From contig NZ_SNVJ01000003.1 of assembly GCF_009829925.1 (NCBI RefSeq), forward strand, positions 186,001 through 250,000: DNA of 64,000 nucleotides, read 5' to 3'. This DNA is from Teichococcus coralli (lineage in GTDB: Bacteria > Pseudomonadota > Alphaproteobacteria > Acetobacterales > Acetobacteraceae). The position numbers and the translations under genes are program-made. The notes under the pieces were generated by a model, which made no database searches, was not told the DNA's origin, and saw only the letters and a program-made list of their open reading frames with translations. Position 1 is the first letter of the stretch. The number at the start of each line of letters is the position of its first letter. Shown one piece after another: positions 1 through 64,000 of this stretch.

Positions 1-314
1 CGGCGACCGCCTCGAACATCTTCTCCCGCAACCTCGGCAGCACGCTGGGCGCCACGGTGCTGGGCGCGGTGCTGAACTTCAGCCTGGCACGGGGCGGCAA
101 CGGCCTCTCGCCGGCCAGTTCCGAGCAGATCCGCGAGTTGCTGGAGCATCCGGGCACCGCCATCAGCGAAGCGGCAGTGCGCGCGGCGCTTGACCATGCG
201 CTGCACCTCACCTTCTGGGCGGTGTTCGCGATCGCGGCGCTGACGCTGCTGGCCGCGACGCTGGTGCCGCGCGTCTCGCTGGACGCCGCGCCACAGAAGG
301 CGGCGGGGGAGTAG
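1..314 (+). CDS. MFS drug exporter, C-terminal fragment (5' end outside window)
   Basis: This is an open frame that enters the window from the left, reading from base 3 as ATASNIFSRNLGSTLG, and stops with TAG at 312-314. The visible ~103 residues hold a short hydrophobic stretch (GATVLGAVLNF) and a final membrane helix (FWAVFAIAALTLLAATLVP), followed by a short polar tail. The N-S/F-R-x-L-G-x-x-x-G pattern before a glycine-rich helix is typical of the last helices of the 14-TM EmrB/QacA family of major facilitator exporters. The substrate cannot be told from this piece. The call to the MFS is by pattern recognition; the subfamily is less certain. A GTG at 57 is internal and is not taken as the start. 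Confidence 0.75.
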   Translation, partial: ATASNIFSRNLGSTLGATVLGAVLNFSLARGGNGLSPASSEQIRELLEHPGTAISEAAVRAALDHALHLTFWAVFAIAALTLLAATLVPRVSLDAAPQKAAGE

Positions 315-315
315 C

Positions 316-339
316 GGAAGGGGCGCTCCGCGCCTTTCC
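316..339 (+). terminator. Probable terminator after the MFS gene
   Basis: Two bases after the stop codon the sequence GGAAGGGGCGC-TCC-GCGCCTTTCC can fold into an imperfect GC-rich hairpin. It has no clear T-tract, so it is only a likely transcript end. Confidence 0.4.
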
Positions 340-697
340 CTCGCGGCGGCCCTGAAGCGGCCCAGCCCTGGTTCCTGCCCCGGTTTCCGCGCGCCTTCTC
401 CCCGAGGCTGCCGGCGGAACCCTTCAACCGGTCCCTGCAAGCCATGGACGCCGCATCCGCTGTGGTTGTCGGGGAAGGCGAATCCCCTCTTCCCCGCGCG
501 CCTCGGAGCCCGTTCGAGAAGGGGGAGGCGGAGGGCTGGCGAGGGGCCTTCCCGCCCGGCGCGGAAACGATCCGCCAGGCCGACCCGCAGCCCTTCTCAA
601 GCGGGCTCCCAGAGCTGCCGGACGGCGCCCGGTCTTCAACGCAAACCGGGACGGGCCCCCTGCGGCGGCGCGTTCGAGCAGGGGCAGGAGCGCGGGC
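340..697. other. Intergenic stretch without a recognisable gene
   Basis: No frame here looks coding on either strand; the open frames are Arg/Pro/Gly-rich high-GC artefacts. The stretch contains the 19-bp inverted repeat listed separately (505-609) and an inner perfect hairpin GCGGA-AACGA-TCCGC near 571-585. It separates the 3' end of the exporter gene from the 3' end of the GntR regulator, so both neighbouring genes end here. Confidence 0.5.
505..609. repeat. Long-range inverted repeat in the intergenic stretch
   Basis: The left arm 505-523 (GGAGCCCGTTCGAGAAGGG) and right arm 591-609 (CCCTTCTCAAGCGGGCTCC) are complementary at 17 of 19 positions, with about 67 bases between them. They lie between two convergent 3' ends. 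The element may be a bidirectional terminator, a structured RNA or a remnant of a small repeat element; the sequence alone does not decide. Confidence 0.6.
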
Positions 698-1432
698 TCA
701 GCCGCCTTCCTCCTCGCCGAACATGTAGGCCTGCACGTATAGGATGTGCTCGCGCATGGCGCGCCGGGCGGCGCCGCGGTCGCGCTGGCGCAGCGCCGCG
801 ATGATGGCGCGGTGCTGCCGCTGCAGCGCCGCGCGGCGCGCGGGCGTCGCGCCCCTCGCCTTCAGCGCCCCCCATTCCGCCTGCAGCCGGACCCGCGCCA
901 GCGAGCGGGACAACGCAAGGGCCGCGCCGTTGTGGGTCGCCACCGCGATGGCGTCGTGCAGCGCACCGTCCCAGTGCTCGAACTCCGGCAGGTCCGCCGC
1001 CGCGTCCGCCCGGCGCAGGCATTCCTCCATGCGGGCAAGGTCGGCCGGGCTGGCGCGCGAGACCGCCAGCGCCACCAGCTCCGGCTCAAAGGCGAGGCGG
1101 CACTCCACCACCTCGGCCGGGCCGAAGGATTCCGTGCCCGGCAGGGCATCCAGCGCGGCCGCGGGCGAGGCGGCGGCCATGGCGGGACCGGCAGCCCCCG
1201 TGCGGAAGGTGCCCCGCCCAACATGGCGCTCGATCAGCCCTTCCGCCGCCAGGGCATCGAGGGCGCGGCGCACGGTGTTGCGCGCCATGCCGTACTGCTC
1301 GCCCAGGCCGCGCTCGGTGGGCAGCTTCTCGCCGGGCTGCCAGCGCCCAGACTGGAGGTCCTGCGCCAGCCGCTGCCGCAGCCGCTCCGCATCCCCCCGT
1401 TCGCGCGGCGGGGCGGCCGGAAGTGCCGTCAT
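698..1432 (-). CDS. GntR-family regulator (FadR/FCD subfamily)
   Basis: A 244-residue transcription factor. Residues ~15-85 form a winged helix-turn-helix of GntR type (SGRWQPGEKLPTERGL, then MARNTVRRALDAL and the wing RHVGRGTF). The rest is an all-helical FCD ligand domain ending in the usual REHI...Y pattern. FCD regulators usually bind small carboxylates and repress a neighbouring catabolic operon. The gene is divergent from the FAH-led operon at 1538, and ATTGG-type elements sit between them, so it is the likely repressor of that operon and of itself; this is inference. The ATG at 1432 (MTALPAAPP) is preferred. An upstream TTG at 1471 would place the start inside the best operator site. 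Confidence 0.9.
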   Translation of the reverse strand: MTALPAAPPRERGDAERLRQRLAQDLQSGRWQPGEKLPTERGLGEQYGMARNTVRRALDALAAEGLIERHVGRGTFRTGAAGPAMAAASPAAALDALPGTESFGPAEVVECRLAFEPELVALAVSRASPADLARMEECLRRADAAADLPEFEHWDGALHDAIAVATHNGAALALSRSLARVRLQAEWGALKARGATPARRAALQRQHRAIIAALRQRDRGAARRAMREHILYVQAYMFGEEEGG

Positions 1433-1461
1433 GCAGGCCGCCGCGCTGCTTGACGTGCCGG

Positions 1462-1517
1462 ATTGGTCCAATCATCATGGCTCATAATTGGATCAGTATA
1501 GCGGTGTAATTGGTCCA
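1462..1517. promoter_or_regulatory. Probable GntR operator: three ATTGG elements
   Basis: The divergent region holds ATTGGTCCAAT at 1462-1472, a perfect inverted repeat around one central base, followed by AATTGGATCA at 1486-1495 and AATTGGTCCA at 1508-1517 in the same orientation. The ATTGG cores begin at 1462, 1487 and 1509, that is 25 and 22 bases apart. TTGGTCCAA-like palindromes are typical sites of FCD-type GntR regulators (established knowledge). Placement just before the regulator start and 20 bases before the FAH start fits control of both promoters. Binding itself is inferred. Confidence 0.7.
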
Positions 1518-1537
1518 TTTCCAGAGAAGGGTTCCCG

Positions 1538-2461
1538 ATGCGGCTCGCCACCATCCTAGTCGAGGGTCGTCCCACTGTCGCGCTGGTCACAGCGCAGGGC
1601 GACCGCTTCCACCCGCTGGCGGAGCTGGTGCCTGGCCTGCCGGAAGCGGCCACGGGCGACATGACGGCGGCCATCGCGCATCTCGCCGGGTCGGGCACGC
1701 CGTCCGCGCCACGGGGCGAAGGCCGGCCGCTCGACACGGCCTCGCTGCTCGCGCCCCTCCCGCGGCCGCCGCGCAACATCTTCTGCGTCGGCAAGAACTA
1801 CCACGCCCATGCGCGCGAGTTCGCGGGCAGCGGCTACGACTCCAGCGCCGCCGGCGCGGCGGACGCCATTCCCTCCAGCCCCATCATCTTCTCCAAGCCC
1901 TTCACCAGCATCTCCGGGCCGGCGGCCGACATTCCGCTGGTGCCCGGTCTGGACGGCGGCGTGGACTACGAGGCGGAACTGGCCGTGGTGATCGGCAAGG
2001 GCGGCCGGGCGATCGGCAAGGCCGACGCCATGGCGCATGTCTTCGGCTACACCGTGGTGAACGACGTCACCGCGCGCGACCTCCAGCAGAAGCACAAGCA
2101 GTGGCTGCTGGGCAAAGGCATCGACGGCTTCTGCCCGATGGGCCCCTGGATCGTCACGGCGGACGAGGTGGATGCGGCGGCCATGCGCGTCACCTGCACC
2201 GTCAACGGCGAGGCGCGGCAGGATGCCAGCACCGCCGACCTGATCTTCGACATCCCGACGCTGATCGAGACCATCTCGCTCAGCACCGCGCTGCTGCCGG
2301 GCGACGTCATCGCCACCGGCACGCCGGAGGGCGTGGGCATCGGCTTCAAGCCGCCCCGCTTCCTGCGCGACGGCGACGTGGTTGAGTGCGCCATCAGCGG
2401 CATCGGCAGCATCCGCAACACGGTGCGCCGCATGGCCCCCGCGCGTCAGGCCGCCGCCTGA
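1538..2461 (+). CDS. Fumarylacetoacetate hydrolase (FAH) family protein
   Basis: A 307-residue cytosolic enzyme of the FAH superfamily, which cleaves or hydrates small 2-oxo acids such as fumarylpyruvate at the end of aromatic ring-cleavage pathways. The FAH domain covers about residues 78-295: IFCVGKNYHAHA opens it, E145 and E147 in DYEAELAVV with D176 in VVNDVTARD are the expected divalent-metal ligands, and GTPEGVGIGF (261-270) is the conserved glycine loop. The start is an ATG with a purine-rich ribosome site (AGAGAAGG). It is the first gene of the operon running to 8164 and lies 20 bases downstream of the last ATTGG element. The exact substrate is unknown; hydrolase on an acylpyruvate is the best guess from the Mo-hydroxylase context. 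Confidence 0.88.
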   Translation: MRLATILVEGRPTVALVTAQGDRFHPLAELVPGLPEAATGDMTAAIAHLAGSGTPSAPRGEGRPLDTASLLAPLPRPPRNIFCVGKNYHAHAREFAGSGYDSSAAGAADAIPSSPIIFSKPFTSISGPAADIPLVPGLDGGVDYEAELAVVIGKGGRAIGKADAMAHVFGYTVVNDVTARDLQQKHKQWLLGKGIDGFCPMGPWIVTADEVDAAAMRVTCTVNGEARQDASTADLIFDIPTLIETISLSTALLPGDVIATGTPEGVGIGFKPPRFLRDGDVVECAISGIGSIRNTVRRMAPARQAAA

Positions 2462-2548
2462 CCGACCGCGGCGGGCGCCCTGCACGCGTCCGCCGCACTC
2501 CTGACGTCCAAGGCAAGCAAACCGGCAGGAATCCGGAAGGAACGAGGC

Positions 2549-3529
2549 ATGTTGCGACGACAGCTCCTCATGGCTGGCGGCGCCCTGGCGGCCATGCCGC
2601 TGGCCGGCACCGCGCGGGCGCAGGAGACCTACCCCAATCGCCCCATCCAGATGGTGGTGGCCTTTCCGCCCGGCGGGCAGGCCGACGTGACCGCCCGACC
2701 GGTGGCCGCCGCCCTGGAGAAGCTGCTGCACCAGCCGGTGCCGGTGGTGAACCGCGCCGGGGCCGGCGGCATCGTCGGCAGCGCCAGCGTCGCCCGCGCG
2801 GAGCCGGACGGCTACACGGCGCTGCTCGCCCTCTCCTCCCTGGCGGTGCTGCCGGAGGCCGAGCGCATCCAGGGCCGCACGCCGGCCTATACGGTGGACC
2901 AGTTCGCGCCAATCGCCCGCATCACCGCGGACCCGACGCTGCTGGTGGTGCCCGCCTCGGCGCCCTGGCAGAACGTGGCCGAGCTGGTGGCGGACGCGAA
3001 GAAGCGGCCCGGCGCCATCAGCTACGGCTCGGCCGGCAACTACTCCACCCTGCACGTCGCCATGGCGATGTTCACCAACGCCGCGGACCTCGACCTGCTG
3101 CACGTCCCCTTCCAGGGCGGCGGGCCGGCGCTGACGGCGCTGCTTTCCGGCACCGTCAACGCGATGGCCTCCGGCCCCGGGCCGGTGCTGCCGCACCTGC
3201 GGGAGGGGCGGCTGCGGGCGCTGGCCTGCTGGGGCTCCGAGCGCATCGCCGACTTCGAGGGTGTGCCGACCTTCATCGAACTCGGCTATCCCGAGGTCGA
3301 GTTCTACATCTGGACCGGCCTTTTCCTGCCCGCCGCCACGCCGGCGCCGATCCAGGCGCGGCTGCGCGACGCGCTGCGCGAGGCCTGCCAGTCGGAAGCG
3401 CTGCGCCGCACGCTCGCCACCGCCGGCAGCCCGGTCGCCTACCAGGACGGCGAGGCCTTCGACCGCTTCTTCGCCGCCGACAGCGAGCGGCTGATCCGCG
3501 CCGTGCGCCGGATCGGCCGGCTGGACTGA
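2549..3529 (+). CDS. Bug/TctC-type periplasmic solute-binding protein (first copy)
   Basis: A 326-residue extracytoplasmic binding protein of the tripartite tricarboxylate transporter (Bug) family. Residues 1-24 form a signal peptide ending in ARA-QE. The mature part starts with YPNRPIQMVVAFPPGGQADV, the standard first strand and ligand-gripping loop of this family, and has the conserved RAGAGGIVGSASVARAEPDGYT. Bug proteins bind carboxylates, often aromatic or dicarboxylic acids. No TctA or TctB membrane subunit is present in the window, so the protein either serves a permease elsewhere or has a sensing role. It sits 87 bases after the FAH gene and has a GGAAGGA ribosome site. The second copy, 57 bases downstream, is clearly divergent in sequence rather than a recent duplicate. 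Confidence 0.9.
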   Translation: MLRRQLLMAGGALAAMPLAGTARAQETYPNRPIQMVVAFPPGGQADVTARPVAAALEKLLHQPVPVVNRAGAGGIVGSASVARAEPDGYTALLALSSLAVLPEAERIQGRTPAYTVDQFAPIARITADPTLLVVPASAPWQNVAELVADAKKRPGAISYGSAGNYSTLHVAMAMFTNAADLDLLHVPFQGGGPALTALLSGTVNAMASGPGPVLPHLREGRLRALACWGSERIADFEGVPTFIELGYPEVEFYIWTGLFLPAATPAPIQARLRDALREACQSEALRRTLATAGSPVAYQDGEAFDRFFAADSERLIRAVRRIGRLD

Positions 3530-3586
3530 GCCGGCGCGCGCGGGCCGGAAGCGAACCAGGAAAAGCGAGCGGGGAGGAGCGACACG

Positions 3587-4570
3587 ATGGAACTCACACG
3601 ACGGGGCCTCGCCGGGGCCGGGCTGGGGCTGCTGTCCGCCGCCGCGCTGCCGAGGATGGCGCGGGCGCAGGGCGGATGGCCCTCGCGCACGGTTCGGATC
3701 GTGGTGCCGTTCGGCGCCGGCGGCTCGGCCGACATCTATGGCCGGCTGCTGGCCGAGCGGCTCAGCGAGGCGATGGGCCAGGCCTTCGTCATCGAGAACC
3801 GGCCGGGCGCCGGGGCGGTGATCGGCACCGACGCCGTCGCCAAGGCGGAGCCCGATGGCTACACGCTGCTGGTGATGTCCAACACCCACACGGCCAACGA
3901 GACGCTGCTGCCGGGCCGTCCGTACCGGCTGATGCGGGACCTGGAGCCGGTGGCGGCCATCAACATCGCCCACCACGTGCTGGTGGTGAACCCCGCGCTG
4001 CCCGCGAAGAACGTGCGGGAGCTGATCGCGCTCGCCAAGGCGAAGCCGGGCAGCCTGGACTTCGCCTCCTCCGGACCCGGCACGCCCTACCACATCGCCG
4101 GGGCGGTGTTCTGCGCCATGGCCGGCATCGAGGTGCAGCACATCCCGTTCCGCGGCAGCGGCGAGGCGCGCAACGCCGTGCTCGGCAACCAGGTGCCGAT
4201 GATGTTCGACGCCATTCCGACCATGCGCCCGCTGATCGAATCCGGCGGCGTGCGGGCGCTGGCCACCACCGGCCCGCAGCGCGACCCGCTGCTGCCGGAC
4301 GTCCCCACCGTCGCCGAGAGCGGCCTGCCCGGCTACGAGGCCTCGATCTGGCTCGGGCTGATGGCGCCCAAGGGGACGCCGCGCCCGGTGGTCGAGAAGC
4401 TGCATGCGGCGGTGAACAAGGTTCTGCAATCGCCCGGCACGGTGAAGGCGATGGCGCAGCAGGGTTCGCAACCCATGCCGATGGGCGTGGCCGAGTTCGG
4501 CGCCTACCTGGAGAAGGACATCGCCACGCAGCGCGAATACATCACCCTGGCGAAGATCCAGCCGCAATGA
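3587..4570 (+). CDS. Bug/TctC-type periplasmic solute-binding protein (second copy)
   Basis: A 327-residue binding protein of the same Bug family. The N-terminus (TRRGLAGAGLGLLSAAALP) combines twin arginines with a hydrophobic core and an ARAQ cleavage site, so export may use the Tat route. The mature part has the family landmarks WPSRTVRIVVPFGAGGSADI, ENRPGAGAVIGTDAVAKAEP and a C-terminal LAKIQPQ. The ribosome site is GGGGAGGAG, 10 bases from the ATG. Its TGA overlaps the ATG of the iron-sulfur subunit gene (ATGA), so translation of the two is probably coupled. This is the strongest hint that uptake or sensing and oxidation of one substrate belong together. The ligand is not known. Confidence 0.9.
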   Translation: MELTRRGLAGAGLGLLSAAALPRMARAQGGWPSRTVRIVVPFGAGGSADIYGRLLAERLSEAMGQAFVIENRPGAGAVIGTDAVAKAEPDGYTLLVMSNTHTANETLLPGRPYRLMRDLEPVAAINIAHHVLVVNPALPAKNVRELIALAKAKPGSLDFASSGPGTPYHIAGAVFCAMAGIEVQHIPFRGSGEARNAVLGNQVPMMFDAIPTMRPLIESGGVRALATTGPQRDPLLPDVPTVAESGLPGYEASIWLGLMAPKGTPRPVVEKLHAAVNKVLQSPGTVKAMAQQGSQPMPMGVAEFGAYLEKDIATQREYITLAKIQPQ

Positions 4571-5040
4571 CCGGCGCCCGGATCGGCTTCATCCTCAACG
4601 GGCAGCCCGTGCAGGTGGAGGCGCTGCCGGGCATGACCCTGCTGGAGGCGCTGCGCGGCCCGCTCGGCCTTTCCGGCCCGCGCTTCGGCTGCGGCGAGGA
4701 GGCCTGCGGCGCCTGCCACGTGCGGATCGACGGGGAGGCCCATCCCTGCTGCGCGCTGCCCGCCGAAGTCGCGGCTGGCCGCGCGGTGCAGACCGTGGAA
4801 GGGCTGGGGGATGCCGCGCACCCCCACCCGCTGCAACGCGCCTTCGCCGCGGAGCAGGCCGGGCAGTGCGGCTACTGTCTGTCCGGCATCCTGATGAGCG
4901 CCGCCGCCCTGCTGGAGGCGAACCCGGCGCCGGACGAGGCGGCGGTGCGCGGTGCGCTGGAGCCGCATCTCTGCCGCTGTGGCGCGCAGAACCGCATCGT
5001 CCGCGCCGTGCTGCGCGCGGCGCAGGAGCGTGCCGCATGA
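4567..5040 (+). CDS. (2Fe-2S)-binding small subunit of a molybdenum hydroxylase
   Basis: A 157-residue subunit with the two-domain design of xanthine-oxidase-family iron-sulfur proteins. The N-terminal ferredoxin fold carries cluster ligands C42, C47 and C50 in FGCGEEACGAC with C61 or C62. The C-terminal helical domain carries C101 and C104 (QCGYC) and C136 and C138 (LCRC). It passes electrons from the molybdenum cofactor to an acceptor. The start ATG overlaps the stop of the preceding binding-protein gene, and the stop overlaps the ATG of the large subunit. No FAD subunit gene is present, which matches two-subunit enzymes of the isoquinoline-oxidoreductase (IorAB) type that pass electrons to other acceptors. 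Confidence 0.92.
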   Translation: MTGARIGFILNGQPVQVEALPGMTLLEALRGPLGLSGPRFGCGEEACGACHVRIDGEAHPCCALPAEVAAGRAVQTVEGLGDAAHPHPLQRAFAAEQAGQCGYCLSGILMSAAALLEANPAPDEAAVRGALEPHLCRCGAQNRIVRAVLRAAQERAA

Positions 5041-7178
5041 ACCTCGCCTATTCGCTCGCCACCGGCGGCGCCGAGGCCGCCCATTCCCTGCCCGGCAGCC
5101 TGGCGGTGCAGCCGCGGCTCTCGCGCTGGCTGCGCATCGCGGCGGACGGCGCGGTGACGCTCACGCCCGGCAAGGTGGAGCTGGGCCAGGGCATCCTGAC
5201 CGCCCTCGCGCAGATCGCCGCCGAGGAACTGGACGTGGCGCTGGAGCGCATCCGCCTGCGCCCCGCCGCCACGCCGGACAGCCCGGACGAGGGCGTCACC
5301 TCCGGCAGCCTTTCCGTGCAGGAATGCGGCATGGCGCTGCGCCAGGCCTGCGCCGAGGCGCGCGCCATCTTCCTGTCCGTCGCCGCGCAGCGCAGCGGCG
5401 TGCCGATGGAGGCCATCCGCGTCGAGGACGGCGCGTTCTTCGGACCGGAGGGGCGGCTGGGCTCCTATGGGGAGCTGGCGGAGCAGGACCTGCTGGAGAC
5501 GGACGCCACCGGCCAGGCGGCGCCGAAGCCGCCCGCCGCGCACCGCATCGTCGGCCGGCCGGTGCCGCGCCTGGACCTGATGGACAAGCTGACCGGCGCG
5601 CCGCGCTTCCTGCACGACCTGCGCCTGCCGGAAATGCTGCATGCCCGCGTCATCCGCCCGCCGGCGCGCCGCGCCCGGCTGGTGGCGCTGCGCGACGGCG
5701 CCCTGCCGCCCGGCGCGCGGCTGGTGCGGGATGGCAGCTTTCTGGCCGTGGTGGCGCCAAGCGAGACCGCGGCCGAGGCCGCCGCCGCCCGCCTTGCCAG
5801 CCGCGCCGAATGGCAGGCGGAGGACAGCCTGCCCGAAATGGCCGCCCTGCCGGACTGGCTGGCCGCCGCCGCCGCCGAGGAAAGCACCGTCGCCGAACGC
5901 GACGCCGAACTGCCGCCGGCCGCGCATCAGGTCAGCGCGCGGTTCTTCCGGCCTTTCCTGGCGCATGCCTCGGTCGCTCCCTCCTGCGCCGTGGCGCGCT
6001 GGCAGGAGGATGCGCTGGAGGTCTGGACCCATAGCCAGGGCGTCTACAACCTGCGCGCCGACCTCGCGCTGGCCTTGCGGATGCCGGCGGAGCGCATCGC
6101 CGTCCGCCATGCCGAGGGCGCCGGCTGCTACGGCCACAACGGTGCGGACGACGTGGCGCTGGATGCGGCCCTGGCCGCCCGCGCCTGCCCCGGCCGGCCG
6201 GTCCGGTTACGCTGGAGCCGGGCGCAGGAACTGGCCTGGTCGCCGCACTCGCCCGCCACCCTCGTGCGCGTCGAGGCCAGCCTGGATGCGGCGGGGCGGC
6301 TGCGGCACTGGCGCTCCGAGATCACCGGCAACGGGCATTCCTCTCGCCCGGGCCGTGCCCGGTCCCCGACACTGCTGGCGGCGCAGGACCTGGAGGCGCC
6401 GTTTCCGCACCCGGTCGCCGTCAATGCGCCGGCCAAGGCGGGCGGCGGGGCGCAGCGCAACGCCGAGCCGGGCTATGCCATCCCGGCGCTGCACATCACC
6501 CTGCGGCGGCTGACGGAGATGCCGCTCCGCAGTTCCGCCCTGCGCGGGCTGGGCGCGCTCATCAACGTCTGGGCCAACGAGTCCGTCATGGACGAGCTGG
6601 CGGAGCGGATTGGCGAGGACCCGCTGGCCTTCCGCCTGCGCCACCTCGAGGACGCCCGCACCGCCGCCGTGCTGCGCGAGGTGGCGGGGCTGTGCGGCTG
6701 GCCGCGCGGCGACAAGGCCGAGGGCGTGGGCCGCGGCCTGGCCGCCGCGCGCTACAAGGGCAGCGGCGCCTGGTGCGCCGTGGCCGCCGAGGTCGAGGCC
6801 GCGGAGGTGGTGCGGGTGCGCCGCCTCTGGATCGCCGCCGATGTCGGGCAGGTCATCAACCCCGACGGGGCGCTGAACCAGCTGGAGGGGGGCGCCATCC
6901 AGGCCACCTCCATCGCGCTGAAGGAAGAGGTGGCCTTCAACCGCCGCACCGTCACCAGCGATGCCTGGGAGCGCTACCCGGTGCTGCGCTTTTCCGAGGT
7001 GCCGAAGGTGGAGGCGCGGCTGCTTTCCCGGCCGGAGGAGCCGCCGCTCGGCGCCGGCGAGTGCAGCATGGGGCCGACCATCGCCGCCATCGCCGCCGCC
7101 ATCCATGATGCGCTGGGCGTCCGGCCGCGCGCGCTGCCCTTCACGCCCGACAACCTCGCCGCCGCGATGGAGCCCTGA
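5037..7178 (+). CDS. Molybdopterin-binding large subunit, IorB-like hydroxylase
   Basis: A 713-residue catalytic subunit of the xanthine dehydrogenase superfamily. It begins directly with the substrate/cofactor domain (LTPGKVELGQGILTALAQIA) and has the a/b-hammerhead segment inserted later (KLTGAPRFLHDLRLP), which is the arrangement of isoquinoline 1-oxidoreductase beta subunits rather than of classic xanthine dehydrogenase. The Q-loop GKVELGQG and the C-terminal GAGE, with the catalytic base at about E675, are visible. No signal peptide is seen, so it probably acts in the cytoplasm on an N-heteroaromatic or aldehyde substrate. Its ATG overlaps the TGA of the 2Fe-2S gene. The substrate remains unassigned; nicotinate-like acids are possible but unproven. 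Confidence 0.88.
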   Translation: MNLAYSLATGGAEAAHSLPGSLAVQPRLSRWLRIAADGAVTLTPGKVELGQGILTALAQIAAEELDVALERIRLRPAATPDSPDEGVTSGSLSVQECGMALRQACAEARAIFLSVAAQRSGVPMEAIRVEDGAFFGPEGRLGSYGELAEQDLLETDATGQAAPKPPAAHRIVGRPVPRLDLMDKLTGAPRFLHDLRLPEMLHARVIRPPARRARLVALRDGALPPGARLVRDGSFLAVVAPSETAAEAAAARLASRAEWQAEDSLPEMAALPDWLAAAAAEESTVAERDAELPPAAHQVSARFFRPFLAHASVAPSCAVARWQEDALEVWTHSQGVYNLRADLALALRMPAERIAVRHAEGAGCYGHNGADDVALDAALAARACPGRPVRLRWSRAQELAWSPHSPATLVRVEASLDAAGRLRHWRSEITGNGHSSRPGRARSPTLLAAQDLEAPFPHPVAVNAPAKAGGGAQRNAEPGYAIPALHITLRRLTEMPLRSSALRGLGALINVWANESVMDELAERIGEDPLAFRLRHLEDARTAAVLREVAGLCGWPRGDKAEGVGRGLAAARYKGSGAWCAVAAEVEAAEVVRVRRLWIAADVGQVINPDGALNQLEGGAIQATSIALKEEVAFNRRTVTSDAWERYPVLRFSEVPKVEARLLSRPEEPPLGAGECSMGPTIAAIAAAIHDALGVRPRALPFTPDNLAAAMEP

Positions 7179-7183
7179 ACCCC

Positions 7184-8164
7184 GTGACCGAGACGCTGAC
7201 CCTCTCGCTGGCCTGCACCCTTTCCGACCGCACCCGCCCCGTGCTGGACGGGCGCGTGCGCGTGCCGGGCGCGCGCTTCATCGCCCTGCCCGGCGAGCCG
7301 GAGGACATCTTCCGCCGCGCCCTGCGCGACAAGGCCTTCGAGGTCACCGAGTTGTCGATGGGCAGCCATATCGTCACCACCGCGCGGGGCGATTCGCCCT
7401 ATGTCGGGGTGCCGGTCTTCCTCTCCCGCGCCTTCCGGCACTCGGCGATCTATGCGCGGACGGACCGCGGCATCCGCGGCCCCGCCGACCTCGCCGGGCG
7501 GCGCATCGGCCTGCCGGAATACCAGCAGACGGCGGCGCTCTGGGTGCGCGGCATGCTGCGCGAGCACTACGGGGTGGACACCACCGGCATCGCCTGGCGC
7601 ACCGGCGGGCTGGAGGAGAAGGGCGGCAGCGAGCGCGTCGCCCTGACGCTGCCGCCACATCTCGACGTGCGGCCGATCGGCCCGGAGGAGACGCTGAACG
7701 GCTTGCTGGCGGCCGGCGAGCTGGACGCCATCGTCGCGCCGCGCCCGCCCTCCTGCTTCACCGCCCGCAGCGCGCCCGTGGACCGGCTCTACCCGGATTA
7801 CCGGCGCGAGGAGGAGGCCTATCACCGCGCCACCGGCTTCTTCCCGATCATGCATTGCCTGGCGGTGCGGAAGGACGTCGCGGCGGCGCATCCCTGGCTG
7901 CCGCTGGAGCTGTTCCGCGCGTTCAGCCGGGCGAAGGAGATGTCGCTGGAGGAGCTTTCGCGGGTGAACGTGCTGCGCGTCTCCCTGCCCTGGATCGCGG
8001 CGGAGTTTGAGGCGCAGGCGGCGGCGATGGGCGGCGATCCCTGGCCCTATGGCTTTCGCCGCAACCGGGACGAGATCGCCGCCATGATCCGCTACGCCGC
8101 GCAGGATGGGCTGGCGGCCGAGTCCATCGGGCCGGAGGCGCTGTTCCATCCCAGCACGCTGTAG
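7184..8164 (+). CDS. 4,5-dihydroxyphthalate decarboxylase-like protein (binding-protein fold)
   Basis: A 326-residue protein with a GTG start 5 bases after the large-subunit gene. It resembles 4,5-dihydroxyphthalate decarboxylases and related ABC substrate-binding-like proteins: ELSMGSHIVTTARGDSPYVG, the NitT-like RHSAIYARTDRGIRGPADLAGRRIGLPEYQQTA region (residues about 90-125) and a DAIVAPRPPSCF loop. It lacks a signal peptide, which fits the cytosolic enzyme rather than a transport protein. As last gene of the operon it could decarboxylate a ring carboxylate made by the molybdenum hydroxylase; this is inference. If the family call is right, the operon encodes uptake or sensing, ring hydroxylation, decarboxylation and hydrolysis, but no ring-cleavage dioxygenase is seen. 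Confidence 0.75.
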   Translation: MTETLTLSLACTLSDRTRPVLDGRVRVPGARFIALPGEPEDIFRRALRDKAFEVTELSMGSHIVTTARGDSPYVGVPVFLSRAFRHSAIYARTDRGIRGPADLAGRRIGLPEYQQTAALWVRGMLREHYGVDTTGIAWRTGGLEEKGGSERVALTLPPHLDVRPIGPEETLNGLLAAGELDAIVAPRPPSCFTARSAPVDRLYPDYRREEEAYHRATGFFPIMHCLAVRKDVAAAHPWLPLELFRAFSRAKEMSLEELSRVNVLRVSLPWIAAEFEAQAAAMGGDPWPYGFRRNRDEIAAMIRYAAQDGLAAESIGPEALFHPSTL

Positions 8165-8171
8165 CCCGCCA

Positions 8172-8205
8172 GGCGGGGCGTGGGGGCGGGACCTTTCGCC
8201 CCGCC
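8172..8205 (+). terminator. Inverted repeat closing the catabolic operon
   Basis: GGCGGGGC (8172-8179) pairs perfectly with GCCCCGCC (8198-8205), 8 bases after the operon's last stop codon. The tail has no T-run. Confidence 0.45.
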
Positions 8206-8220
8206 GCGCGTTATTCCGCC

Positions 8221-8646
8221 ATGACGAACGGAACAGCGAGGAGCCGCGGCGCCCGGCCGCAACGGACGGCGCGGACCGTGGCCCTGCCCGGCGGCGCCCG
8301 GGCTAGCGACGAAAGGCTGCGGCGGCGCCTCGACGCGATCGCCCGCCTGCTCGACAGCCGCTGGCGGATTCCCGGCACCGGCATCCGCTTTGGCGCCGAT
8401 CCGGTGCTGAACCTGCTGCCCGGCATCGGCCTGCTGGCCTCGAAAGGGGTCTCCGCCTACCTCCTTTGGGAGGCTTGGCGGCTCGGCGTGCCGGGCCGCA
8501 CCCTGCTGCGCATGCTGGGCCATCTGGGACTGGATACCCTGATCAGCGCCGTGCCGGTGGTGGGCTGGGCGGGCGACGTCTTTTATCGTGCCAATCTGCG
8601 CAACATGGCGCTTCTGCGCGCCCATCTGGCGCGGCAGACGCCCTAG
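8221..8646 (+). CDS. DUF4112-family small membrane-associated protein
   Basis: A 141-residue protein. After an Arg-rich N-terminus (about residues 1-40) it has the DUF4112 pattern: LDAIARLLDSRWRIPGTGIRFGADPVLNLLPGIGLLASKG and later DTLISAVPVVGWAGDVFYRANLRN. Two moderately hydrophobic stretches (about 65-85 and 105-125) suggest membrane association. The function of the family is unknown. It starts 56 bases after the catabolic operon, beyond the inverted repeat, and is probably a separate unit. The ATG at 8221 lacks a strong ribosome site, and a later start is possible, but the N-terminal RR-rich part is commonly seen in this family. Confidence 0.85.
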   Translation: MTNGTARSRGARPQRTARTVALPGGARASDERLRRRLDAIARLLDSRWRIPGTGIRFGADPVLNLLPGIGLLASKGVSAYLLWEAWRLGVPGRTLLRMLGHLGLDTLISAVPVVGWAGDVFYRANLRNMALLRAHLARQTP

Positions 8647-8818
8647 CTTGCGCTTGCGCCGACCGCGCGAGTATTAAACTACCTTTATCTTATGGGCGGA
8701 TATGGTCGGCGGCATGGCCGGCCGCCCGGCATCCGCAACACGGATGATGCGTGGGCTGACTGTGCCGCTCCCACAGGAACTGAAGGGCTGAAAGGTTCTC
8801 CTCGCCTTGTCGCATCGC

Positions 8819-10987
8819 ATGCGTGCCGTTGCCGTGCTGTTGGCTTGGCTGGCCTGCTCCGGCGGCGCCTGGCTCATTGCCGAGCGCCAGGCGGCGCGCC
8901 TGGAGGCGGAAGCGGAGACGGCGGCGCTGGGCCGCGCCGACCTCGCCGCCGAAGCCATCAAGCAGAACGTGCTGCGCACGCTGGAAGCGGTGGAAAGCCT
9001 GCACGACCTGGCGCAGTCCCGCCAACGGCTTCTCGAGAACGGGGACGCGAGCGGGGCCGAGGCCATCGAGATGCAGCTCGCGCTGGTTGCGCGGCGCGGG
9101 CGCTTCGGCGTGCTTCAGGTCGGCATCATCGGGCGGGACGGGCTGCTCACCTGGTCTTCCCTGCCGCAGTGGCGGCCGGTGAACCTGAACGACCGCGAAC
9201 ATTTCCGCATTCATCGCGACGGCTACCAGGGGCTGTTCGTCAGCGCGCCCCTGGTGGGCCGCGCCTCCGATCAATGGAGCGTGCAGCTGACCCGGCCGCT
9301 GCACACGCGCGAGGGGGCCTTCGCGGGCGTGGCGGTTGTTTCCATCGACCCGCTGGACCTGGCCAGGGACCTCAGCAGCCTGCAGTTCGCTCCCGGCAGC
9401 AGCGCCGCCCTGCTGCGCAAGGACGGCACCTTCCTCGCGCGCAGCAGCGACATGCGGCGTTTCCTGGGCCTGGTGCTCAAGCCGGACGCACCGCTGATGA
9501 TGCGGCTGAACGCCTCGGAAAGCGGCCGTCTGCGAATCGAGCGAAGCACTTTCGACCAGCGCCCGAAGCTGGCGGGATACCGCGTGCTGGCGGAGGCGCC
9601 ACTGGCCGTCGCCGTGATCCTGGACGCGCGGCGCGAACTGGCCTCGACCAGCTTCGTGCGCCCTGCGGTCCGCGCGGCGGCGGGCGCCATTTCCCTGCTC
9701 GCCCTGGCCCTGGCGGCGCTCGGCCTGCTGTGGCTGGAGCGGCAGCGCACGCAGGCCGACCTGGAGATGGCGCGGCGCGAGCGCGAGGCCATGCTGGAGC
9801 GCCTGGCGCAGTCGCAGCGCATGGAGGCGCTCGGGCGGCTGGCCGGCGGCGTGGCGCATGACTTCAACAACGTCCTGCAGGCGGTGCTCGGCGGCGCCAA
9901 GACCATCCAGCGCCGCGCCGAGGACACCAAAGCGGTGCAGCGCATGGCCGGCATCGTCGTGGAGGCGGCCGAGCGCGGCGCCTCGGTGACCCGGCGGCTG
10001 CTGGCCTTCGCCCGCCGCGGTGAGTTGCGGGCGGAAGCGGTGGAGGTCGGCGCCCTGCTGGCCAGCCTGCGCGAGGTGCTGACCTATACCCTTGGGGCCA
10101 ACATCAAGGTGCAGGTCGAGGCGCCGCCCACGCTTCCCCGGCTGCTGGCCGATCGCGGCCAGCTCGAGACCGTGCTGGTGAACCTCGCCATCAATGGCCG
10201 CGACGCCATGGCGCCGCTCGGTGGCGGTACGCTGACGCTCTCCGCGGCGGCCGAGGTGGTTTCACCCGGCGGCGCGGGCGAACTGGGCCTGGCGGCGGGC
10301 AGCTATGTCCGCCTCGCCGTCACCGACACCGGCACCGGGATGGACGCGGCCGTGCTGGCGCGCGCCGCCGAACCCTTCTTCACCACGAAGCCGCAGGGCA
10401 AGGGCACGGGGCTCGGCCTCGCCATGGCCAAGGGCTTCGCCGAGCAGTCGGGCGGCGCCATCCGCATCCGCAGCCAGCTCGGCCGCGGCACGGCCGTTCT
10501 GCTCTGGTTGCCGGAAGCCGGGGAAGGCGCCGCGGCGAAGCCGCCGCCCGTCCCGGAACCGGCCGAAACGCCGCTTCTCCGCGCCGGACGCGTTCTCCTT
10601 GTGGATGATGAGCCGCAGGTGCGCTCGGTGCTTTCCGCCAGCCTGCGGGACCGCGGCCATGCGGTCGAGGAGGCCGAGAACGGCAGCGCCGCGCTGGCCG
10701 TGCTGGCGGCCGCGCCCCGCTTCGACGTGCTGGTGAGCGACCTCGCCATGCCGGGGATGGACGGGCTGGAATTGCTGCGGCAGGCACGGCGCAGGCATCC
10801 AGGCCTGCCGGCCCTCCTGATCACCGGCTATGCCGGAGACCTCCATGGGGACGGGTTCGTTGAGGCCGGGGGCCAGGGACCGTTGCTGCTGCTGCGCAAG
10901 CCGATCACGCCGGAAGAACTCGCCGACCGTGTCGCCGCGCTTCTGAACGCCCGTGACGCGGCACCCGCGAATCCTGGAAGCACGTGA
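8819..10987 (+). CDS. Hybrid sensor histidine kinase/response regulator
   Basis: A 722-residue membrane sensor. A transmembrane helix (about 2-20) is followed by a periplasmic Cache-like sensor region (about 30-280; e.g. GLLTWSSLPQW, DREHFRIHRDGYQGLF), a second helix near 287-308, then a short linker and a HisKA domain with the phospho-acceptor H347 in GGVAHDFNN, the NtrB-like form of the H-box. The HATPase domain shows N (AINGRDAM) and G boxes (DTGTGMD, GTGLGLAM). The C-terminal receiver carries D641 in SDLAMPGMDG with a LVDDEP acidic pair. No separate response regulator gene is adjacent, so output partners are unknown. ATG 8819 is preferred over a TTG four codons earlier. An AT-rich patch at 8669-8692 could hold the promoter. 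Confidence 0.93.
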   Translation: MRAVAVLLAWLACSGGAWLIAERQAARLEAEAETAALGRADLAAEAIKQNVLRTLEAVESLHDLAQSRQRLLENGDASGAEAIEMQLALVARRGRFGVLQVGIIGRDGLLTWSSLPQWRPVNLNDREHFRIHRDGYQGLFVSAPLVGRASDQWSVQLTRPLHTREGAFAGVAVVSIDPLDLARDLSSLQFAPGSSAALLRKDGTFLARSSDMRRFLGLVLKPDAPLMMRLNASESGRLRIERSTFDQRPKLAGYRVLAEAPLAVAVILDARRELASTSFVRPAVRAAAGAISLLALALAALGLLWLERQRTQADLEMARREREAMLERLAQSQRMEALGRLAGGVAHDFNNVLQAVLGGAKTIQRRAEDTKAVQRMAGIVVEAAERGASVTRRLLAFARRGELRAEAVEVGALLASLREVLTYTLGANIKVQVEAPPTLPRLLADRGQLETVLVNLAINGRDAMAPLGGGTLTLSAAAEVVSPGGAGELGLAAGSYVRLAVTDTGTGMDAAVLARAAEPFFTTKPQGKGTGLGLAMAKGFAEQSGGAIRIRSQLGRGTAVLLWLPEAGEGAAAKPPPVPEPAETPLLRAGRVLLVDDEPQVRSVLSASLRDRGHAVEEAENGSAALAVLAAAPRFDVLVSDLAMPGMDGLELLRQARRRHPGLPALLITGYAGDLHGDGFVEAGGQGPLLLLRKPITPEELADRVAALLNARDAAPANPGST

Positions 10988-11002
10988 AACAGGAGCCTGG
11001 AT

Positions 11003-11221
11003 TCAGTCCGCCAGGATGCGCGCCATTTCCTCGTCCCAGTCCCGCGCGCTGCGTATCGCATCCGCCTTGGCACGCGCGAGCGACGAGTAAACCCGCGCCG
11101 ACTTTCCATCCACTTCAAGCGTATAGGGCTGTTCCCGCCCCGTATGCAGCCTGATCCGAACGGGATAGCCGCTGAGGCAGAGGGTCAGGTCTGCTGGTTT
11201 CGCGATCCAGGCAAAGGGCAT
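11003..11221 (-). CDS. Small hypothetical protein (72 aa)
   Basis: A 72-residue protein without a recognised family. It is preceded by a good ribosome site (GGAGGGAGTGA before the ATG). It starts MPFAWIAKPADLTLC, has a mixed beta-like first half (YPVRIRLHTGREQPYTLEV) and a charged helix (SSLARAKADAIRSARDWDEEMARIL) at the end. No signal or membrane segment is seen. It is convergent with the sensor kinase gene, with only 15 bases between the stops, and is probably a real gene given its length, ribosome site and non-Arg-rich composition. Confidence 0.65.
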   Translation of the reverse strand: MPFAWIAKPADLTLCLSGYPVRIRLHTGREQPYTLEVDGKSARVYSSLARAKADAIRSARDWDEEMARILAD

Positions 11222-11339
11222 TCACTCCCTCCAGGGACAAGCTACCGGGCCGGCCGACAATATGCCAACCCCAACAGACCATCTTCTGATGCCTGGCTGC
11301 AAGGCGAGTCTGCGTGAACCGTCCTCCCCGGAGCGGCGG

Positions 11340-11365
11340 GCGCCAGGCACCCCGCGGCCTGGCGC
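11340..11365 (-). terminator. Hairpin after the DUF2383 gene
   Basis: GCGCCAGGC (11340-11348) and GCCTGGCGC (11357-11365) form a perfect 9-bp stem with an 8-base loop, 20 bases past the stop of the minus-strand gene at 11385. Confidence 0.55.
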
Positions 11366-11384
11366 TCCTCCCTCGGCCGAAGCC

Positions 11385-11834
11385 TCAGCCCGCCGCGGCG
11401 GTCTCCTGCATCCAGCCGCGGTGCCGCCGCTCATCCTGGGCCGCCTGCTCGAAGACGCGCAACGCTTCCGCCGGCACCTCGGAATGCTTGCAGGCACGCT
11501 CATAGGCCGAGACGGTGTCCTCCTCGTTCGACTTCATGGCGCGCAGGATGGCGGCATCGCCCATGATGCTGGCCAAGGCGACCTTGCCGGTGGTCAGCAG
11601 CTGCTTGGCATCCCCTTCCGTCGGCGCCTCGGTGCCCAGGCTGTCGGCCAGCCGCGTCAGCTCCATGACATGGCGGTCGTGGTCACTCTTGAAGGCCGCG
11701 ATCTGCTGCTTGTAGGCCGGGTTCTCCAGCCGCTCGATGGTCTGCTCATAGGCCGCGATCGCATCGTGCTCCAGCAGAAGCAGGTTGCGGACCAGCTTCG
11801 GAAAGGTGCTTTCGGTGCCGACGGTGGTGACCAT
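11385..11834 (-). CDS. DUF2383/PA2169-type ferritin-like protein
   Basis: A 149-residue four-helix protein of the DUF2383 ferritin-like family. Helix 1 carries LLLLEHDAIAAYEQTIERL, a second helix SDHDRHVMELTRLADSLG, a third MKSNEEDTVSAYERACKH, and the last AAQDERRHRGWM. The repeated E...D/ExxH pattern is that of a di-metal site. Members are often induced by stress, but their chemistry is poorly known. The gene lies 93 bases downstream of the manganese catalase gene on the same strand, which suggests a shared role in peroxide or metal stress. The ribosome site (GAGAGAGAG) lies 5-13 bases before the ATG. Confidence 0.88.
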   Translation of the reverse strand: MVTTVGTESTFPKLVRNLLLLEHDAIAAYEQTIERLENPAYKQQIAAFKSDHDRHVMELTRLADSLGTEAPTEGDAKQLLTTGKVALASIMGDAAILRAMKSNEEDTVSAYERACKHSEVPAEALRVFEQAAQDERRHRGWMQETAAAG

Positions 11835-11927
11835 GACGAACTCTCTCTCCTCTCGGAACGGGCCGGGAGCGCCGGCGGTGGGGTTCGGGGGAACAACCGC
11901 CGGCGCGCCCCAGGGTTCTCCCGTGGC

Positions 11928-12803
11928 TCAGCCGCCCGACGCCGGCTTCCCGATCTGCTCCGCCTGGGCCCCCGACCCCTCGCGCGCCGGGCCGAGAACC
12001 GGCTCGTCTCCCAGCGGCATGTTCTGCATCACGCTGAACTGGCCCTTGCCGTCCAGCGACGGCCCGGTGGTGAAGCGGCCCTCCGGCGGCGGCACGCCGT
12101 CGCGGTCGGTGCCGAGAAAGACGTAGCTGAACTCCTGCTTCTCCTTGGACTGGTCGAAGCTGTTCGGAATCGGCAGCGCCCTGGCTCCGCCCAGTTCCTC
12201 GATCGCCGCCAGCCATTGCTGCTGGTGCATGGTGTCGCGCGCGATCAGGAAGCTCAGCATGTCCTTCATGCCGGGATCATGCGCGGCGTTGTACAGGCGC
12301 ACGGCCAGCACGCGACCGGTCGATTCGGCGGTGACGTTGGCGAACATGTCGGCCGCGAGGTTGCCGCTGGCATAGACATGCGAGCAGTCGAAGGGCACGC
12401 CGTCGGCGTTGGCCGGGAAAGCCGCCATGCCGGTGGACAGGATATGCCGCTGCAGCATGCCCTCGACCATGTGGCGCGGCCGCTCGCCGCCCATCACCGC
12501 GTTGACCACCGGGTTCGCGGCCACCGTGCTTTCCTGCAGGCTGAGAGGCGCGTTCTCCAGGTTCAGCGCCACGGCCGTGGCCAGCATCTCGATGTGGCCG
12601 ATCTCCTCGGTCGCGGTGTGCAGCAGCATGTCGCGATACTTGGTGCTCGGCCCCCGCGCGCCCCAGGCCTGGAAGAAATACTGCAGGCAGACGCGGATCT
12701 CGCCTTCGATGCCGCCAATCGCCTGCTGCAGCTGGCGGGCGAACAGCGGATCAGGCGTCTCGACACGGACCGGATACTGCAGGCGCTTGTCATGGTAATA
12801 CAT
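11928..12803 (-). CDS. Manganese catalase family protein
   Basis: A 291-residue protein of the manganese-containing, non-heme catalase family, which disproportionates hydrogen peroxide. The ferritin-like core is visible: E in GGIEGEIRVCLQYFFQAW, EEIGHIEM (E and H ligands), and HDPGMKDMLSFLIARDTMHQQQW with the second E/H set. The length is close to that of other Mn catalases (about 270-300). The C-terminal part is Gly/Pro-rich with GDEPVLGPAREG. It is followed on the same strand by the DUF2383 ferritin-like gene. A good ribosome site (ACAGGAGTGGCCG) precedes the ATG. It is cytosolic, with no signal peptide. Confidence 0.93.
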   Translation of the reverse strand: MYYHDKRLQYPVRVETPDPLFARQLQQAIGGIEGEIRVCLQYFFQAWGARGPSTKYRDMLLHTATEEIGHIEMLATAVALNLENAPLSLQESTVAANPVVNAVMGGERPRHMVEGMLQRHILSTGMAAFPANADGVPFDCSHVYASGNLAADMFANVTAESTGRVLAVRLYNAAHDPGMKDMLSFLIARDTMHQQQWLAAIEELGGARALPIPNSFDQSKEKQEFSYVFLGTDRDGVPPPEGRFTTGPSLDGKGQFSVMQNMPLGDEPVLGPAREGSGAQAEQIGKPASGG

Positions 12804-12941
12804 CGGCCACTCCTGTCTGTGGGGGGCGCCGCAGGGTCGCCTTCAGCGCCTCTGTGCAGCAAACCAGCGCCACGGCAGGGAGGTTCCGAAGCAGATGCGA
12901 GTTGTTCGCAGAAAAATGCCGGGCCGTGCGGTCCGCCGCTG

Positions 12942-12988
12942 GCGGCACGAACAAGAAGGTCCGGGGAAACGAATTCCCCCGGACCTTC
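12942..12988 (-). terminator. leuA terminator (stereotyped family, copy 1)
   Basis: A perfect 12-bp stem, GAAGGTCCGGGG (12955-12966) with CCCCGGACCTTC (12977-12988), has a 10-base loop. Read on the minus strand it is followed by TTCTTGTTCG. It lies 73 bases past the leuA stop. The hairpin and tail match four other terminators in this window; see findings. Confidence 0.75.
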
Positions 12989-13060
12989 ATCGTCCTGCCA
13001 CAAGCTCGCCGCCGCTTCGGAAGGCGCGGGGAGCGCCTGGCTCTCCCGCGGGCCTCCGCC

Positions 13061-14644
13061 TCAGGCGGAGCGCATCATCTCCGGCGGCGCGGTGCGGCTG
13101 CGTTTGGCGAGCAGCTTGTTGAGCGCGTGCACATAGGCGCGGGCGGAGGCGATGATGGTGTCGGTATCGGCGCCCTGCCCGTCCACCAGCTTGCCTTCCT
13201 CCTCCAGGCGCACCGTCACGCGCGCCTGCGCGTCGGTGCCGCCGGTGACGGACTGCACGGCGTAGAGCTTCAGCGTCGCCTGGTGCGGCACCACCTGCTG
13301 CAGCGCGTTGAAGGTGGCGTCCACCGCGCCGTCGCCGCCGGCCACCGCCTCGACCTTCTCGCCGTCGATCTCCACCGCCAGCGAGGCCGTGGGGCGCGTG
13401 CCCATGCCGGTGGCCACCGTCAGCGCCAGCAGCTTCAGCCGGTCCTGCGCGCGCACCACCTCGTCATCCACCAGCGCGACGATGTCCTCGTCGTAGACGA
13501 CCTTCTTGCGGTCGGCGAGGTCCTTGAAGCGGCGGAAGGCGTCGTTCAGCTGGTTGTCGCCCAGCGTGTAGCCCAGCGTCGCCAGCTTGTCGCGGAAGGC
13601 GGCGCGGCCGGAATGCTTGCCCATCACCAGCGAGTTGGTGGACCAGCCGACGCTTTCCGGCGTCATGATCTCGTAGGTGGTCTTGTCCTTCAGCACGCCG
13701 TCCTGGTGGATGCCGCTCTCGTGCGCGAAGGCGTTGCGGCCGACGATGGCCTTGTTGGGCTGCACGTCGAAGCTGGTGATGGTGGCCAGCAGGCGGCTGG
13801 TCCGCAGGATGTTCTGGGTGACGATGCCGGTGGTGTAGGGCATGACGTCCGCGCGGGTGCGCAGCGCCATCGCCACCTCCTCCAGGCTGGCATTGCCGGC
13901 CCGCTCGCCGATGCCGTTGATGGTCGCCTCCACCTGCCGCGCGCCGGCCTCGATGGCCGCCAGGGTGTTCGCCACCGCCAGGCCCAGGTCGTCATGGTTG
14001 TGGGTGGAGAAGATCACGCCGTCGGCGCCCGGCACCCGCTCGCGCAGCATGGTGAAGATGCGCTTCAGGTCGTCGGGAACCGCGTAGCCCACGGTGTCCG
14101 GGATGTTGATGGTGGTGGCGCCCGCCTTGATGGCGGCCTCCACGCAGCGGCACAGGAACTCCGGGTCGGTGCGCGAGCCGTCCTCGGCCGACCACTCGAC
14201 ATCGGCCACATGGTTGCGCGCCAGCGAGACGGACTTGGTGATCGCCTCCAGCACCTCCTCGCGGCTCATGCGCAGCTTGACGCGCATGTGCAGGTCGGAG
14301 GTGGAGAGGAAGGTGTGGATGCGCTGGCGGGCGGCGGGCTTCACCGCCTCCACCGCGCGCAGGATGTCGCCGGGCGCGGAGCGCGACAGGCCGCAGACCA
14401 CCGGCCCGTCCTTGGCGAAGCGCTGGGCGATGGAGAGCACGCTCTCGAAGTCGCCCTGGCTGGCGATGGGGAAGCCGGCCTCCATGACGTCCACGCCCAG
14501 CTCGGCCAGGGCCTCGGCCATGCGCAGCTTCTCCTCCAGGTTCATGGAGAAGCCGGGCGACTGCTCGCCGTCGCGCAGGGTGGTGTCGAAGACGATGACG
14601 CGCTTGTCGTCGATGGTGCCGAAGCTGGGATGGCTGATGGCCAT
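13061..14644 (-). CDS. leuA: 2-isopropylmalate synthase
   Basis: A 527-residue LeuA, which condenses acetyl-CoA with 2-oxoisovalerate as the first committed step of leucine synthesis. The HMG-lyase-like TIM barrel begins with [20 protein letters not shown] and includes the metal ligands in the conserved [19 protein letters not shown] loop and [12 protein letters not shown]. The C-terminal LeuA dimer domain (about 390-520, [34 protein letters not shown]) binds leucine for feedback inhibition. The ribosome site GAAGGAACG precedes the ATG. The 5' region contains a leucine-rich leader peptide and alternative hairpins, so expression is very likely under attenuation; see leuL. The pathway partners ilvB, ilvH and ilvC lie on the same strand at 19.6-23.1 kb, but separately transcribed genes lie between. 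Confidence 0.97.
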
Positions 14645-14682
14645 GGGGCGTTCCTTCGTTGCTGCCGTGAACCGGATAGGCG

Positions 14683-14753
14683 GAGGCGCGTGCTGCGCCT
14701 CAGGGTCCCCCTGAGCGATGCCGGCAGAAACAGCCGGGCGTCACGCTCAGGGG
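14683..14753 (-). promoter_or_regulatory. Leucine attenuator: mutually exclusive hairpins
   Basis: On the minus-strand RNA four segments follow the leader ORF. Segment 1 (14753-14744) pairs perfectly over 10 bases with segment 2 (14717-14708). Segment 2 can instead pair over 7 bases with segment 3 (14705-14699). Segment 3 also forms, with 14689-14683, the hairpin GAGGCGC-AGCAC-GCGCCTC. Segment 1 contains the leader stop codon. This 1:2, 2:3, 3:4 layout is that of a classic transcription attenuator. No U-tract follows the last hairpin, so the end point (termination or translation) is inferred. Confidence 0.75.
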
Positions 14754-14848
14754 CGGCTAAGTCGAAGGAGAAGGAGGCCGGGAAGCGCGCGCGCGGCAGC
14801 GACGGCGGAGCCGTTCGTCAGGCCGGGAAGGCGCGCGCGGGCGTTCAT
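14747..14848 (-). CDS. leuL: leuA leader peptide (33 aa, leucine-rich)
   Basis: An ATG at 14848 opens a 33-codon frame that ends in a TGA at 14747-14749. Eight of 33 residues are leucine, and the peptide ends PGLLLLRLSRP: four consecutive Leu codons (CTC CTT CTC CTT, 14776-14765) and one more CTT at 14759-14761. CTT is rare elsewhere in this GC-rich window, as expected of codons chosen for ribosome stalling. The Leu run lies 6 bases before segment 1 of the attenuator, so a ribosome stalled there would cover segment 1 and free segment 2. No ribosome site precedes the ATG. The predicted promoter puts transcription start at or next to the A of ATG, suggesting a leaderless message, as known for trpL of Sinorhizobium. 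The assignment is by reading, not by database hit. Confidence 0.82.
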   Translation of the reverse strand: MNARARLPGLTNGSAVAAARALPGLLLLRLSRP

Positions 14849-14855
14849 GCCCTGG

Positions 14856-14884
14856 ACGATAGGGAGGGCGCCGCCCTGCCGCAA
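14856..14884 (-). promoter_or_regulatory. Predicted leuL-leuA promoter
   Basis: On the minus strand TTGCGG (14884-14879) and TATCGT (14861-14856) are separated by exactly 17 bases. Seven bases after the -10 element comes the ATG of leuL, so the predicted first transcribed base coincides with the start codon. Confidence 0.6.
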
Positions 14885-14900
14885 GCCCTTTTCGGCGCGC

Positions 14901-17228
14901 TCACGCCGCCTGCACCGCCTCCAGGAAGGCGTCGGACTTGCGGCGCAGCGCCACCGCCTGCCCGCTCAGCTCCGCCGCCGAGTCGAGAACGCCGCCGGCG
15001 GCCGCGCGGGTGGTCGCCGCCGCCTCGCTGACATCGCCGATGCGGCGGCTGACCGCGCCGGTGCTCTCCGACACCTGCGCCGCGCTGCGGGCGATCTCCT
15101 GCGTCGCCGCCGCCTGCTGCTCCACCGCGGCGGCGATGGCGGCGGTGACCTCGTTCATCCGCTCCACCGTGGAGCCGATGCCCTGCAGCACGTCCACGGC
15201 CTGGGTTGTGCTGCCCTGGATCGCCTGGACCTGCTGGCCGATCTCCTCGGTGGCCCTGGCGGTCTGCCCGGCCAGGTTCTTCACCTCGGAGGCCACCACG
15301 GCGAAGCCCTTCCCCGCCTCCCCGGCGCGCGCCGCCTCGATGGTCGCGTTCAGCGCCAGCAGGTTGGTCTGGGCGGCGATGTCCTGGATCAGCTGCACCA
15401 CGTCGCCGATCCGCCCGGCGGCCTCGGCCAGGGCGCGGATGGTGGCGTCGGCGCGGCGGGTCTCGCCCGCCGCCTCCTGGGCGACCCCGGCGCCGCTCTG
15501 CACCTGCCGCGTCACCTCGGCCACGCTGGCGGCGAGCTGCTCGGCGCTGGCGGCCACCGCCTGCACGCTGGCGCCGGCCCGCTGGCTTTCCTCGGCCACC
15601 CGGCCAGCCTCCTGGCCGGAGCGGGTGGCGCTGGCGCTCATGCCGCGCGCCGCCTCCTGCAGGGCGTCGGCGGAACGCGCCACCGCGTTCACCACCGCGC
15701 CCACCTCGGCCTCGAAATCGGCGGCGAGGCGGGATTGCGCGGTGACCAGGGACCAGCTCAGCATCGGCCCGACATAGCCACCGCGCGCATCGCGGATGGC
15801 GGTGATGCGCAGGGACAGCATCTCCTCGCCAAGCCGGATCTTGGCGGCATGCGGAAGCCGCTCGGGTTGCGCGAGGATGTCGCGGATCCGCTGCCGCTGG
15901 GCCGGGGGGTGGAACAGGTCCACGCTCCGGCCGGGCAGCTCCTCCACCCGGCAGGGCAGCAGGCGCTCCAGCGGGCGCAGCCCCTGGCGGCTGGCCTCGT
16001 TCATGTAGGTGATGCGGAAGCCGTCGTGGGGATCGGCGGTCATCACGCCGATCGGCAGCTGCTCCAGCATCTGGCTCTGGGCGAAGGCGCGGCCAACGGT
16101 GGCCTGCAGGTCCTGCATGGCGGCCGCGATGGTGCCGATCTCATCCCGGCGGCCGAGGCCGGGGATGCCTTCGGGCATCCGGCCCGCCGCCAGCTCCCCC
16201 ACCGCCCGGGTCAGCCGGCGCAGCGGACGGCTGATCGAGCGGGCGTTCAGCAAGCCCAGCGTCGCCAGCAGCAGGGTCACCGCGAGGCCCAGCACCAGCA
16301 GGCTCTGCCGCGCGCCGCCGATCGCCGCTTCCAGCCGCAGCCGGGCCTGGCGGGCCTCGGCCTGCAGCAAACTGTTCGCCTCGCCCAGCGCCGCCTCGAT
16401 GCGCTCGCGGCTGGGCGTCAGCACCTCGCGCCGGAGCCGGCCGATCTCGTCGAGCGCCCGCAGAACGGCCGCGGCGTCCTGGCCGATCCGCCCGGCCTGG
16501 GTGCCCCAGTCCCTCTGGACGGGGGAAGCCGCCTCGTTCTCCACCACGCTCCGCAGGTAGACGCGGGACTGCTGGATGGCGCTGCGGGCGCGGCGCGCGG
16601 GCAGGGCCTCGCCCGTCAGCATATGGTCCTGCAGGTTGATGCGGGCCTCCGTGACGGTCCGGTGGAGGGTGAGCAGGTTCTGCCGGACCTCCTCCTGCCG
16701 GGCGGCGGACATCGAGGCATCGATGCCGCCCATCACCATCTCGAACATGCGGTCGTAGTCGCGCCCGAGCGTGGCGAGATGGTCGCGGGTCTCCAGCATC
16801 CGGCGCCGTTCGGCGACCAGCGCCTCGCGCGCCGCGTCATGCTCCCCGAGCTGCGCCTGCGCCTCGCGCAGCTTCGCCTGCGCCTCCGGGCCGCCGGCAT
16901 CGGCGGCAGCGGCGCTGACATGCTGGCGGGCCTGGCCAAGCTCCCGTGCGCCCAGGTTGCCGGCCTCGTCGAGCACCTTGAGGTTCTGCGCTGAAACAAC
17001 TTCGTGCAGCTGCGCGCGGGCGGCCTGAAGGGCATTCTCCGACTGCTTCAGGCGCAGCTCCACCGCCGCCGCCCTGAACTCCGCCGCGCTCTCGTGCCGG
17101 ATCAGGTCCAGGCTGCGGCAGACATCGGCGATCATGAGGCCGAGCAGCAGGAGCGGCACCAGCGCTCCGAGGGCGAGCTTGCGGCCGACGGTCAGGGCGA
17201 AGGGAAGGGCGCGCAATTTTTCCTCCAT
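14901..17228 (-). CDS. Methyl-accepting chemotaxis protein with PAS domain
   Basis: A 775-residue chemoreceptor. A first membrane helix (about 15-35, [19 protein letters not shown]) leads into a long helical, probably periplasmic region (about 40-300) rich in AR/AE heptads. A second helix ([19 protein letters not shown], about 305-328) follows, then a HAMP segment ([19 protein letters not shown]), a PAS-like domain ([27 protein letters not shown]), and the signalling domain with the hairpin tip region [20 protein letters not shown] and [15 protein letters not shown]. The PAS between HAMP and signalling domain suggests an additional cytosolic input. The ATG at 17228 (MEEKLRALP) has a GGGGAAGGA ribosome site; an ATG ten codons earlier lacks one. 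It follows the deacetylase gene by 53 bases on the same strand. No che genes are present. Confidence 0.92.
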
Positions 17229-17281
17229 GTCCTTCCCCGCCTTCTGCCAGGAGGACATGAAGGCCCGGTGAAGGCCTGGCC

Positions 17282-18208
17282 TCAGCCCGTGGGCGGGTGC
17301 ACCTTCAGCCAGTGCCGCGCGATCTCCTCCCGCGTGGCCACCCAGACATCCGGGCAGGCCGCGACATGGTCGAGGAAGCGCGCCAGCGCCGCCGCCCGCG
17401 CCGGCCGGCCAACCAGCCGGCAATGCAGCCCGACGCTCATCATCTTGGGCGCGGCGCGGCCCTCCTCGCGCAGGAAGTCGAAGGCGTCGCGCAGGTGCTG
17501 GGTATAGCCGTCATTCGCCGTGAAGCCGGGCGGCACGGCGAACTTCATGTCGTTGTTGTCGAGCGTGTAGGGGATGACCAGCAGCGGCTTGCCGGCGACG
17601 GTGACGTAGTAGGGCAGGTCGTCGTCATAGGCGTCGCTGTCGTAGAGGAAGCCGCCATGCTCGGCGACCAGGCGGCGGGTCCGCGGGCTGATGCGCCCGG
17701 TGTACCAGCCGACCGGCCGGCGCCCGACCACCCGCTCGATGGTTCGCACGCTCTGCGCGATGTGCTGGCGCTCGGTGGCCTCGTCCACGTCCTGGTAGTT
17801 GATCCAGCGCCAGCCATGGCTGGCCACCTCGTGCCCGGCCTCGGCGAAGGCGCGGCCGACGGCCGGATTCAGCTCCAGCGCCCGCCCGACGCCATAGACC
17901 GTCAGCCTGAGGTTGCGCTCGGCGAAAAGGCGCAGCACGCGCCAGACGCCGGCGCGGGCACCGTAGTCGAACTGGCTCTCCTTGCCGATGTCCCGCGCGC
18001 CCAGCACCGGGGTCCCGCCCGGCGTCTCGTTCAGGTAGATCTCGCCGCCGGGGTCGCCGTTCAGCACGGTGTTCTCGCCGCCCTCCTCGTAGTTCAGCAC
18101 GAAGGAGAGGGCGAGGCGCGCGCCGCCGGGCCATTGCGGGTCCGGCGGGTTGGGGCCGTAGCCGAGGAAGTCGCGCGGATAGCCGCTGTCGGGGGCGAGG
18201 ATCGTCAT
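17282..18208 (-). CDS. puuE: PuuE-type polysaccharide deacetylase-fold allantoinase
   Basis: A 308-residue protein of the polysaccharide deacetylase superfamily that matches the PuuE subgroup, known as cofactor-independent allantoinases in purine breakdown. The opening [37 protein letters not shown] is diagnostic for the subgroup. Further marks are [31 protein letters not shown] and [19 protein letters not shown]. It is cytosolic. No other ureide or purine catabolic gene is in the window. Downstream on the same strand is a chemoreceptor gene and upstream, 36 bases away, a zinc-peptidase gene. The allantoinase activity is inferred from the family; related proteins may act on other amides. Confidence 0.85.
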
Positions 18209-18244
18209 GGCATCCGGCAGGGTGCTGCGACGCGGTGGATGACG

Positions 18245-19456
18245 TCAACTCCCTCCCTTGCCGGCCTCCGCGCCGGGCAGCGTGCCGTGCACCAGCGCCT
18301 GGATGAAGGCGAGCTTTTCCACCACCGCGGGCGAAATCACGAAGGGATAGAGGTCGGGCGCGCCCATGCAGCGGTTCAGGCTGTTCACCGCGGCCGTCAT
18401 CGGCACCCATGCCTCGATCACCGGGGCGATCTCCGTGGTGCGGTAGGGGTTGAAGTCCACTTCCGCCGCCAGCTCCTCGCCATGCTCCACCCGCGGGGCG
18501 ATGCCGAGGCCAAAGGCGCGCGCCATTTCCAGCGTGTCCACGATGTGCAGGTAGTGCGCCCAGGTCTCGGCGAAGTCCTCCCAGGGATGGGCGGTGGCGT
18601 AGGTGCTGACGAAATGCTCCTGCCAGTCGGCGGGCGGCCCCGCGTTGTAGTGCCGCTGCAGGGCGGCGCCGTAGTCCTCGCTGTCATCGCCGAAGAGCGC
18701 ACGGCATGCCTCCAGGTGCCCGCCGTCGCGCACCAGGCGGTCCCAGAAGTAGTGGCCGGACTCATGCCGGAAATGTCCGAGCAACGTCCGGTAGGGCTCG
18801 CCCATCTCGGTGCGGCGACGGTTCCGCTCGGCGTCGTCGGCCTCGACGAGCGCCAGGGTGATCAGGCCGTTGTCGTGGCCCGTCATCACCTTGGTCCCTC
18901 CCTCGCCAAGGGGATCGGCCAGGAAGTCGAAGGCGAGGCCGTTCTCGGGGTCCTCCACCCGGTTGATCAGCGGCAGGCCGAGCCGGATGAAGCTGTAGAA
19001 GGCGCGCCGCTTGGCTTCCTCGATCTTGCGCCAGTGCGCCAGGTTCGTCGGGTCGGCCAAATCGGGAATGGTGCGGTTGTGCCGGCAGGCCAGGCAGAAC
19101 ACGCCGGGCGCATCCTCCGGCACCAGCCAGTTGCAGGCCTCGTGATGGGCGTTGCTGCAGAAGCGGTAGAGGCGGCCGGGGTCGGCGCGCGGGCGCCAGA
19201 GCTGGCCGACGGCGCGCCGCCCCACCTCCGGCTGGCCCGCCCCCTCCTGCCCGACCATCTGCTGGTCCTCGGCGGGGTGGCCGACCTGTGGCTGGTCCTC
19301 GCTGCCCTGCGGCACGCCGCGCTCGCCCTCCGCCGGATCAAGCGCGGAGAGCCGGTTCGCCTCGGGCAGGTAGCCGAGCGTCGCGCCGCAGCGCATGCAG
19401 CGGGTGTTTTCGAAGTAGAGAAGCTGTCCGCAGACGTCGCAGTTGAAGAGCCGCAT
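18245..19456 (-). CDS. Putative zinc-binding metallopeptidase (DUF2248-like)
   Basis: A 403-residue protein. The N-terminus holds zinc-ribbon pairs (FNCDVCGQLLYFENTRCMRCG, residues about 3-25), and a second cysteine/histidine set appears around CSNAHHEACNWL and CLACRHN. The catalytic HExxH is seen as FRHESGHYFWD, about residues 240-250, with a later WEDFAETWAHYLHI that likely gives a third ligand. This combination is that of the putative zinc-binding peptidase family found in many alphaproteobacteria. A Gln/Gly-rich insertion (PQVGHPAEDQQMVGQEGAGQPEVG, about 70-95) separates the two halves. No signal peptide is seen. ATG 19456 is preferred because the protein then begins at the zinc ribbon; 36 extra codons are open upstream without family resemblance. 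Confidence 0.87.
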   Translation of the reverse strand: MRLFNCDVCGQLLYFENTRCMRCGATLGYLPEANRLSALDPAEGERGVPQGSEDQPQVGHPAEDQQMVGQEGAGQPEVGRRAVGQLWRPRADPGRLYRFCSNAHHEACNWLVPEDAPGVFCLACRHNRTIPDLADPTNLAHWRKIEEAKRRAFYSFIRLGLPLINRVEDPENGLAFDFLADPLGEGGTKVMTGHDNGLITLALVEADDAERNRRRTEMGEPYRTLLGHFRHESGHYFWDRLVRDGGHLEACRALFGDDSEDYGAALQRHYNAGPPADWQEHFVSTYATAHPWEDFAETWAHYLHIVDTLEMARAFGLGIAPRVEHGEELAAEVDFNPYRTTEIAPVIEAWVPMTAAVNSLNRCMGAPDLYPFVISPAVVEKLAFIQALVHGTLPGAEAGKGGS

Positions 19457-19580
19457 GTCATGCCGTCCTTCCCGAGAGGGCGTGGCAGCAACGACTTGGC
19501 CGCGGAACAGTTGCCGCGCGCCCCGCGCGCAACTGGGCTGCGCGGGCATGGAAAGGGGCGCCGAAGCGCCCCTGCCCGTC

Positions 19581-20735
<1,155 letters not shown>

Positions 20736-20737
20736 GA

Positions 20738-21262
20738 TCAGACCGAAAGACTGGCCGTGCCGCGCGCGATGGCCACCGCGCCGGTGCGCGAGACCTCCAC
20801 GAGGCCGATCGGCCGCATCAGGTTGATGAAGGCGTCGAGCTTCTCGCTGCTGCCCGTCATCTCGAAGACGAAGCTCTCGATGGTGGCGTCCACCACGCGG
20901 GCGCGGAAGGCATCGGCCAGGCGAAGCGCCTCCTGCCGCGCCGAGCCGCTGCCCACCACCTTGATCAGCGCCAGCTCGCGGTTGAGGTGCGGCCCTTCCA
21001 GCGTCAGGTCCGCCACCTTGTGCACGGGAACCAGCCGGTCGAGCTGCGCCTTGATCTGCTCGATCACCATCTCGGTGCCCGAGGTGACGATGGTGATGCG
21101 TGAGAGGCGCCCCTCCGCATCCACCGGCGCCACGGTCAGGCTGTCGATGTTGTAGCCACGGCCGGAGAACAGGCCGATGACGCGGGCCAGCACGCCGGCC
21201 TCGTTCTCCACCAGCACCGCGATGGTCGCGGCGCGCTGGGACATGTCGTTGGGGTCGGGCAT
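20738..21262 (-). CDS. ilvH: Acetolactate synthase small (regulatory) subunit
   Basis: A 174-residue regulatory subunit that binds valine and activates the large subunit. The N-terminal ACT domain reads AATIAVLVENEAGVLARVIGLFSGRGYNIDSLTVAPV, followed by SRITIVTSGTEMVIEQIKAQLDRLVPVHKV. The C-terminal domain includes ELALIKVV and SFVFEMTGSSEKLDAFINLMRPIGLVEVSRTG. The length matches typical IlvH (about 160-175). It is 56 bases downstream of ilvB on the same strand and completes the holoenzyme with it. Confidence 0.96.
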   Translation of the reverse strand: MPDPNDMSQRAATIAVLVENEAGVLARVIGLFSGRGYNIDSLTVAPVDAEGRLSRITIVTSGTEMVIEQIKAQLDRLVPVHKVADLTLEGPHLNRELALIKVVGSGSARQEALRLADAFRARVVDATIESFVFEMTGSSEKLDAFINLMRPIGLVEVSRTGAVAIARGTASLSV

Positions 21263-21318
21263 TCTTGTGTCCGTATGATCGCGGGGCCGGGATGGCGCGG
21301 GGTCGGAGTGGCGCCGGC

Positions 21319-23115
<1,797 letters not shown>

Positions 23116-23175
23116 GATGGCTTCTGGCTTTCCTGCGGGGCGGTGTTGCCGGGCGTTCCTGCCCGGGCCCCCGAT

Positions 23176-24174
23176 CTACGCCCCCTCCCCGCCCCCGTCA
23201 ACGCGGGAGCGAACAAACGAGAAAATTTCCCCACGCTCTCTTTCTGAAAATTGCTCCATTCCCGCCACCCGCGCATGGATCGTATGCGTTTCGCTGGGAG
23301 CAGCCAGCGGCTGGTGGCGGAACCAGGTAGCCTGCCGCTTGGTGTACTGCCCGGTGACGAGGCAGGCCCGCTCCCCGGCCTGCTCCGGCGTGAGCCGCCC
23401 GGCCAGCAGGGCGGACAGTTCCGGCACGCCATGCGCGCGCATCGCCGGCAAGGCGGGGTCGAGGCGGCGCGCCACCAGGGCCCGCACCTCCTCCACCGCG
23501 CCGGCGCGCAGCATGGCCTCCCAGCGCTGCCGTATGGCGGCCCGGAGGGCGTCGCGCGGGGGGTCCAGCCGCAGCGCGGCGAAGCGCCAGGGGACTCCGC
23601 CCAGCCGCGCCGGGCCGGTGCCCGGCTCCCGCTGCCAGGAGGCCAGCCCCCGCCCGGTGCCGCGCCAGACCTCGAAGGCACGGGCGAGGCGCTGGCTGTC
23701 GCTGGGGCGCAGGCGGGCGGCGGTTTCCGGATCGGCGGCGGCGAGCAGGGCATGCAGCGCGGCCGGACCCTTCTCCGCCAGCAGCGCCCGTGCCTCCTCC
23801 CGCGCGTGAGGCGGGATTTCCGGCACGGGCGCGATGCCCTCGGTGAGGGAGCGGAAGTAGAGCCCGGTGCCGCCGCAGAGGATCGGCAGGCGCCCTGCCG
23901 CGCGCGCCGACGCCAGCTCGGCCAGGGCCTGCCCGCGCCACCAGGCCACGCTGGCGGCCTCGGCCGGGTCGCGCACCCCGTAGAGGCGGTGCGGCGCCCG
24001 CGCCTGCTCCTGCGCGGAGGGCTGCGCCGTCAGCACTTCCAGCCCGGCATAGATCTGCATGCTGTCGGCGTTGATGATCGCGCCGCCCAGGTGCCCGGCA
24101 AGGCCGAGGGCCAGCGCGGACTTGCCGCTGGCCGTCGGGCCGGCCACCAGCAGCGCGAAAGGTTGCCTGCTCAT
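23176..24174 (-). CDS. miaA: tRNA dimethylallyltransferase
   Basis: A 332-residue MiaA, which adds a dimethylallyl group to A37 of tRNAs reading UNN codons. Signature parts are the P-loop LLVAGPTASGKSALALGLA (about 8-26), INADSMQIYAGLEVLTAQPS, PILCGGTGLYFRSLTEGIA and the C-terminal LVTGQYTKRQATWFRH, close to the family's usual TRQYAKRQxTWFR. It is divergent from serB with only 26 bases between the start codons, so promoters must overlap coding sequence or one gene depends on a distant promoter. ilvB follows on the same strand after 60 bases. UNN-codon decoding includes one leucine codon group, but no regulatory link to the leu attenuator (CUN codons) is implied. Confidence 0.96.
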   Translation of the reverse strand: MSRQPFALLVAGPTASGKSALALGLAGHLGGAIINADSMQIYAGLEVLTAQPSAQEQARAPHRLYGVRDPAEAASVAWWRGQALAELASARAAGRLPILCGGTGLYFRSLTEGIAPVPEIPPHAREEARALLAEKGPAALHALLAAADPETAARLRPSDSQRLARAFEVWRGTGRGLASWQREPGTGPARLGGVPWRFAALRLDPPRDALRAAIRQRWEAMLRAGAVEEVRALVARRLDPALPAMRAHGVPELSALLAGRLTPEQAGERACLVTGQYTKRQATWFRHQPLAAPSETHTIHARVAGMEQFSERERGEIFSFVRSRVDGGGEGA

Positions 24175-24200
24175 GCGCGCGCGGGCATGGTCCGCTCCCC

Positions 24201-25091
24201 ATGCAGCATGTGCTCACCCTGATCGCGCCCGCAGGCCAACTGCCGGCGCCCCTCATCGCGCGGGTCCGCTCCGCGCTGGTCACCCTCGGCGCCAATGCCG
24301 GCAGCGCGGACTGGCTGGCCGCGGAGGAGGCCGCGGACCTGCCCTTCGACGGGCTGGCCCCCGAGCAGGCCCAGGCCGCCGCCGCCCGCGTCTTCGAGGG
24401 CGCGCCGGTGGACAGCATCGCCCAGCCGGCGGAGGGACGCCGCAAGCGGCTGCTGATCGCCGACATGGACAGCACCATCGTCACCAGCGAGACGCTGGAC
24501 GAGCTGGCCGCCTATGCCGGGCTGAAGGAGCGCGTGGCCGAGATCACCCGCCGCAGCATGAACGGCGAGATCGACTTCGCCACCGCCCTGCGGGAACGCG
24601 TGGCAATGCTGAAGGGCCTCGCCCTCGCGGCGCTGGAGGCCACCTGGGCCGACACGCACCTGATGCCGGGCGCCACGGCGCTGGTCCGCACCATGGTGGC
24701 GAACGGCGCGCATTGCGCCCTGGCCTCGGGCGGCTTCACCTGGTTCACCAGCCGGGTGGCGGAAAAGGTCGGCTTCACCAGCCACCATGCCAATCTCCTG
24801 GAGGATGACGGCAGCAGCCTGACCGGCACCGTGGCCGAGCCGGTCTTCGACCGGCATGCCAAGCTCACCACGCTGAAGCAGCTGGCGGCCGAGCTGGGCC
24901 TGCCGCTCACCGACACGCTGGCCGTTGGCGATGGCGCCAACGACCTGGACATGCTGGCCGCGGCGGGGCTTGGCGTGGCCTACCACGCCAAGCCGGTGGT
25001 CGCTGCCGCGGCGCGCGTGCGGGTGGATCATGCGGATCTGCGGGCCCTGCTGTTCGCGCAAGGATATCGCGCAGCCGAGTTCGTCGCGTAA
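24201..25091 (+). CDS. serB: Phosphoserine phosphatase
   Basis: A 296-residue SerB, the last step of serine synthesis. Residues 1-80 form an ACT-like N-terminal domain. The HAD phosphatase core has motif I LLIADMDSTIV, the specificity E in SETLDELAAYAG, motif II CALASGGFTWF (normally VSGGF) and motif III/IV LAVGDGANDLDML. The length is typical of the longer proteobacterial SerB. It is divergent from miaA. The stop is followed by a stereotyped terminator at 25148. Confidence 0.96.
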   Translation: MQHVLTLIAPAGQLPAPLIARVRSALVTLGANAGSADWLAAEEAADLPFDGLAPEQAQAAAARVFEGAPVDSIAQPAEGRRKRLLIADMDSTIVTSETLDELAAYAGLKERVAEITRRSMNGEIDFATALRERVAMLKGLALAALEATWADTHLMPGATALVRTMVANGAHCALASGGFTWFTSRVAEKVGFTSHHANLLEDDGSSLTGTVAEPVFDRHAKLTTLKQLAAELGLPLTDTLAVGDGANDLDMLAAAGLGVAYHAKPVVAAAARVRVDHADLRALLFAQGYRAAEFVA

Positions 25092-25147
25092 GCCCATGAA
25101 AAAGGCCCGCAGGAAAATCCGGGCCGGAACCTGGCGGGGCGGTGAAA

Positions 25148-25192
25148 AGGTCGGGGGAGCGAACTCCCCCAGACCTCCTCCCTTTTCTGCCA
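25148..25192 (+). terminator. serB terminator (stereotyped family, copy 2)
   Basis: AGGTCGGGGGAG-CGAA-CTCCCCCAGACCT forms a 12-bp stem with one bulged A (25148-25176) followed by CCTCCCTTTTCTGCC. It lies 57 bases after serB and resembles the other members of this terminator family in hairpin and tail. Confidence 0.78.
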
Positions 25193-25229
25193 GTCAGAGC
25201 CGAGATCCTCACCCGCGCGCCCAAACCGA

Positions 25230-25275
25230 CAGAAAGAAGAAGAGGAGGGCCGGGGGAGAATTCGTTTTCCCCCGG
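25230..25275 (-). terminator. degP terminator (stereotyped family, copy 3)
   Basis: CCGGGGGA (25250-25257) pairs with TCCCCCGG (25268-25275) around a loop containing GAATTC. Read on the minus strand, the hairpin is followed by a pyrimidine tail CCTCTTCTTCTTTCTGTCGG. It lies 35 bases past the degP stop. Confidence 0.75.
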
Positions 25276-25309
25276 GATCAGCTTCCCCTGGGATCAGCCT
25301 TCCCCGGGA

Positions 25310-25314
<5 letters not shown>
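25267..25314. repeat. Three 16-bp tandem repeats at the degP stop
   Basis: The 16-bp unit (T/C)TTCCCC(T/C)GGGATCAGC occurs three times, with GGGATCAGC at 25274, 25290 and 25306. The rightmost unit carries the degP stop codon (25310-25312). Because the spacing is 16, the TGA triplets on the minus strand fall in all three frames. Confidence 0.75.
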
Positions 25315-26839
<1,525 letters not shown>

Positions 26840-26984
26840 CGGCAAACCTCGCTTGGGAGACGATCCGGGCCACGGCCCGGCAGACGTGAAGATGGGGCAG
26901 CCCGGGCAGGAGCGGAAGGGCGGCGGCGCCCGCGCCCGGTGGAAAAGCAGGCGGCTTCCCGCCCCGGCGGCCCCAGGGATGGTC

Positions 26985-27179
26985 TCAGTGGCGCACCAGC
27001 AGCGTGGCCAGCGCGATCCCGGCCGCCGCCACGGCCAGCCCGGCGAGGCGGAGCCTTTCCGGCGGCAGGCCCGTGATGCCGGCGAGGGCGCGCTGCATGG
27101 CCGCCGGAAAGGCTGCGTAGAGCAGCCCCTCCAGCGCCAGCACAACCGCCCCGCCGGCGATGAGTTGCAGCAGGCTCAA
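26985..27179 (-). CDS. DUF2065 (YjeT-like) small membrane protein
   Basis: A 64-residue protein starting at TTG 27179, 10 bases after the hflC stop. It is made of two hydrophobic helices (LIAGGAVVLALEGLLYAAFP and LAGLAVAAAGIALATLLV) with the family pattern LEGxxxxxFPxxxxxxxxxxxxLPxxxLRxxG between. DUF2065 proteins of about 62-65 residues follow hflC in many proteobacteria, as yjeT does in Escherichia coli, which supports both identity and the short start. A longer in-frame opening to 27269 would only add an Arg/Pro-rich piece overlapping hflC. The function is unknown. Confidence 0.82.
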   Translation of the reverse strand: MSLLQLIAGGAVVLALEGLLYAAFPAAMQRALAGITGLPPERLRLAGLAVAAAGIALATLLVRH

Positions 27180-27189
27180 GGCGCGCGGC

Positions 27190-28131
27190 TCACCGGGCCG
27201 GCGCCGCGCCCTGCGGCTGTGGCTGCGGCGAGGCCGGGGCGCCGCCGGCCGCACCCAGGCCGGAGCCATCCGGCCGGCTCTGCCGGAAGTAGCGGAAGAA
27301 CTCCGAATCCGGCGTCAGCACCAGGCGGGTGTCGCCCTCGGACAGCGCCTCCCGGTAGGCCTGCATGGAGCGGTAGAAGCTCCAGAAGCTGGGGTCGCGC
27401 TGCGCCGCTTCGGCGAAGAGGCGGATCGCCTCCTCGTCGCCCTGGCCGCGCAGCGTGTCGGCCTGGGCCTGGCTCTCGGCCAGCAACACGGTGCGCTCGC
27501 GGTCGGCCTGCGCGCGGACGCGCGCCGCGACCTCGGCACCCTCCGCCCGCGCCTCGCGCGCCACGCGCTCGCGCTCGGATTGCATGCGGTTCAGGATCGC
27601 CTGGGTGTTCTCGTCCGGCAGGTCGGTGCGGCGGATGCGCACGTCCTCGATGGCCACGCCGAAGCTCTTGGCCTCCGCGTTCACCTGGCGCTGGATCTCG
27701 TTCATGATCCGCGCCCGCTCGCTGGACAGCACGGCCATCAGCGTCTCGCTGCCGAGCACGCGGCGCATCGAGGAGGCCACGATGGAGGAGAGGCGGGCGC
27801 GGATGCCGCTCTCCTGCGTGCCCGCCGTCTGGAAGTAGAGCAGCGGATCGGTGATGCGGAAGCGGGTGAAGGTGTCCACGATCAGCCGGCGCTGGTCGGC
27901 GAGGATGACCTCCTCGCCGGGCGTGTCGTAGTCCAGCAGGCGGCTGTCGAAGCTGCTCACCGTCTGGATGAAGGGGATCTTCACGTGCAGGCCGGGTTCC
28001 TTGATCACCCGGATCGGCTGGCCGAGCTGCGTGATCAGGACCTGCTCGGTCTCCCGCACCGTGAAGAGGGCGGAAAGCGCCGTCACCAGCGCCACGAGGA
28101 TGACGCCGCCCAGCAGCAGCATGCGGTTCAT
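27190..28131 (-). CDS. hflC: Protease modulator HflC (SPFH/band-7)
   Basis: A 313-residue SPFH-domain protein that forms, with HflK, the membrane complex regulating FtsH. An N-terminal anchor (about 4-22, LLLGGVILVALVTALSALF) leads into TVRETEQVLITQLGQPIRVI and the band-7 core with RLLDYDTPGEEVILADQRRLIVDTFTRFRI. A long charged helix (MQSERERVAREARAEGAEVAARVRAQADRERTVLLAESQAQADTLRGQGDEEAIRLFAEA in sum) provides coiled-coil contacts. The C-terminus is a Gly/Pro/Ala tail. Its ATG overlaps the hflK stop (ATGA). Confidence 0.96.
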   Translation of the reverse strand: MNRMLLLGGVILVALVTALSALFTVRETEQVLITQLGQPIRVIKEPGLHVKIPFIQTVSSFDSRLLDYDTPGEEVILADQRRLIVDTFTRFRITDPLLYFQTAGTQESGIRARLSSIVASSMRRVLGSETLMAVLSSERARIMNEIQRQVNAEAKSFGVAIEDVRIRRTDLPDENTQAILNRMQSERERVAREARAEGAEVAARVRAQADRERTVLLAESQAQADTLRGQGDEEAIRLFAEAAQRDPSFWSFYRSMQAYREALSEGDTRLVLTPDSEFFRYFRQSRPDGSGLGAAGGAPASPQPQPQGAAPAR

Positions 28132-29354
28132 CGGCTGGCTCCCTGCGAGGCCTGCGGCTGCGCCGGCGCGTTGTTCAGCGCGGAGGGCGGCACGGGCGGG
28201 CGTGCCGGCTGCTGCGGTCCCGCCGTTCCGGCGGGGCGGCTTGCGCCGTCCAGCGGCAGGTAGGGCACGATGCCCTGCAGGCGGTCATCCACCAGCAGCT
28301 TCGGGTTGCGGCGCAGGATCTCCTCCATCGTCTCCATGTAGAGGCGGCGGATCGTCACGTCCTTGGCGCCCTGGTAGGCGGAGAGGACGCTCAGGAAGCG
28401 GGCGGCCTCACCACGGGCGCGGGCGATCTGGCTTTCCTTGTAGCCTTCCGCCTCCTGGATCAGCCGTTGTCCCTCGCCGCGGGCGCGGGGGATGATGTCG
28501 TTGCGGTAGGTCTCGGCCTCGTTGCGCAGCCGCTCGCGGTCGGCGTTGGCGCGCTGCACGTCGCGGAAGGTGTCGATCACCTCGGTGGGCGGGTCCACCT
28601 TCAGCAGCTGCACCTGGGTGATCTCGACGCCCGACTTGTACTGGTCGAGGATGAACTGCACCCCGGTGCGGACGCGGCTCTCGATCTCGGCGCGCGCCTC
28701 GGTCAGCGCCGGCTGGATCGGCGTCTGGCCGACCACCTCGCGCATCACGCTTTCCGCCCCGGACTTCACCGTCTGCTCGGGGTTGCGGGTGTTGAACAGG
28801 AACTCGCCGGCGTCCCGGATGCGCCAGAACACCGCGAAGTCGATGTCGATGATGTTCTCGTCGCCGGTCAGCATCAGGCTTTCCTCGACCACGTCGCGCG
28901 ATGGCACGGGGCGGGTCAGCGGCGCGTCGCCGGCGGCGCGGAAGCCGATGTCGATGCGGTTGATGCGCGTCACCCGCGGGGTGGTGACGCTCTCGACCGG
29001 CCAGGGGATGTGGTAGTTCAGGCCCGGCTGGGTGGTGCGGTCGAAGGCGCCGAAGCGCATCACCACGCCCTGCTCATCGGGCTGCACGCGGTAGATGCCG
29101 CTGGCGGCCCAGAGGCCCAGCACCACCACGGCGCCGATGCCGAGCCACCTGCCCATGCCGCCGCCACCGCCCGGCAGAAAGCGGCGCAGAACCTCCTGCG
29201 CCTGGCGGATCGCCTCGTCCAGGTCAGGGCCGCCGCCGGGACCACGCCCACCGCCGCCGCCGCCCTGAGGCGGCTGCCCCCAGGGTCCGCCGGGGCGAGG
29301 ATTGCCCCACGGGCTGCCTCCCGGACCGGATCCGCCTTGATTGTTCCAGGGCAT
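28128..29354 (-). CDS. hflK: Protease modulator HflK (SPFH/band-7)
   Basis: A 408-residue HflK. Residues 1-45 are Gly/Pro/Trp-rich (MPWNNQGGSGPGGSPWG), as usual for this protein. A single membrane helix (about 75-92, IGAVVVLGLWAASGIYRV) is followed by QPDEQGVVMRFGAFDRTTQPGLNYHIPWPVE and the SPFH core with MLTGDENIIDIDFAVFWRI, then a long charged helix ending at GIVPYLPLD, which is a conserved HflK mark. The tail is Pro/Ala/Gln-rich. ATG 29354 is selected since the family begins with MPWN; an upstream extension is open but unlike the family. The gene is divergent from mrp with a 191-base spacer that holds the inverted repeat GACAGGG...CCCTGTC (29425-29453). Confidence 0.95.
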   Translation of the reverse strand: MPWNNQGGSGPGGSPWGNPRPGGPWGQPPQGGGGGGRGPGGGPDLDEAIRQAQEVLRRFLPGGGGGMGRWLGIGAVVVLGLWAASGIYRVQPDEQGVVMRFGAFDRTTQPGLNYHIPWPVESVTTPRVTRINRIDIGFRAAGDAPLTRPVPSRDVVEESLMLTGDENIIDIDFAVFWRIRDAGEFLFNTRNPEQTVKSGAESVMREVVGQTPIQPALTEARAEIESRVRTGVQFILDQYKSGVEITQVQLLKVDPPTEVIDTFRDVQRANADRERLRNEAETYRNDIIPRARGEGQRLIQEAEGYKESQIARARGEAARFLSVLSAYQGAKDVTIRRLYMETMEEILRRNPKLLVDDRLQGIVPYLPLDGASRPAGTAGPQQPARPPVPPSALNNAPAQPQASQGASR

Positions 29355-29424
29355 AGGCTGGCTGGTCTCCCCTCTTTCCACTCGTTCCCGGCCGCGGACG
29401 CTTGCGCGAAGGCGGTGCATGCGC

Positions 29425-29453
29425 GACAGGGTCGAACCATATGTCGCCCTGTC
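29425..29453. promoter_or_regulatory. Inverted repeat in the hflK-mrp divergent spacer
   Basis: GACAGGG (29425-29431) and CCCTGTC (29447-29453) are perfect complements with 15 bases between. About 15 bases further, GCGCAATGC occurs twice (29461 and about 29488). The position between two divergent starts suggests an operator, but no regulator is known. Confidence 0.35.
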
Positions 29454-29545
29454 CGGGCCGGGCGCAATGCGCAACATGAATTCGGCGCAATGCAATCCGA
29501 CGGGGGCTTGGCCGATATTGTCCGCGAGCGAGGGGTTTTCAAGCG

Positions 29546-30739
29546 ATGTCGGAAACACTGACCGAGGCGGTGCGGACCGCGTTGCGCGCGGTGCGCGACC
29601 CGCAGACGGGGCAGGACGTGGTCGCCGCCGGCATGCTGCAGGGCCTCTCCGCGCGCGACGGGATGGTGCAGTTCGCGCTCGCCGTGCCGCGCGAGCAGGC
29701 GCGCGCCCTGGAGCCGCTGCGCGCGGCGGCGGAGCGCGCGGCGGCGGCGGTGCCCGGCGTGCTTTCCGCCACCTGCGTGCTGACCGCGCACCGCGACATC
29801 CAGGCCGCGCCGGCGCAGGGGGGGCATCGCCCCGCCGCCGCGCCGGGCCTGCCGCCGGCCGGCGGCCCCTCGCCCGCGCTCGGCCCCTCCGCTGGCCCTT
29901 CCCCAGGCGCCGCCCGCGCCAGCCGCCCGGCGCCGGGCCAGGGGCCGATGCTGCTGCCGGAGGTCGGCGCCATTGTCGCCGTCGCCTCCGGCAAGGGCGG
30001 CGTTGGCAAGTCCACCACGGCGGTGAACCTCGCCGTGGCGCTCGCCGCCGACGGGCTGCGGGTCGGGCTGCTGGATGCCGACATCTACGGACCCTCCCTG
30101 CCGCAGATGCTCGGCACCCGCGAGCGGCCGCGCGCCACCGGCGGGCGCATCCTGCCGCTCTCCCGCTGGGGGCTGAAGGCCATGTCCATCGGCTTCCTCG
30201 TGGAGGAGGAGACGCCGATGATCTGGCGCGGCCCGATGGTGATGGGCGCGCTGGAGCAGATGCTCGGCCAGGTGGAATGGGGGCCGCTCGACGTGCTGGT
30301 GGTGGACATGCCGCCCGGCACCGGCGACGCGCAGCTCACCATGAGCCAGCGGGTGCCGCTGGCCGGCGCCGTGATCGTTTCCACGCCGCAGGACGTGGCG
30401 CTGATCGACGCCCGGCGCGGGGTGCGGATGTTCGAGAAGGTGAGCGTGCCCGTGCTCGGGCTGATCGAGAACATGTCCTACTACTGCTGCCCGAACTGCG
30501 GACACACCGCCAACATCTTCGGCCATGGCGGCGCCCGCGCCGAGGCGGAGCGGATGGGCGTGGAGTTCCTGGGCGAGCTGCCGCTGAAGCTGGAGATCCG
30601 CGAGCTGGCGGACGCCGGCACGCCGATCGTCATGGCGAAGCCGGAGAGCGATGAGGCCGGGCGCTACCGCGGCATCGCCCGGCGCCTGCGGGGGAAGCTG
30701 GCGGCACGCCCGGCGGCGCCGAAGATCGTGGTGGAATGA
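29546..30739 (+). CDS. mrp: Mrp/ApbC/NBP35-type Fe-S carrier ATPase
   Basis: A 397-residue P-loop ATPase that carries and delivers [4Fe-4S] clusters. An N-terminal MIP18/DUF59 domain (about 1-100, VRTALRAVRDPQTGQDVVAAGM) is linked by an Ala/Pro/Gly-rich stretch (about 100-135) to the ATPase core: deviant Walker A VASGKGGVGKSTTAVNLAV, DADIYGPSLPQMLG, VVDMPPGTGDAQLTM, and the bridging-cluster CxxC in YYCCPNCGHTANIFG. It is cytosolic. It stands alone on the plus strand and is followed by a hairpin terminator. The family also includes ApbC, so both names are used. Confidence 0.95.
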   Translation: MSETLTEAVRTALRAVRDPQTGQDVVAAGMLQGLSARDGMVQFALAVPREQARALEPLRAAAERAAAAVPGVLSATCVLTAHRDIQAAPAQGGHRPAAAPGLPPAGGPSPALGPSAGPSPGAARASRPAPGQGPMLLPEVGAIVAVASGKGGVGKSTTAVNLAVALAADGLRVGLLDADIYGPSLPQMLGTRERPRATGGRILPLSRWGLKAMSIGFLVEEETPMIWRGPMVMGALEQMLGQVEWGPLDVLVVDMPPGTGDAQLTMSQRVPLAGAVIVSTPQDVALIDARRGVRMFEKVSVPVLGLIENMSYYCCPNCGHTANIFGHGGARAEAERMGVEFLGELPLKLEIRELADAGTPIVMAKPESDEAGRYRGIARRLRGKLAARPAAPKIVVE

Positions 30740-30750
30740 AGGAACAGGCT

Positions 30751-30783
30751 GGGGGCAGGGATTCCCCTCGCCCCCTTCCGTTT
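30751..30783 (+). terminator. mrp terminator
   Basis: GGGGGCAGGG-ATTC-CCCTCGCCCCC folds into a 10-bp stem with one bulged C (30751-30775), followed by TTCCGTTT. It begins 12 bases after the mrp stop and is a looser relative of the stereotyped terminators. Confidence 0.65.
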
Positions 30784-30825
30784 CCCCCGCCTTCGCGCGC
30801 TGGCGGCCAGCGCCGCACCACGGCC

Positions 30826-30873
30826 GACAAAAGGAAGATGGCGGGTTCGGGGGAAATTCCTTCCCCCCGACCT
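30826..30873 (-). terminator. Terminator of the 30882 gene (stereotyped family, copy 4)
   Basis: Read on the minus strand, AGGTCGGGGG...CCCCCGAACC (one bulge) forms the hairpin at 30844-30873, and the tail reads CATCTTCCTTTTGTCGG. It lies 9 bases past the stop of the small membrane-protein gene. Confidence 0.72.
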
Positions 30874-30881
30874 GCTGCCGC

Positions 30882-31118
30882 TCAGCGCGGGTGCAGCGCG
30901 CCGTCTTCCTGTTGCCGTTTCCGGCCGTAGCGGTAGCCGACATAGAGCGCGCCGACCACCAGCAGCGCCAGCGGCGCATCGTGCAGCACGAAGGTGATGA
31001 CGCCCCAGATCAGCGCCAGCACCAGCCAGACCAACCAGAGGCCGAAGGACAACGAGGCGATGACCAGCATCGCCGGGAAGCCCAGCAGAAGCAGCACGGC
31101 AAGAAGCAGCCAGACCAT
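30882..31118 (-). CDS. Small hydrophobic membrane protein (78 aa)
   Basis: A 78-residue protein with three likely membrane helices: WLLLAVLLLLGFPAMLVIAS (about 3-22), FGLWLVWLVLALIWGVITFVL (about 25-45) and APLALLVVGALYVGYRYG (about 48-65). A charged cytosolic tail (RKRQQEDGALHPR) follows. I do not recognise a family. It is the last gene of a minus-strand run starting at thyX, 22 bases after the preceding small membrane protein, and is closed by a stereotyped terminator. The composition and ATG context look real. Confidence 0.75.
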   Translation of the reverse strand: MVWLLLAVLLLLGFPAMLVIASLSFGLWLVWLVLALIWGVITFVLHDAPLALLVVGALYVGYRYGRKRQQEDGALHPR

Positions 31119-31140
31119 CGCAGAACCCCTTCCCGGCCGC

Positions 31141-31452
31141 TCAACCCTGTTGCGCGCGGCCCTTGCGCGGTGCCGGCCCGGCCAGGCGGCGGGGCGCGGT
31201 GGCGCGGCCGAGCGCGAAGCCGCCGCAGCCCGTCAGCAGCAGCAGGGCCCCGAGATCGCCCAGCATCGCATGCGCCAGCGGCACGCCGATCAGCAGCACC
31301 GCCACACAGATGATGACGGCGAGCCACCGGCGCCAGGGGAAATCGTGCAGCCAGCGCCGCAGGCCGCCTCCGCCCAGCCTGGCGCGGCCGCCCGCAGGCT
31401 TCCGCCGGGCCGGTGCGCCGGCGGGGCGCGCGGAGCGCGGGGGAGCGGCCAT
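31141..31452 (-). CDS. Small membrane protein, Arg/Pro-rich ends (103 aa)
   Basis: A 103-residue protein starting at ATG 31452, 11 bases past the thyX stop. The first 40 residues are Ala/Pro/Arg/Gly-rich, then two hydrophobic helices follow: RRWLAVIICVAVLLIGVPLAHAML (about 46-68) and LGALLLLTGCGGFALG (about 71-86). A basic tail (RRLAGPAPRKGRAQQG) ends it. No family is recognised. It sits between thyX and another small membrane protein on the same strand and probably shares their transcript. No good ribosome site is visible, so the start is uncertain; translational coupling to thyX is possible. Confidence 0.6.
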   Translation of the reverse strand: MAAPPRSARPAGAPARRKPAGGRARLGGGGLRRWLHDFPWRRWLAVIICVAVLLIGVPLAHAMLGDLGALLLLTGCGGFALGRATAPRRLAGPAPRKGRAQQG

Positions 31453-31463
31453 GGCGGGAAAGC

Positions 31464-32402
31464 TCAGGCCGGACGGCCGAGCTGCTCCATCAGCTCCCGC
31501 CATTCGCGCCTGGAAAGGCCGCTGCCGGCCTGCTCCACCGCCTCACCGGCCAGCAGGCGCTTCACCACCTCCAGCATCTGCGCCGAGAACGTCACGGCGC
31601 CGAGCCGGTAGTCGCGGAAGGCCTCGGCCACCGCCGGCACCCAGGCTTCCAGCGAGGCCATCATCACCTCGGCATAGGCGCGGATCTCGTACTGCGCGTG
31701 CGGATCGCCCCTCAGGCTCAGGAAGTTCAGCAGGTTGTGCAGGTCGGTCTTCCAGTACCACTGGGTATAGGCGTTCAGCGTCAGGTTCATCCGCGCCAGC
31801 TCGCGCGCCAGGCCCTGGCGGGCGGGGTCGAGCACCTTGCCCTCCTCGTCCGCGTTCAGCATCTCCTGGTAGTGGTCGTAGTTGCGCAGGGAATCCTCGC
31901 GCAGCAGGTCCAGCACATGCGCCGCCTCGGCGCCCTGCAGCACCTCGCCCCGGCCCTGGCGGTTGCTGGCGGACTGCGCCGCCAGGTGCTCCGGCGCGGG
32001 CAGGTAGAACTCGCGGTCCATGATCGAGTAGCGCGCGGAGTATTCGTTGACGTTCGCGGTGCGGTGGCGGATCCACTGCCGCGCCACGAAGATCGGCAGC
32101 TTCACGTGGTACTTGATCTCGCACATCTCGAAGGGCGTGGAGTGGCGGTGCCGCATCAGGTAGCGGATCAGCCCGCGGTCCTCCAGCACGGCCTTGGTGC
32201 CGCGCCCGTAGGAAACGCGGGCGGCCTGCACCACGGCGGCGTCGTCGCCCATGTAGTCCACCACCCGGACGAAGCCGTGGTCGAGCACCGGCACCGGCTC
32301 GAACAGCATGGCCTCCAGCGCCGGCACGGTGGGGCGCCGGGTTTCCGCCCGCGCCGCCTTCGCCTCGGCCAGCTCCTGAAGCTGCGCTGCCGTAAGTGCC
32401 AT
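31464..32402 (-). CDS. thyX: FAD-dependent thymidylate synthase
   Basis: A 312-residue ThyX, which methylates dUMP with methylenetetrahydrofolate and reduced FAD. The signature [15 protein letters not shown] (family RHRxxxxNExSxRYS, about residues 105-120) is intact. VRVSYG-like [32 protein letters not shown] and the C-terminal [10 protein letters not shown]-like region ([11 protein letters not shown]) also match. An N-terminal extension of about 25 residues ([20 protein letters not shown]) is present; it is usual in alphaproteobacterial ThyX. ATG 32402 is selected because longer openings are Arg/Pro-rich. It is divergent from the ssrA gene. No thyA is seen in the window. Confidence 0.95.
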
Positions 32403-32540
32403 CTGGGAAACATCCTCAAGTCTGGAGTCCGCGGCCAGGCGTGCCGCGCGTCGCGCCGGGGTGTAGCCGGGGGCGGTGGGGCGCGGCAACAAGGGCACGC
32501 GCCGGCCAGCTCCGGCATGGCCGAAAAAGGCGGCCCTCCC

Positions 32541-32560
32541 CCCTCGCAATCGGGCGAGGG
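32541..32560. promoter_or_regulatory. Hairpin in the thyX-ssrA divergent spacer
   Basis: CCCTCGC-AATCG-GGCGAGGG is a near-perfect hairpin in the spacer between the two divergent starts, just before TATATCC, which may be part of an ssrA -10 element. Its role is not clear. Confidence 0.35.
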
Positions 32561-32589
32561 AGGGTCTATATCCGGCCTGCTCGCCTTCG

Positions 32590-32870
32590 GGCGGCTATGG
32601 CGATAAACGGCGTGTGGAATAAGCGTTGCGGACCCGGGGGCAGTGCCCGGCGTCTCCACCAGTTTTGGCCCAGGCCTCGGCCTGTGGCTCGCATGGGGAC
32701 GAAACAGGCTCGACGCGCGCGGTAAAGACCCGTCTTTTGCCCGGCATTGTACCACCGTCATCGGGCTATATCACAAGTGCCAACGATAACAGCCGCGAGG
32801 CTGTGGCGCTCGCTGCCTAAATAGGTAAGCGCGGTCCGGGGGGAACCGGGCAACAGAATCCCCCCACTTC
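32590..32870 (+). ncRNA. ssrA: tmRNA, circularly permuted two-piece form
   Basis: Trans-translation RNA. The acceptor part comes first: T-arm CCGGG-GGCAGTG-CCCGG (32634-32650), acceptor strand CGTCTCC (32651-32657) and encoded ACCA ending at 32661. The coding part starts at GGGGACG (32695-32701), which pairs with CGTCTCC through one G-U pair to form the acceptor stem. The tag frame 32779-32820 reads ANDNSREAVALAA then TAA. Acceptor-before-coding order is the permuted form known from alphaproteobacteria, whose RNA is cut into two pieces. The 33-base piece 32662-32694 would be removed. With the alanine brought by tmRNA the tag is AANDN...ALAA, which keeps both the adaptor-binding start and the ClpX-binding end. 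The 5' and 3' limits are approximate. sspB follows after 85 bases. Confidence 0.92.
32779..32820 (+). other. tmRNA tag reading frame (ANDNSREAVALAA)
   Basis: Thirteen codons plus TAA inside ssrA. The resume codon is GCC at 32779. The open frame that extends upstream to 32626 is not a gene. Confidence 0.9.
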
Positions 32871-32880
32871 GTTTTCTGGC
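32838..32880 (+). terminator. ssrA terminator (stereotyped family, copy 5)
   Basis: GGGGGGA (32838-32844) pairs with TCCCCCC (32859-32865), and the tail CTTCGTTTTCTGGC follows. The preceding GGTCC and the tail match the other family members, but the outer part of the stem is lost. It could alternatively be a structural helix of the tmRNA coding piece. Confidence 0.5.
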
Positions 32881-32955
32881 TGCGCCTACTTTCCGCTGAT
32901 TGCCGGCACCGCTATGGGTCTTCCATTGTTTCGGGCGTCCGGTGGGGTGGAGTGC

Positions 32956-33495
32956 ATGACTGAAGACAACAAGCCAGTGGAAAGCCTGCTACCCTACGAT
33001 CGCTGGACCGAGGAGGCGATGCGTGAGGTGGCGCTGAAGGCGCTCGAACACGCTGGCGCCAACGGCCTGCCCGGCGAGCACCACTTCTACCTGACCTTCC
33101 GCACCGATCATTCCGGCGTGGCGATGCCGGCCCACCTCAAGGCCCGCTACCCCGAGGAAATGACCATCGTCCTCCAGCACCAGTTCTGGGACCTGAAGGT
33201 GGAGCGCGAAAAGGGCTTTCTCACCGCCGGCCTCTCCTTCGGCGGGGTGCCCGCCACCCTCACCATTCCCATCAACGCCCTCACCGCCTTCTGGGACCCG
33301 CATGTCCGGGTCGGCCTGCGCTTCCCCTCGGCCGAGGCGCCGGCCAAGGCGCCCGGCGAGGAGACAGCGGCCGAGCCGGGTCCGGCGCCCATGGCCGAGC
33401 AGGGCGACGAGGCCGACCCGAAGCCGGAGGCCGAGGAAGGCCCGGCCCAGGTGGTCAGCCTCGACGCCTTCCGCCGCCGCCCCTCGCGCGACTGA
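32956..33495 (+). CDS. sspB: ClpXP adaptor SspB (alphaproteobacterial type)
   Basis: A 179-residue SspB. The N-terminal beta-rich substrate domain (about 10-110) shows [54 protein letters not shown] and [32 protein letters not shown] long acidic, Pro/Ala-rich linker (about 112-160) leads to the C-terminal [12 protein letters not shown], the ClpX-docking tail. SspB tethers ssrA-tagged proteins to ClpXP. The gene lies 85 bases after the end of the ssrA gene on the same strand, so tag and adaptor genes are neighbours. ATG 32956 has a GGTGGAG ribosome site; an upstream in-frame ATG at 32914 is less likely. Confidence 0.94.
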
Positions 33496-33625
33496 GTCCT
33501 GCCCCTTCCCGGCCGGGCCCCGCGCCCGGTTGGTTTGCCGCGCGGCCTGCGCTACCACTGCCCGCAACCCGACGACGCCGCCGCCCAGGCGACGCCTGCC
33601 CTGCCCGTCATGCCGGAGCGTCCCG

Positions 33626-35341
33626 ATGTCCCCTGACGACAACATCCCCCCCGCCGCCCCGCTTTCCGATACCCCGGTCAACGAAACCGATGCCGGGATG
33701 CCGGTCTCGCAGCGGCCCGAGAGCTTCCGCTACAGCCCGATGCTGCCGCTCGGCGCGGACAAGACCGCCTACCGGCGCCTCGACATCGAGGGCGTGAAGG
33801 CGATCGAGGTCGAGGGCCGCACCGTGCTCAAGGTGTCGCCGCGCGCGCTGGAGGAGCTGGCCTTCGCCGCCTGCAGGGAGGTGTCCCACTTCCTGCGTTC
33901 GGGCCACCTGGAGCAGCTGGCGAAGATCCTGACGGACCCCGAGGCCAGCGCCAACGACCGCTTCGTGGCGCTCGACCTGCTGAAGAACGCCTCCATCGCC
34001 GCCGGCGGCGTGCTGCCGATGTGCCAGGACACCGGAACCGCCATCGTCTTCGGCAAGAAGGGCCAGCGGGTCTGGGTCGAGGGCGACGAGGAGGAGGCAC
34101 TCTCCTACGGCGTCCACCGCACCTATACCGAGACCAACCTGCGCTACTCGCAGATGGCGCCGCTCTCGACCTTCGAGGAGGTCAACACCGGCAACAACCT
34201 GCCGGTGCAGTTCGACATCTACGCCGCGCCCGGCGACCACCACGCCGACGAGTTCCACCTGATGTTCGTGCTGAAGGGCGGCGGCTCGGCCAACAAGACC
34301 TTCCTCTACCAGCAGACCCGTGCCGTGCTGCACAAGGAGAAGCTGCTGAAGTTCCTGGAGGAGAAGATCAAGACGCTGGGCACCAGCGCCTGCCCGCCCT
34401 ACCACCTGGCCATCGTCCTCGGCGGCACCTCGGCCGAGACCACGCTGAAGACGGTGAAGCTCGCCTCCACCCGCTACCTGGACGAACTGCCGACCACCGG
34501 CGACCGCTCCGGCCACGGCCTGCGCGACCCGGAGCTGGAGGCCGAGATCCACAAGCTGACGCAGAACCTCGGCATCGGCGCGCAGTTCGGCGGCAAGTAT
34601 TTCTGCCACGACGTGCGGGTGATCCGCCTGCCCCGCCACGGCGCCTCGCTGCCGATCGGCATCGGCGTCTCCTGCTCGGCCGACCGGCAGATCAAGGCCA
34701 AGATCACCCGGGACGGCGTGTTCATCGAGGCGCTGGAGCATGATCCGGCCCGCTTCCTGCCCGAGACCACGGACGAGATCCTGGGCGGCGAGGTGGTCAA
34801 GATCGACCTCAACCGGCCGATGGACGAGATCCGCGCCGAGCTGTCGCGGCATCCGGTGAAGACGCGCGTCTCGCTGACCGGCACCATCGTGGTGGCGCGC
34901 GACATCGCCCATGCCAAGCTGCAGGAGCGGCTGGACCGTGGCGAGGGCCTGCCGCAGTACATCAAGGACCACCCGGTCTACTACGCCGGGCCCGCCAAGA
35001 CGCCGGAGGGCATGCCCACCGGCTCCTTCGGCCCCACCACCGCCGGGCGCATGGACAGCTACGTGGCCGGCTTCCAGGCCGCCGGCGGCTCGTTGGTGAT
35101 GCTGGCCAAGGGCAACCGCTCCAAGGCCGTGCGGGACGCCTGCAGGGCGCATGGCGGCTTCTACCTGGGCTCGGTCGGCGGTCCCGCCGCCCGGCTGGCG
35201 CAGGACTGCATCCGCAAGGTCGAGGTACTGGAATATCCGGAACTCGGCATGGAGGCGATCTGGAAGGTCCAGGTCGAGGACTTCCCGGCCTTCATCGTCG
35301 TGGACGACAAGGGCAACGACTTCTACGACGGCCTGGAGTGA
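33626..35341 (+). CDS. Class I (iron-sulfur) fumarate hydratase
   Basis: A 571-residue class I fumarase, which interconverts fumarate and malate with a labile [4Fe-4S] cluster. Landmarks are [20 protein letters not shown] (first cluster Cys, near residue 133), [50 protein letters not shown] (second Cys), [13 protein letters not shown] (third Cys) and the C-terminal [35 protein letters not shown]. Its length fits the long FumA-type. The start ATG 33626 (MSPDDN) has a GGAG ribosome site. A second fumarase, fumC, is 1.8 kb downstream on the same strand, giving this organism an iron-dependent and an iron-free version. Confidence 0.95.
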
Positions 35342-35346
35342 GTCGC

Positions 35347-35376
35347 GGCGCGACTCGGCCATGGCCGGGTCGCGCC
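35347..35376. repeat. 30-bp near-perfect palindrome
   Basis: GGCGCGAC at 35347 and GTCGCGCC ending at 35376 flank CGGCCATGGCCG, itself palindromic, with a single T:G mismatch. It lies 5 bases after the fumarase stop and 19 before the next ATG, so it may stop or stabilise the transcript. Confidence 0.7.
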
Positions 35377-35395
35377 ACCCCGGGGAGGTGAGGCG

Positions 35396-35650
35396 ATGCT
35401 GGAGCTGAGGCCCAACTGCGAGTGCTGCGACCGCGACCTGCCGCCGGACTCCCGCCTCGCCCTGATCTGCTCGTTCGAATGCACCTTCTGCCGGGACTGC
35501 GCCGAGGCGCGGCTCGGCGGGCGCTGCCCGAACTGCGGCGGCGAGCTGCTGGCGCGGCCGGTGCGCCCGGCGGAAAAGCTGGCGCGCTTTCCGGCCGCCA
35601 CCGAGCGCCGGCACCGGCCCGAGCGCTGCGCCGGCGGGGCCGCCGCATGA
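35396..35650 (+). CDS. DUF1272 cysteine-rich small protein
   Basis: An 84-residue protein of the DUF1272 family. Cysteines are arranged as zinc-binding pairs: CECCDRDLPP (about 9-18), CSFECTFCRDC (about 25-35) and CPNCGG (about 44-49), like a small RING/treble-clef unit. A basic C-terminal tail (about 55-84) follows. The function is unknown; other members are similar in size. A strong ribosome site GGGGAGGTGAGG precedes the ATG. Its TGA overlaps the ATG of the RidA gene, so both are translated from one message. Confidence 0.9.
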   Translation: MLELRPNCECCDRDLPPDSRLALICSFECTFCRDCAEARLGGRCPNCGGELLARPVRPAEKLARFPAATERRHRPERCAGGAAA

Positions 35651-36039
35651 GCCGGCGCCTGATCTCCTCCGGCAGCCCCTTCGAGGAGCGGATCGGCTAT
35701 TCCCGCGCCGTGGTGGCGGGGGACACCGTCTACGTCTCCGGCACCACCGGCTACGACTATGCCAGCATGACCATCGCGGAGGGCGTGGTGGAGCAGTGCG
35801 AGCAGACCTTCCGCAACATCGCCGCCGCCCTGGCCGAGGCGGGCGCGGCGATGGAGGATGTGGTGCGCGTCACCTACATCGTGCCGCGGCGCGAGGACTG
35901 GGAGCCCTGCTGGCCGGTCACGCGCAAATGGCTCGGCACGGCGCGCCCGGCCGCGACGCTGCTCCATGCCGGGCTGCAGGCCGAGGCAATGCGGATCGAA
36001 ATCGAGGTCACGGCGCGCATCGGCGCCAGGAAGGAGTAA
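35647..36039 (+). CDS. RidA-family (YjgF/YER057c/UK114) protein
   Basis: A 130-residue RidA-superfamily protein. It begins with RLISSGSPFEERIGYSRAVVAGDTVYVSGTTGYD and has EQTFRNIAAALAEAGAAMEDVVRVTYIV. The arginine in ARPAATLL corresponds to the residue that binds the carboxylate of enamine/imine intermediates in true RidA; the subgroup is more like Rid2-7 since the N-terminal signature differs. Members destroy reactive enamines or act in catabolic pathways. It overlaps DUF1272 upstream (ATGA) and is followed after 3 bases by a VOC-family gene. Confidence 0.9.
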   Translation: MSRRLISSGSPFEERIGYSRAVVAGDTVYVSGTTGYDYASMTIAEGVVEQCEQTFRNIAAALAEAGAAMEDVVRVTYIVPRREDWEPCWPVTRKWLGTARPAATLLHAGLQAEAMRIEIEVTARIGARKE

Positions 36040-36042
36040 GGC

Positions 36043-36447
36043 ATGCGCTTCGCGGTAGACCGGCTCGACCACCTGGTGATCACCTGCCGGGACGTGGACG
36101 TGAGCGCCTCGTGGTACCAGCGGGTGCTGGGAATGGAGCGGGAGGCCTTCGGCGAGCAGCGGCGCAACGCGCTGCGCTTCGGCGGCCAGAAGATCAACCT
36201 GCGCCCGCAGACGGCGACGCAGGAGGAATGGTTCACCGGCACCGCCGCCGCGCCGGGCACGCAGGACCTTTGCTTCATTGTCGCGGTCACCGCGGAGGAC
36301 GTCATCGCCCACCTGCACGAGTGCGGCGTGACCATCGAGAAGGGGCCGGTGCCAAAGGCCGGGGCGCTCGGCCCGATCACCTCGGTGTATTGCCGCGACC
36401 CCGATGAAAACCTCATCGAAATCGCCACTTATGGGCCGGCCGCCTGA
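36043..36447 (+). CDS. VOC-family (glyoxalase/dioxygenase-like) protein
   Basis: A 134-residue vicinal-oxygen-chelate protein. The first beta-alpha-beta unit begins with VDRLDHLVITCRDVDVSASWYQRVLGMERE, containing the likely first metal ligand H. The second unit has DLCFIVAVTAEDVIAHLHECGVTIEKGPVPKAGALGPITSVYCRDPDENLIEI with the final E as a possible ligand. This resembles bleomycin-resistance/lactoylglutathione-lyase-like proteins such as those annotated as virulence protein or glyoxalase. The exact reaction is unknown. It is the third gene in a run with DUF1272 and RidA, 3 bases apart, suggesting a shared function in handling reactive small molecules; this is inference. Confidence 0.9.
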   Translation: MRFAVDRLDHLVITCRDVDVSASWYQRVLGMEREAFGEQRRNALRFGGQKINLRPQTATQEEWFTGTAAAPGTQDLCFIVAVTAEDVIAHLHECGVTIEKGPVPKAGALGPITSVYCRDPDENLIEIATYGPAA

Positions 36448-36459
36448 GCGGCGGCCATG

Positions 36460-36506
36460 ATCATACCCTGGCTTCGCCATAATCCCGCGCCGATCCGGGG
36501 TATGAT
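36460..36506. promoter_or_regulatory. Inverted repeat before the Pro/Tyr repeat gene
   Basis: ATCATACC (36460-36467) and GGTATGAT (36499-36506) are perfect 8-bp complements flanking CATAATCC, which may be a -10 element. The spacing of 31 bases and the position 28 bases before the ATG fit an operator or a leader hairpin. Confidence 0.45.
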
Positions 36507-36534
36507 GCCAGGGTCAGGCCCGGAGGGCACCACG

Positions 36535-37083
36535 ATGAAACCGATCCGTTCGCTGTTCCTTGCCAGTGCGGCCGGCGCCGCGCTGATGCTGGCCAGCCCA
36601 GCCGCCCAGGCCGGCGGCTGGCACCGCCATGGCGGCAATGGCGGCGCCGTTGCCGCCGGCGTGATTGGCGGACTGGCGGTGGGCGCGCTGCTTGGCGGCG
36701 TGGCCGCGCAGGCCGCGCCGCCGCCGGTGGCCTACTACGCGCCGCCCCCGCCGCCGCCGCCCGCTTACTATTACGCCCCCCCGCCGGTGGCCTATTACGC
36801 GCCGCCCCCGCCGCCGCCTCCGGTGGCCTACTACGCGCCGCCCCCGCCGCCGCCGCCCGCTTACTATTACGCCCCCCCGCCGGTGGCCTATTACGCGCCG
36901 CCCCCGCCGCCGCCTCCGGTGGCCTACTACGCGCCGCCCCCGCCGCCGCCGCCCGCTTACTATTACGCCCCCCCGCCGGTGGCCTATTACGCGCCGCCCC
37001 CGCCGCCGCCTCCGGTGGCCTACTACGCGCCGCCCCCGCCGGTGGCCTATTACGCGCCGCCGCCGCGCTACCGGCACTGGTAG
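36535..37083 (+). CDS. Exported Pro/Tyr-rich repeat protein (182 aa)
   Basis: A 182-residue secreted protein. Residues 1-25 form a signal peptide (SLFLASAAGAALMLASPAAQA). A Gly/Ala stretch with a hydrophobic run (AVAAGVIGGLAVGALLGGVAAQA, about 34-56) could be a glycine-zipper membrane segment. The rest is low complexity: VAYYAPPPPPPP, AYYYAPPP and VAYYAPPPPPPP, repeated as a 32-residue unit, ending YRHW. Short proteins with a signal, glycine zipper and PPPPVAYYAP repeats are common in Acetobacteraceae and may be envelope or surface proteins, but their role is unknown. The DNA repeat is almost exact, indicating recent copy-number change. The ribosome site is CGGAGGG. The neighbours do not help. 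Confidence 0.82.
   Translation: MKPIRSLFLASAAGAALMLASPAAQAGGWHRHGGNGGAVAAGVIGGLAVGALLGGVAAQAAPPPVAYYAPPPPPPPAYYYAPPPVAYYAPPPPPPPVAYYAPPPPPPPAYYYAPPPVAYYAPPPPPPPVAYYAPPPPPPPAYYYAPPPVAYYAPPPPPPPVAYYAPPPPVAYYAPPPRYRHW
36726..37013 (+). repeat. 96-bp tandem repeat, three copies, in-frame
   Basis: The 96-bp unit starting GGTGGCCTACTACGCG begins at 36726, 36822 and 36918, with a further partial copy from 37014. The copies look identical. Since 96 is a multiple of 3, gain or loss of units keeps the frame and changes the protein by 32 residues. Confidence 0.9.
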
Positions 37084-37186
37084 CCTCGCCCGGCCCGTCC
37101 CCGGACGGGCCGGCTTCCACCTGCGCAACCTGTTCCCGGGCTGCCCGGCTTCCCACCTGCACCTCACCACAGGCAGGAGCCCGGAC

Positions 37187-38599
37187 ATGGCCGATACCCG
37201 CACCGAAACCGACAGCCTCGGCACCATCGAGATCGAGGCCGGGCGCTACTGGGGGCCGCAGACCGAGCGCGCCCGGCGCCTTTTCCGCATCGGCTCGGAA
37301 CACTTCCCGCGCGGCCTGATCCGTGCCGTGGGCCTGCAGAAGCAGGCCGCCGCCGAGGCCAACAGGCAGCTCGGCGAGCTGCCGGCCGAGCTGGCCGACC
37401 CGATCGTCGCCGCCGCCGCCGAGATCGCCGAGGGCCGGCGCGACGCCGACTTCCCGCTGCCGGTCTGGCAGACCGGCTCCGGCACCCAGACCAACATGAA
37501 CGCCAACGAGGTCATCTCGAACCGCGCCAACGAGATGCTCGGCCAGCCGCTCGGCAGCCGCAAGCCGGTGCACCCGAACGACCACGTCAACCGTGGTCAG
37601 TCCTCCAACGACAGCTTCCCCACCATGATGCACATCGCCGCCGCCGAGGCGGTGACGCAGCGCCTCGTGCCCGCCCTCGGCGTGCTGCGGCAGGCGCTGG
37701 AGCGGCGGGCGCAGGAATGGGGCGACATCGTCAAGGTCGGCCGCACCCACCTGATGGACGCGGTGCCGGTGACGCTGGGCCAGGAATTCGCCGCCTGGGC
37801 CGCGCAGGTGGCGCATGGCCAGGACCGGCTGCGCGGCGCCCTGCCGCGGTTGCTGCTGCTGCCGCAGGGCGGCACCGCCGTCGGCACCGGGCTCAACCGC
37901 CACAAGGACTTCGATGTTGCGTTTTGCGAACGAATCCGCGGACTGACCGGGCTCGACTTCCAGCCCAATCCGAACAAGTTCGAGGGCATGGGGGCGGAGG
38001 ACGCCTTTGTTGAACTTTCCGGTGTGCTGAACACACTGGCTGTTTCGCTCAACAAGATCGCAAACGACATCCGGCTGCTCGGCAGCGGCCCGCGTAGCGG
38101 GTTCTCGGAATTGTTCATTCCCGCCGACGGGCTTTCCTCCTCCATCATGCCGGGCAAGACCAACCCCACGCAGTCGGAGGCCATGACAATGGTGGCGGCG
38201 CAGGTCATGGGGAACCACACCACGATCACCGTCGCGGGCGCCCAGGGGCACCTGGAGCTGAACGTCTTCAAGCCGGTGATCATCAATGCCGCGCTGCAGT
38301 CGGCGACGCTGCTCGCCGACGTGGCGGAGAGCTTTGCCCACAACATGGTAGACAAGCTGGAGCCCAACCGGGCGCGCATCGCCGAGAACCTGGCCAAGTC
38401 GCTGATGCTGGTGACGGTGCTGAACCCGCGCATCGGCTACGACAAGGCCGTGCAGATCGGCAAGAAGGCGCTGGCCGAGAACCTGACGCTGCGCGAGGCG
38501 GCCGACCAGCTCGGCTTCGTGAAGCCCGAGGACTTCGACACCTGGGTCAAGCCGGAGGAGATGGTGAGCCCCGGCGCAACGCTGGCAGGCGCGGGATGA
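37187..38599 (+). CDS. fumC: Class II fumarate hydratase
   Basis: A 470-residue iron-free fumarase of the aspartase/fumarase superfamily. Characteristic segments are WQTGSGTQTNMNANEVISNRA, HPNDHVNRGQSSNDSFPTMMHIA, KVGRTHLMDAVPVTLGQEF and the signature GLSSSIMPGKTNPTQSEAMTMV with the catalytic serine loop. The length is standard (about 460-470). A good ribosome context precedes ATG 37187. Its TGA overlaps the ATG of a small ribbon-helix-helix gene. It lies in the same orientation as the class I fumarase at 33626. Confidence 0.97.
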   Translation: MADTRTETDSLGTIEIEAGRYWGPQTERARRLFRIGSEHFPRGLIRAVGLQKQAAAEANRQLGELPAELADPIVAAAAEIAEGRRDADFPLPVWQTGSGTQTNMNANEVISNRANEMLGQPLGSRKPVHPNDHVNRGQSSNDSFPTMMHIAAAEAVTQRLVPALGVLRQALERRAQEWGDIVKVGRTHLMDAVPVTLGQEFAAWAAQVAHGQDRLRGALPRLLLLPQGGTAVGTGLNRHKDFDVAFCERIRGLTGLDFQPNPNKFEGMGAEDAFVELSGVLNTLAVSLNKIANDIRLLGSGPRSGFSELFIPADGLSSSIMPGKTNPTQSEAMTMVAAQVMGNHTTITVAGAQGHLELNVFKPVIINAALQSATLLADVAESFAHNMVDKLEPNRARIAENLAKSLMLVTVLNPRIGYDKAVQIGKKALAENLTLREAADQLGFVKPEDFDTWVKPEEMVSPGATLAGAG

Positions 38600-38829
38600 C
38601 CGGGCCCCACCTGCTGAAGCGCTCCTTCACCCTGGCCGGGCACCGCACCAGCGTGGCGCTGGAGACGGAGTTCTGGTCGGCGCTGGAGGAACTGGCGGCG
38701 GCGCGGGGCCTCACGCTGTCGGCGCTGGTTCAGCAGGTGGACGCCGCCCGCGCGGAGCCGGACCGGCCGCTCGCCAGCGCATTGCGGGTGCATGCGCTGG
38801 TGGCCAGCCGGGACGGGCAGCAGGAGTGA
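38596..38829 (+). CDS. Ribbon-helix-helix domain protein (77 aa)
   Basis: A 77-residue protein of the RHH_4 type (often named aryl-sulfate sulfotransferase-like RHH in alphaproteobacteria). The strand and first helix read KRSFTLAGHRTSVALETEFWSALEELAAARG and the second helix LTLSALVQQVDAAR, followed by RPLASALRVHALVAS. Such proteins are small DNA-binding regulators or antitoxin-like. The start overlaps the fumC stop (ATGA). No toxin partner is adjacent, so a toxin-antitoxin role is not supported. Confidence 0.85.
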   Translation: MTGPHLLKRSFTLAGHRTSVALETEFWSALEELAAARGLTLSALVQQVDAARAEPDRPLASALRVHALVASRDGQQE

Positions 38830-38908
38830 GCGCCCTCGGCGCCTGCCGCCCGGAAAAGGTCCCGATAGGGGAGGGCCCGATCTGGCGGGATCACCTGCCC
38901 TGGTGACG

Positions 38909-38937
38909 ATGCTCCTTAAACCAAAGAGCTGGAGCAT
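38909..38937. repeat. Palindromic element between convergent genes
   Basis: ATGCTCC (38909-38915) and GGAGCAT (38931-38937) flank TTAAACCAAAGAGCT. It lies between the 3' ends of the RHH gene and the sorbosone-dehydrogenase-like gene. This AT-richer island in a GC-rich context resembles extragenic palindromic elements seen in alphaproteobacteria (memory, not checked). Confidence 0.5.
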
Positions 38938-38970
38938 TTGACGTCAGCCCAGGCGAACGGGAACCGCTCC

Positions 38971-40287
38971 CTAGCGCCCCGCGCTCACCCGCCAGACATG
39001 GCCGCCGACATCGTCGGCCACCAGCAGGCCGCCGCGCCCGTCCAGCGTCACGCCCACGGGCCGGCCCTGCGCGTTTCCTTCCCCATCCAGGAAGCCGGTC
39101 AGCACGTCCACCGGCGGCCCGCTCGGCGTCCCGCCCTCGAAGGGCACGTAGATCACCTTGTAGCCGCTGGGCGGCCGGCGGTTCCAGGAACCGTGCTGGC
39201 CAATGAAGGCGCCCTGCGCAAAGGGGGGCGGCATCGCCCCCTCGCCCGCGCCGGACCAGGCGAGGCCCAGCGAGGCGGTGTGCGGCCCCAGGGCATAGTC
39301 CGGCACGATGGCGCGCGACACCAGGTCGGGACGCTGCGGGTCCGGCCGGGGGTCGAGGTGCTGGCCGTAATAGCTGTAGGGCCAGCCGTAGAAGCCGCCA
39401 TCCCGCACGCTGGTCATGTAGTCCGGCACCAGGTCGCTGCCGAGCATGTCCCGCTCGTTCACCGCGGTCCAGAGCGCGCCGGTTTCCGGCACCCACATCA
39501 TGCCGTTCGGGTTGCGCAGGCCGGTGGCGAAGAGGCGCTTGGCGCCGCTCGCCCGGTCGATCTCCCAGATCGCGGCGCGGCCCTCTTCGGCCTCCATGCC
39601 GTTCTCGCCGACGTTGCTGTTGGAGCCAACCGTGGCGTAGAGGCGCGCGCCGTCCGGGCTGGCGATCAGGCTCTTGGTCCAGTGGTGGTTGAGGAGGCCG
39701 GCCGGCAGGCCGGTGACCTTGCTGCCCTGCCCGGCGATGCGTGCCTGTCCGGCCTGATAGGGGAAGCGCAGCACCGCATCGGTGTCGGCGACGTAGAGGT
39801 CGTTCCCCACCAGCGCCATGCCGAAGGGGGAGTTCAGCCCCTCCAGGAAGATGCTGCGCTGGTCCGCCACGCCGTCTCCGTCGGTGTCGCGCAGCAGGGT
39901 GATGCGGTTGGCACTCGGTGTCCTGGAACCGGCCTTGCGCATCAGCAGGCCCATGATCCAGCCCCTGACGCCCTTGCCGTCCTCCGGCTTCGGCGGCGCG
40001 TCGCTTTCCGCCACCAGCACGTCCCCGTTCGGCAGCACATGCAGCCAGCGCGGGTGTTGCAGGCCGCCGGCGAAGTCCTGAACCCGAAGCCCCTGCGCGG
40101 CGATGGGCATGGCGCCCTCGGGCCAGCCCTGGGCGGGAGCCACGTTGACGGTGGGAATCCAGCTCTGCCGCGGCGGGGGCAGCTGCGGGTTCGGGCCGGT
40201 GCCGGCGGAAACCGGCAGGCGGGCCTCCTCCCCGCAGGCGACGAGGCCAAGCAGCGCCAGGAGAAGAAACGGGTGGGCGAGGCGCAT
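38971..40287 (-). CDS. L-sorbosone dehydrogenase-like beta-propeller lipoprotein
   Basis: A 438-residue exported protein. A lipoprotein signal ends in the lipobox LVAC with the lipidated Cys at about residue 18. The body is a six-bladed propeller of the sorbosone/glucose dehydrogenase (PQQ-dependent) type: [90 protein letters not shown] and [19 protein letters not shown]. It is periplasmic or membrane-anchored. Whether PQQ is bound cannot be read from sequence; no PQQ synthesis genes are in the window. It follows the AsmA gene by 51 bases on the opposite side of that gene's stop, same strand. Confidence 0.87.
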
Positions 40288-40338
40288 CCGGCAAGGCCTC
40301 CTGCAAGGGTGTGACCTCTGGCTAACGCCCCGGCGGCG

Positions 40339-43272
40339 CTAGCGTTCCGCCCGCCAGCGCAACCAATCGGCCATTTCAGGGACCAGCCTCGGCCTGGCCG
40401 CCGAGCCCGTCATGCGCAGGCCGAATTCCGGCGCCTCGCCATCCCGCAGCACGAGCCGCAGGTCCATGCCGCCACGGGCCAGGTCGAACTCGCCGCCCAG
40501 GCGGGCATCGGGCGCCTCGGGCAGGGCCAGCCGGCCTTCCTCCAGCACCACATGGCCGGACTGGAAGCGCAGCCGCGCCTGAAGCGCCCCAAAGGCGGTG
40601 GCGCCGCCGAGCAGCGCCTGCCGGAGGCTGCTTTCCGCCTCGCTCAGGGAAGCCTGCTCGGACACCGCCAGGGCGGCGCGCAGGTCCGTGCCCTCCAGGA
40701 CACCGTTGCGCACCGCCACCTGGGCCTGGCCGCCCAGCGTGGCCATCAGCGCCGCCGGGCTGTGGCCCGCGGCACGCAGGCTCGCCTCCGCCTCCACCTG
40801 GCCGCTTTTCAGATCCACCGGCAGGCCCGGCAGCGGCTCCGCAAGGGCGACCCCCGCCAGCCGCCCCTGCGCCTCGAACACCGGCGGCGTGGCGCCAGCC
40901 TCCACCCTCAGCCCGGCATCCAGCTGCCCGCCGGCGAACAGCCCTTTCAGGTCGTTCAGCTCCAGCACACCATCCCGCAGCCGCAGCGCCGCGGTCGCAG
41001 CCTCCAGCGGCGGCAGGCCGAGCGGCTCGACGCGCTGCGCCCGCACCGGCAGCTCCGCGTCGAAGCGGGAGAGCGGCGCCAGGGGAAAGGGATCGCGCGC
41101 GTTCCAGTCGAAGCCGGGCAGCGGCAGCCGCTCGGCGGCGAGGCGGCCGGAAAGGCGGGGGCGCGCACCCTCCAGGTTGAGGTCGAGCAGGCCGCCCAGC
41201 CGCAGCCCGGCGGCCACGAGGTCGAAGCTCTCCGCATGCACGGCCTCCGGACTGGCCGTCAGGTTGCCGACCAGCGAAAAGGAACCCTCCCCCAGCCATG
41301 GCGGAGCGGCGAGCCCGGCCAGCTCGCCCAGCAGGCGCGGCGCGCCGGGGTGGCGCAGCGTCAGCCCGCCGGCGTAGCGGCGGCCCGGCAGGTCCAGCAT
41401 GCCGCTGGCCTCGGCGCGAAGGTCGCCCAGCTCAAGGCTGCCGCGCAGCGCCAGCGCGCCCAGCGGACCGCTGCCGGAGAGGCGAAGCGCCAGCGCCGCC
41501 TCCCCGATCGGTACCTGGTCGGGCCAGTCGCCCGGCACCAGCGCGAGGAGTTGCGCGGCGCCGGGCGCGTTGACCTCCAGCGCCAGGTCGGAGAGCTGCA
41601 GCGCCGGGCCAAGCTGCGCCACGCCGGAAAGCGCCACGTCGCCACCCGCCAGCCGGCCGGAAAGGCGGCGCGCGGTCAGGCGGCCATTCTCCAGCGAGGC
41701 GTCGGCGGAAAGGCCCTGGATGCTCAGGTCGTGCCACTGGGCCCGCTCGGCGGAAAGCCGGAGGTTGGCGTCCATGCCGGCCAGCCAGGCCTGCGCGGCC
41801 GGCCACTCCAGCCCGGGGCGAAGCCAGCCGTCCAGCGGCAGCCGCTCGAAGGTAAGGCCCACACCCAGCGCCGGGCGGCTGCCGAAGCGCAGCACCCCGG
41901 CGCCGGAGACGCGCCCGCCGTCCAGCGTGGCGGTGAACTCGGGAATTGCCGCCTGGGTCTCGTCGAGCACCAGCCGGAAGCGGCCCTCGCCCTCGCGCAG
42001 GCGGTCCGGCCGCGTGCCTTCCAGCGGCAGGCCGAGCGCCAGCAGGGTGCCGCGCAGCATGGTGCCCTGGAAGCGCACCCTCGCCTCCAGCCGCTCGCCG
42101 CTGCCGGCGGCCGCGCCTTGCCCTGCCGCAGGCGGGCGGCTGGTGGTGGCGCCGGAAAGCTCGATCTCGGTGTCGCCGGGCAAAACGGCGCCGACATCGG
42201 TCAGGGTCAGGCGATCGCCCGCCAGAAGGGCGGCGCCGCGCAGGCGGCGCAGCGTCAGGCCACGGAAACCCGCCGCCTCGGCGGAAAGATCAAGGCCGAA
42301 GGGCAGCGGCAAGGGCCCGGCGCGCCGCAGCGCGGCGATCCAGGGGTCCAGTTCCACCCGGCTGGTGGCCAGCGCCAGGTCCAGCCGCGGCGCCGGCGCC
42401 ACGCGCAGCGTCGCGGCGCCACGCGCCGGCGTGCCGGCGACGTCGAGCACAAGGTCCTCGGCCGTGAGCAGCTCGGCGGTGACGCTGAGGCGGCCACGCA
42501 GGCGGAAGCTGCCGGAGGGGGCGGGCAGCAGGGCCGCGAGGTCGCTGCCGCCGCCCTGCAGGCTGCCCTCGAAGCCGCCTTCGGGCAGCAGCACGCCGCT
42601 TGCCGAAAGCGACGCCTTGCCGCCCGAGAGTGTCAGGGTGAGCGGCGCCGCCCCGTCGCCGCCAGGGCGGCCGAGGGCGATCTCGAAGGCCACTTCGGTC
42701 TGCCGCCACCGGAAGCGGCCGGTGATCTGGACGGCGTCGGTCGCGGCGCCGGCGGCAAGGGTGGCGGTGACCCGCTCCAGCCCCAGCTGGCCGATCATCA
42801 CGCGGGAATCCTGGATGCGGCCCTGCAAGCCGGTCAGCCAGGGTGGCGGACGGAAGGACTGGCCGGGCACCGGCGGCCAGGGCAGGCGGATCTCGGCGCC
42901 CACCAGCGTCACCTCGCGCGGCTCCAGCCGCAGCCGCAGCAGCGCCAGCCAGTCCAGCCGCAGCCGCAGCGCGCGCGCCTCCACCGAAATGGAGGAATCG
43001 GGGCCGCCGATGGTCACGCCCCCCGCTTCCAGCATCGGCTGCGGCAGCAGCGCCAGCTTGACCGGACCGGTCAGCGTCACCGGCTGGCCGAGCCGGCCGG
43101 CGGCCAGGATGGCCAGCCGGTCGCGGTGCTCGTTCCAGTCGGTCAAGCGCGGCACGAACCACAGCGCCACCGCCAGCAGCACCGGCAGCAGCACCAGCCC
43201 GGCAATCGTCAGGCGGCGGCCGAGGGGCCGGCCGAGGAGGCGGCCGAAGGAGCGGGAGGCGCGCTGCCGCAT
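40339..43272 (-). CDS. AsmA-family envelope protein
   Basis: A 977-residue protein with one N-terminal membrane helix (about 22-40, AGLVLLPVLLAVALWFVP) and a very long periplasmic beta-rich body made of repeated AsmA segments, for example QPVTLTGPVKLALLPQPMLEAGGVTIGG at the start and GGQAQVAVRNGVLEGTDLRAALA near the end. AsmA-type proteins are thought to move phospholipid between membranes or affect outer-membrane assembly. The ATG overlaps the TGA of the upstream hydantoinase gene (TGATG), so translation may be coupled although the functions seem unrelated. A long open frame on the opposite strand is an artefact. Confidence 0.88.
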   Translation of the reverse strand: MRQRASRSFGRLLGRPLGRRLTIAGLVLLPVLLAVALWFVPRLTDWNEHRDRLAILAAGRLGQPVTLTGPVKLALLPQPMLEAGGVTIGGPDSSISVEARALRLRLDWLALLRLRLEPREVTLVGAEIRLPWPPVPGQSFRPPPWLTGLQGRIQDSRVMIGQLGLERVTATLAAGAATDAVQITGRFRWRQTEVAFEIALGRPGGDGAAPLTLTLSGGKASLSASGVLLPEGGFEGSLQGGGSDLAALLPAPSGSFRLRGRLSVTAELLTAEDLVLDVAGTPARGAATLRVAPAPRLDLALATSRVELDPWIAALRRAGPLPLPFGLDLSAEAAGFRGLTLRRLRGAALLAGDRLTLTDVGAVLPGDTEIELSGATTSRPPAAGQGAAAGSGERLEARVRFQGTMLRGTLLALGLPLEGTRPDRLREGEGRFRLVLDETQAAIPEFTATLDGGRVSGAGVLRFGSRPALGVGLTFERLPLDGWLRPGLEWPAAQAWLAGMDANLRLSAERAQWHDLSIQGLSADASLENGRLTARRLSGRLAGGDVALSGVAQLGPALQLSDLALEVNAPGAAQLLALVPGDWPDQVPIGEAALALRLSGSGPLGALALRGSLELGDLRAEASGMLDLPGRRYAGGLTLRHPGAPRLLGELAGLAAPPWLGEGSFSLVGNLTASPEAVHAESFDLVAAGLRLGGLLDLNLEGARPRLSGRLAAERLPLPGFDWNARDPFPLAPLSRFDAELPVRAQRVEPLGLPPLEAATAALRLRDGVLELNDLKGLFAGGQLDAGLRVEAGATPPVFEAQGRLAGVALAEPLPGLPVDLKSGQVEAEASLRAAGHSPAALMATLGGQAQVAVRNGVLEGTDLRAALAVSEQASLSEAESSLRQALLGGATAFGALQARLRFQSGHVVLEEGRLALPEAPDARLGGEFDLARGGMDLRLVLRDGEAPEFGLRMTGSAARPRLVPEMADWLRWRAER

Positions 43273-46200
43273 CAGCCGGCCGCGCGGCCCCAGCCGCCGC
43301 CGCCGGGGGTCTCCAGGCCGAGCACCTCGCCGGCCGCAAGCTCCGCGCGGTCGCGGCCGCCGAGCGGCTGGAGCGCGCCATCGAGCCGCTCCACCCATTG
43401 CCGGCCCGGCGCGCCGTCGGCGCCGCCATGCAGCCCGTGCGGCGGCACGTCGCGGCGGGAGGCGACGATGATCGCCGTCATCGGCCGGAGGAAGCGGATG
43501 CGGCGCCGCGCGCCGTCGCCGCCGCGCCATTCCCCGGCCCCGCCGGAACCGCGGCGGATGGCGAACTCCTCCAGCCGCACGGGATAGCGCAGCTCCAGGA
43601 TCTCCGGGTCGGTCATGCGGGTGTTGGTCATGTGGGTCTGCACCGCGGAGGCGCCGTGGAAGCCAGGCCCCGCGCCTATGCCGCCGCAGACCGTCTCGTA
43701 GTACTGGTACCGGTCGTCGCCGAAGAGCAGGTTGTTCATCGTCGCCTGGGCGCCGGCGCAGGCGTCGAGCGCCGCCAGCAGGGCGTTGGCGGTGGCCTGC
43801 GAGACCTCGGTGTTGCCCGCCACCACCGCCGCCCCCCCGCCCGGCCCACCGGGGCGCGGCGAGAGGAAGGAGCCCTCCGGCACGACGATGTCGAGCGGCA
43901 CCAGGCAGCCGTCGTTGAGCGGGATGTCCTCCCCCACCAGGCAGCGGAAGCAGTAGAGCACCACGGCGCGCGTCACCGCCGCGGGGGCGTTGAAGTTGCC
44001 GGGGCGCTGCGGACCGGTGCCGGTGAAGTCGATGGTGGCGCGGCGGCCGGCGCGGTCCACCCGCACGGCGACGTGCAGCGGCGCGCCGTCATCCATGGTG
44101 TAGGCGAAGCTGCCATCCTGCAGGCGGTCGAGCACGCCGCGCACCGCCGCCTCGGCATTGTCCATCACATGGCGCATGTAGGCGCGCACGGTGGGCAGCC
44201 CGAACTGGCCGATGGCGCGGCGCAGCTCCTGCACGCCGGTCTCGTTGGCGGCCACCTGCGCCTTGATGTCGGCGAGGTTCACGTCCGGACTTCGCGCCGG
44301 GTATTTCGCCCCAGTCAGCAGGGCACGGAACTCCGCCTCGCGGAACTGCCCGCCATCCACCAGCAGGAAGTCGTCGATGACCACGCCCTCCTCCTCCAGG
44401 GTGGCGGAATCCGGCGGGGTGGAGCCGGGCGTCAGGCCGCCGACATCCGCATGGTGCCCCCGGCTACCGAGGAAGAACAGGATTTCCGTGCCGGATTCGT
44501 CGAACACCGGCGTGATGACGGTGATGTCCGGCAGGTGGGTGCCGCCGTTGTAGGGGTTGTTCAGCGCCACCACGTCGCCCGGCTTCAGCGTCGCGCCGCG
44601 GCTGGCGATCACGGTGCGCACGCTCTGCCCCATGGCGCCGAGATGCACGGGCACGTGCGGCGCATTGGCCACGAGCCGCCCCTCGGCGTCGAAGATGGCG
44701 CAGGAGAAGTCCAGCCGCTCCTTGATGTTCACGCTGAGCGAGGTGTTCTGCAGCACCGTGCCGGTCTGCTCGGCGATGCTCATGAAGAGGCTGTTGAACA
44801 GCTCCAGCAGCACCGGGTCGGGCCGCTCGGAGGCACCCTCCCCCACCCGGGCCGCGGCGCGCGGCGCGGTGCGGTGCAGGATCATGTGGTTGAGCGGGGT
44901 CACCTCGGCGGTCCAGCCGGGCTCGACCACGGTGGTCGCGGTGCTCTCGCGAACCAGGGCGGGGCCGGGAATGCGGTCGCCGGCACGCAGCGCCTCCCGG
45001 TCGAAGACCGGCGCGGCATGCTCCGCACCCTCGGTGAAGAGCGGCACGGTGGCCAGCGGGGCCAGCGCCTCGCCGGCGGCGCGCGGCGGAAGCCGCGGCT
45101 CGTCCACCGCCTCGCCGGGCGCGATGCATTCGACCACGCAGGCCTCCACCAGCACCGGCCGCTCCGGCGTCGCGAAGCCGAAGCGGCGGCGATGCGCCTC
45201 GGTGAAGCCGGCCAGCACCGCCTCATAGGCGCCGAAGGGCACGGGCAGGAAGGTGTCCGTGCCGGCATAGCGCAGGTGCAGGCGCGGCTCGGCGCGCAGG
45301 CGCTCGGGGTCGGCACCCTGCTGCTCCAGCGCGGCGCGGCCCTCGGTCTCCAGGCCCGCCACGCGGGCGGAGAGGTCGGTCATGCCGTCCGCCGAGAGGG
45401 GTGCCTCGACGGCGGTCTCGCGGATCACGCTCTGGTCGGCGAGGCCCATGCCATAGGCCGAGAGCACGCCGGCGAAGGGGTGGATGAAGACGGTGTCCAT
45501 GCCCAGCGCGTCGGCCACCCGGCAGGCATGCTGGCCGCCGGCGCCGCCGAAGCATTGCAGGGCGTGGCGGGCGGGGTCGTGCCCCTTCTGGATCGAGACC
45601 TGCTTGATCGCCTGCGCCATGTTGGCCACCGCGATGCGCAGGAAGCCCTCGGCCACGGCGCGCGGGTCCTGCTCCGGCTGGCCGGTGGCGGCGGCGATCT
45701 CGCGCGCCAGGGCGGTGAACCGCTCCCGCACCACGGCGGCGTCCAGCGGCTGGTCGGCATCGGGGCCGAAGATCGGCGGGAAATGCGCGGGCTGGATCTT
45801 GCCGACCATGACGTTGGCGTCGGTCACGGTGAGCGGGCCGCCGCGCCGGTAGCAGGCCGGCCCGGGCACCGCGCCGGCGCTTTCCGGGCCGACGCGGAAG
45901 CGGGCGCCGTCGAAGGCCAGGATGGAGCCGCCGCCCGCCGCCACGGTGTTGATGGCCATCATCGGCGCGCGCATCCGCACGCCGGCCACCGCGGTCTCGA
46001 AGGCGCGCTCGAACTGGCCTGCATAGAGGGCGACGTCGGTGCTGGTGCCGCCCATGTCGAAGCCGATGATGCGGTCGTAACCGGCCATTCCCGCGGTGCG
46101 GGCGGCGCCGACGATGCCGCCGGCGGGGCCGGAAAGGATGGCGTCCTTGCCCTGGAACTGTTCCGCCAGCGTCAGCCCTCCGGAGGACTGCATAAAATAG

Positions 46201-46901
46201 AGTGTCACACCTGGCAGTTGTGTCGCCACCTGCTCCACATAGCGGCGCAGGATCGGGGAGAGGTAGGCGTCCACCACCGTGGTGTCGCCGCGCGGCACGA
46301 TGCGCGGCAGCGGAGATGCCTCGTGGCTCAGGCTGACCTGGGTGAAGCCGGCCTCGCGGGCCAGGGCGCCGAGCCGCTGCTCGTGCTCCGGCGCCACCCA
46401 GGCATGCATCAGCACGATCGCCACCGCGCGGATGCCGGCGTCATAGCCCTCCCGCAGCGCGGCGCGGGCGGCCGCCTCGTCCAGCGGCTCGATCTCGCGC
46501 CCGTCGGGCGCCAGCCGGCCGCCGATCTCGGCCACCCGCTCATGCAGCAGCTCGGGCAGGCGGATGTCGAGGTCGAAGAGGCGCGGCCGCGCCTGGTTGC
46601 CGATGCGCAGCGCGTCGGCGAAGCCGCGGTTGACCAGCAGCAGCACCCGCTCGCCCTTGCGCTCCAGCAGGGCGTTGGTGGCGACGGTGGTGCCCATCTT
46701 CACCGCGGCGATCGTGCCCGGCGGGATCGCCGCCCCGGCCGCCAGGCCCAGGCAGGCGCGGATGCCGGCCACCGCCGCGTCCTGGTAGCGGCCGGGGTTC
46801 TCGGAAAGCAGCTTGCGGGTGGAGAGCCGCCCCGCCGGATCGCGCGCCACGATGTCGGTGAAGGTGCCGCCCCGATCGATCCAGAACTGCCAGCCGCCCA
46901 T
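43272..46901 (-). CDS. Fused hydantoinase A/B (5-oxoprolinase-type) protein
   Basis: A 1209-residue fusion. The N-terminal HyuA half (about 1-680) begins [20 protein letters not shown], the ATP-binding start of the family, and has [14 protein letters not shown] and [20 protein letters not shown]. The C-terminal HyuB half (about 700-1209) has [11 protein letters not shown]-type text ([40 protein letters not shown]), [27 protein letters not shown] and [13 protein letters not shown]. Such fusions of about 1200-1290 residues include ATP-dependent 5-oxoprolinases, which open 5-oxoproline to glutamate; hydantoinase activity is the alternative. ATG 46901 has a GGGAG ribosome site. The stop overlaps the AsmA start. 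Confidence 0.92.
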
Positions 46902-46974
46902 GGCGCCATCTCCCAGAATCCGGCCTCCCGTGTGGCGCCCGGGCGCGCGGGGCGCAAGAGGACAGACGCCGCCG

Positions 46975-47025
46975 GATGCCCCAGGGACGCCCCGGGATGC
47001 CCCAGGCATGCCCCAGGGATGCCAT
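46975..47025. repeat. Five-copy 10-11-bp tandem repeat
   Basis: A(T/C)GCCCC(A/G)GG-type units begin at 46976, 46987, 46997, 47008 and 47019, in the spacer between the divergent hydantoinase and TerB/DnaJ genes. The period of one helical turn means all units face the same side of DNA. Confidence 0.65.
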
Positions 47026-47093
47026 GGCAGCGCGCCGCGCGGCGTGGTAGGGGTGGACGGAAGCAGGTGCGCAGCAGCGGAGGCGATCGGAAC

Positions 47094-47846
47094 TTGAGTT
47101 TCTGGGGGAAGATCCTCGGCGGCGTCACCGGCTTCGCGATGGGCGGGCCCTTCGGCGCGGTGGTGGGCGCCGCGCTCGGCCACGCCGCCGACGAGGGAAC
47201 CAACCGCCCGCCGGAGCTGGATAGCCGGCCCGAGGCCCTCGCGCGCATCACCAACCGCGACCAGCTCTTCTCGATCGGCGTCATCGTGCTCTCGGCGAAG
47301 CTCGCCAAGACCGACGGCGCGGTGAAGCGGGAGGAGATCAACGCCTTCAAGCGCGCCTTCCGCATCCCCCTCGAGAACCAGCGCGAGGTCGGCCTGCTGT
47401 TCGACAAGGCGCGCGAGGACGCCTCCGGCTACGAGGCCTTCGCCAACCGGATGGGCGAGGTCTTCGCCGACAACCGGGCGATGCTGGAGGAGGTGATGAC
47501 GGCGCTGCACCACATCGCCCGCGCCGACGGCCCGCTGACGCGCAGCGAGGCCACCTTCCTGGCCAGAGTGCGCCGCAGCTTCAAGCTGGACGAGCCCGGC
47601 GGGCCGCAGTCCCGCGTGCCGCCACTGAGCATGCCGCGCGAGCCCGACCCCTACACGGTGCTCGGCATCGCCGCCTCGGCGACGGACGAGGAGGTGCGGC
47701 TGGCCTGGCGCCGGCTGATCCGCGAACACCATCCGGACGGGCTGGCGGCGCGGGGCGTGCCGCCCGAGCAGCTTCGCCGCGCCTCCGCCCGCATGGCCGA
47801 GATCAACGCCGCCTGGGACCGCGTCAAGCGGGAGCGCGACCTCTGA
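47094..47846 (+). CDS. TerB/DnaJ (DjlA-like) co-chaperone
   Basis: A 250-residue protein starting at TTG 47094 ([23 protein letters not shown]), with GGAGGCG as ribosome site. A Gly-rich hydrophobic segment (about 5-27) may associate with the membrane. The TerB domain (about 55-165) shows [31 protein letters not shown] and [21 protein letters not shown]. The C-terminal J domain (about 182-245) has [32 protein letters not shown] with the HPD motif that stimulates DnaK. Its stop overlaps the amidase ATG (TGATG). The pair djlA-like / amidase ahead of rnpB is common in alphaproteobacteria. Confidence 0.93.
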
Positions 47847-48589
47847 TGTGGAGCGGAAGCCGCCTCGCCATCCGCGAGCGGCCGAGCCCGAACCAGGACG
47901 ACCGCCCCGCGGGCACGCCGATCGACACGCTGGTGCTGCACTACACCGGCATGCCGACGGCCAAGGCCGCGCTTGACCGTCTCTGCGACCCCGCGCCGCC
48001 CGCGCCGCTGCCGCGCGTTTCCTGCCACTACCTCGTGGAGGAGGATGGGCTGGTCTGGCGGCTGGTGCCCGAATCGCGCCGCGCCTGGCATGCCGGCGCC
48101 TCGTTCTGGCGCGGCAACAGCACGCTCAACGGGCGCAGCATCGGCATCGAGGTGGTGAACCCCGGCCACGAATGGGGCTACCACCCCTTCCCCGCCCTGC
48201 AGATGGCGGCGGTGGCGGAGCTTTGCCTGGAGATCCTGGCGCTCCACCCGATTCCTGCGCGCAATGTGGTGGCGCACAGCGACATCGCGCCGGACCGCAA
48301 GCAGGACCCTGGCGAACTGTTCGACTGGGAGGGGCTGGCGGCGAACGGAATCGGGCTCTGGCCGGCCGGCGTGCCGGGCGAGGATGCCAGCCTGCCGCCC
48401 GACGGCGCGGCGCGGGCCGCCGCGCTGCTGGCGCGGATCGGCTACCCCGTGGACGCGGCGCGGCCGGCGGCGGCGCTCACCGCCTTCCAGCGGCACTGGC
48501 GCCAGGAACGCGTGAACGGCCAGGCCGATGCCGGCACGCTCGCGCGTCTGGAGGCTGTGGCCCGCCTGGGCGAATCAACCCCTGACTGA
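47846..48589 (+). CDS. AmpD-type N-acetylmuramoyl-L-alanine amidase
   Basis: A 247-residue peptidoglycan amidase (Amidase_2). The zinc ligands are visible as H in [13 protein letters not shown] in [21 protein letters not shown] and the D of the same segment. [10 protein letters not shown] and [11 protein letters not shown] also match AmpD-like enzymes. A C-terminal peptidoglycan-binding-like part (about 195-240, [29 protein letters not shown]) follows. No signal peptide is seen, consistent with cytosolic recycling of anhydro-muropeptides. The ATG overlaps the stop of the TerB/DnaJ gene. Confidence 0.93.
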
Positions 48590-48646
48590 ATTATCCTGCC
48601 GCGGCACCGATTGACTCCAGCCCTTGCCGGCGACAGTTATGCCCCC

Positions 48647-49062
48647 GCGTCAGGTGGCCGGGCGGCCGCTGGTCATGGGCAGGCCCCATGGCTGGAGGAA
48701 AGTCCGGGCTCCACGGGAATACGGTGCCGGCCAACGGCCGGCGGGGGCGACCCCAGGGAAAGTGCCACAGAAATCAAACCGCCGGGCCGGTTCGCCGCCC
48801 CGGCAAGGGTGAAACGGTGCGGTAAGAGCGCACCGCGCCCCCGGCGACGGGGGCGGCATGGTAAACCCCACCGGGAGCAAGGCCGAATAGGGGTGGCCGG
48901 CGGGGATTCCGCGAGGAATCCGTCCGCGGGGGGCTTTCCCGCCCCGTCACCCGGGTTGGCCGCGTGAGGCATGCCGCAAGGCATGTCCCAGAGGAATGGT
49001 CGCCGCACGCCGCCGGTTCGCCGGAGGCGTGGACAGAACCCGGCTTACAGGCCACCTGACGC
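48647..49062 (+). ncRNA. rnpB: RNase P RNA, bacterial class A
   Basis: A ~416-base RNA that cuts tRNA 5' leaders. The ends pair perfectly as helix P1: GCGTCAGGTGGC (48647-48658) with GCCACCTGACGC (49051-49062). The conserved core is present: GAGGAAAGTCCGGGCTCC from 48695, ACAGAAA-like ACAGAAATCAAACCGCC near 48769, GGTAAACCCC near 48860 and the closing ACAGAACCCGGCTTACAG near 49033. The length is usual for alphaproteobacterial class A RNA. It lies between the amidase gene and mraZ. Small open frames over it, on both strands, are not genes. Confidence 0.96.
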
Positions 49063-49190
49063 CTTTCGGCAACACCGCGTCACAATTCCTACAGTCATAC
49101 GACGGAAGTGCGACAGCACGCCGTAGAGCCATGTTTTTTCTGTTTTTAACCAGGACTTCGGCTGGGGTTTTGCCCTTGCTGCCCTGACTC
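49063..49190 (+). other. Spacer between rnpB and mraZ operator
   Basis: No gene is seen. ACGG-AAGTGC-GACA-GCAC-G-CCGT near 49102-49124 can form a hairpin, followed shortly by TTTTTTCTGTTTTT (49134-49147), a likely rnpB terminator. A second small hairpin, CCAG-GACTTCGG-CTGG then GGTTTT, follows at 49150-49171. The T-rich stretch could also be part of the mraZ promoter. Confidence 0.5.
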
Positions 49191-49191
49191 T

Positions 49192-49216
49192 ACCCATGGT
49201 ATCCCATGTTATCCCA
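49192..49216 (-). promoter_or_regulatory. MraZ-type operator repeats
   Basis: CCCAT occurs at 49193, 49203 and 49213; on the complementary strand this is TGGGA-TAACA-TGGGA-TACCA-TGGGT, three TGGGN boxes separated by exactly 5 bases. TGGGN repeats with 5-base spacers are the known binding pattern of the MraZ repressor upstream of its own dcw operon (established knowledge). They lie 139 bases before the chosen mraZ start. Confidence 0.78.
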
Positions 49217-49354
49217 TGAACGATCCGGAGCTCGGGGGGGCGAGGGATCGAAAATCAGGGGATGGTCGGGTGAGCCGGCGAGGTCGGGGGGCCTCGCCGG
49301 CCGCTTTCCGGCCCTCGATTGGACTTCCCGCCGCAGGGGGACAAGGCGGCATCG

Positions 49355-49837
49355 ATGGCCCGGTTCATGGGGACCCATACCAATCGGCTGGACCGCAAGG
49401 GGCGGGTTTCCGTCCCTGCGCTGTTTCGTGCCGAGTTGGCCCGGCTGGGATCCGACGAGATCGTGCTCCGTCCCTCGCATCAGCATGCCTGCATCGAGGC
49501 TTGGCCGATGCCGGCGTTTGACGCAATGGCCAGCAAGCTGGATCGACTCGACGTGTTCTCCGCCGAACAGGACGACCTGGCCACCGCGATCTTTGCCGAT
49601 GCCTATCCGATTCGCCCGGACGGCGAAGGCCGCATCATGCTTCCCGAGGACCTGGTCGCGCATGCCGGGCTGACCGAGATGGTCGCCTTTGTCGGGCTGG
49701 GCGCGAAGTTCACGCTGTGGGATCCGGCGGCCGCGAAGCGCCGCGCCGAGGAAGCCCGCGGCGGCACCCGCGACCGTGCCCTCACCCTGCCGGGCGGCGC
49801 GCCCGCGGGCCGGCCGCCGGCGGGGGAATCGGCATGA
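49355..49837 (+). CDS. mraZ: Transcriptional regulator MraZ
   Basis: A 160-residue MraZ, a ring-forming AbrB-like DNA-binding protein that represses the dcw cluster. Two SpoVT/AbrB-like halves are visible: [25 protein letters not shown] (about 4-28) and [26 protein letters not shown] (about 74-99), each with the DxxGRxxxP pattern. ATG 49355 (MARFMGTH) is preferred by family resemblance; ATG 49367 and an upstream TTG 49319 are alternatives. The Ala/Pro/Gly-rich tail is longer than in Escherichia coli. Its stop overlaps the rsmH ATG (ATGA). TGGGN boxes upstream suggest autoregulation. Confidence 0.94.
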
Positions 49838-50769
49838 GCAGCCATATCCCCGTGATGCTGAAGGAAGTGCTCGGCAACCTCGCCCCGCGCGAGGGCGGCA
49901 GCTATCTCGACGGCACCTTCGGCGGCGGCGGCTATGCGCGCGCCATCCTTTCCGCCGCGCGCTGCACCCTCTACGCCATCGACCGCGACCCGGACGCCAT
50001 TGCCCGCGGCGCCGCCCTGGCGGCCGACTGCCCGGGCCGGCTGGTGCTGGTCGAGGGCCGATTCGGCGACATGCTGGAACTGCTCGCCGAGCGCGGCGTC
50101 GAGCAGCTCGACGGCGTGGTGCTGGACCTCGGCGTCTCCTCCTTCCAGCTCGACCAGGCCGAGCGCGGCTTCTCCTTCCGCGCCGACGGGCCGCTCGACA
50201 TGCGGATGGAGAAGCAGGGCCGCTCCGCCGCCGAGCTGGTGAACCGCCTGCCGGAGGCCGAGCTCGCGACGATCCTTTGGGAGCTGGGCGAGGAGCGGCA
50301 TTCGCGCCGCATCGCCCGCGCGATCGTCGCCGCCCGCCAGGAAGCGCCGATCGAGACCACCGGGCGCCTGGTGCAGATCATCCATTCCGTGATGCCGCGC
50401 GATCCGTCCGGCATCGACAGCGCCACCCGCTCCTTCCAGGCGCTGCGGCTCGCCGTGAACGACGAGCTGGGCGAGGTCGAGCGCGGGCTGGCCGCGGCGG
50501 CGAAGCTGCTCGCCCCCGGCGGGCGGCTGGTCGTGGTCGCCTTCCATTCGCTGGAGGACCGCATCGTGAAGCGCTTCATGCAGCAGGCGGCGGGCCGCGC
50601 GCCCGGTGCCTCGCGCCATGCGCCGGCGGCCATCCTGGCACCGCGCGCCGCGCCGGAGTTCCGGCTGCTGACCACCAACGCCCTGCGTCCGGGGGAGGCC
50701 GAGACGGCCACCAACCCCCGTGCCCGATCGGCCCGCCTGCGGGCGCTTGAGAAACTGGAGACGGCCTGA
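49834..50769 (+). CDS. rsmH: 16S rRNA (cytosine1402-N4)-methyltransferase
   Basis: A 311-residue RsmH (MraW), which methylates C1402 of 16S rRNA using S-adenosylmethionine. It begins [36 protein letters not shown], with the SAM-binding glycine loop DGTFGGGGY. Then follow [33 protein letters not shown] and the C-terminal [18 protein letters not shown]. The ATG overlaps the mraZ stop and the TGA overlaps the ftsL ATG, typical of the dcw operon. Confidence 0.97.
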
Positions 50770-51590
50770 TGTTCCGCCCCCTGACCGTGGTTGCGATCAC
50801 CGCCTTCAGCCTGGTGGGCTGGCACGTCTACCGCGCCGAGGAGGCCGCCACGCAGCTCGACCGCGAGCTGCGCGACGTCACCCGGCGCATCGAGGCGGCG
50901 CGCGAGCGCACCCAGGTGCTGAAGGCCGAGTGGGCCATGCTGAACGAGCCCGAGCGGCTGCGGCAGATGGCGCAGAAGCACCTGCCGCTCGACACCATGA
51001 CGCCGAGCCAGTTCCTGCGCCTGACGGACCTGGAGCGGCGGCTGCCCGCGCCGCTCACCTTCGCCGGGCCGGTGGACCTGTTCGGCCCCGCGCAGGAAAC
51101 CGCCCTCGCCGCCGCCGAGCCGGCCGCGTCCGAGCCGTCGGTCGCACCCATGAAGACCGCCGCCGCCGCAGTGCCCGCCCCGGCCGCCCATGCGGCGCCC
51201 CCGTTCGTGGCGAAGCACCTGGCCGCGGCCGAGCCGGCGCCCCGCCCCACCCCGCGTCCCCTGGCCGAGCCGGCGCCGCGCCGCGCCGAGCCTGTGGCGG
51301 TTGTGGCACGCCGCATCGAGCCTGTGGCCCCGCACCGGCCGCTTCCGGCACCGCGTGAGGCGATCCCCGTTTCCGCGCCTGCCCGCCTGGGCATCGCGGA
51401 GGTCCGGCCGGTGGCCCGTCCCGAGCCGAGCCTGCTGCGCGCCTCCGCCCAGCTGCCGATGGGCCGCGCCATGGCCGCGCCGGCGCCGGTCGGCTCGGCG
51501 CTCGGCAGCTTCGCCGGTGGTGGCAGCCTGCCGCCGCCGGTGCCGATGGCCGCCCCCGTTCCCGTCGCCCCCGGCACCTGGAGCCGCTGA
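50769..51590 (+). CDS. ftsL: FtsL-like division protein with long Ala/Pro tail
   Basis: A 273-residue protein in the ftsL position between rsmH and ftsI. One membrane helix (about 3-20, RPLTVVAITAFSLVGWHVY) is followed by a short coiled coil (EEAATQLDRELRDVTRRIEAARERTQVLKAEWAMLNEPERLRQMAQKHLPL in sum, about 23-75), the FtsL pattern. FtsL is usually 90-130 residues. Here residues about 110-273 form an Ala/Pro/Arg-rich low-complexity extension (e.g. EPAPRPTPRPLAEPAPRRAEP) in the periplasm. It scaffolds FtsB, FtsQ and FtsI at the septum. The start overlaps rsmH (TGATG) and the ftsI start follows 6 bases after its stop. Confidence 0.88.
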   Translation: MFRPLTVVAITAFSLVGWHVYRAEEAATQLDRELRDVTRRIEAARERTQVLKAEWAMLNEPERLRQMAQKHLPLDTMTPSQFLRLTDLERRLPAPLTFAGPVDLFGPAQETALAAAEPAASEPSVAPMKTAAAAVPAPAAHAAPPFVAKHLAAAEPAPRPTPRPLAEPAPRRAEPVAVVARRIEPVAPHRPLPAPREAIPVSAPARLGIAEVRPVARPEPSLLRASAQLPMGRAMAAPAPVGSALGSFAGGGSLPPPVPMAAPVPVAPGTWSR

Positions 51591-51595
51591 GCGTC

Positions 51596-53656
51596 ATGAT
51601 GCACCTCCCCCCGCCCTCCCCCGATTCACCGCCGCTGCGCCACCCTGTCGCGGCGCAGGCGGAGGATGCGGAACTGCCGTCGCCGCCGGCGCCGGGCGTG
51701 GTGGTGCGCGTCACCCAGCCGGACCTGCAGCGGCGGCAGCAGCTTGAGCGCAGCCGCGGGCGCCTGGTGCTGGCGGCGCTGGGCTTCGGCGCGCTGTTCA
51801 TCGCCGTGGCGATGAAGGCCACCTGGTCCACGGTGCTCGCGCCGGCCGAGCCGAAGCGGCTGAACGCCGCCGTGCGCGCCATGCAGCCGCCGAGCGAGCA
51901 GGTGGCCACCCGCGCCGCCATCACCGACCGCAACGGCGAGATCCTGGCGATCAACCTGCCGGTCAACGCGCTGGTGGCCAATCCGCGCGTCATCCAGAAC
52001 CCTGTCGAGGTGGCGGACAAGCTGCGCACGGTGCTGCCGCAGCTCGACCGCGAGAAGCTGATCGAGCGCCTTTCCGGCGACCGCGGCTTCGCCTACATCG
52101 TCCGCGCGCTGACCCCGCGCGAGCAGCAAGGCATCATCAACCTCGGCATCGCCGGCCTGGACTTCGAGGAAAGCGAGCGCCGCTACCACCCGCAGGGCCG
52201 CGCCGCGGTGCACGTGCTCGGCAACGTGGACGTGGACGGCAAGGGCGTTTCCGGCGTCGAGCGCTTCTTTGACAGCCGCCTGCGCGAGGAGCCCACCAAG
52301 CCGGTGAAGCTCTCGCTCGACGTGCGCGTGCAGCTCGCGCTGCGCGACGCCGTCAGCCAGGCAATCAGCGACTTCAACGGCATCGGCGGCGCGGGCATCG
52401 TGCTCGACATCAACACCGCGGAAGTGCTGGGCATGGTCAGCCTGCCGGACTACGACGCCAGCGACATCACCGATGCCTCGCCGGACCAGCGCTTCAACCG
52501 CGCCACCGTCGGCGTCTACGAGCCGGGCTCGACCTTCAAGCTGCTGACGGCGGCGGCGGCGCTCGAATATGGCACCGCGAACGTCAACAGCTCGATGTTC
52601 GACGCCTCGAAGCCGATCCGCTACGGGCGCTTCACGATCAGCGACTACAAGGGCAAGAACCGCTGGATCACCTTCCCCGAGGTGCTGGCCTATTCGTCCA
52701 ACCTCGGCGCCGCCCACATGGCGGAGACCTTCGGCCCGCAACGGCAGCGCGAGTTCCTGAAGAACGCCGGGATGCTGGCGCGCAAGAAGATCGAGCTGCC
52801 CGAGACCGCCGCGCCGCTGGCGCCGCCGGCGGCGCACTGGCGCGACATCAACATGTTCACCGTCGCCTTCGGGCATGGCATCAGCGTCACGCCGCTGCAC
52901 GTCATCTCCGGCATCTCGGCGGTGGCCAACGGCGGCATCCTGCGCGAGCCGACGCTGGTGGCGCAGCCGCCGGGCGTGCCGCGGCCGGGCAACCGCGTCG
53001 TCAGCGAGCAGACCAGCGCCACCATCCGCAAGCTGATGCGCCTGGTCGTCACCGACGGCTCGGGCAAGAACGCCGACGTGCCGGGCTATTTCGTCGGTGG
53101 CAAGACCGGCACGGCGCAGAAGACCGGCCCGCATGGCGGCTATCTGATGAACAAGCGCATCGCCGCCTTTGTCGGCGCCTTCCCGATCCAGTCGCCGCGC
53201 TACGCCGTCTACGTGATGATCGACGAACCCTCGCCCAACGCCAAGAGCCATGGCTACGCCACCGCCGGCTGGGTGGCGGCGCCCGCGGCCTATACGGTGA
53301 TCTCGCGCATCGCGCCGGTGCTCGGGCTGGTGCCGGAGGACCCGAACGACCCGGCGATCGTCTCCGCCACCTCGATCCCGCTGCAGCCGGGCCGGGCGGT
53401 GCGGCCGAGCCAGGCGACCGCCGCCTCCACGCCGCCTGGCGGGCGCCCCGCCGCGCCGCAGCCGCCGCGCGCGGCGGCCCAGCAGGTGCTGCGGCCGCCG
53501 CAGCCGATGGCGCCGCCGGCCGCGCGCGCCGTGCCGATGCCGAACCTGCCTTCGCGCCCGGGCACCCCGCCGCCGCCGGTGCCGCTGCGCATGACCATGG
53601 CCGAGCCGCAGGGAAGCGGGCCGCAGGCCCCGCAGGGGATCCGCCTTGCGCCTTGA
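51596..53656 (+). CDS. ftsI: Septal penicillin-binding protein 3 (FtsI)
   Basis: A 686-residue division transpeptidase. After a cytosolic Pro-rich start comes one membrane helix (about 56-72, GRLVLAALGFGALFIAVAM). The dimerisation domain begins RAAITDRNGEILAINLPVNALVANP. The transpeptidase domain carries the nucleophile S312 in YEPGSTFKLL, then SSN in LAYSSNLGAAHMAE and KTG in VGGKTGTAQKTGPHG. A Pro/Ala-rich tail of about 100 residues (about 585-686) exceeds the typical length and is probably disordered. It ends 11 bases inside the murE gene. Confidence 0.96.
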   Translation: MMHLPPPSPDSPPLRHPVAAQAEDAELPSPPAPGVVVRVTQPDLQRRQQLERSRGRLVLAALGFGALFIAVAMKATWSTVLAPAEPKRLNAAVRAMQPPSEQVATRAAITDRNGEILAINLPVNALVANPRVIQNPVEVADKLRTVLPQLDREKLIERLSGDRGFAYIVRALTPREQQGIINLGIAGLDFEESERRYHPQGRAAVHVLGNVDVDGKGVSGVERFFDSRLREEPTKPVKLSLDVRVQLALRDAVSQAISDFNGIGGAGIVLDINTAEVLGMVSLPDYDASDITDASPDQRFNRATVGVYEPGSTFKLLTAAAALEYGTANVNSSMFDASKPIRYGRFTISDYKGKNRWITFPEVLAYSSNLGAAHMAETFGPQRQREFLKNAGMLARKKIELPETAAPLAPPAAHWRDINMFTVAFGHGISVTPLHVISGISAVANGGILREPTLVAQPPGVPRPGNRVVSEQTSATIRKLMRLVVTDGSGKNADVPGYFVGGKTGTAQKTGPHGGYLMNKRIAAFVGAFPIQSPRYAVYVMIDEPSPNAKSHGYATAGWVAAPAAYTVISRIAPVLGLVPEDPNDPAIVSATSIPLQPGRAVRPSQATAASTPPGGRPAAPQPPRAAAQQVLRPPQPMAPPAARAVPMPNLPSRPGTPPPPVPLRMTMAEPQGSGPQAPQGIRLAP

Positions 53657-55127
53657 GGACCTCCTTGGCCGGGTTCCCGGCCTCCGGGCGGCGGGCGAGA
53701 TCCTGCCTTCGATGGAGGTCACGGGGCTGACGGCGGACAGCCGGGCGGTGCGGCCCGGCTTCCTGTTCGCCGCCCTGCCAGGGGCACGGGTGGACGGCCG
53801 CGCCTTCATCGCCCAGGCGGTCGAGCGCGGAGCCATGGCCGTGCTGGCGCCGGAGGGCACCGCCTGGCCCGCCGGCGCGGCGCGCCGCCCGCTGCTGACC
53901 GGCGACGACCCGCGACGCGCGCTGGCGCTGCTGGCCGCCGCCTTCCATGCGCCGCAGCCGGACAGCGTGGTCGCCGTCACCGGCACCAATGGCAAGACCA
54001 GCACGGTGGACTTCCTGCGCCAGCTCTGGAGCCTCGCCGGGAGGCGCGCCGCCTCGCTCGGCACGCTCGGCCTGCGGGCCGAAGGGTTTCCGCCCACCCC
54101 TTCGCTCACCACGCCCGACCCGGTGGCGCTGCATGCGACGCTGGCGGAGCTGGCGGAGAGGAGCATCGGCCATGTGGCGCTGGAGGCTTCCTCGCACGGG
54201 CTGGAGCAGCGGCGGCTCGACGGGCTCCGCCTCGCCGCCGCCGGCTTCTCCAACCTGACGCGCGACCACCTGGACTACCACGGCAGCATGGAGGCCTACG
54301 CCGCGGCGAAGCTGCGGCTGTTCGACACGCTGCTGGAGCCCGGCGCCGCCGCCGTGGCCAATGCCGACATGGCGCCCGAGGTGCTGGGCGCGTTGCGCGG
54401 CATCGCCGCCCGCCGCCGTCTCGAACTGCACACCGTCGGCCTCGGGGGCGAGGCGATCCGGCTGCTGCGCCACACGCCCCGCCCCGATGGCCAGGTGCTG
54501 GAGATCGAGGCCTTCGGCCGGCGGGCGGAGATCAACCTCGCGCTGCCCGGCCGCTTCCAGGCCGACAACGTGCTGCTGGCGGCCGGGCTCGCGGTCGCGA
54601 GCGGGCTTTCCGTCGGGGCGGTGCTGCAGAACCTGCCGCGCCTGACCGGCGTGCGCGGACGGATGGAGCTCGCGGCGCGCTTGGCGAACGGCGCCGCCGT
54701 CTATGTCGATTACGCCCACACGCCTGATGCGCTGGAGCGCCTGCTGACGGCCCTGCGCCCGCACACCACCCATCGCCTGCATGTGGTGTTCGGCGCCGGC
54801 GGCGACCGCGATCCCGGCAAGCGGCCGCTGATGGGCGAGGTCGCCGCGCGCCTCGCCGACCACGCCATCCTCACCGATGACAACCCGCGCACCGAGGATC
54901 CCGCCGCCATCCGCGCCGCCGTGCGCGCCGGGATGGGAGGCGCCGCCGAAAGCCAGGAGATCGGCGACCGCGCGGCCGCCATCACGGCCGGCCTGGCGGC
55001 GCTCGGCGCGGGCGACGTGCTGGTGGTGGCCGGCAAGGGACACGAGGCGGGCCAGACCATCGGCACGGTGACGCACCCCTTCGACGACGCCGACACGGTG
55101 CGCCGGCTGGCGGGAGCGGTGGCATGA
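53646..55127 (+). CDS. murE: UDP-MurNAc-tripeptide ligase MurE (DAP-adding)
   Basis: A 493-residue Mur ligase that adds the third stem-peptide residue. The ATP loop is VVAVTGTNGKTSTVDFLRQ (about 110-128). HVALEASSHGLEQRRLDG and NLTRDHLDYHGSMEAYAAAKLRLF match MurE. The amino-acid selecting motif DNPR in LTDDNPRTEDPAAI indicates meso-diaminopimelate, as expected of a Gram-negative. VYVDYAHTPDALERLL is also conserved. It starts at TTG 53646, 11 bases before the ftsI stop. Its stop overlaps the murF ATG (ATGA). Confidence 0.96.
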   Translation: MRLEDLLGRVPGLRAAGEILPSMEVTGLTADSRAVRPGFLFAALPGARVDGRAFIAQAVERGAMAVLAPEGTAWPAGAARRPLLTGDDPRRALALLAAAFHAPQPDSVVAVTGTNGKTSTVDFLRQLWSLAGRRAASLGTLGLRAEGFPPTPSLTTPDPVALHATLAELAERSIGHVALEASSHGLEQRRLDGLRLAAAGFSNLTRDHLDYHGSMEAYAAAKLRLFDTLLEPGAAAVANADMAPEVLGALRGIAARRRLELHTVGLGGEAIRLLRHTPRPDGQVLEIEAFGRRAEINLALPGRFQADNVLLAAGLAVASGLSVGAVLQNLPRLTGVRGRMELAARLANGAAVYVDYAHTPDALERLLTALRPHTTHRLHVVFGAGGDRDPGKRPLMGEVAARLADHAILTDDNPRTEDPAAIRAAVRAGMGGAAESQEIGDRAAAITAGLAALGAGDVLVVAGKGHEAGQTIGTVTHPFDDADTVRRLAGAVA

Positions 55128-56545
55128 CCGCGCCGGCCGGAACTGCCCCTCTCTGGACCGCCCCCCTCTGGACCGCCGCCGAGCTGCGCGCCGCCACCGG
55201 GGGCGACTGCCCTGATGGCGTCACCGTCACCTCCGTCGGCATCGACAGCCGCAACGTCGCGCCGGGCGAGTTGTTCGTCGCGCTGCGCGATGTCCGGGAC
55301 GGCCACGACTTCGTCGCGGACGCGCTGGCGCGCGGCGCCGCCTGCGCCATGGTGGACCACGACGTGCCGGGCGCGGCGGCCGGGGCGCCGCTGCTGCGCG
55401 TCGGCCACACGCTTTCCGGCCTGGCCGCGCTGGGCGCCGCCGGGCGGGCGCGCAGCCATGCGCGGATCTGCGCCATCACCGGCAGCGTCGGCAAGACGAC
55501 GACCAAGGAGATGCTGCGCCAGGGGCTGGCCGCGCTCGGCCCGACCCATGCCGCCGCGGCCAGCTACAACAACCACTGGGGCCTGCCGCTGACGCTGGCG
55601 CGCATGCCGCGCGACATGGCCTATGGCGTGCTCGAGATCGGCATGAACCATCGGGGCGAGATCGCGCCGCTGGCGCGCCTCGCGCGGCCGCATGTCGCCG
55701 CCATCACCACGGTGGAGGCGGCGCATATCGGCCATCTCGGCTCGATCGAGGAGATCGCGCAGGAGAAGGCCGACATCATGCTCGGCCTGGAACCGGGCAG
55801 CACGGTCGTGCTGCCGCGCGACAACGCCACGTTCCCGCAGCTCGCCGCGCGCGCCGCGGCGGCCGGCATGCGCGTGCTGGGCTTTGGCGCCGAGGCAACA
55901 GCCGAGGCTCAACTGCTCGCCTACGACGGCGGTGCCGAGGACGGCCGCGCGGAGATCGCCTTCGAGGGCCGGCGCCATGTGTTGCGCCTCGCCGCGCCAG
56001 GCCGGCACCTCGCCATGAACGCCACCGCAGCCCTGGCCATCGCCGCCGCGCTCGGCGCCGACCCGGCGGCCTTCATTGCCGCGCTGGACGGCTTCCGCCC
56101 GGGCGCGGGGCGCGGCGGGCGCAGCACCCTCGCGGTGCCGGGCGGCAGCGTGCTGCTGATCGACGACAGCTACAACGGCCAGCCGCCGGCCATGCGCGCG
56201 GGCCTCGGAGTGCTGGCGGCGCAGCGGGGAACGCGGCGGATCGCCGTGCTCGGCGACATGCGCGAGCTTGGCGAATACGGTCCCGCTTTGCACGCGGGGC
56301 TGCTCCCCGATGTGCTGGCGGCTGCCGACCTCGTCTTTTGCTGCGGTCCGCTGATGCGCGCTCTATACGACGCGCTCCCGGAGAACCGGCGGGGCGCGCA
56401 TCGGGAAAGCAGTGACGAGCTGGCCCCGCTGGTGCGCGAGGCCGTGCACCCGGGCGACGTCATTTTCATCAAGGGTTCGCTCGGTAGCCGCATGTCCGTT
56501 GTGGTCCACGCCCTGAAAGCCGCGCGCGAAGGGGCGCCGTCATGA
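55124..56545 (+). CDS. murF: UDP-MurNAc-tripeptide-D-Ala-D-Ala ligase MurF
   Basis: A 473-residue Mur ligase that attaches D-Ala-D-Ala. The N-terminal domain reads [31 protein letters not shown]. The ATP loop is [20 protein letters not shown], followed by [60 protein letters not shown] and [18 protein letters not shown] short 15-bp tandem repeat at 55148-55177 duplicates PLWTA near the N-terminus. The start overlaps murE and the stop overlaps mraY (both ATGA). Confidence 0.96.
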
Positions 56546-57630
56546 TCTTCAACTTCCTCGCCCCCCTTGCGGACGAGTTCATCCTCTTCAACCTGTTTCG
56601 CTACGTCACCTTCCGGGCGGGCGCCGCCTGCATGACGGCGCTGTTCATCAGCCTGTTCCTCGGCCCGGCGGTGATCGGCTGGCTCAGGAGCTTCCAGAAT
56701 GGCGGGCAGCCCATCCGCACCGATGGGCCGCAGAGCCATCTGCTGACCAAGAAGGGCACGCCCACCATGGGCGGCGTGCTGATCCTGCTGGGCCTGCTCG
56801 CCTCCACCCTGCTCTGGGCGGACCTGCGCAACGGCCTGCTCTGGGCGGTGCTGCTGGTGACGGTGGGCTACGGCCTGCTCGGCTTCTGGGACGACTGGCT
56901 GAAGGTCACCAAGCGCAACACCAAGGGGGTCTCCGGCAAGGCAAAGCTGGTGGCGCAGGCCGGCTTCGGGCTGGCCGCGGCCGTCTGGATCACCGCGCTG
57001 ATGCCGGGCGAGATCGCCAACAAGCTGGCCTTCCCCTTCTTCAAGGAGGCGATGCTCAACTTCGGCCTGCTGTTTCCGCTGGTCGGCATGCTGGTGATGA
57101 TGGGCGCCTCCAACGCGGTGAACCTGACCGACGGGCTGGACGGCCTCGCCACCGTGCCGGTGCTGCTGGCGGCGGCGGTCTTCTCGCTGATCGCCTATCT
57201 CGTCGGCAACCGCGTCTTCGCCGACTACCTGCAGCTCAACGGCGTGCCGGGCAGCTCGGAGCTGGCGGTGTTCCTCGCCGCGCTGATCGGGGCCGGGCTG
57301 GGGTTCCTCTGGTACAACGCGCCGCCGGCCAAGGTGTTCATGGGCGACACCGGCAGCCTCGCGCTGGGCGGCGCGCTGGGCGCGGTGGCGGTGGCCACCA
57401 AGCATGAGATCGTGCTGGCCATCGTCGGCGGCCTCTTCGTGGTCGAGACGGTGAGCGTGATGATCCAGGTCTTCTGGTACAAGCGCACCGGCCGGCGCGT
57501 CTTCCTGATGGCGCCGCTGCACCACCACTTCGAGAAGAAGGGCTGGGCCGAGCCGACCATCGTGATCCGCTTCTGGATCATCGCGATGATCCTCGCGCTG
57601 GTCGGTCTCTCCACGCTGAAGATCCGCTGA
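56542..57630 (+). CDS. mraY: Phospho-MurNAc-pentapeptide transferase MraY
   Basis: A 362-residue polytopic membrane enzyme that makes lipid I from UDP-MurNAc-pentapeptide and undecaprenyl phosphate. About ten helices are seen. Signature loops are [20 protein letters not shown] (about 69-88), [20 protein letters not shown] with the catalytic aspartates, [31 protein letters not shown] and [15 protein letters not shown]. The length is standard. The start overlaps murF and its final base is the A of the murD ATG. Confidence 0.97.
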
Positions 57631-59024
57631 TGCAGACCGCCACCGCCCCCTCCGCCGAGACGAGCTTCCTGCCCTTCGCCGGGCAGCGCATCGCCGTGGT
57701 CGGGTTGGGGCGGGCGGGGCTGCCGGCGGCGCGGCGGCTGCGCGACTGGGGCGCGGAAATCCTTTGCTGGGACGACCAGGCGGCCAGCCGCGCCGCGGCC
57801 GGGGCGGCCGGGTTGCCGGTGGGCGATCCCACCGCCCTGCCCGGCTTCCGCTTCGACGCGCTGCTGCTCTCGCCGGGCATTCCGCACATCCTGCCGCGGG
57901 CGCATCCGGCGGCGCTGCGCGCGCGCGAGGCCGGCGTGCCCGTGCTGTGCGACGCCGAACTGCTGTTCCGCGCCGTGCGCGCGGCGGGCAGCCGGGCGCG
58001 CTTCGTCGGCATCACCGGCACCAACGGCAAGTCCACCACCACGGCGCTGGTGCACCACCTGCTGCGGGGCGCCGGGCGTGTCGCGGAGGTGGGCGGCAAT
58101 CTCGGCCCGGCCGCGCTCGGCCTGCCGCTGCTCGCCGACGACGGCACCTACGTGCTGGAGATGTCGAGCTACATGCTGGAGCGCACCGACCGGCTGCATT
58201 TCGACGTGGCGGCGGTGCTGAACCTTTCGCCCGACCATCTCGACCGGCATGGCGGCATGGCCGGCTATGCGGCCGCCAAGGCGCGCATCTTCGCGCACCA
58301 GGCGGCGACGGATACCGCGGTGATCGGCATGGACGACGCCACCGGAGCGCAGTTCGCCGCCGGGTTGGCCGCGCGCGTGGTGCCGGTTTCGGGCGCCACG
58401 CCGCAGCCAGGCGGCATCTGGGCGGAAGGGCGGCGGCTGCGCGACGCGCAGGGCGTCATCGCCGACCTGAACGAGGCTTCCGCCCTGCCCGGCAGCCACA
58501 ATGCCCAGAACGCCGCCGCCGCGACGGCCATCGGGTTCGCACTCGGCCTGCCGCGCGACGCGGTCGCCGCCGGGCTGCGCAGCTTTCCCGGCCTGCCGCA
58601 CCGGCAGGAGCGCGTCGGCACGCGCGCCGGCGTCACCTTCGTCAACGACAGCAAGGCGACCAACGCGGACAGCACCGCGCGCGCGCTGGCGAGCTACAAC
58701 CGGGTGGTGTGGATCGGCGGCGGCGTGCCGAAGGCCGGCGGAATCGACGGCCTCGCGCCGTTTTTCGGCCGCATCGCGCATGCCGTGCTGATCGGACAAT
58801 GCGCCGGTGATTTTGCGTCAACATTGTCCGCGCATGACGTTGCGAACGAAGTTGCGGTGACGCTGGGCGCCGCAGTCCCCGCCGCCCAGGCCGCCGCACG
58901 GCGTCTCGGCGTGCCGGTGGTGCTGCTCTCGCCCGCCTGCGCCAGCTTCGACCAGTTCACCGGCTTCGATGCGCGCGGCGATGCCTTCCGCGCCCTCGTG
59001 GCCGAGCTTCCGGAGACCGAGTGA
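57630..59024 (+). CDS. murD: UDP-MurNAc-L-Ala-D-Glu ligase MurD
   Basis: A 464-residue Mur ligase that adds D-glutamate. The N-terminal Rossmann part reads QRIAVVGLGRAGLPAARRLRDWG. The ATP loop is FVGITGTNGKSTTTALVHHLL (about 127-147). NLSPDHLDRHGGMAGYAAAKARIF and VNDSKATNADSTARALASY are the conserved central and C-terminal motifs. The ATG overlaps the mraY stop (TGATG). Its TGA overlaps the ftsW start. Confidence 0.96.
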   Translation: MQTATAPSAETSFLPFAGQRIAVVGLGRAGLPAARRLRDWGAEILCWDDQAASRAAAGAAGLPVGDPTALPGFRFDALLLSPGIPHILPRAHPAALRAREAGVPVLCDAELLFRAVRAAGSRARFVGITGTNGKSTTTALVHHLLRGAGRVAEVGGNLGPAALGLPLLADDGTYVLEMSSYMLERTDRLHFDVAAVLNLSPDHLDRHGGMAGYAAAKARIFAHQAATDTAVIGMDDATGAQFAAGLAARVVPVSGATPQPGGIWAEGRRLRDAQGVIADLNEASALPGSHNAQNAAAATAIGFALGLPRDAVAAGLRSFPGLPHRQERVGTRAGVTFVNDSKATNADSTARALASYNRVVWIGGGVPKAGGIDGLAPFFGRIAHAVLIGQCAGDFASTLSAHDVANEVAVTLGAAVPAAQAAARRLGVPVVLLSPACASFDQFTGFDARGDAFRALVAELPETE

Positions 59025-60145
59025 TGGCTCTCTCGCGCGCCGATACGTCCGTCCTGGGCCGCTGGTGGTGGACCGTGGACCGCTGGACGCTGGCGGCCCT
59101 GCTGGCGCTGATCGGCTTCGGCTATGTCATGCTGCTGGCGGCCAGCCCGGGCGTGGCGGAGCGCATCGGCGCCAGCTCGCGCGACCTTTTCATCCTGAAG
59201 CAGGTGTTCTTCCTGGCCATCGCCACCGGCGTGATGGTGGCCATCTCGGTGCTGCCGGTGAAGCAGGTTCGCCGGCTGGCGCTGCTCGGCTTCTTCGTTT
59301 CGCTGCTGATGACCGCCGCGACGCTCTCGATGGGCGTGGAGATCAAGGGCGCGCGGCGCTGGCTGCATCTGGCCGGCGTGACCATCCAGCCCTCCGAGTT
59401 CATGAAGCCCTGTTTCGCCGTGGTGGCGGCCTGGCTGCTGGCCGAGGCGCGCTCGCTGGGCTGGCGCGCCACCGGCGCGGCGATCTTCCTCTTTGCCCTG
59501 GTGGCGGGCGCGCTGGTCAAGCAGCCGGACATGGGCATGCTGATCGTCATGGCCTCGGTGTTCTGCGCGCAGCTCTTCGTGGTCGGCATCAACCTGATGC
59601 TGGTGGCCGGCTGCGGCGTGGCGGGCGTGCTGGGCGGCATCGGCGCTTATTTCACGCTGCCGCACTTCCAGTCGCGCATCGACCGCTTCCTCGACCCCTC
59701 GGCCGGCGACAACTACCAGGTGACCATCGCCATGGAGGCCTTCGGCCATGGCGGGATGCTCGGCGTCGGGCCTGGCGAGGGGCGGCTGAAGGCGCTGCTC
59801 CCCGATGCGCATGCCGACTTCGTCTATGCCGTGGCGGGCGAGGAGTTCGGGCTGGCGCTCTGCCTGCTGATCCTGACGGTGTTCGGCTTCATCGTGCTGC
59901 GCGGCCTGCTGCGGCTGCTCGGGGAGAAGGACATGTTCATCATCCTGGCCTCCACCGGGCTGCTGACGCAATTCGGGCTGCAGGCCTTCATCAACATGGC
60001 CTCCGCCCTGCACCTGATCCCGACCAAGGGCATGACGCTGCCCTTCATCTCCTATGGCGGTTCCTCCGTGGTCGCGGTGGCGCTCGGCATGGGCATGCTG
60101 CTGGCGCTCACCCGGCGCCGGCTGGCCCGGACGGGCGAGGCATGA
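59024..60145 (+). CDS. ftsW: Septal peptidoglycan glycosyltransferase FtsW
   Basis: A 373-residue SEDS-family membrane protein (about ten helices) that polymerises lipid II at the septum with FtsI. Key loops are GVEIKGARRWLHLAGVTIQPSEFMKP (about 106-131), DPSAGDNYQVTIAMEAFGHGGMLGVGPGEG (about 223-252), LPDAHADFVYAVAGEEFGL and PTKGMTLPFISYGGSSVVAVALGMGM. ATG 59024 overlaps the murD stop (TGATG); a GTG three bases earlier is in frame. The stop overlaps murG. Confidence 0.96.
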   Translation: MALSRADTSVLGRWWWTVDRWTLAALLALIGFGYVMLLAASPGVAERIGASSRDLFILKQVFFLAIATGVMVAISVLPVKQVRRLALLGFFVSLLMTAATLSMGVEIKGARRWLHLAGVTIQPSEFMKPCFAVVAAWLLAEARSLGWRATGAAIFLFALVAGALVKQPDMGMLIVMASVFCAQLFVVGINLMLVAGCGVAGVLGGIGAYFTLPHFQSRIDRFLDPSAGDNYQVTIAMEAFGHGGMLGVGPGEGRLKALLPDAHADFVYAVAGEEFGLALCLLILTVFGFIVLRGLLRLLGEKDMFIILASTGLLTQFGLQAFINMASALHLIPTKGMTLPFISYGGSSVVAVALGMGMLLALTRRRLARTGEA

Positions 60146-61254
60146 CGGCGCCGATCATCATCGCCGCCGGCGGCACCGGCGGGCATTTCTTCCCGGCCGA
60201 GGCCCTGGCCGCGGAACTGGCGCGGCGCGGCGAACGCGTCGCGCTGATGACCGATGCGCGCAGCGCCGATTACAGCAGCCCCGCCTTCGCCCATGCCGAG
60301 CGCTTCGTGCTGAAGGGCGCGGGGCTCGCCGGGCGCGGGCTGAGGCGCGCCGCCGCCGGCGCCATGGCGCTGGCCGCCGGCACGCTGCAGGCGCGCAAGC
60401 TGCTGCAGCGGCTGCGCCCCAAGGCGGTGGTGGGCTTCGGCGGCTATCCCTCGGTGCCGCCGCTGCTGGCGGCGCGCAGCATGGCGCAGCGCCCGGCGCT
60501 GGTGCTGCACGAGCAGAACGCGGTGCTCGGCCGCGCCAACCGGCTGCTGGCGCGCGGCGCCGACGTGCTGGCGCTCTCCTTCGCAGCGACCACGCGCGTG
60601 CCCGCGGGCACGGACAGCGCCGTGGTGGGCAATCCCGTGCGGCCGGCGCTGGCGGCGCTGACGGGGCACGGCTTCGTTCCGCCGCAGGGCCCGATGCGGC
60701 TGCTGGTGCTGGGCGGAAGCCTCGGTGCGCGAATCTTCTCCGAGGTCGTGCCGGCCGCGGTGGCGCTGCTGCCGACGCCGCTGCGCAGCCGCCTCTCGGT
60801 GGTGCAGCAATGCCGCGCCGAGGACCTGCCCCGCGTGCGCGCCGCCTATGAGGAGCTGGGCGTTCCTGCCGAGCTGGCGCCCTTCTTCGGCGACGTGGCC
60901 GGGCTCTACGACACCGCGCATCTCGTGGTCTCGCGCGCCGGCGCCTCGACCATCGCCGAGCTGGCCTGCGCCGGGCGAGGCGCCGTGCTGGTGCCCCTGC
61001 CGCATGCGATCGATGACCACCAGAGCGCCAATGCCCGCGCGCTCGCCGAAGCTGGCGGCGCGGTGGTGATGCCGCAGCTGCGCTTCACGCCGCAGTCCCT
61101 CGCCACCGAGTTGCGGCGGATGCTCGAAGCTCCGGAGGTGCTGGCCAGCGCCGCCGCGGCCGCCGCCGCGCTGGCGGCGCCGGACGCCGCCGCCCGCCTC
61201 GCCGACCTCGTCCTTTCCCGCGCCGAAGCGCGCCGACTTCAGGAAGCCTCGTAA
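60142..61254 (+). CDS. murG: UDP-GlcNAc transferase MurG (lipid II synthesis)
   Basis: A 370-residue GT-B glycosyltransferase at the inner face of the membrane, which turns lipid I into lipid II. The N-terminal glycine loop is [19 protein letters not shown] (about 5-23). [18 protein letters not shown] and [17 protein letters not shown] follow. The second glycine loop is [19 protein letters not shown], and the UDP-GlcNAc region [36 protein letters not shown] is intact. The start overlaps ftsW (ATGA), and the TAA overlaps murC (TAATG). Confidence 0.97.
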
Positions 61255-62690
61255 TGCGCGCCCTGCCGCTGAGCATCGGACCTATCCACTTCGTCGGCAT
61301 TGGCGGCATCGGCATGTCCGGCATCGCCGAGGTGCTGCACAACCTGGGCTACCAGGTGCAGGGCAGCGACATCGCCGAAGGCTACAATGTCGAGCGCCTG
61401 CGCGCCGCCGGCATCGCCGTCACGGTCGGGCACGACGCGGCCAACCTGGGCAGCGCGCAGGTGGTCGTGACCTCGACGGCGGTGCGGCGCGACAACCCCG
61501 AGGTGGTCGCGGCCCGCGCGCGGCTGATCCCGGTGGTGCGGCGCGCCGAGATGCTGGCCGAGCTGATGCGGCTGAAATGGGGCATCGCCATCGGCGGCAC
61601 GCATGGCAAGACCACCACCACCTCGCTGGTCGCAACGGTGCTGGAGGCGGCCAAGCTCGACCCCACCGTGATCAACGGCGGCATCATCAACGCCTATGGC
61701 ACCAACACCCGCCTTGGCGCGGGCGACTGGATGGTGGTGGAGGCGGACGAGAGCGATGGCTCCTTCCTGCGCCTGCCCGCCGTCGCCGCCATCGTCACCA
61801 ACATGGACCCGGAGCACCTGGACCACTGGGGCACCGAGGAGGCGATGAAGCAGGGCTATGCCCAGTTCGTCGGCAACATCCCCTTCTACGGCTTCGCGGT
61901 GCTCTGCGCCGACCATCCCAACGTGCAGGCGATGATCCCGAACATCGACCGGCGCCTGATCACCTACGGCTTCTCGCCGCAGGCCGACGTGCGCGCCGAG
62001 CGGCTGATCACCGACCGCATGGGCGCCACCTTCGAGGTGACGGTGCAGGACCGCCTGACCGGCCGCAGCCGCAGCCTGAAGCCGATGCGCCTGCCGATGC
62101 TCGGCCAGCACAACGTGCAGAACGCGCTGGCCGCGATCGCCGTCGGCATCGAGATGGACATCGACGAGGGGACGATCCGCTCGGCGCTGGCCGGATTCAA
62201 GGGCGTGAAGCGGCGCTTCACCCGGGTGGGCGAGGCCAACGGCATCCAGGTGATCGACGACTATGGCCATCATCCCGTGGAGATTGCCGCCGTGCTGAAG
62301 GCCGCGCGGCAGGCCGGCGCGCGCGACGTCATCGCCGTGGTGCAGCCGCACCGCTACAGCCGCCTGCAGGCGCTGTTCAACGAGTTCTGCCAGTGCATGA
62401 ACGACGCCGGCACGGTGATCGTGGCCGACGTCTACGCGGCGGGCGAGCAGAAGATCGACGGCTTCGACCGGGACGCGCTGGTGGACGGGCTGCGCTCGCA
62501 CGGCCACCGCAGCGTGGTGCCGCTGCCCGGCCCGGACAGCCTGCCGGAGATGATCAACGCCATCGCCAAGCCGGGCGACTACGTGGTCTGCCTCGGCGCC
62601 GGCAACATCACGACCTGGGCGCATGCGCTGCCGGAGAAGCTGGCGGTGCTGCAGCCGCGCGGGCCGCGCCTGGCCGGGGGGGCACGGTGA
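61254..62690 (+). CDS. murC: UDP-MurNAc-L-alanine ligase MurC
   Basis: A 478-residue Mur ligase that adds the first L-alanine. The N-terminal domain reads [31 protein letters not shown]. The ATP loop is [20 protein letters not shown] (about 113-132). [64 protein letters not shown] and [13 protein letters not shown] are all conserved MurC motifs. The stop overlaps the GTG start of murB. Confidence 0.97.
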
Positions 62691-63601
62691 GCCGCGCCAT
62701 GCCGCAGAGCGCCGCCCACACCCTGCCGCCGCTGCGCGGGCGCGTCCAGGCGGAGGCGCCGCTGGCGCCCTTCACCTGGTTCCGCACCGGCGGCCCGGCC
62801 GAGTGGCTGGTGCGTCCGGCCGATGCCGGGGACCTGCTGCTGCTGCTGCGCGACAAGCCGCGCGACGTGCCGCTCGCCGTCGTCGGCGCCGCCTCCAACC
62901 TGCTGGTGCGGGATGGCGGCGTGCGCGGACTGGTGGTCAAGCTGGCCCGCGGCTTCTCCGGGGTGGCGGTGGAGGCCGATGGGCTGGTCGCCGGCGCGGC
63001 CGCGCTGGATGCGACCGTCGCCGAGCATGCCGCGGCGGCGGGGCTGGCGGGGCTGGAGTTCCTGTCCGGCATTCCCGGCGGCATTGGCGGTGCGGTGGCG
63101 ATGAATGCCGGTGCCTACGGAGCCGAGGTGAAGGACGTGCTTGACTGGGCGGAGATCGCCACGCCCGGCGGGCTGCTGCGGCTGGACGCGGCGGAGCTCG
63201 GCTTCGCCTATCGCCGCGCCGCGCTGCCGGCGGGCGGCATCGTCACGCGCGCGCGCTTCCGCGCCGCGCCGGGCGACGCGGCGGCCATCGCGGAGCGGAT
63301 GCGCGAGATCCGCGCCGCGCGCGAGGCGACGCAGCCCGTGCGCGCCCGCACCGGCGGCTCAACCTTCAAGAACCCGCCGGGCGCGAAGGCCTGGGCGCTG
63401 ATCGACGCCGCCGGCTGCCGCGGCCTGCGCGTCGGCGATGCGCAGGTGTCGGAGAAGCACTGCAACTTCCTGCTCAACCTCGGCGGCGCCACCGCCGGGG
63501 AGCTGGAGGAACTGGGCGAGACGGTGCGCGCCCGCGTCGCGGCGCGGTCGGGCATCACGCTGGAATGGGAAATCCGGCGCATCGGGGAGAAGCGCGCATG
63601 A
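62687..63601 (+). CDS. murB: UDP-N-acetylenolpyruvoylglucosamine reductase MurB
   Basis: A 304-residue FAD enzyme that reduces UDP-GlcNAc-enolpyruvate to UDP-MurNAc. The N-terminal [20 protein letters not shown] and [22 protein letters not shown] belong to the FAD domain. [23 protein letters not shown] is the signature. The proton-donating serine lies in [11 protein letters not shown], and the C-terminal [17 protein letters not shown] is typical. It is a type I/IIb-sized MurB. GTG 62687 overlaps the murC TGA; an ATG four codons later is an alternative. The stop overlaps ddl. Confidence 0.96.
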
Positions 63602-64000
63602 CGCATGTGGCAGTCCTGTTCGGTGGCTTCTCGGCGGAGCGCGAGGTTTCGCTCTCGACCGGGCGGCAGGTGACCTCGGCGCTGCGCGAAGCGGGCTTCG
63701 CCGTCACGCCGATCGAGGTGACGCAGGACCTGCCCGCGATGATCGCGGCGCTGCAGGCGGCCAGGCCCGACGCGGTGTTCAACGCGCTGCATGGCCGCTT
63801 TGGCGAGGACGGCTGCGTGCAGGGCGTGCTGGACTGGCTCGGCCTTCCCTACACGCATTCCGGCGTGCGCGCCTCGGCCGTCGCCATGGACAAGGCGGCG
63901 GCCAAGGCGGTCTTCGCCGCGCATGGCCTGCCGCTCGCCGAGCACCGCGTGGTGACGCCGGAGGAGCTGGAGGCGGCCGATCCCCTGCCACGCCCTTATG
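63598..64000 (+). CDS. ddl: D-alanine-D-alanine ligase, N-terminal part (cut by window end)
   Basis: The ATG at 63598 overlaps the murB stop (ATGA) and the frame stays open to the window end, giving 134 residues. The start [21 protein letters not shown] is the Ddl N-terminal signature. PDAVFNALHGRFGEDGCVQGVLDWLGLPYTHSGVRASAVAMDKAAAK follows, the first ATP-grasp substrate region. Ddl makes the D-Ala-D-Ala dipeptide used by MurF. The catalytic ATP-grasp core lies beyond the window. Position after murB is standard for alphaproteobacterial dcw clusters. Confidence 0.95.
   Translation, partial: MTHVAVLFGGFSAEREVSLSTGRQVTSALREAGFAVTPIEVTQDLPAMIAALQAARPDAVFNALHGRFGEDGCVQGVLDWLGLPYTHSGVRASAVAMDKAAAKAVFAAHGLPLAEHRVVTPEELEAADPLPRPY

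Follow-up and report, generated by a model that had tools for sequence, protein, structure and literature searches.

A leucine-codon leader upstream of leuA in Teichococcus coralli and other Alphaproteobacteria: a probable translational attenuator whose sensing codons may hide the leuA ribosome-binding site

The window analysed here, a 64,000-nucleotide stretch of DNA from Teichococcus coralli, carries on its minus strand a leuA gene preceded by a short leucine-rich open reading frame (ORF) and by several segments capable of mutual pairing. From the promoter to the gene, the features are as follows:

14856..14884, minus strand: σ70-like promoter, with TTGCGG (14884–14879), a 17-nt spacer and TATCGT (14861–14856), 7 nt upstream of the leader ATG
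14747..14848, minus strand: leader peptide ORF of 33 codons ending in GLLLLRLSRP and a stop, probably leaderless, with the C-terminus LLLLRLSRP(WA) kept in relatives
14759..14776, minus strand: Leu tract CTC CTT CTC CTT CGA CTT, the putative sensing codons (fold, CTT enrichment, swap tests)
14769–14763, minus strand: TCCTTCG within the Leu tract, predicted anti-Shine-Dalgarno (anti-SD) strand of the base stem, pairing with 14658–14652 in the minimum-energy fold
14744..14753, minus strand: segment 1, CCCCTGAGCG, which holds the stop codon TGA (14749–14747) and takes part in the covarying 1:2 stem
14708..14717, minus strand: segment 2, CGCTCAGGGG, which can pair with segment 1 or segment 3 (alignment A1)
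14699..14705, minus strand: segment 3, CCCTGAG, alternative partner for segment 2
14683..14701, minus strand: 3:4 hairpin GAGGCGC-AGCAC-GCGCCTC, present in the sequence, with no U-tract after it
14652..14667, minus strand: 3' strand of the predicted base stem, CGGC (14667–14664) plus CGAAGGA (14658–14652), which includes the leuA SD AAGGA
13061..14644, minus strand: leuA, 2-isopropylmalate synthase of the bacterial type (NCBIfam NF002087 and TIGR00973, above cut-off)

A sequence-only reading of this region had described a 33-codon, Leu-rich ORF whose stop codon lies in the first of four segments able to form alternative helices, and all of these elements are found in the window: the ORF runs from 14848 to 14747 upstream of leuA and translates as MNARARLPGLTNGSAVAAARALPGLLLLRLSRP, its TGA falls in segment 1, and the sequence accommodates helices 1:2 (CCCCTGAGCG:CGCTCAGGGG, 10 bp), 2:3 (CTCAGGG:CCCTGAG, 7 bp) and 3:4 (GAGGCGC:GCGCCTC, 7 bp). 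Taken over the ORF as a whole, the leucine codons are indeed mostly the rare CTT, which accounts for 5/8 of them versus 5.2% in a crude background set of 38 window genes (P = 2e-5); the run of four, by contrast, is made of two CTT and two CTC.

The TTGCGG–17–TATCGT promoter was likewise found at the spacing that the same reading had linked to a leaderless message, and its position strongly suggests that transcription begins at the AUG, a predicted start. In a scan that retained the best promoter per locus and made no use of the leader start or ATG, the implied start fell within −3..+2 of an in-frame ATG for 65/79 Roseomonas-like and 43/58 other Acetobacteraceae leaders (3% expected), and at an in-frame ATG in just 1/33 loci of other families. 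An SD of at least four letters lies upstream of the leader in about 20% of Acetobacteraceae loci, versus about 75% for leuA. Together with the implied-start counts, these frequencies indicate that leaderlessness, as predicted from sequence, is a conserved trait of the Acetobacteraceae, and the leader peptide of the window is very probably leaderless. In 80% of 171 loci, the promoter scored above the 95th percentile of shuffles, a figure biased upward because start codons were chosen partly on this score. By eye, the S. meliloti and Paracoccus leaders also display a −10-like box 7 nt ahead of the ATG.

The loci nearest to that of the window belong to Pseudoroseomonas/Roseomonas (leuA loci of relatives are referred to below by L-numbers). 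A leader was detected in most of about 100 Acetobacteraceae leuA loci, with the conserved end (L)LLLRLSRP or ..RPWA, and samples of the family (one per genus) and of the class (one per family) also carry it, with the core CTTCGACTTAnCCGCCCCTGAGCG...CGCTCAGGGG. A loss of the terminal WA from the window leader by a TGG to TGA mutation was considered and set aside, TGA being common at that site across the class. The Leu codons are retained in Acetobacteraceae, Rhodobacterales and Sphingomonadales alike, amid changes in the surrounding bases. In the class-wide alignment A1 (64 sequences), stem 1:2 is paired in 95% of cells, and 21 cells are altered on both sides versus 6.4 in shuffles, a value reached in 0/500 shuffles; two of its ten pairs are invariant, and the number of pairs with double changes, five, is less striking (reached by 36/500 shuffles). 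The comparison with other Acetobacteraceae, which the sequence-only reading had put forward as a check, thus bears it out for the Leu codons and stem 1:2, both of which are retained, stem 1:2 also covarying. The anatomy of the leader goes beyond chance, since the leader recurs in most sampled Acetobacteraceae, the 1:2 stem covaries and the promoter–ATG spacing is conserved. In the same alignment, CGACUUA is nearly invariant, its rare codons CGA and CTT among the rest, and this is more constancy than leucine sensing or pairing with the SD would appear to demand.

A covariance model of the core detects one strong copy in the genome of the window and matches 70/299 genomes of the phylum, 69 in the same class and one, marginal (E = 0.003), outside it; the element occurs in one copy per genome, adjoining leuA where checked. 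Some Alphaproteobacteria of this 299-genome sample, including family f138, gave no match, so that the element, judged from sequence, is widespread across Alphaproteobacteria, not universal.

How might this leader act? Classical transcription attenuation, with 3:4 as an intrinsic terminator and 2:3 as the antiterminator, would make use of all three helices that exist in the window, and classical attenuators share with the window leader a peptide rich in the product amino acid; their GC-rich hairpin followed by a U-tract is absent here. More specifically, the 3:4 hairpin lacks a U-tract, a terminator scan of the window leader came out empty, and 3:4 is not conserved in the sequences of relatives, as read by eye. 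Of the 79 Roseomonas-like loci, 3 contain TTTT, none contains TTTTT and 2 have a terminator-like site; the earlier proposal that 3:4 terminates transcription is not supported. Strong 2:3-type helices argue for transcription attenuation among Acetobacteraceae, where they are commoner than in shuffles (57/79 Roseomonas-like loci versus 26, and 24/59 other loci versus 9), but not in other families, where the count (1/33, versus 4 in shuffles) does not rise above shuffles. We consider this mechanism quite unlikely for the window, and leuA is most likely controlled mainly at translation rather than at transcription termination. Note that at L164, an Acetobacteraceae locus from a 2.0 Mb genome, a 21-bp 1:2 hairpin has T8 after it and plausibly forms an intrinsic terminator, and a related leader may act by transcription attenuation there.

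The sequence-only reading had missed one feature, the complementarity of the Leu tract to the leuA SD. In the predicted fold of 14780–14640, UCCUUCG of the Leu codons pairs with CGAAGGA of the leuA SD region, and GCCG with CGGC, enclosing hairpin 1:2; the Leu tract–SD pairing appears in both the minimum-energy and the centroid folds (z = −2.68, 2/200 shuffles as stable). The modelled accessibility of the SD, a thermodynamic computation using a simple ribosome footprint, is 0.016 for the ribosome-free RNA and stays near 0.02 when a ribosome sits on codons 9–22, but reaches 0.38–0.53 with the ribosome A site on codons 27–30. It remains raised (0.33–0.55) up to the stop codon, and the partial opening computed for a ribosome at the stop codon (0.33) counts against the proposed attenuator. 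Over 126 relatives, the mean computed accessibility is 0.20 in the free RNA, 0.39 once a ribosome covers the Leu codons (p = 1e-14) and 0.23 with the same mask placed 33 nt upstream (p = 0.16). In the Paracoccus fold, the Leu run pairs with the SD AAGAAGGA.

Since the Leu codons are predicted to pair with and hide the leuA ribosome-binding site, a ribosome held there by a lack of leucine should turn leuA on; and since the UCCUUCG that pairs over the SD lies within the sensing codons, the leucine-sensing codons would themselves be the SD-hiding strand. That a leucine-responsive translational attenuator of this kind controls leuA is the reading we favour and hold to be likely; the enrichment of CUU around the core and the lack of a terminator also speak for it. 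From this arrangement, we infer the following transcription start, stalling, leucine response and effect on LeuA synthesis: (i) the mRNA would begin at or a few nucleotides from the leader AUG, the leader being translated without an SD site; (ii) when leucine is plentiful, the leader ribosome would depart and UCCUUCG and GCCG would pair with CGGC..CGAAGGA over the SD, around hairpin 1:2, so that the SD would be hidden and leuA poorly translated; (iii) when leucine is scarce, the ribosome would wait at the CUC/CUU codons and mask both the anti-SD strand and segment 1, so that the SD would open and, in Acetobacteraceae, segment 2 would be free to pair with segment 3. The broader proposal of the sequence-only reading, a leucine-codon leader peptide for leuA in which ribosome position is expected to choose between RNA folds, is supported by the retention of Leu codons and stem 1:2. 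In erm translational attenuation, a stalled leader ribosome opens a stem that hides the SD; erm leaders sense antibiotics via an arrest peptide, whereas the window leader is proposed to sense an amino acid via codons.

If the pairing is under selection, each species' strand should pair better with its own 5' region than with those of other species. Initially, swapping the Leu tract against SD regions gave a weak difference (−12.6 kcal/mol for native pairs, −11.7 kcal/mol for swapped ones), since close relatives show almost no change in either strand; later tests used a longer strand and wider samples. For the Leu run taken by itself, compensatory changes were sought explicitly, with p = 0.06. 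Within Acetobacteraceae, neither this run nor the SD varies much, so that covariation there rests mostly on the neighbouring GACUUANNNN part. Taking all p-values as nominal, with at least eight variants run and relatedness only partly removed, native pairing exceeded swapped pairing in the Acetobacteraceae, pooled and thinned (p = 1.7e-4, n = 106; controls with the strand shifted gave non-significant p of 0.4–0.8), in the first class sample, one per family (p = 0.0012, n = 30), and in 16 mostly Rhodobacterales-like loci (p = 0.002), the last being a post hoc test made after the result of the second class sample, with the strand placed differently, on loci of that sample that lay outside its own swap test. 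That second sample served for validation and is rich in Rhizobiales and Sphingomonadales (n = 39); in it, strands paired with their own 5' regions no better than with foreign ones (p = 0.42), and the mechanism is therefore not established class-wide. Partners that change together are seen at L198 (GACTTAGGTG:CACCTAAGTC), L161 (GACTTATCGG:CCGATCAAGTC), L248, L252 and L266; striking individual pairings also occur at L142 and L177, and the Rhodobacterales-like set includes loci with TCCTTAGC:GCTAAGGA and with changed pairs. Species-specific pairing thus appears in several groups, the predicted SD pairing being well supported in Acetobacteraceae and supported in Rhodobacterales.

Such pairing between the Leu tract and the SD region is not predicted by Rho-dependent attenuation, in which stalling or release of the leader ribosome would set the access of Rho to the leader RNA. 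This mechanism would suit a leader devoid of an intrinsic terminator, would be compatible with simultaneous SD control, and has been suggested for the terminator-less leaders of actinobacterial cys operons (PMC1262725); we regard it as unlikely. Another view, proposed by the authors of the LEU element for Actinobacteria, is that a regulatory protein binds the structure and that the Leu codons are secondary. It would account for the conservation of CGACUUA and of the hairpin beyond what Leu codons require, but the Leu codons outlast changes in the flanking bases across Acetobacteraceae, Rhodobacterales and Sphingomonadales, and SD pairing offers a protein-free route, which makes a protein ligand distinctly improbable.

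The leader RNA or peptide might instead act mainly in trans, like rnTrpL/peTrpL of Sinorhizobium. The trpL leader of S. meliloti (PMC10117765) is, as predicted for the window, a leaderless leader peptide preceding an amino-acid gene in an alphaproteobacterium, and the C-terminus of the window peptide is conserved. The trpL attenuator, however, yields a small RNA, whereas the window leader lacks such a terminator and so has no obvious route for releasing a 5' RNA acting in trans; the element is single-copy and lies beside leuA where checked; and the conserved residues of the peptide are encoded where the RNA is paired, so that no trans role is needed to explain their conservation. We deem trans action very improbable.

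The closest known systems are actinobacterial, and the earlier claim that a leaderless leucine design is new fails on their account. The LEU element of Actinobacteria (Seliverstov et al. 2005, PMC1262725) combines a Leu-codon leader with pairing of these codons to the leuA SD, its action being left open and a protein ligand favoured by its authors. In S. lividans, LeuL1 is a leaderless leucine leader before leuA with no terminator (PMC8079986), and leu leaders are also known in Corynebacterium (PMC5784534, PMC4046766). According to the summary cited in PMC1262725, leader-peptide mutations of S. coelicolor leuA have some effect, inconsistent with classical attenuation. Like the LEU element, the window leader has (i) an ORF containing a Leu run ahead of leuA, (ii) a predicted base stem between Leu codons and leuA SD (fold, accessibility and swap tests, one class sample being not significant) and (iii) internal structure around the stop with no terminator; like LeuL1, it is predicted to be leaderless. 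Unlike it, actinobacterial leaders are short (MRFGLLLLSCRGEGL) and their conserved letters differ, and the internal structure of LEU is described as a pseudoknot, whereas we examined a nested hairpin 1:2 with the alternative 2:3. Covariance model R1 gave E = 0.024 in Nonomuraea and no match up to E = 10 in Nocardia and Tsukamurella, so that common descent with the LEU element is not established. The leaderless polycysteine short ORFs of mycobacteria, presented as translation attenuation in the account relayed by PMC13236596 (Canestrari et al. 2020), are likewise leaderless amino-acid-codon leaders, differing, so far as that account goes, in their cysteine codons and in the genes involved.

No description of an alphaproteobacterial version was found in the open-licence literature searched, and no Rfam family matched the element at the gathering score (a relaxed E-value gave one irrelevant chance match on the other strand); it thus appears undescribed in that literature and outside Rfam. 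RNA-family annotation would gain a missing element. Moreover, the working of the terminator-less actinobacterial leuA leaders was left open in 2005 and Alphaproteobacteria offer a second, widespread version, in which both strands of the putative SD-hiding stem vary, so that the proposed identity of sensing codons and anti-SD strand can be tested directly in tractable Rhodobacterales or Acetobacteraceae.

In Sphingomonadales-like genomes, the same leader (..LLRLTRP and a stop) precedes a LeuA of the yeast/actinobacterial type: the L223 and L224 proteins pass the TIGR00970 cut-off, and those of L228, L234, L239, L241, L246, L247, L249, L259, L267, L268, L274, L276 and L284 are of this type by N-terminus (about a dozen) or annotation. 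It is conceivable, though we find it rather doubtful, that Alphaproteobacteria and Actinobacteria have in common an old leucine-sensing leader whose codons are the anti-SD strand and which persists when the gene under its control is exchanged; the leader would then either have received a new leuA downstream or have been transferred along with its gene. At L282 (S. meliloti pSymB, about 286–412), a leader ORF ending in ..LLLLGLIRGCRVR precedes a yeast-type leuA, with TTGCTC-17-TATAGG 7 nt ahead of its ATG; model R1 gave no match to it. Elsewhere on the plus strand, the window holds an alphaproteobacterial (permuted) tmRNA (32540–32868) and a class A RNase P RNA (48650–49063).
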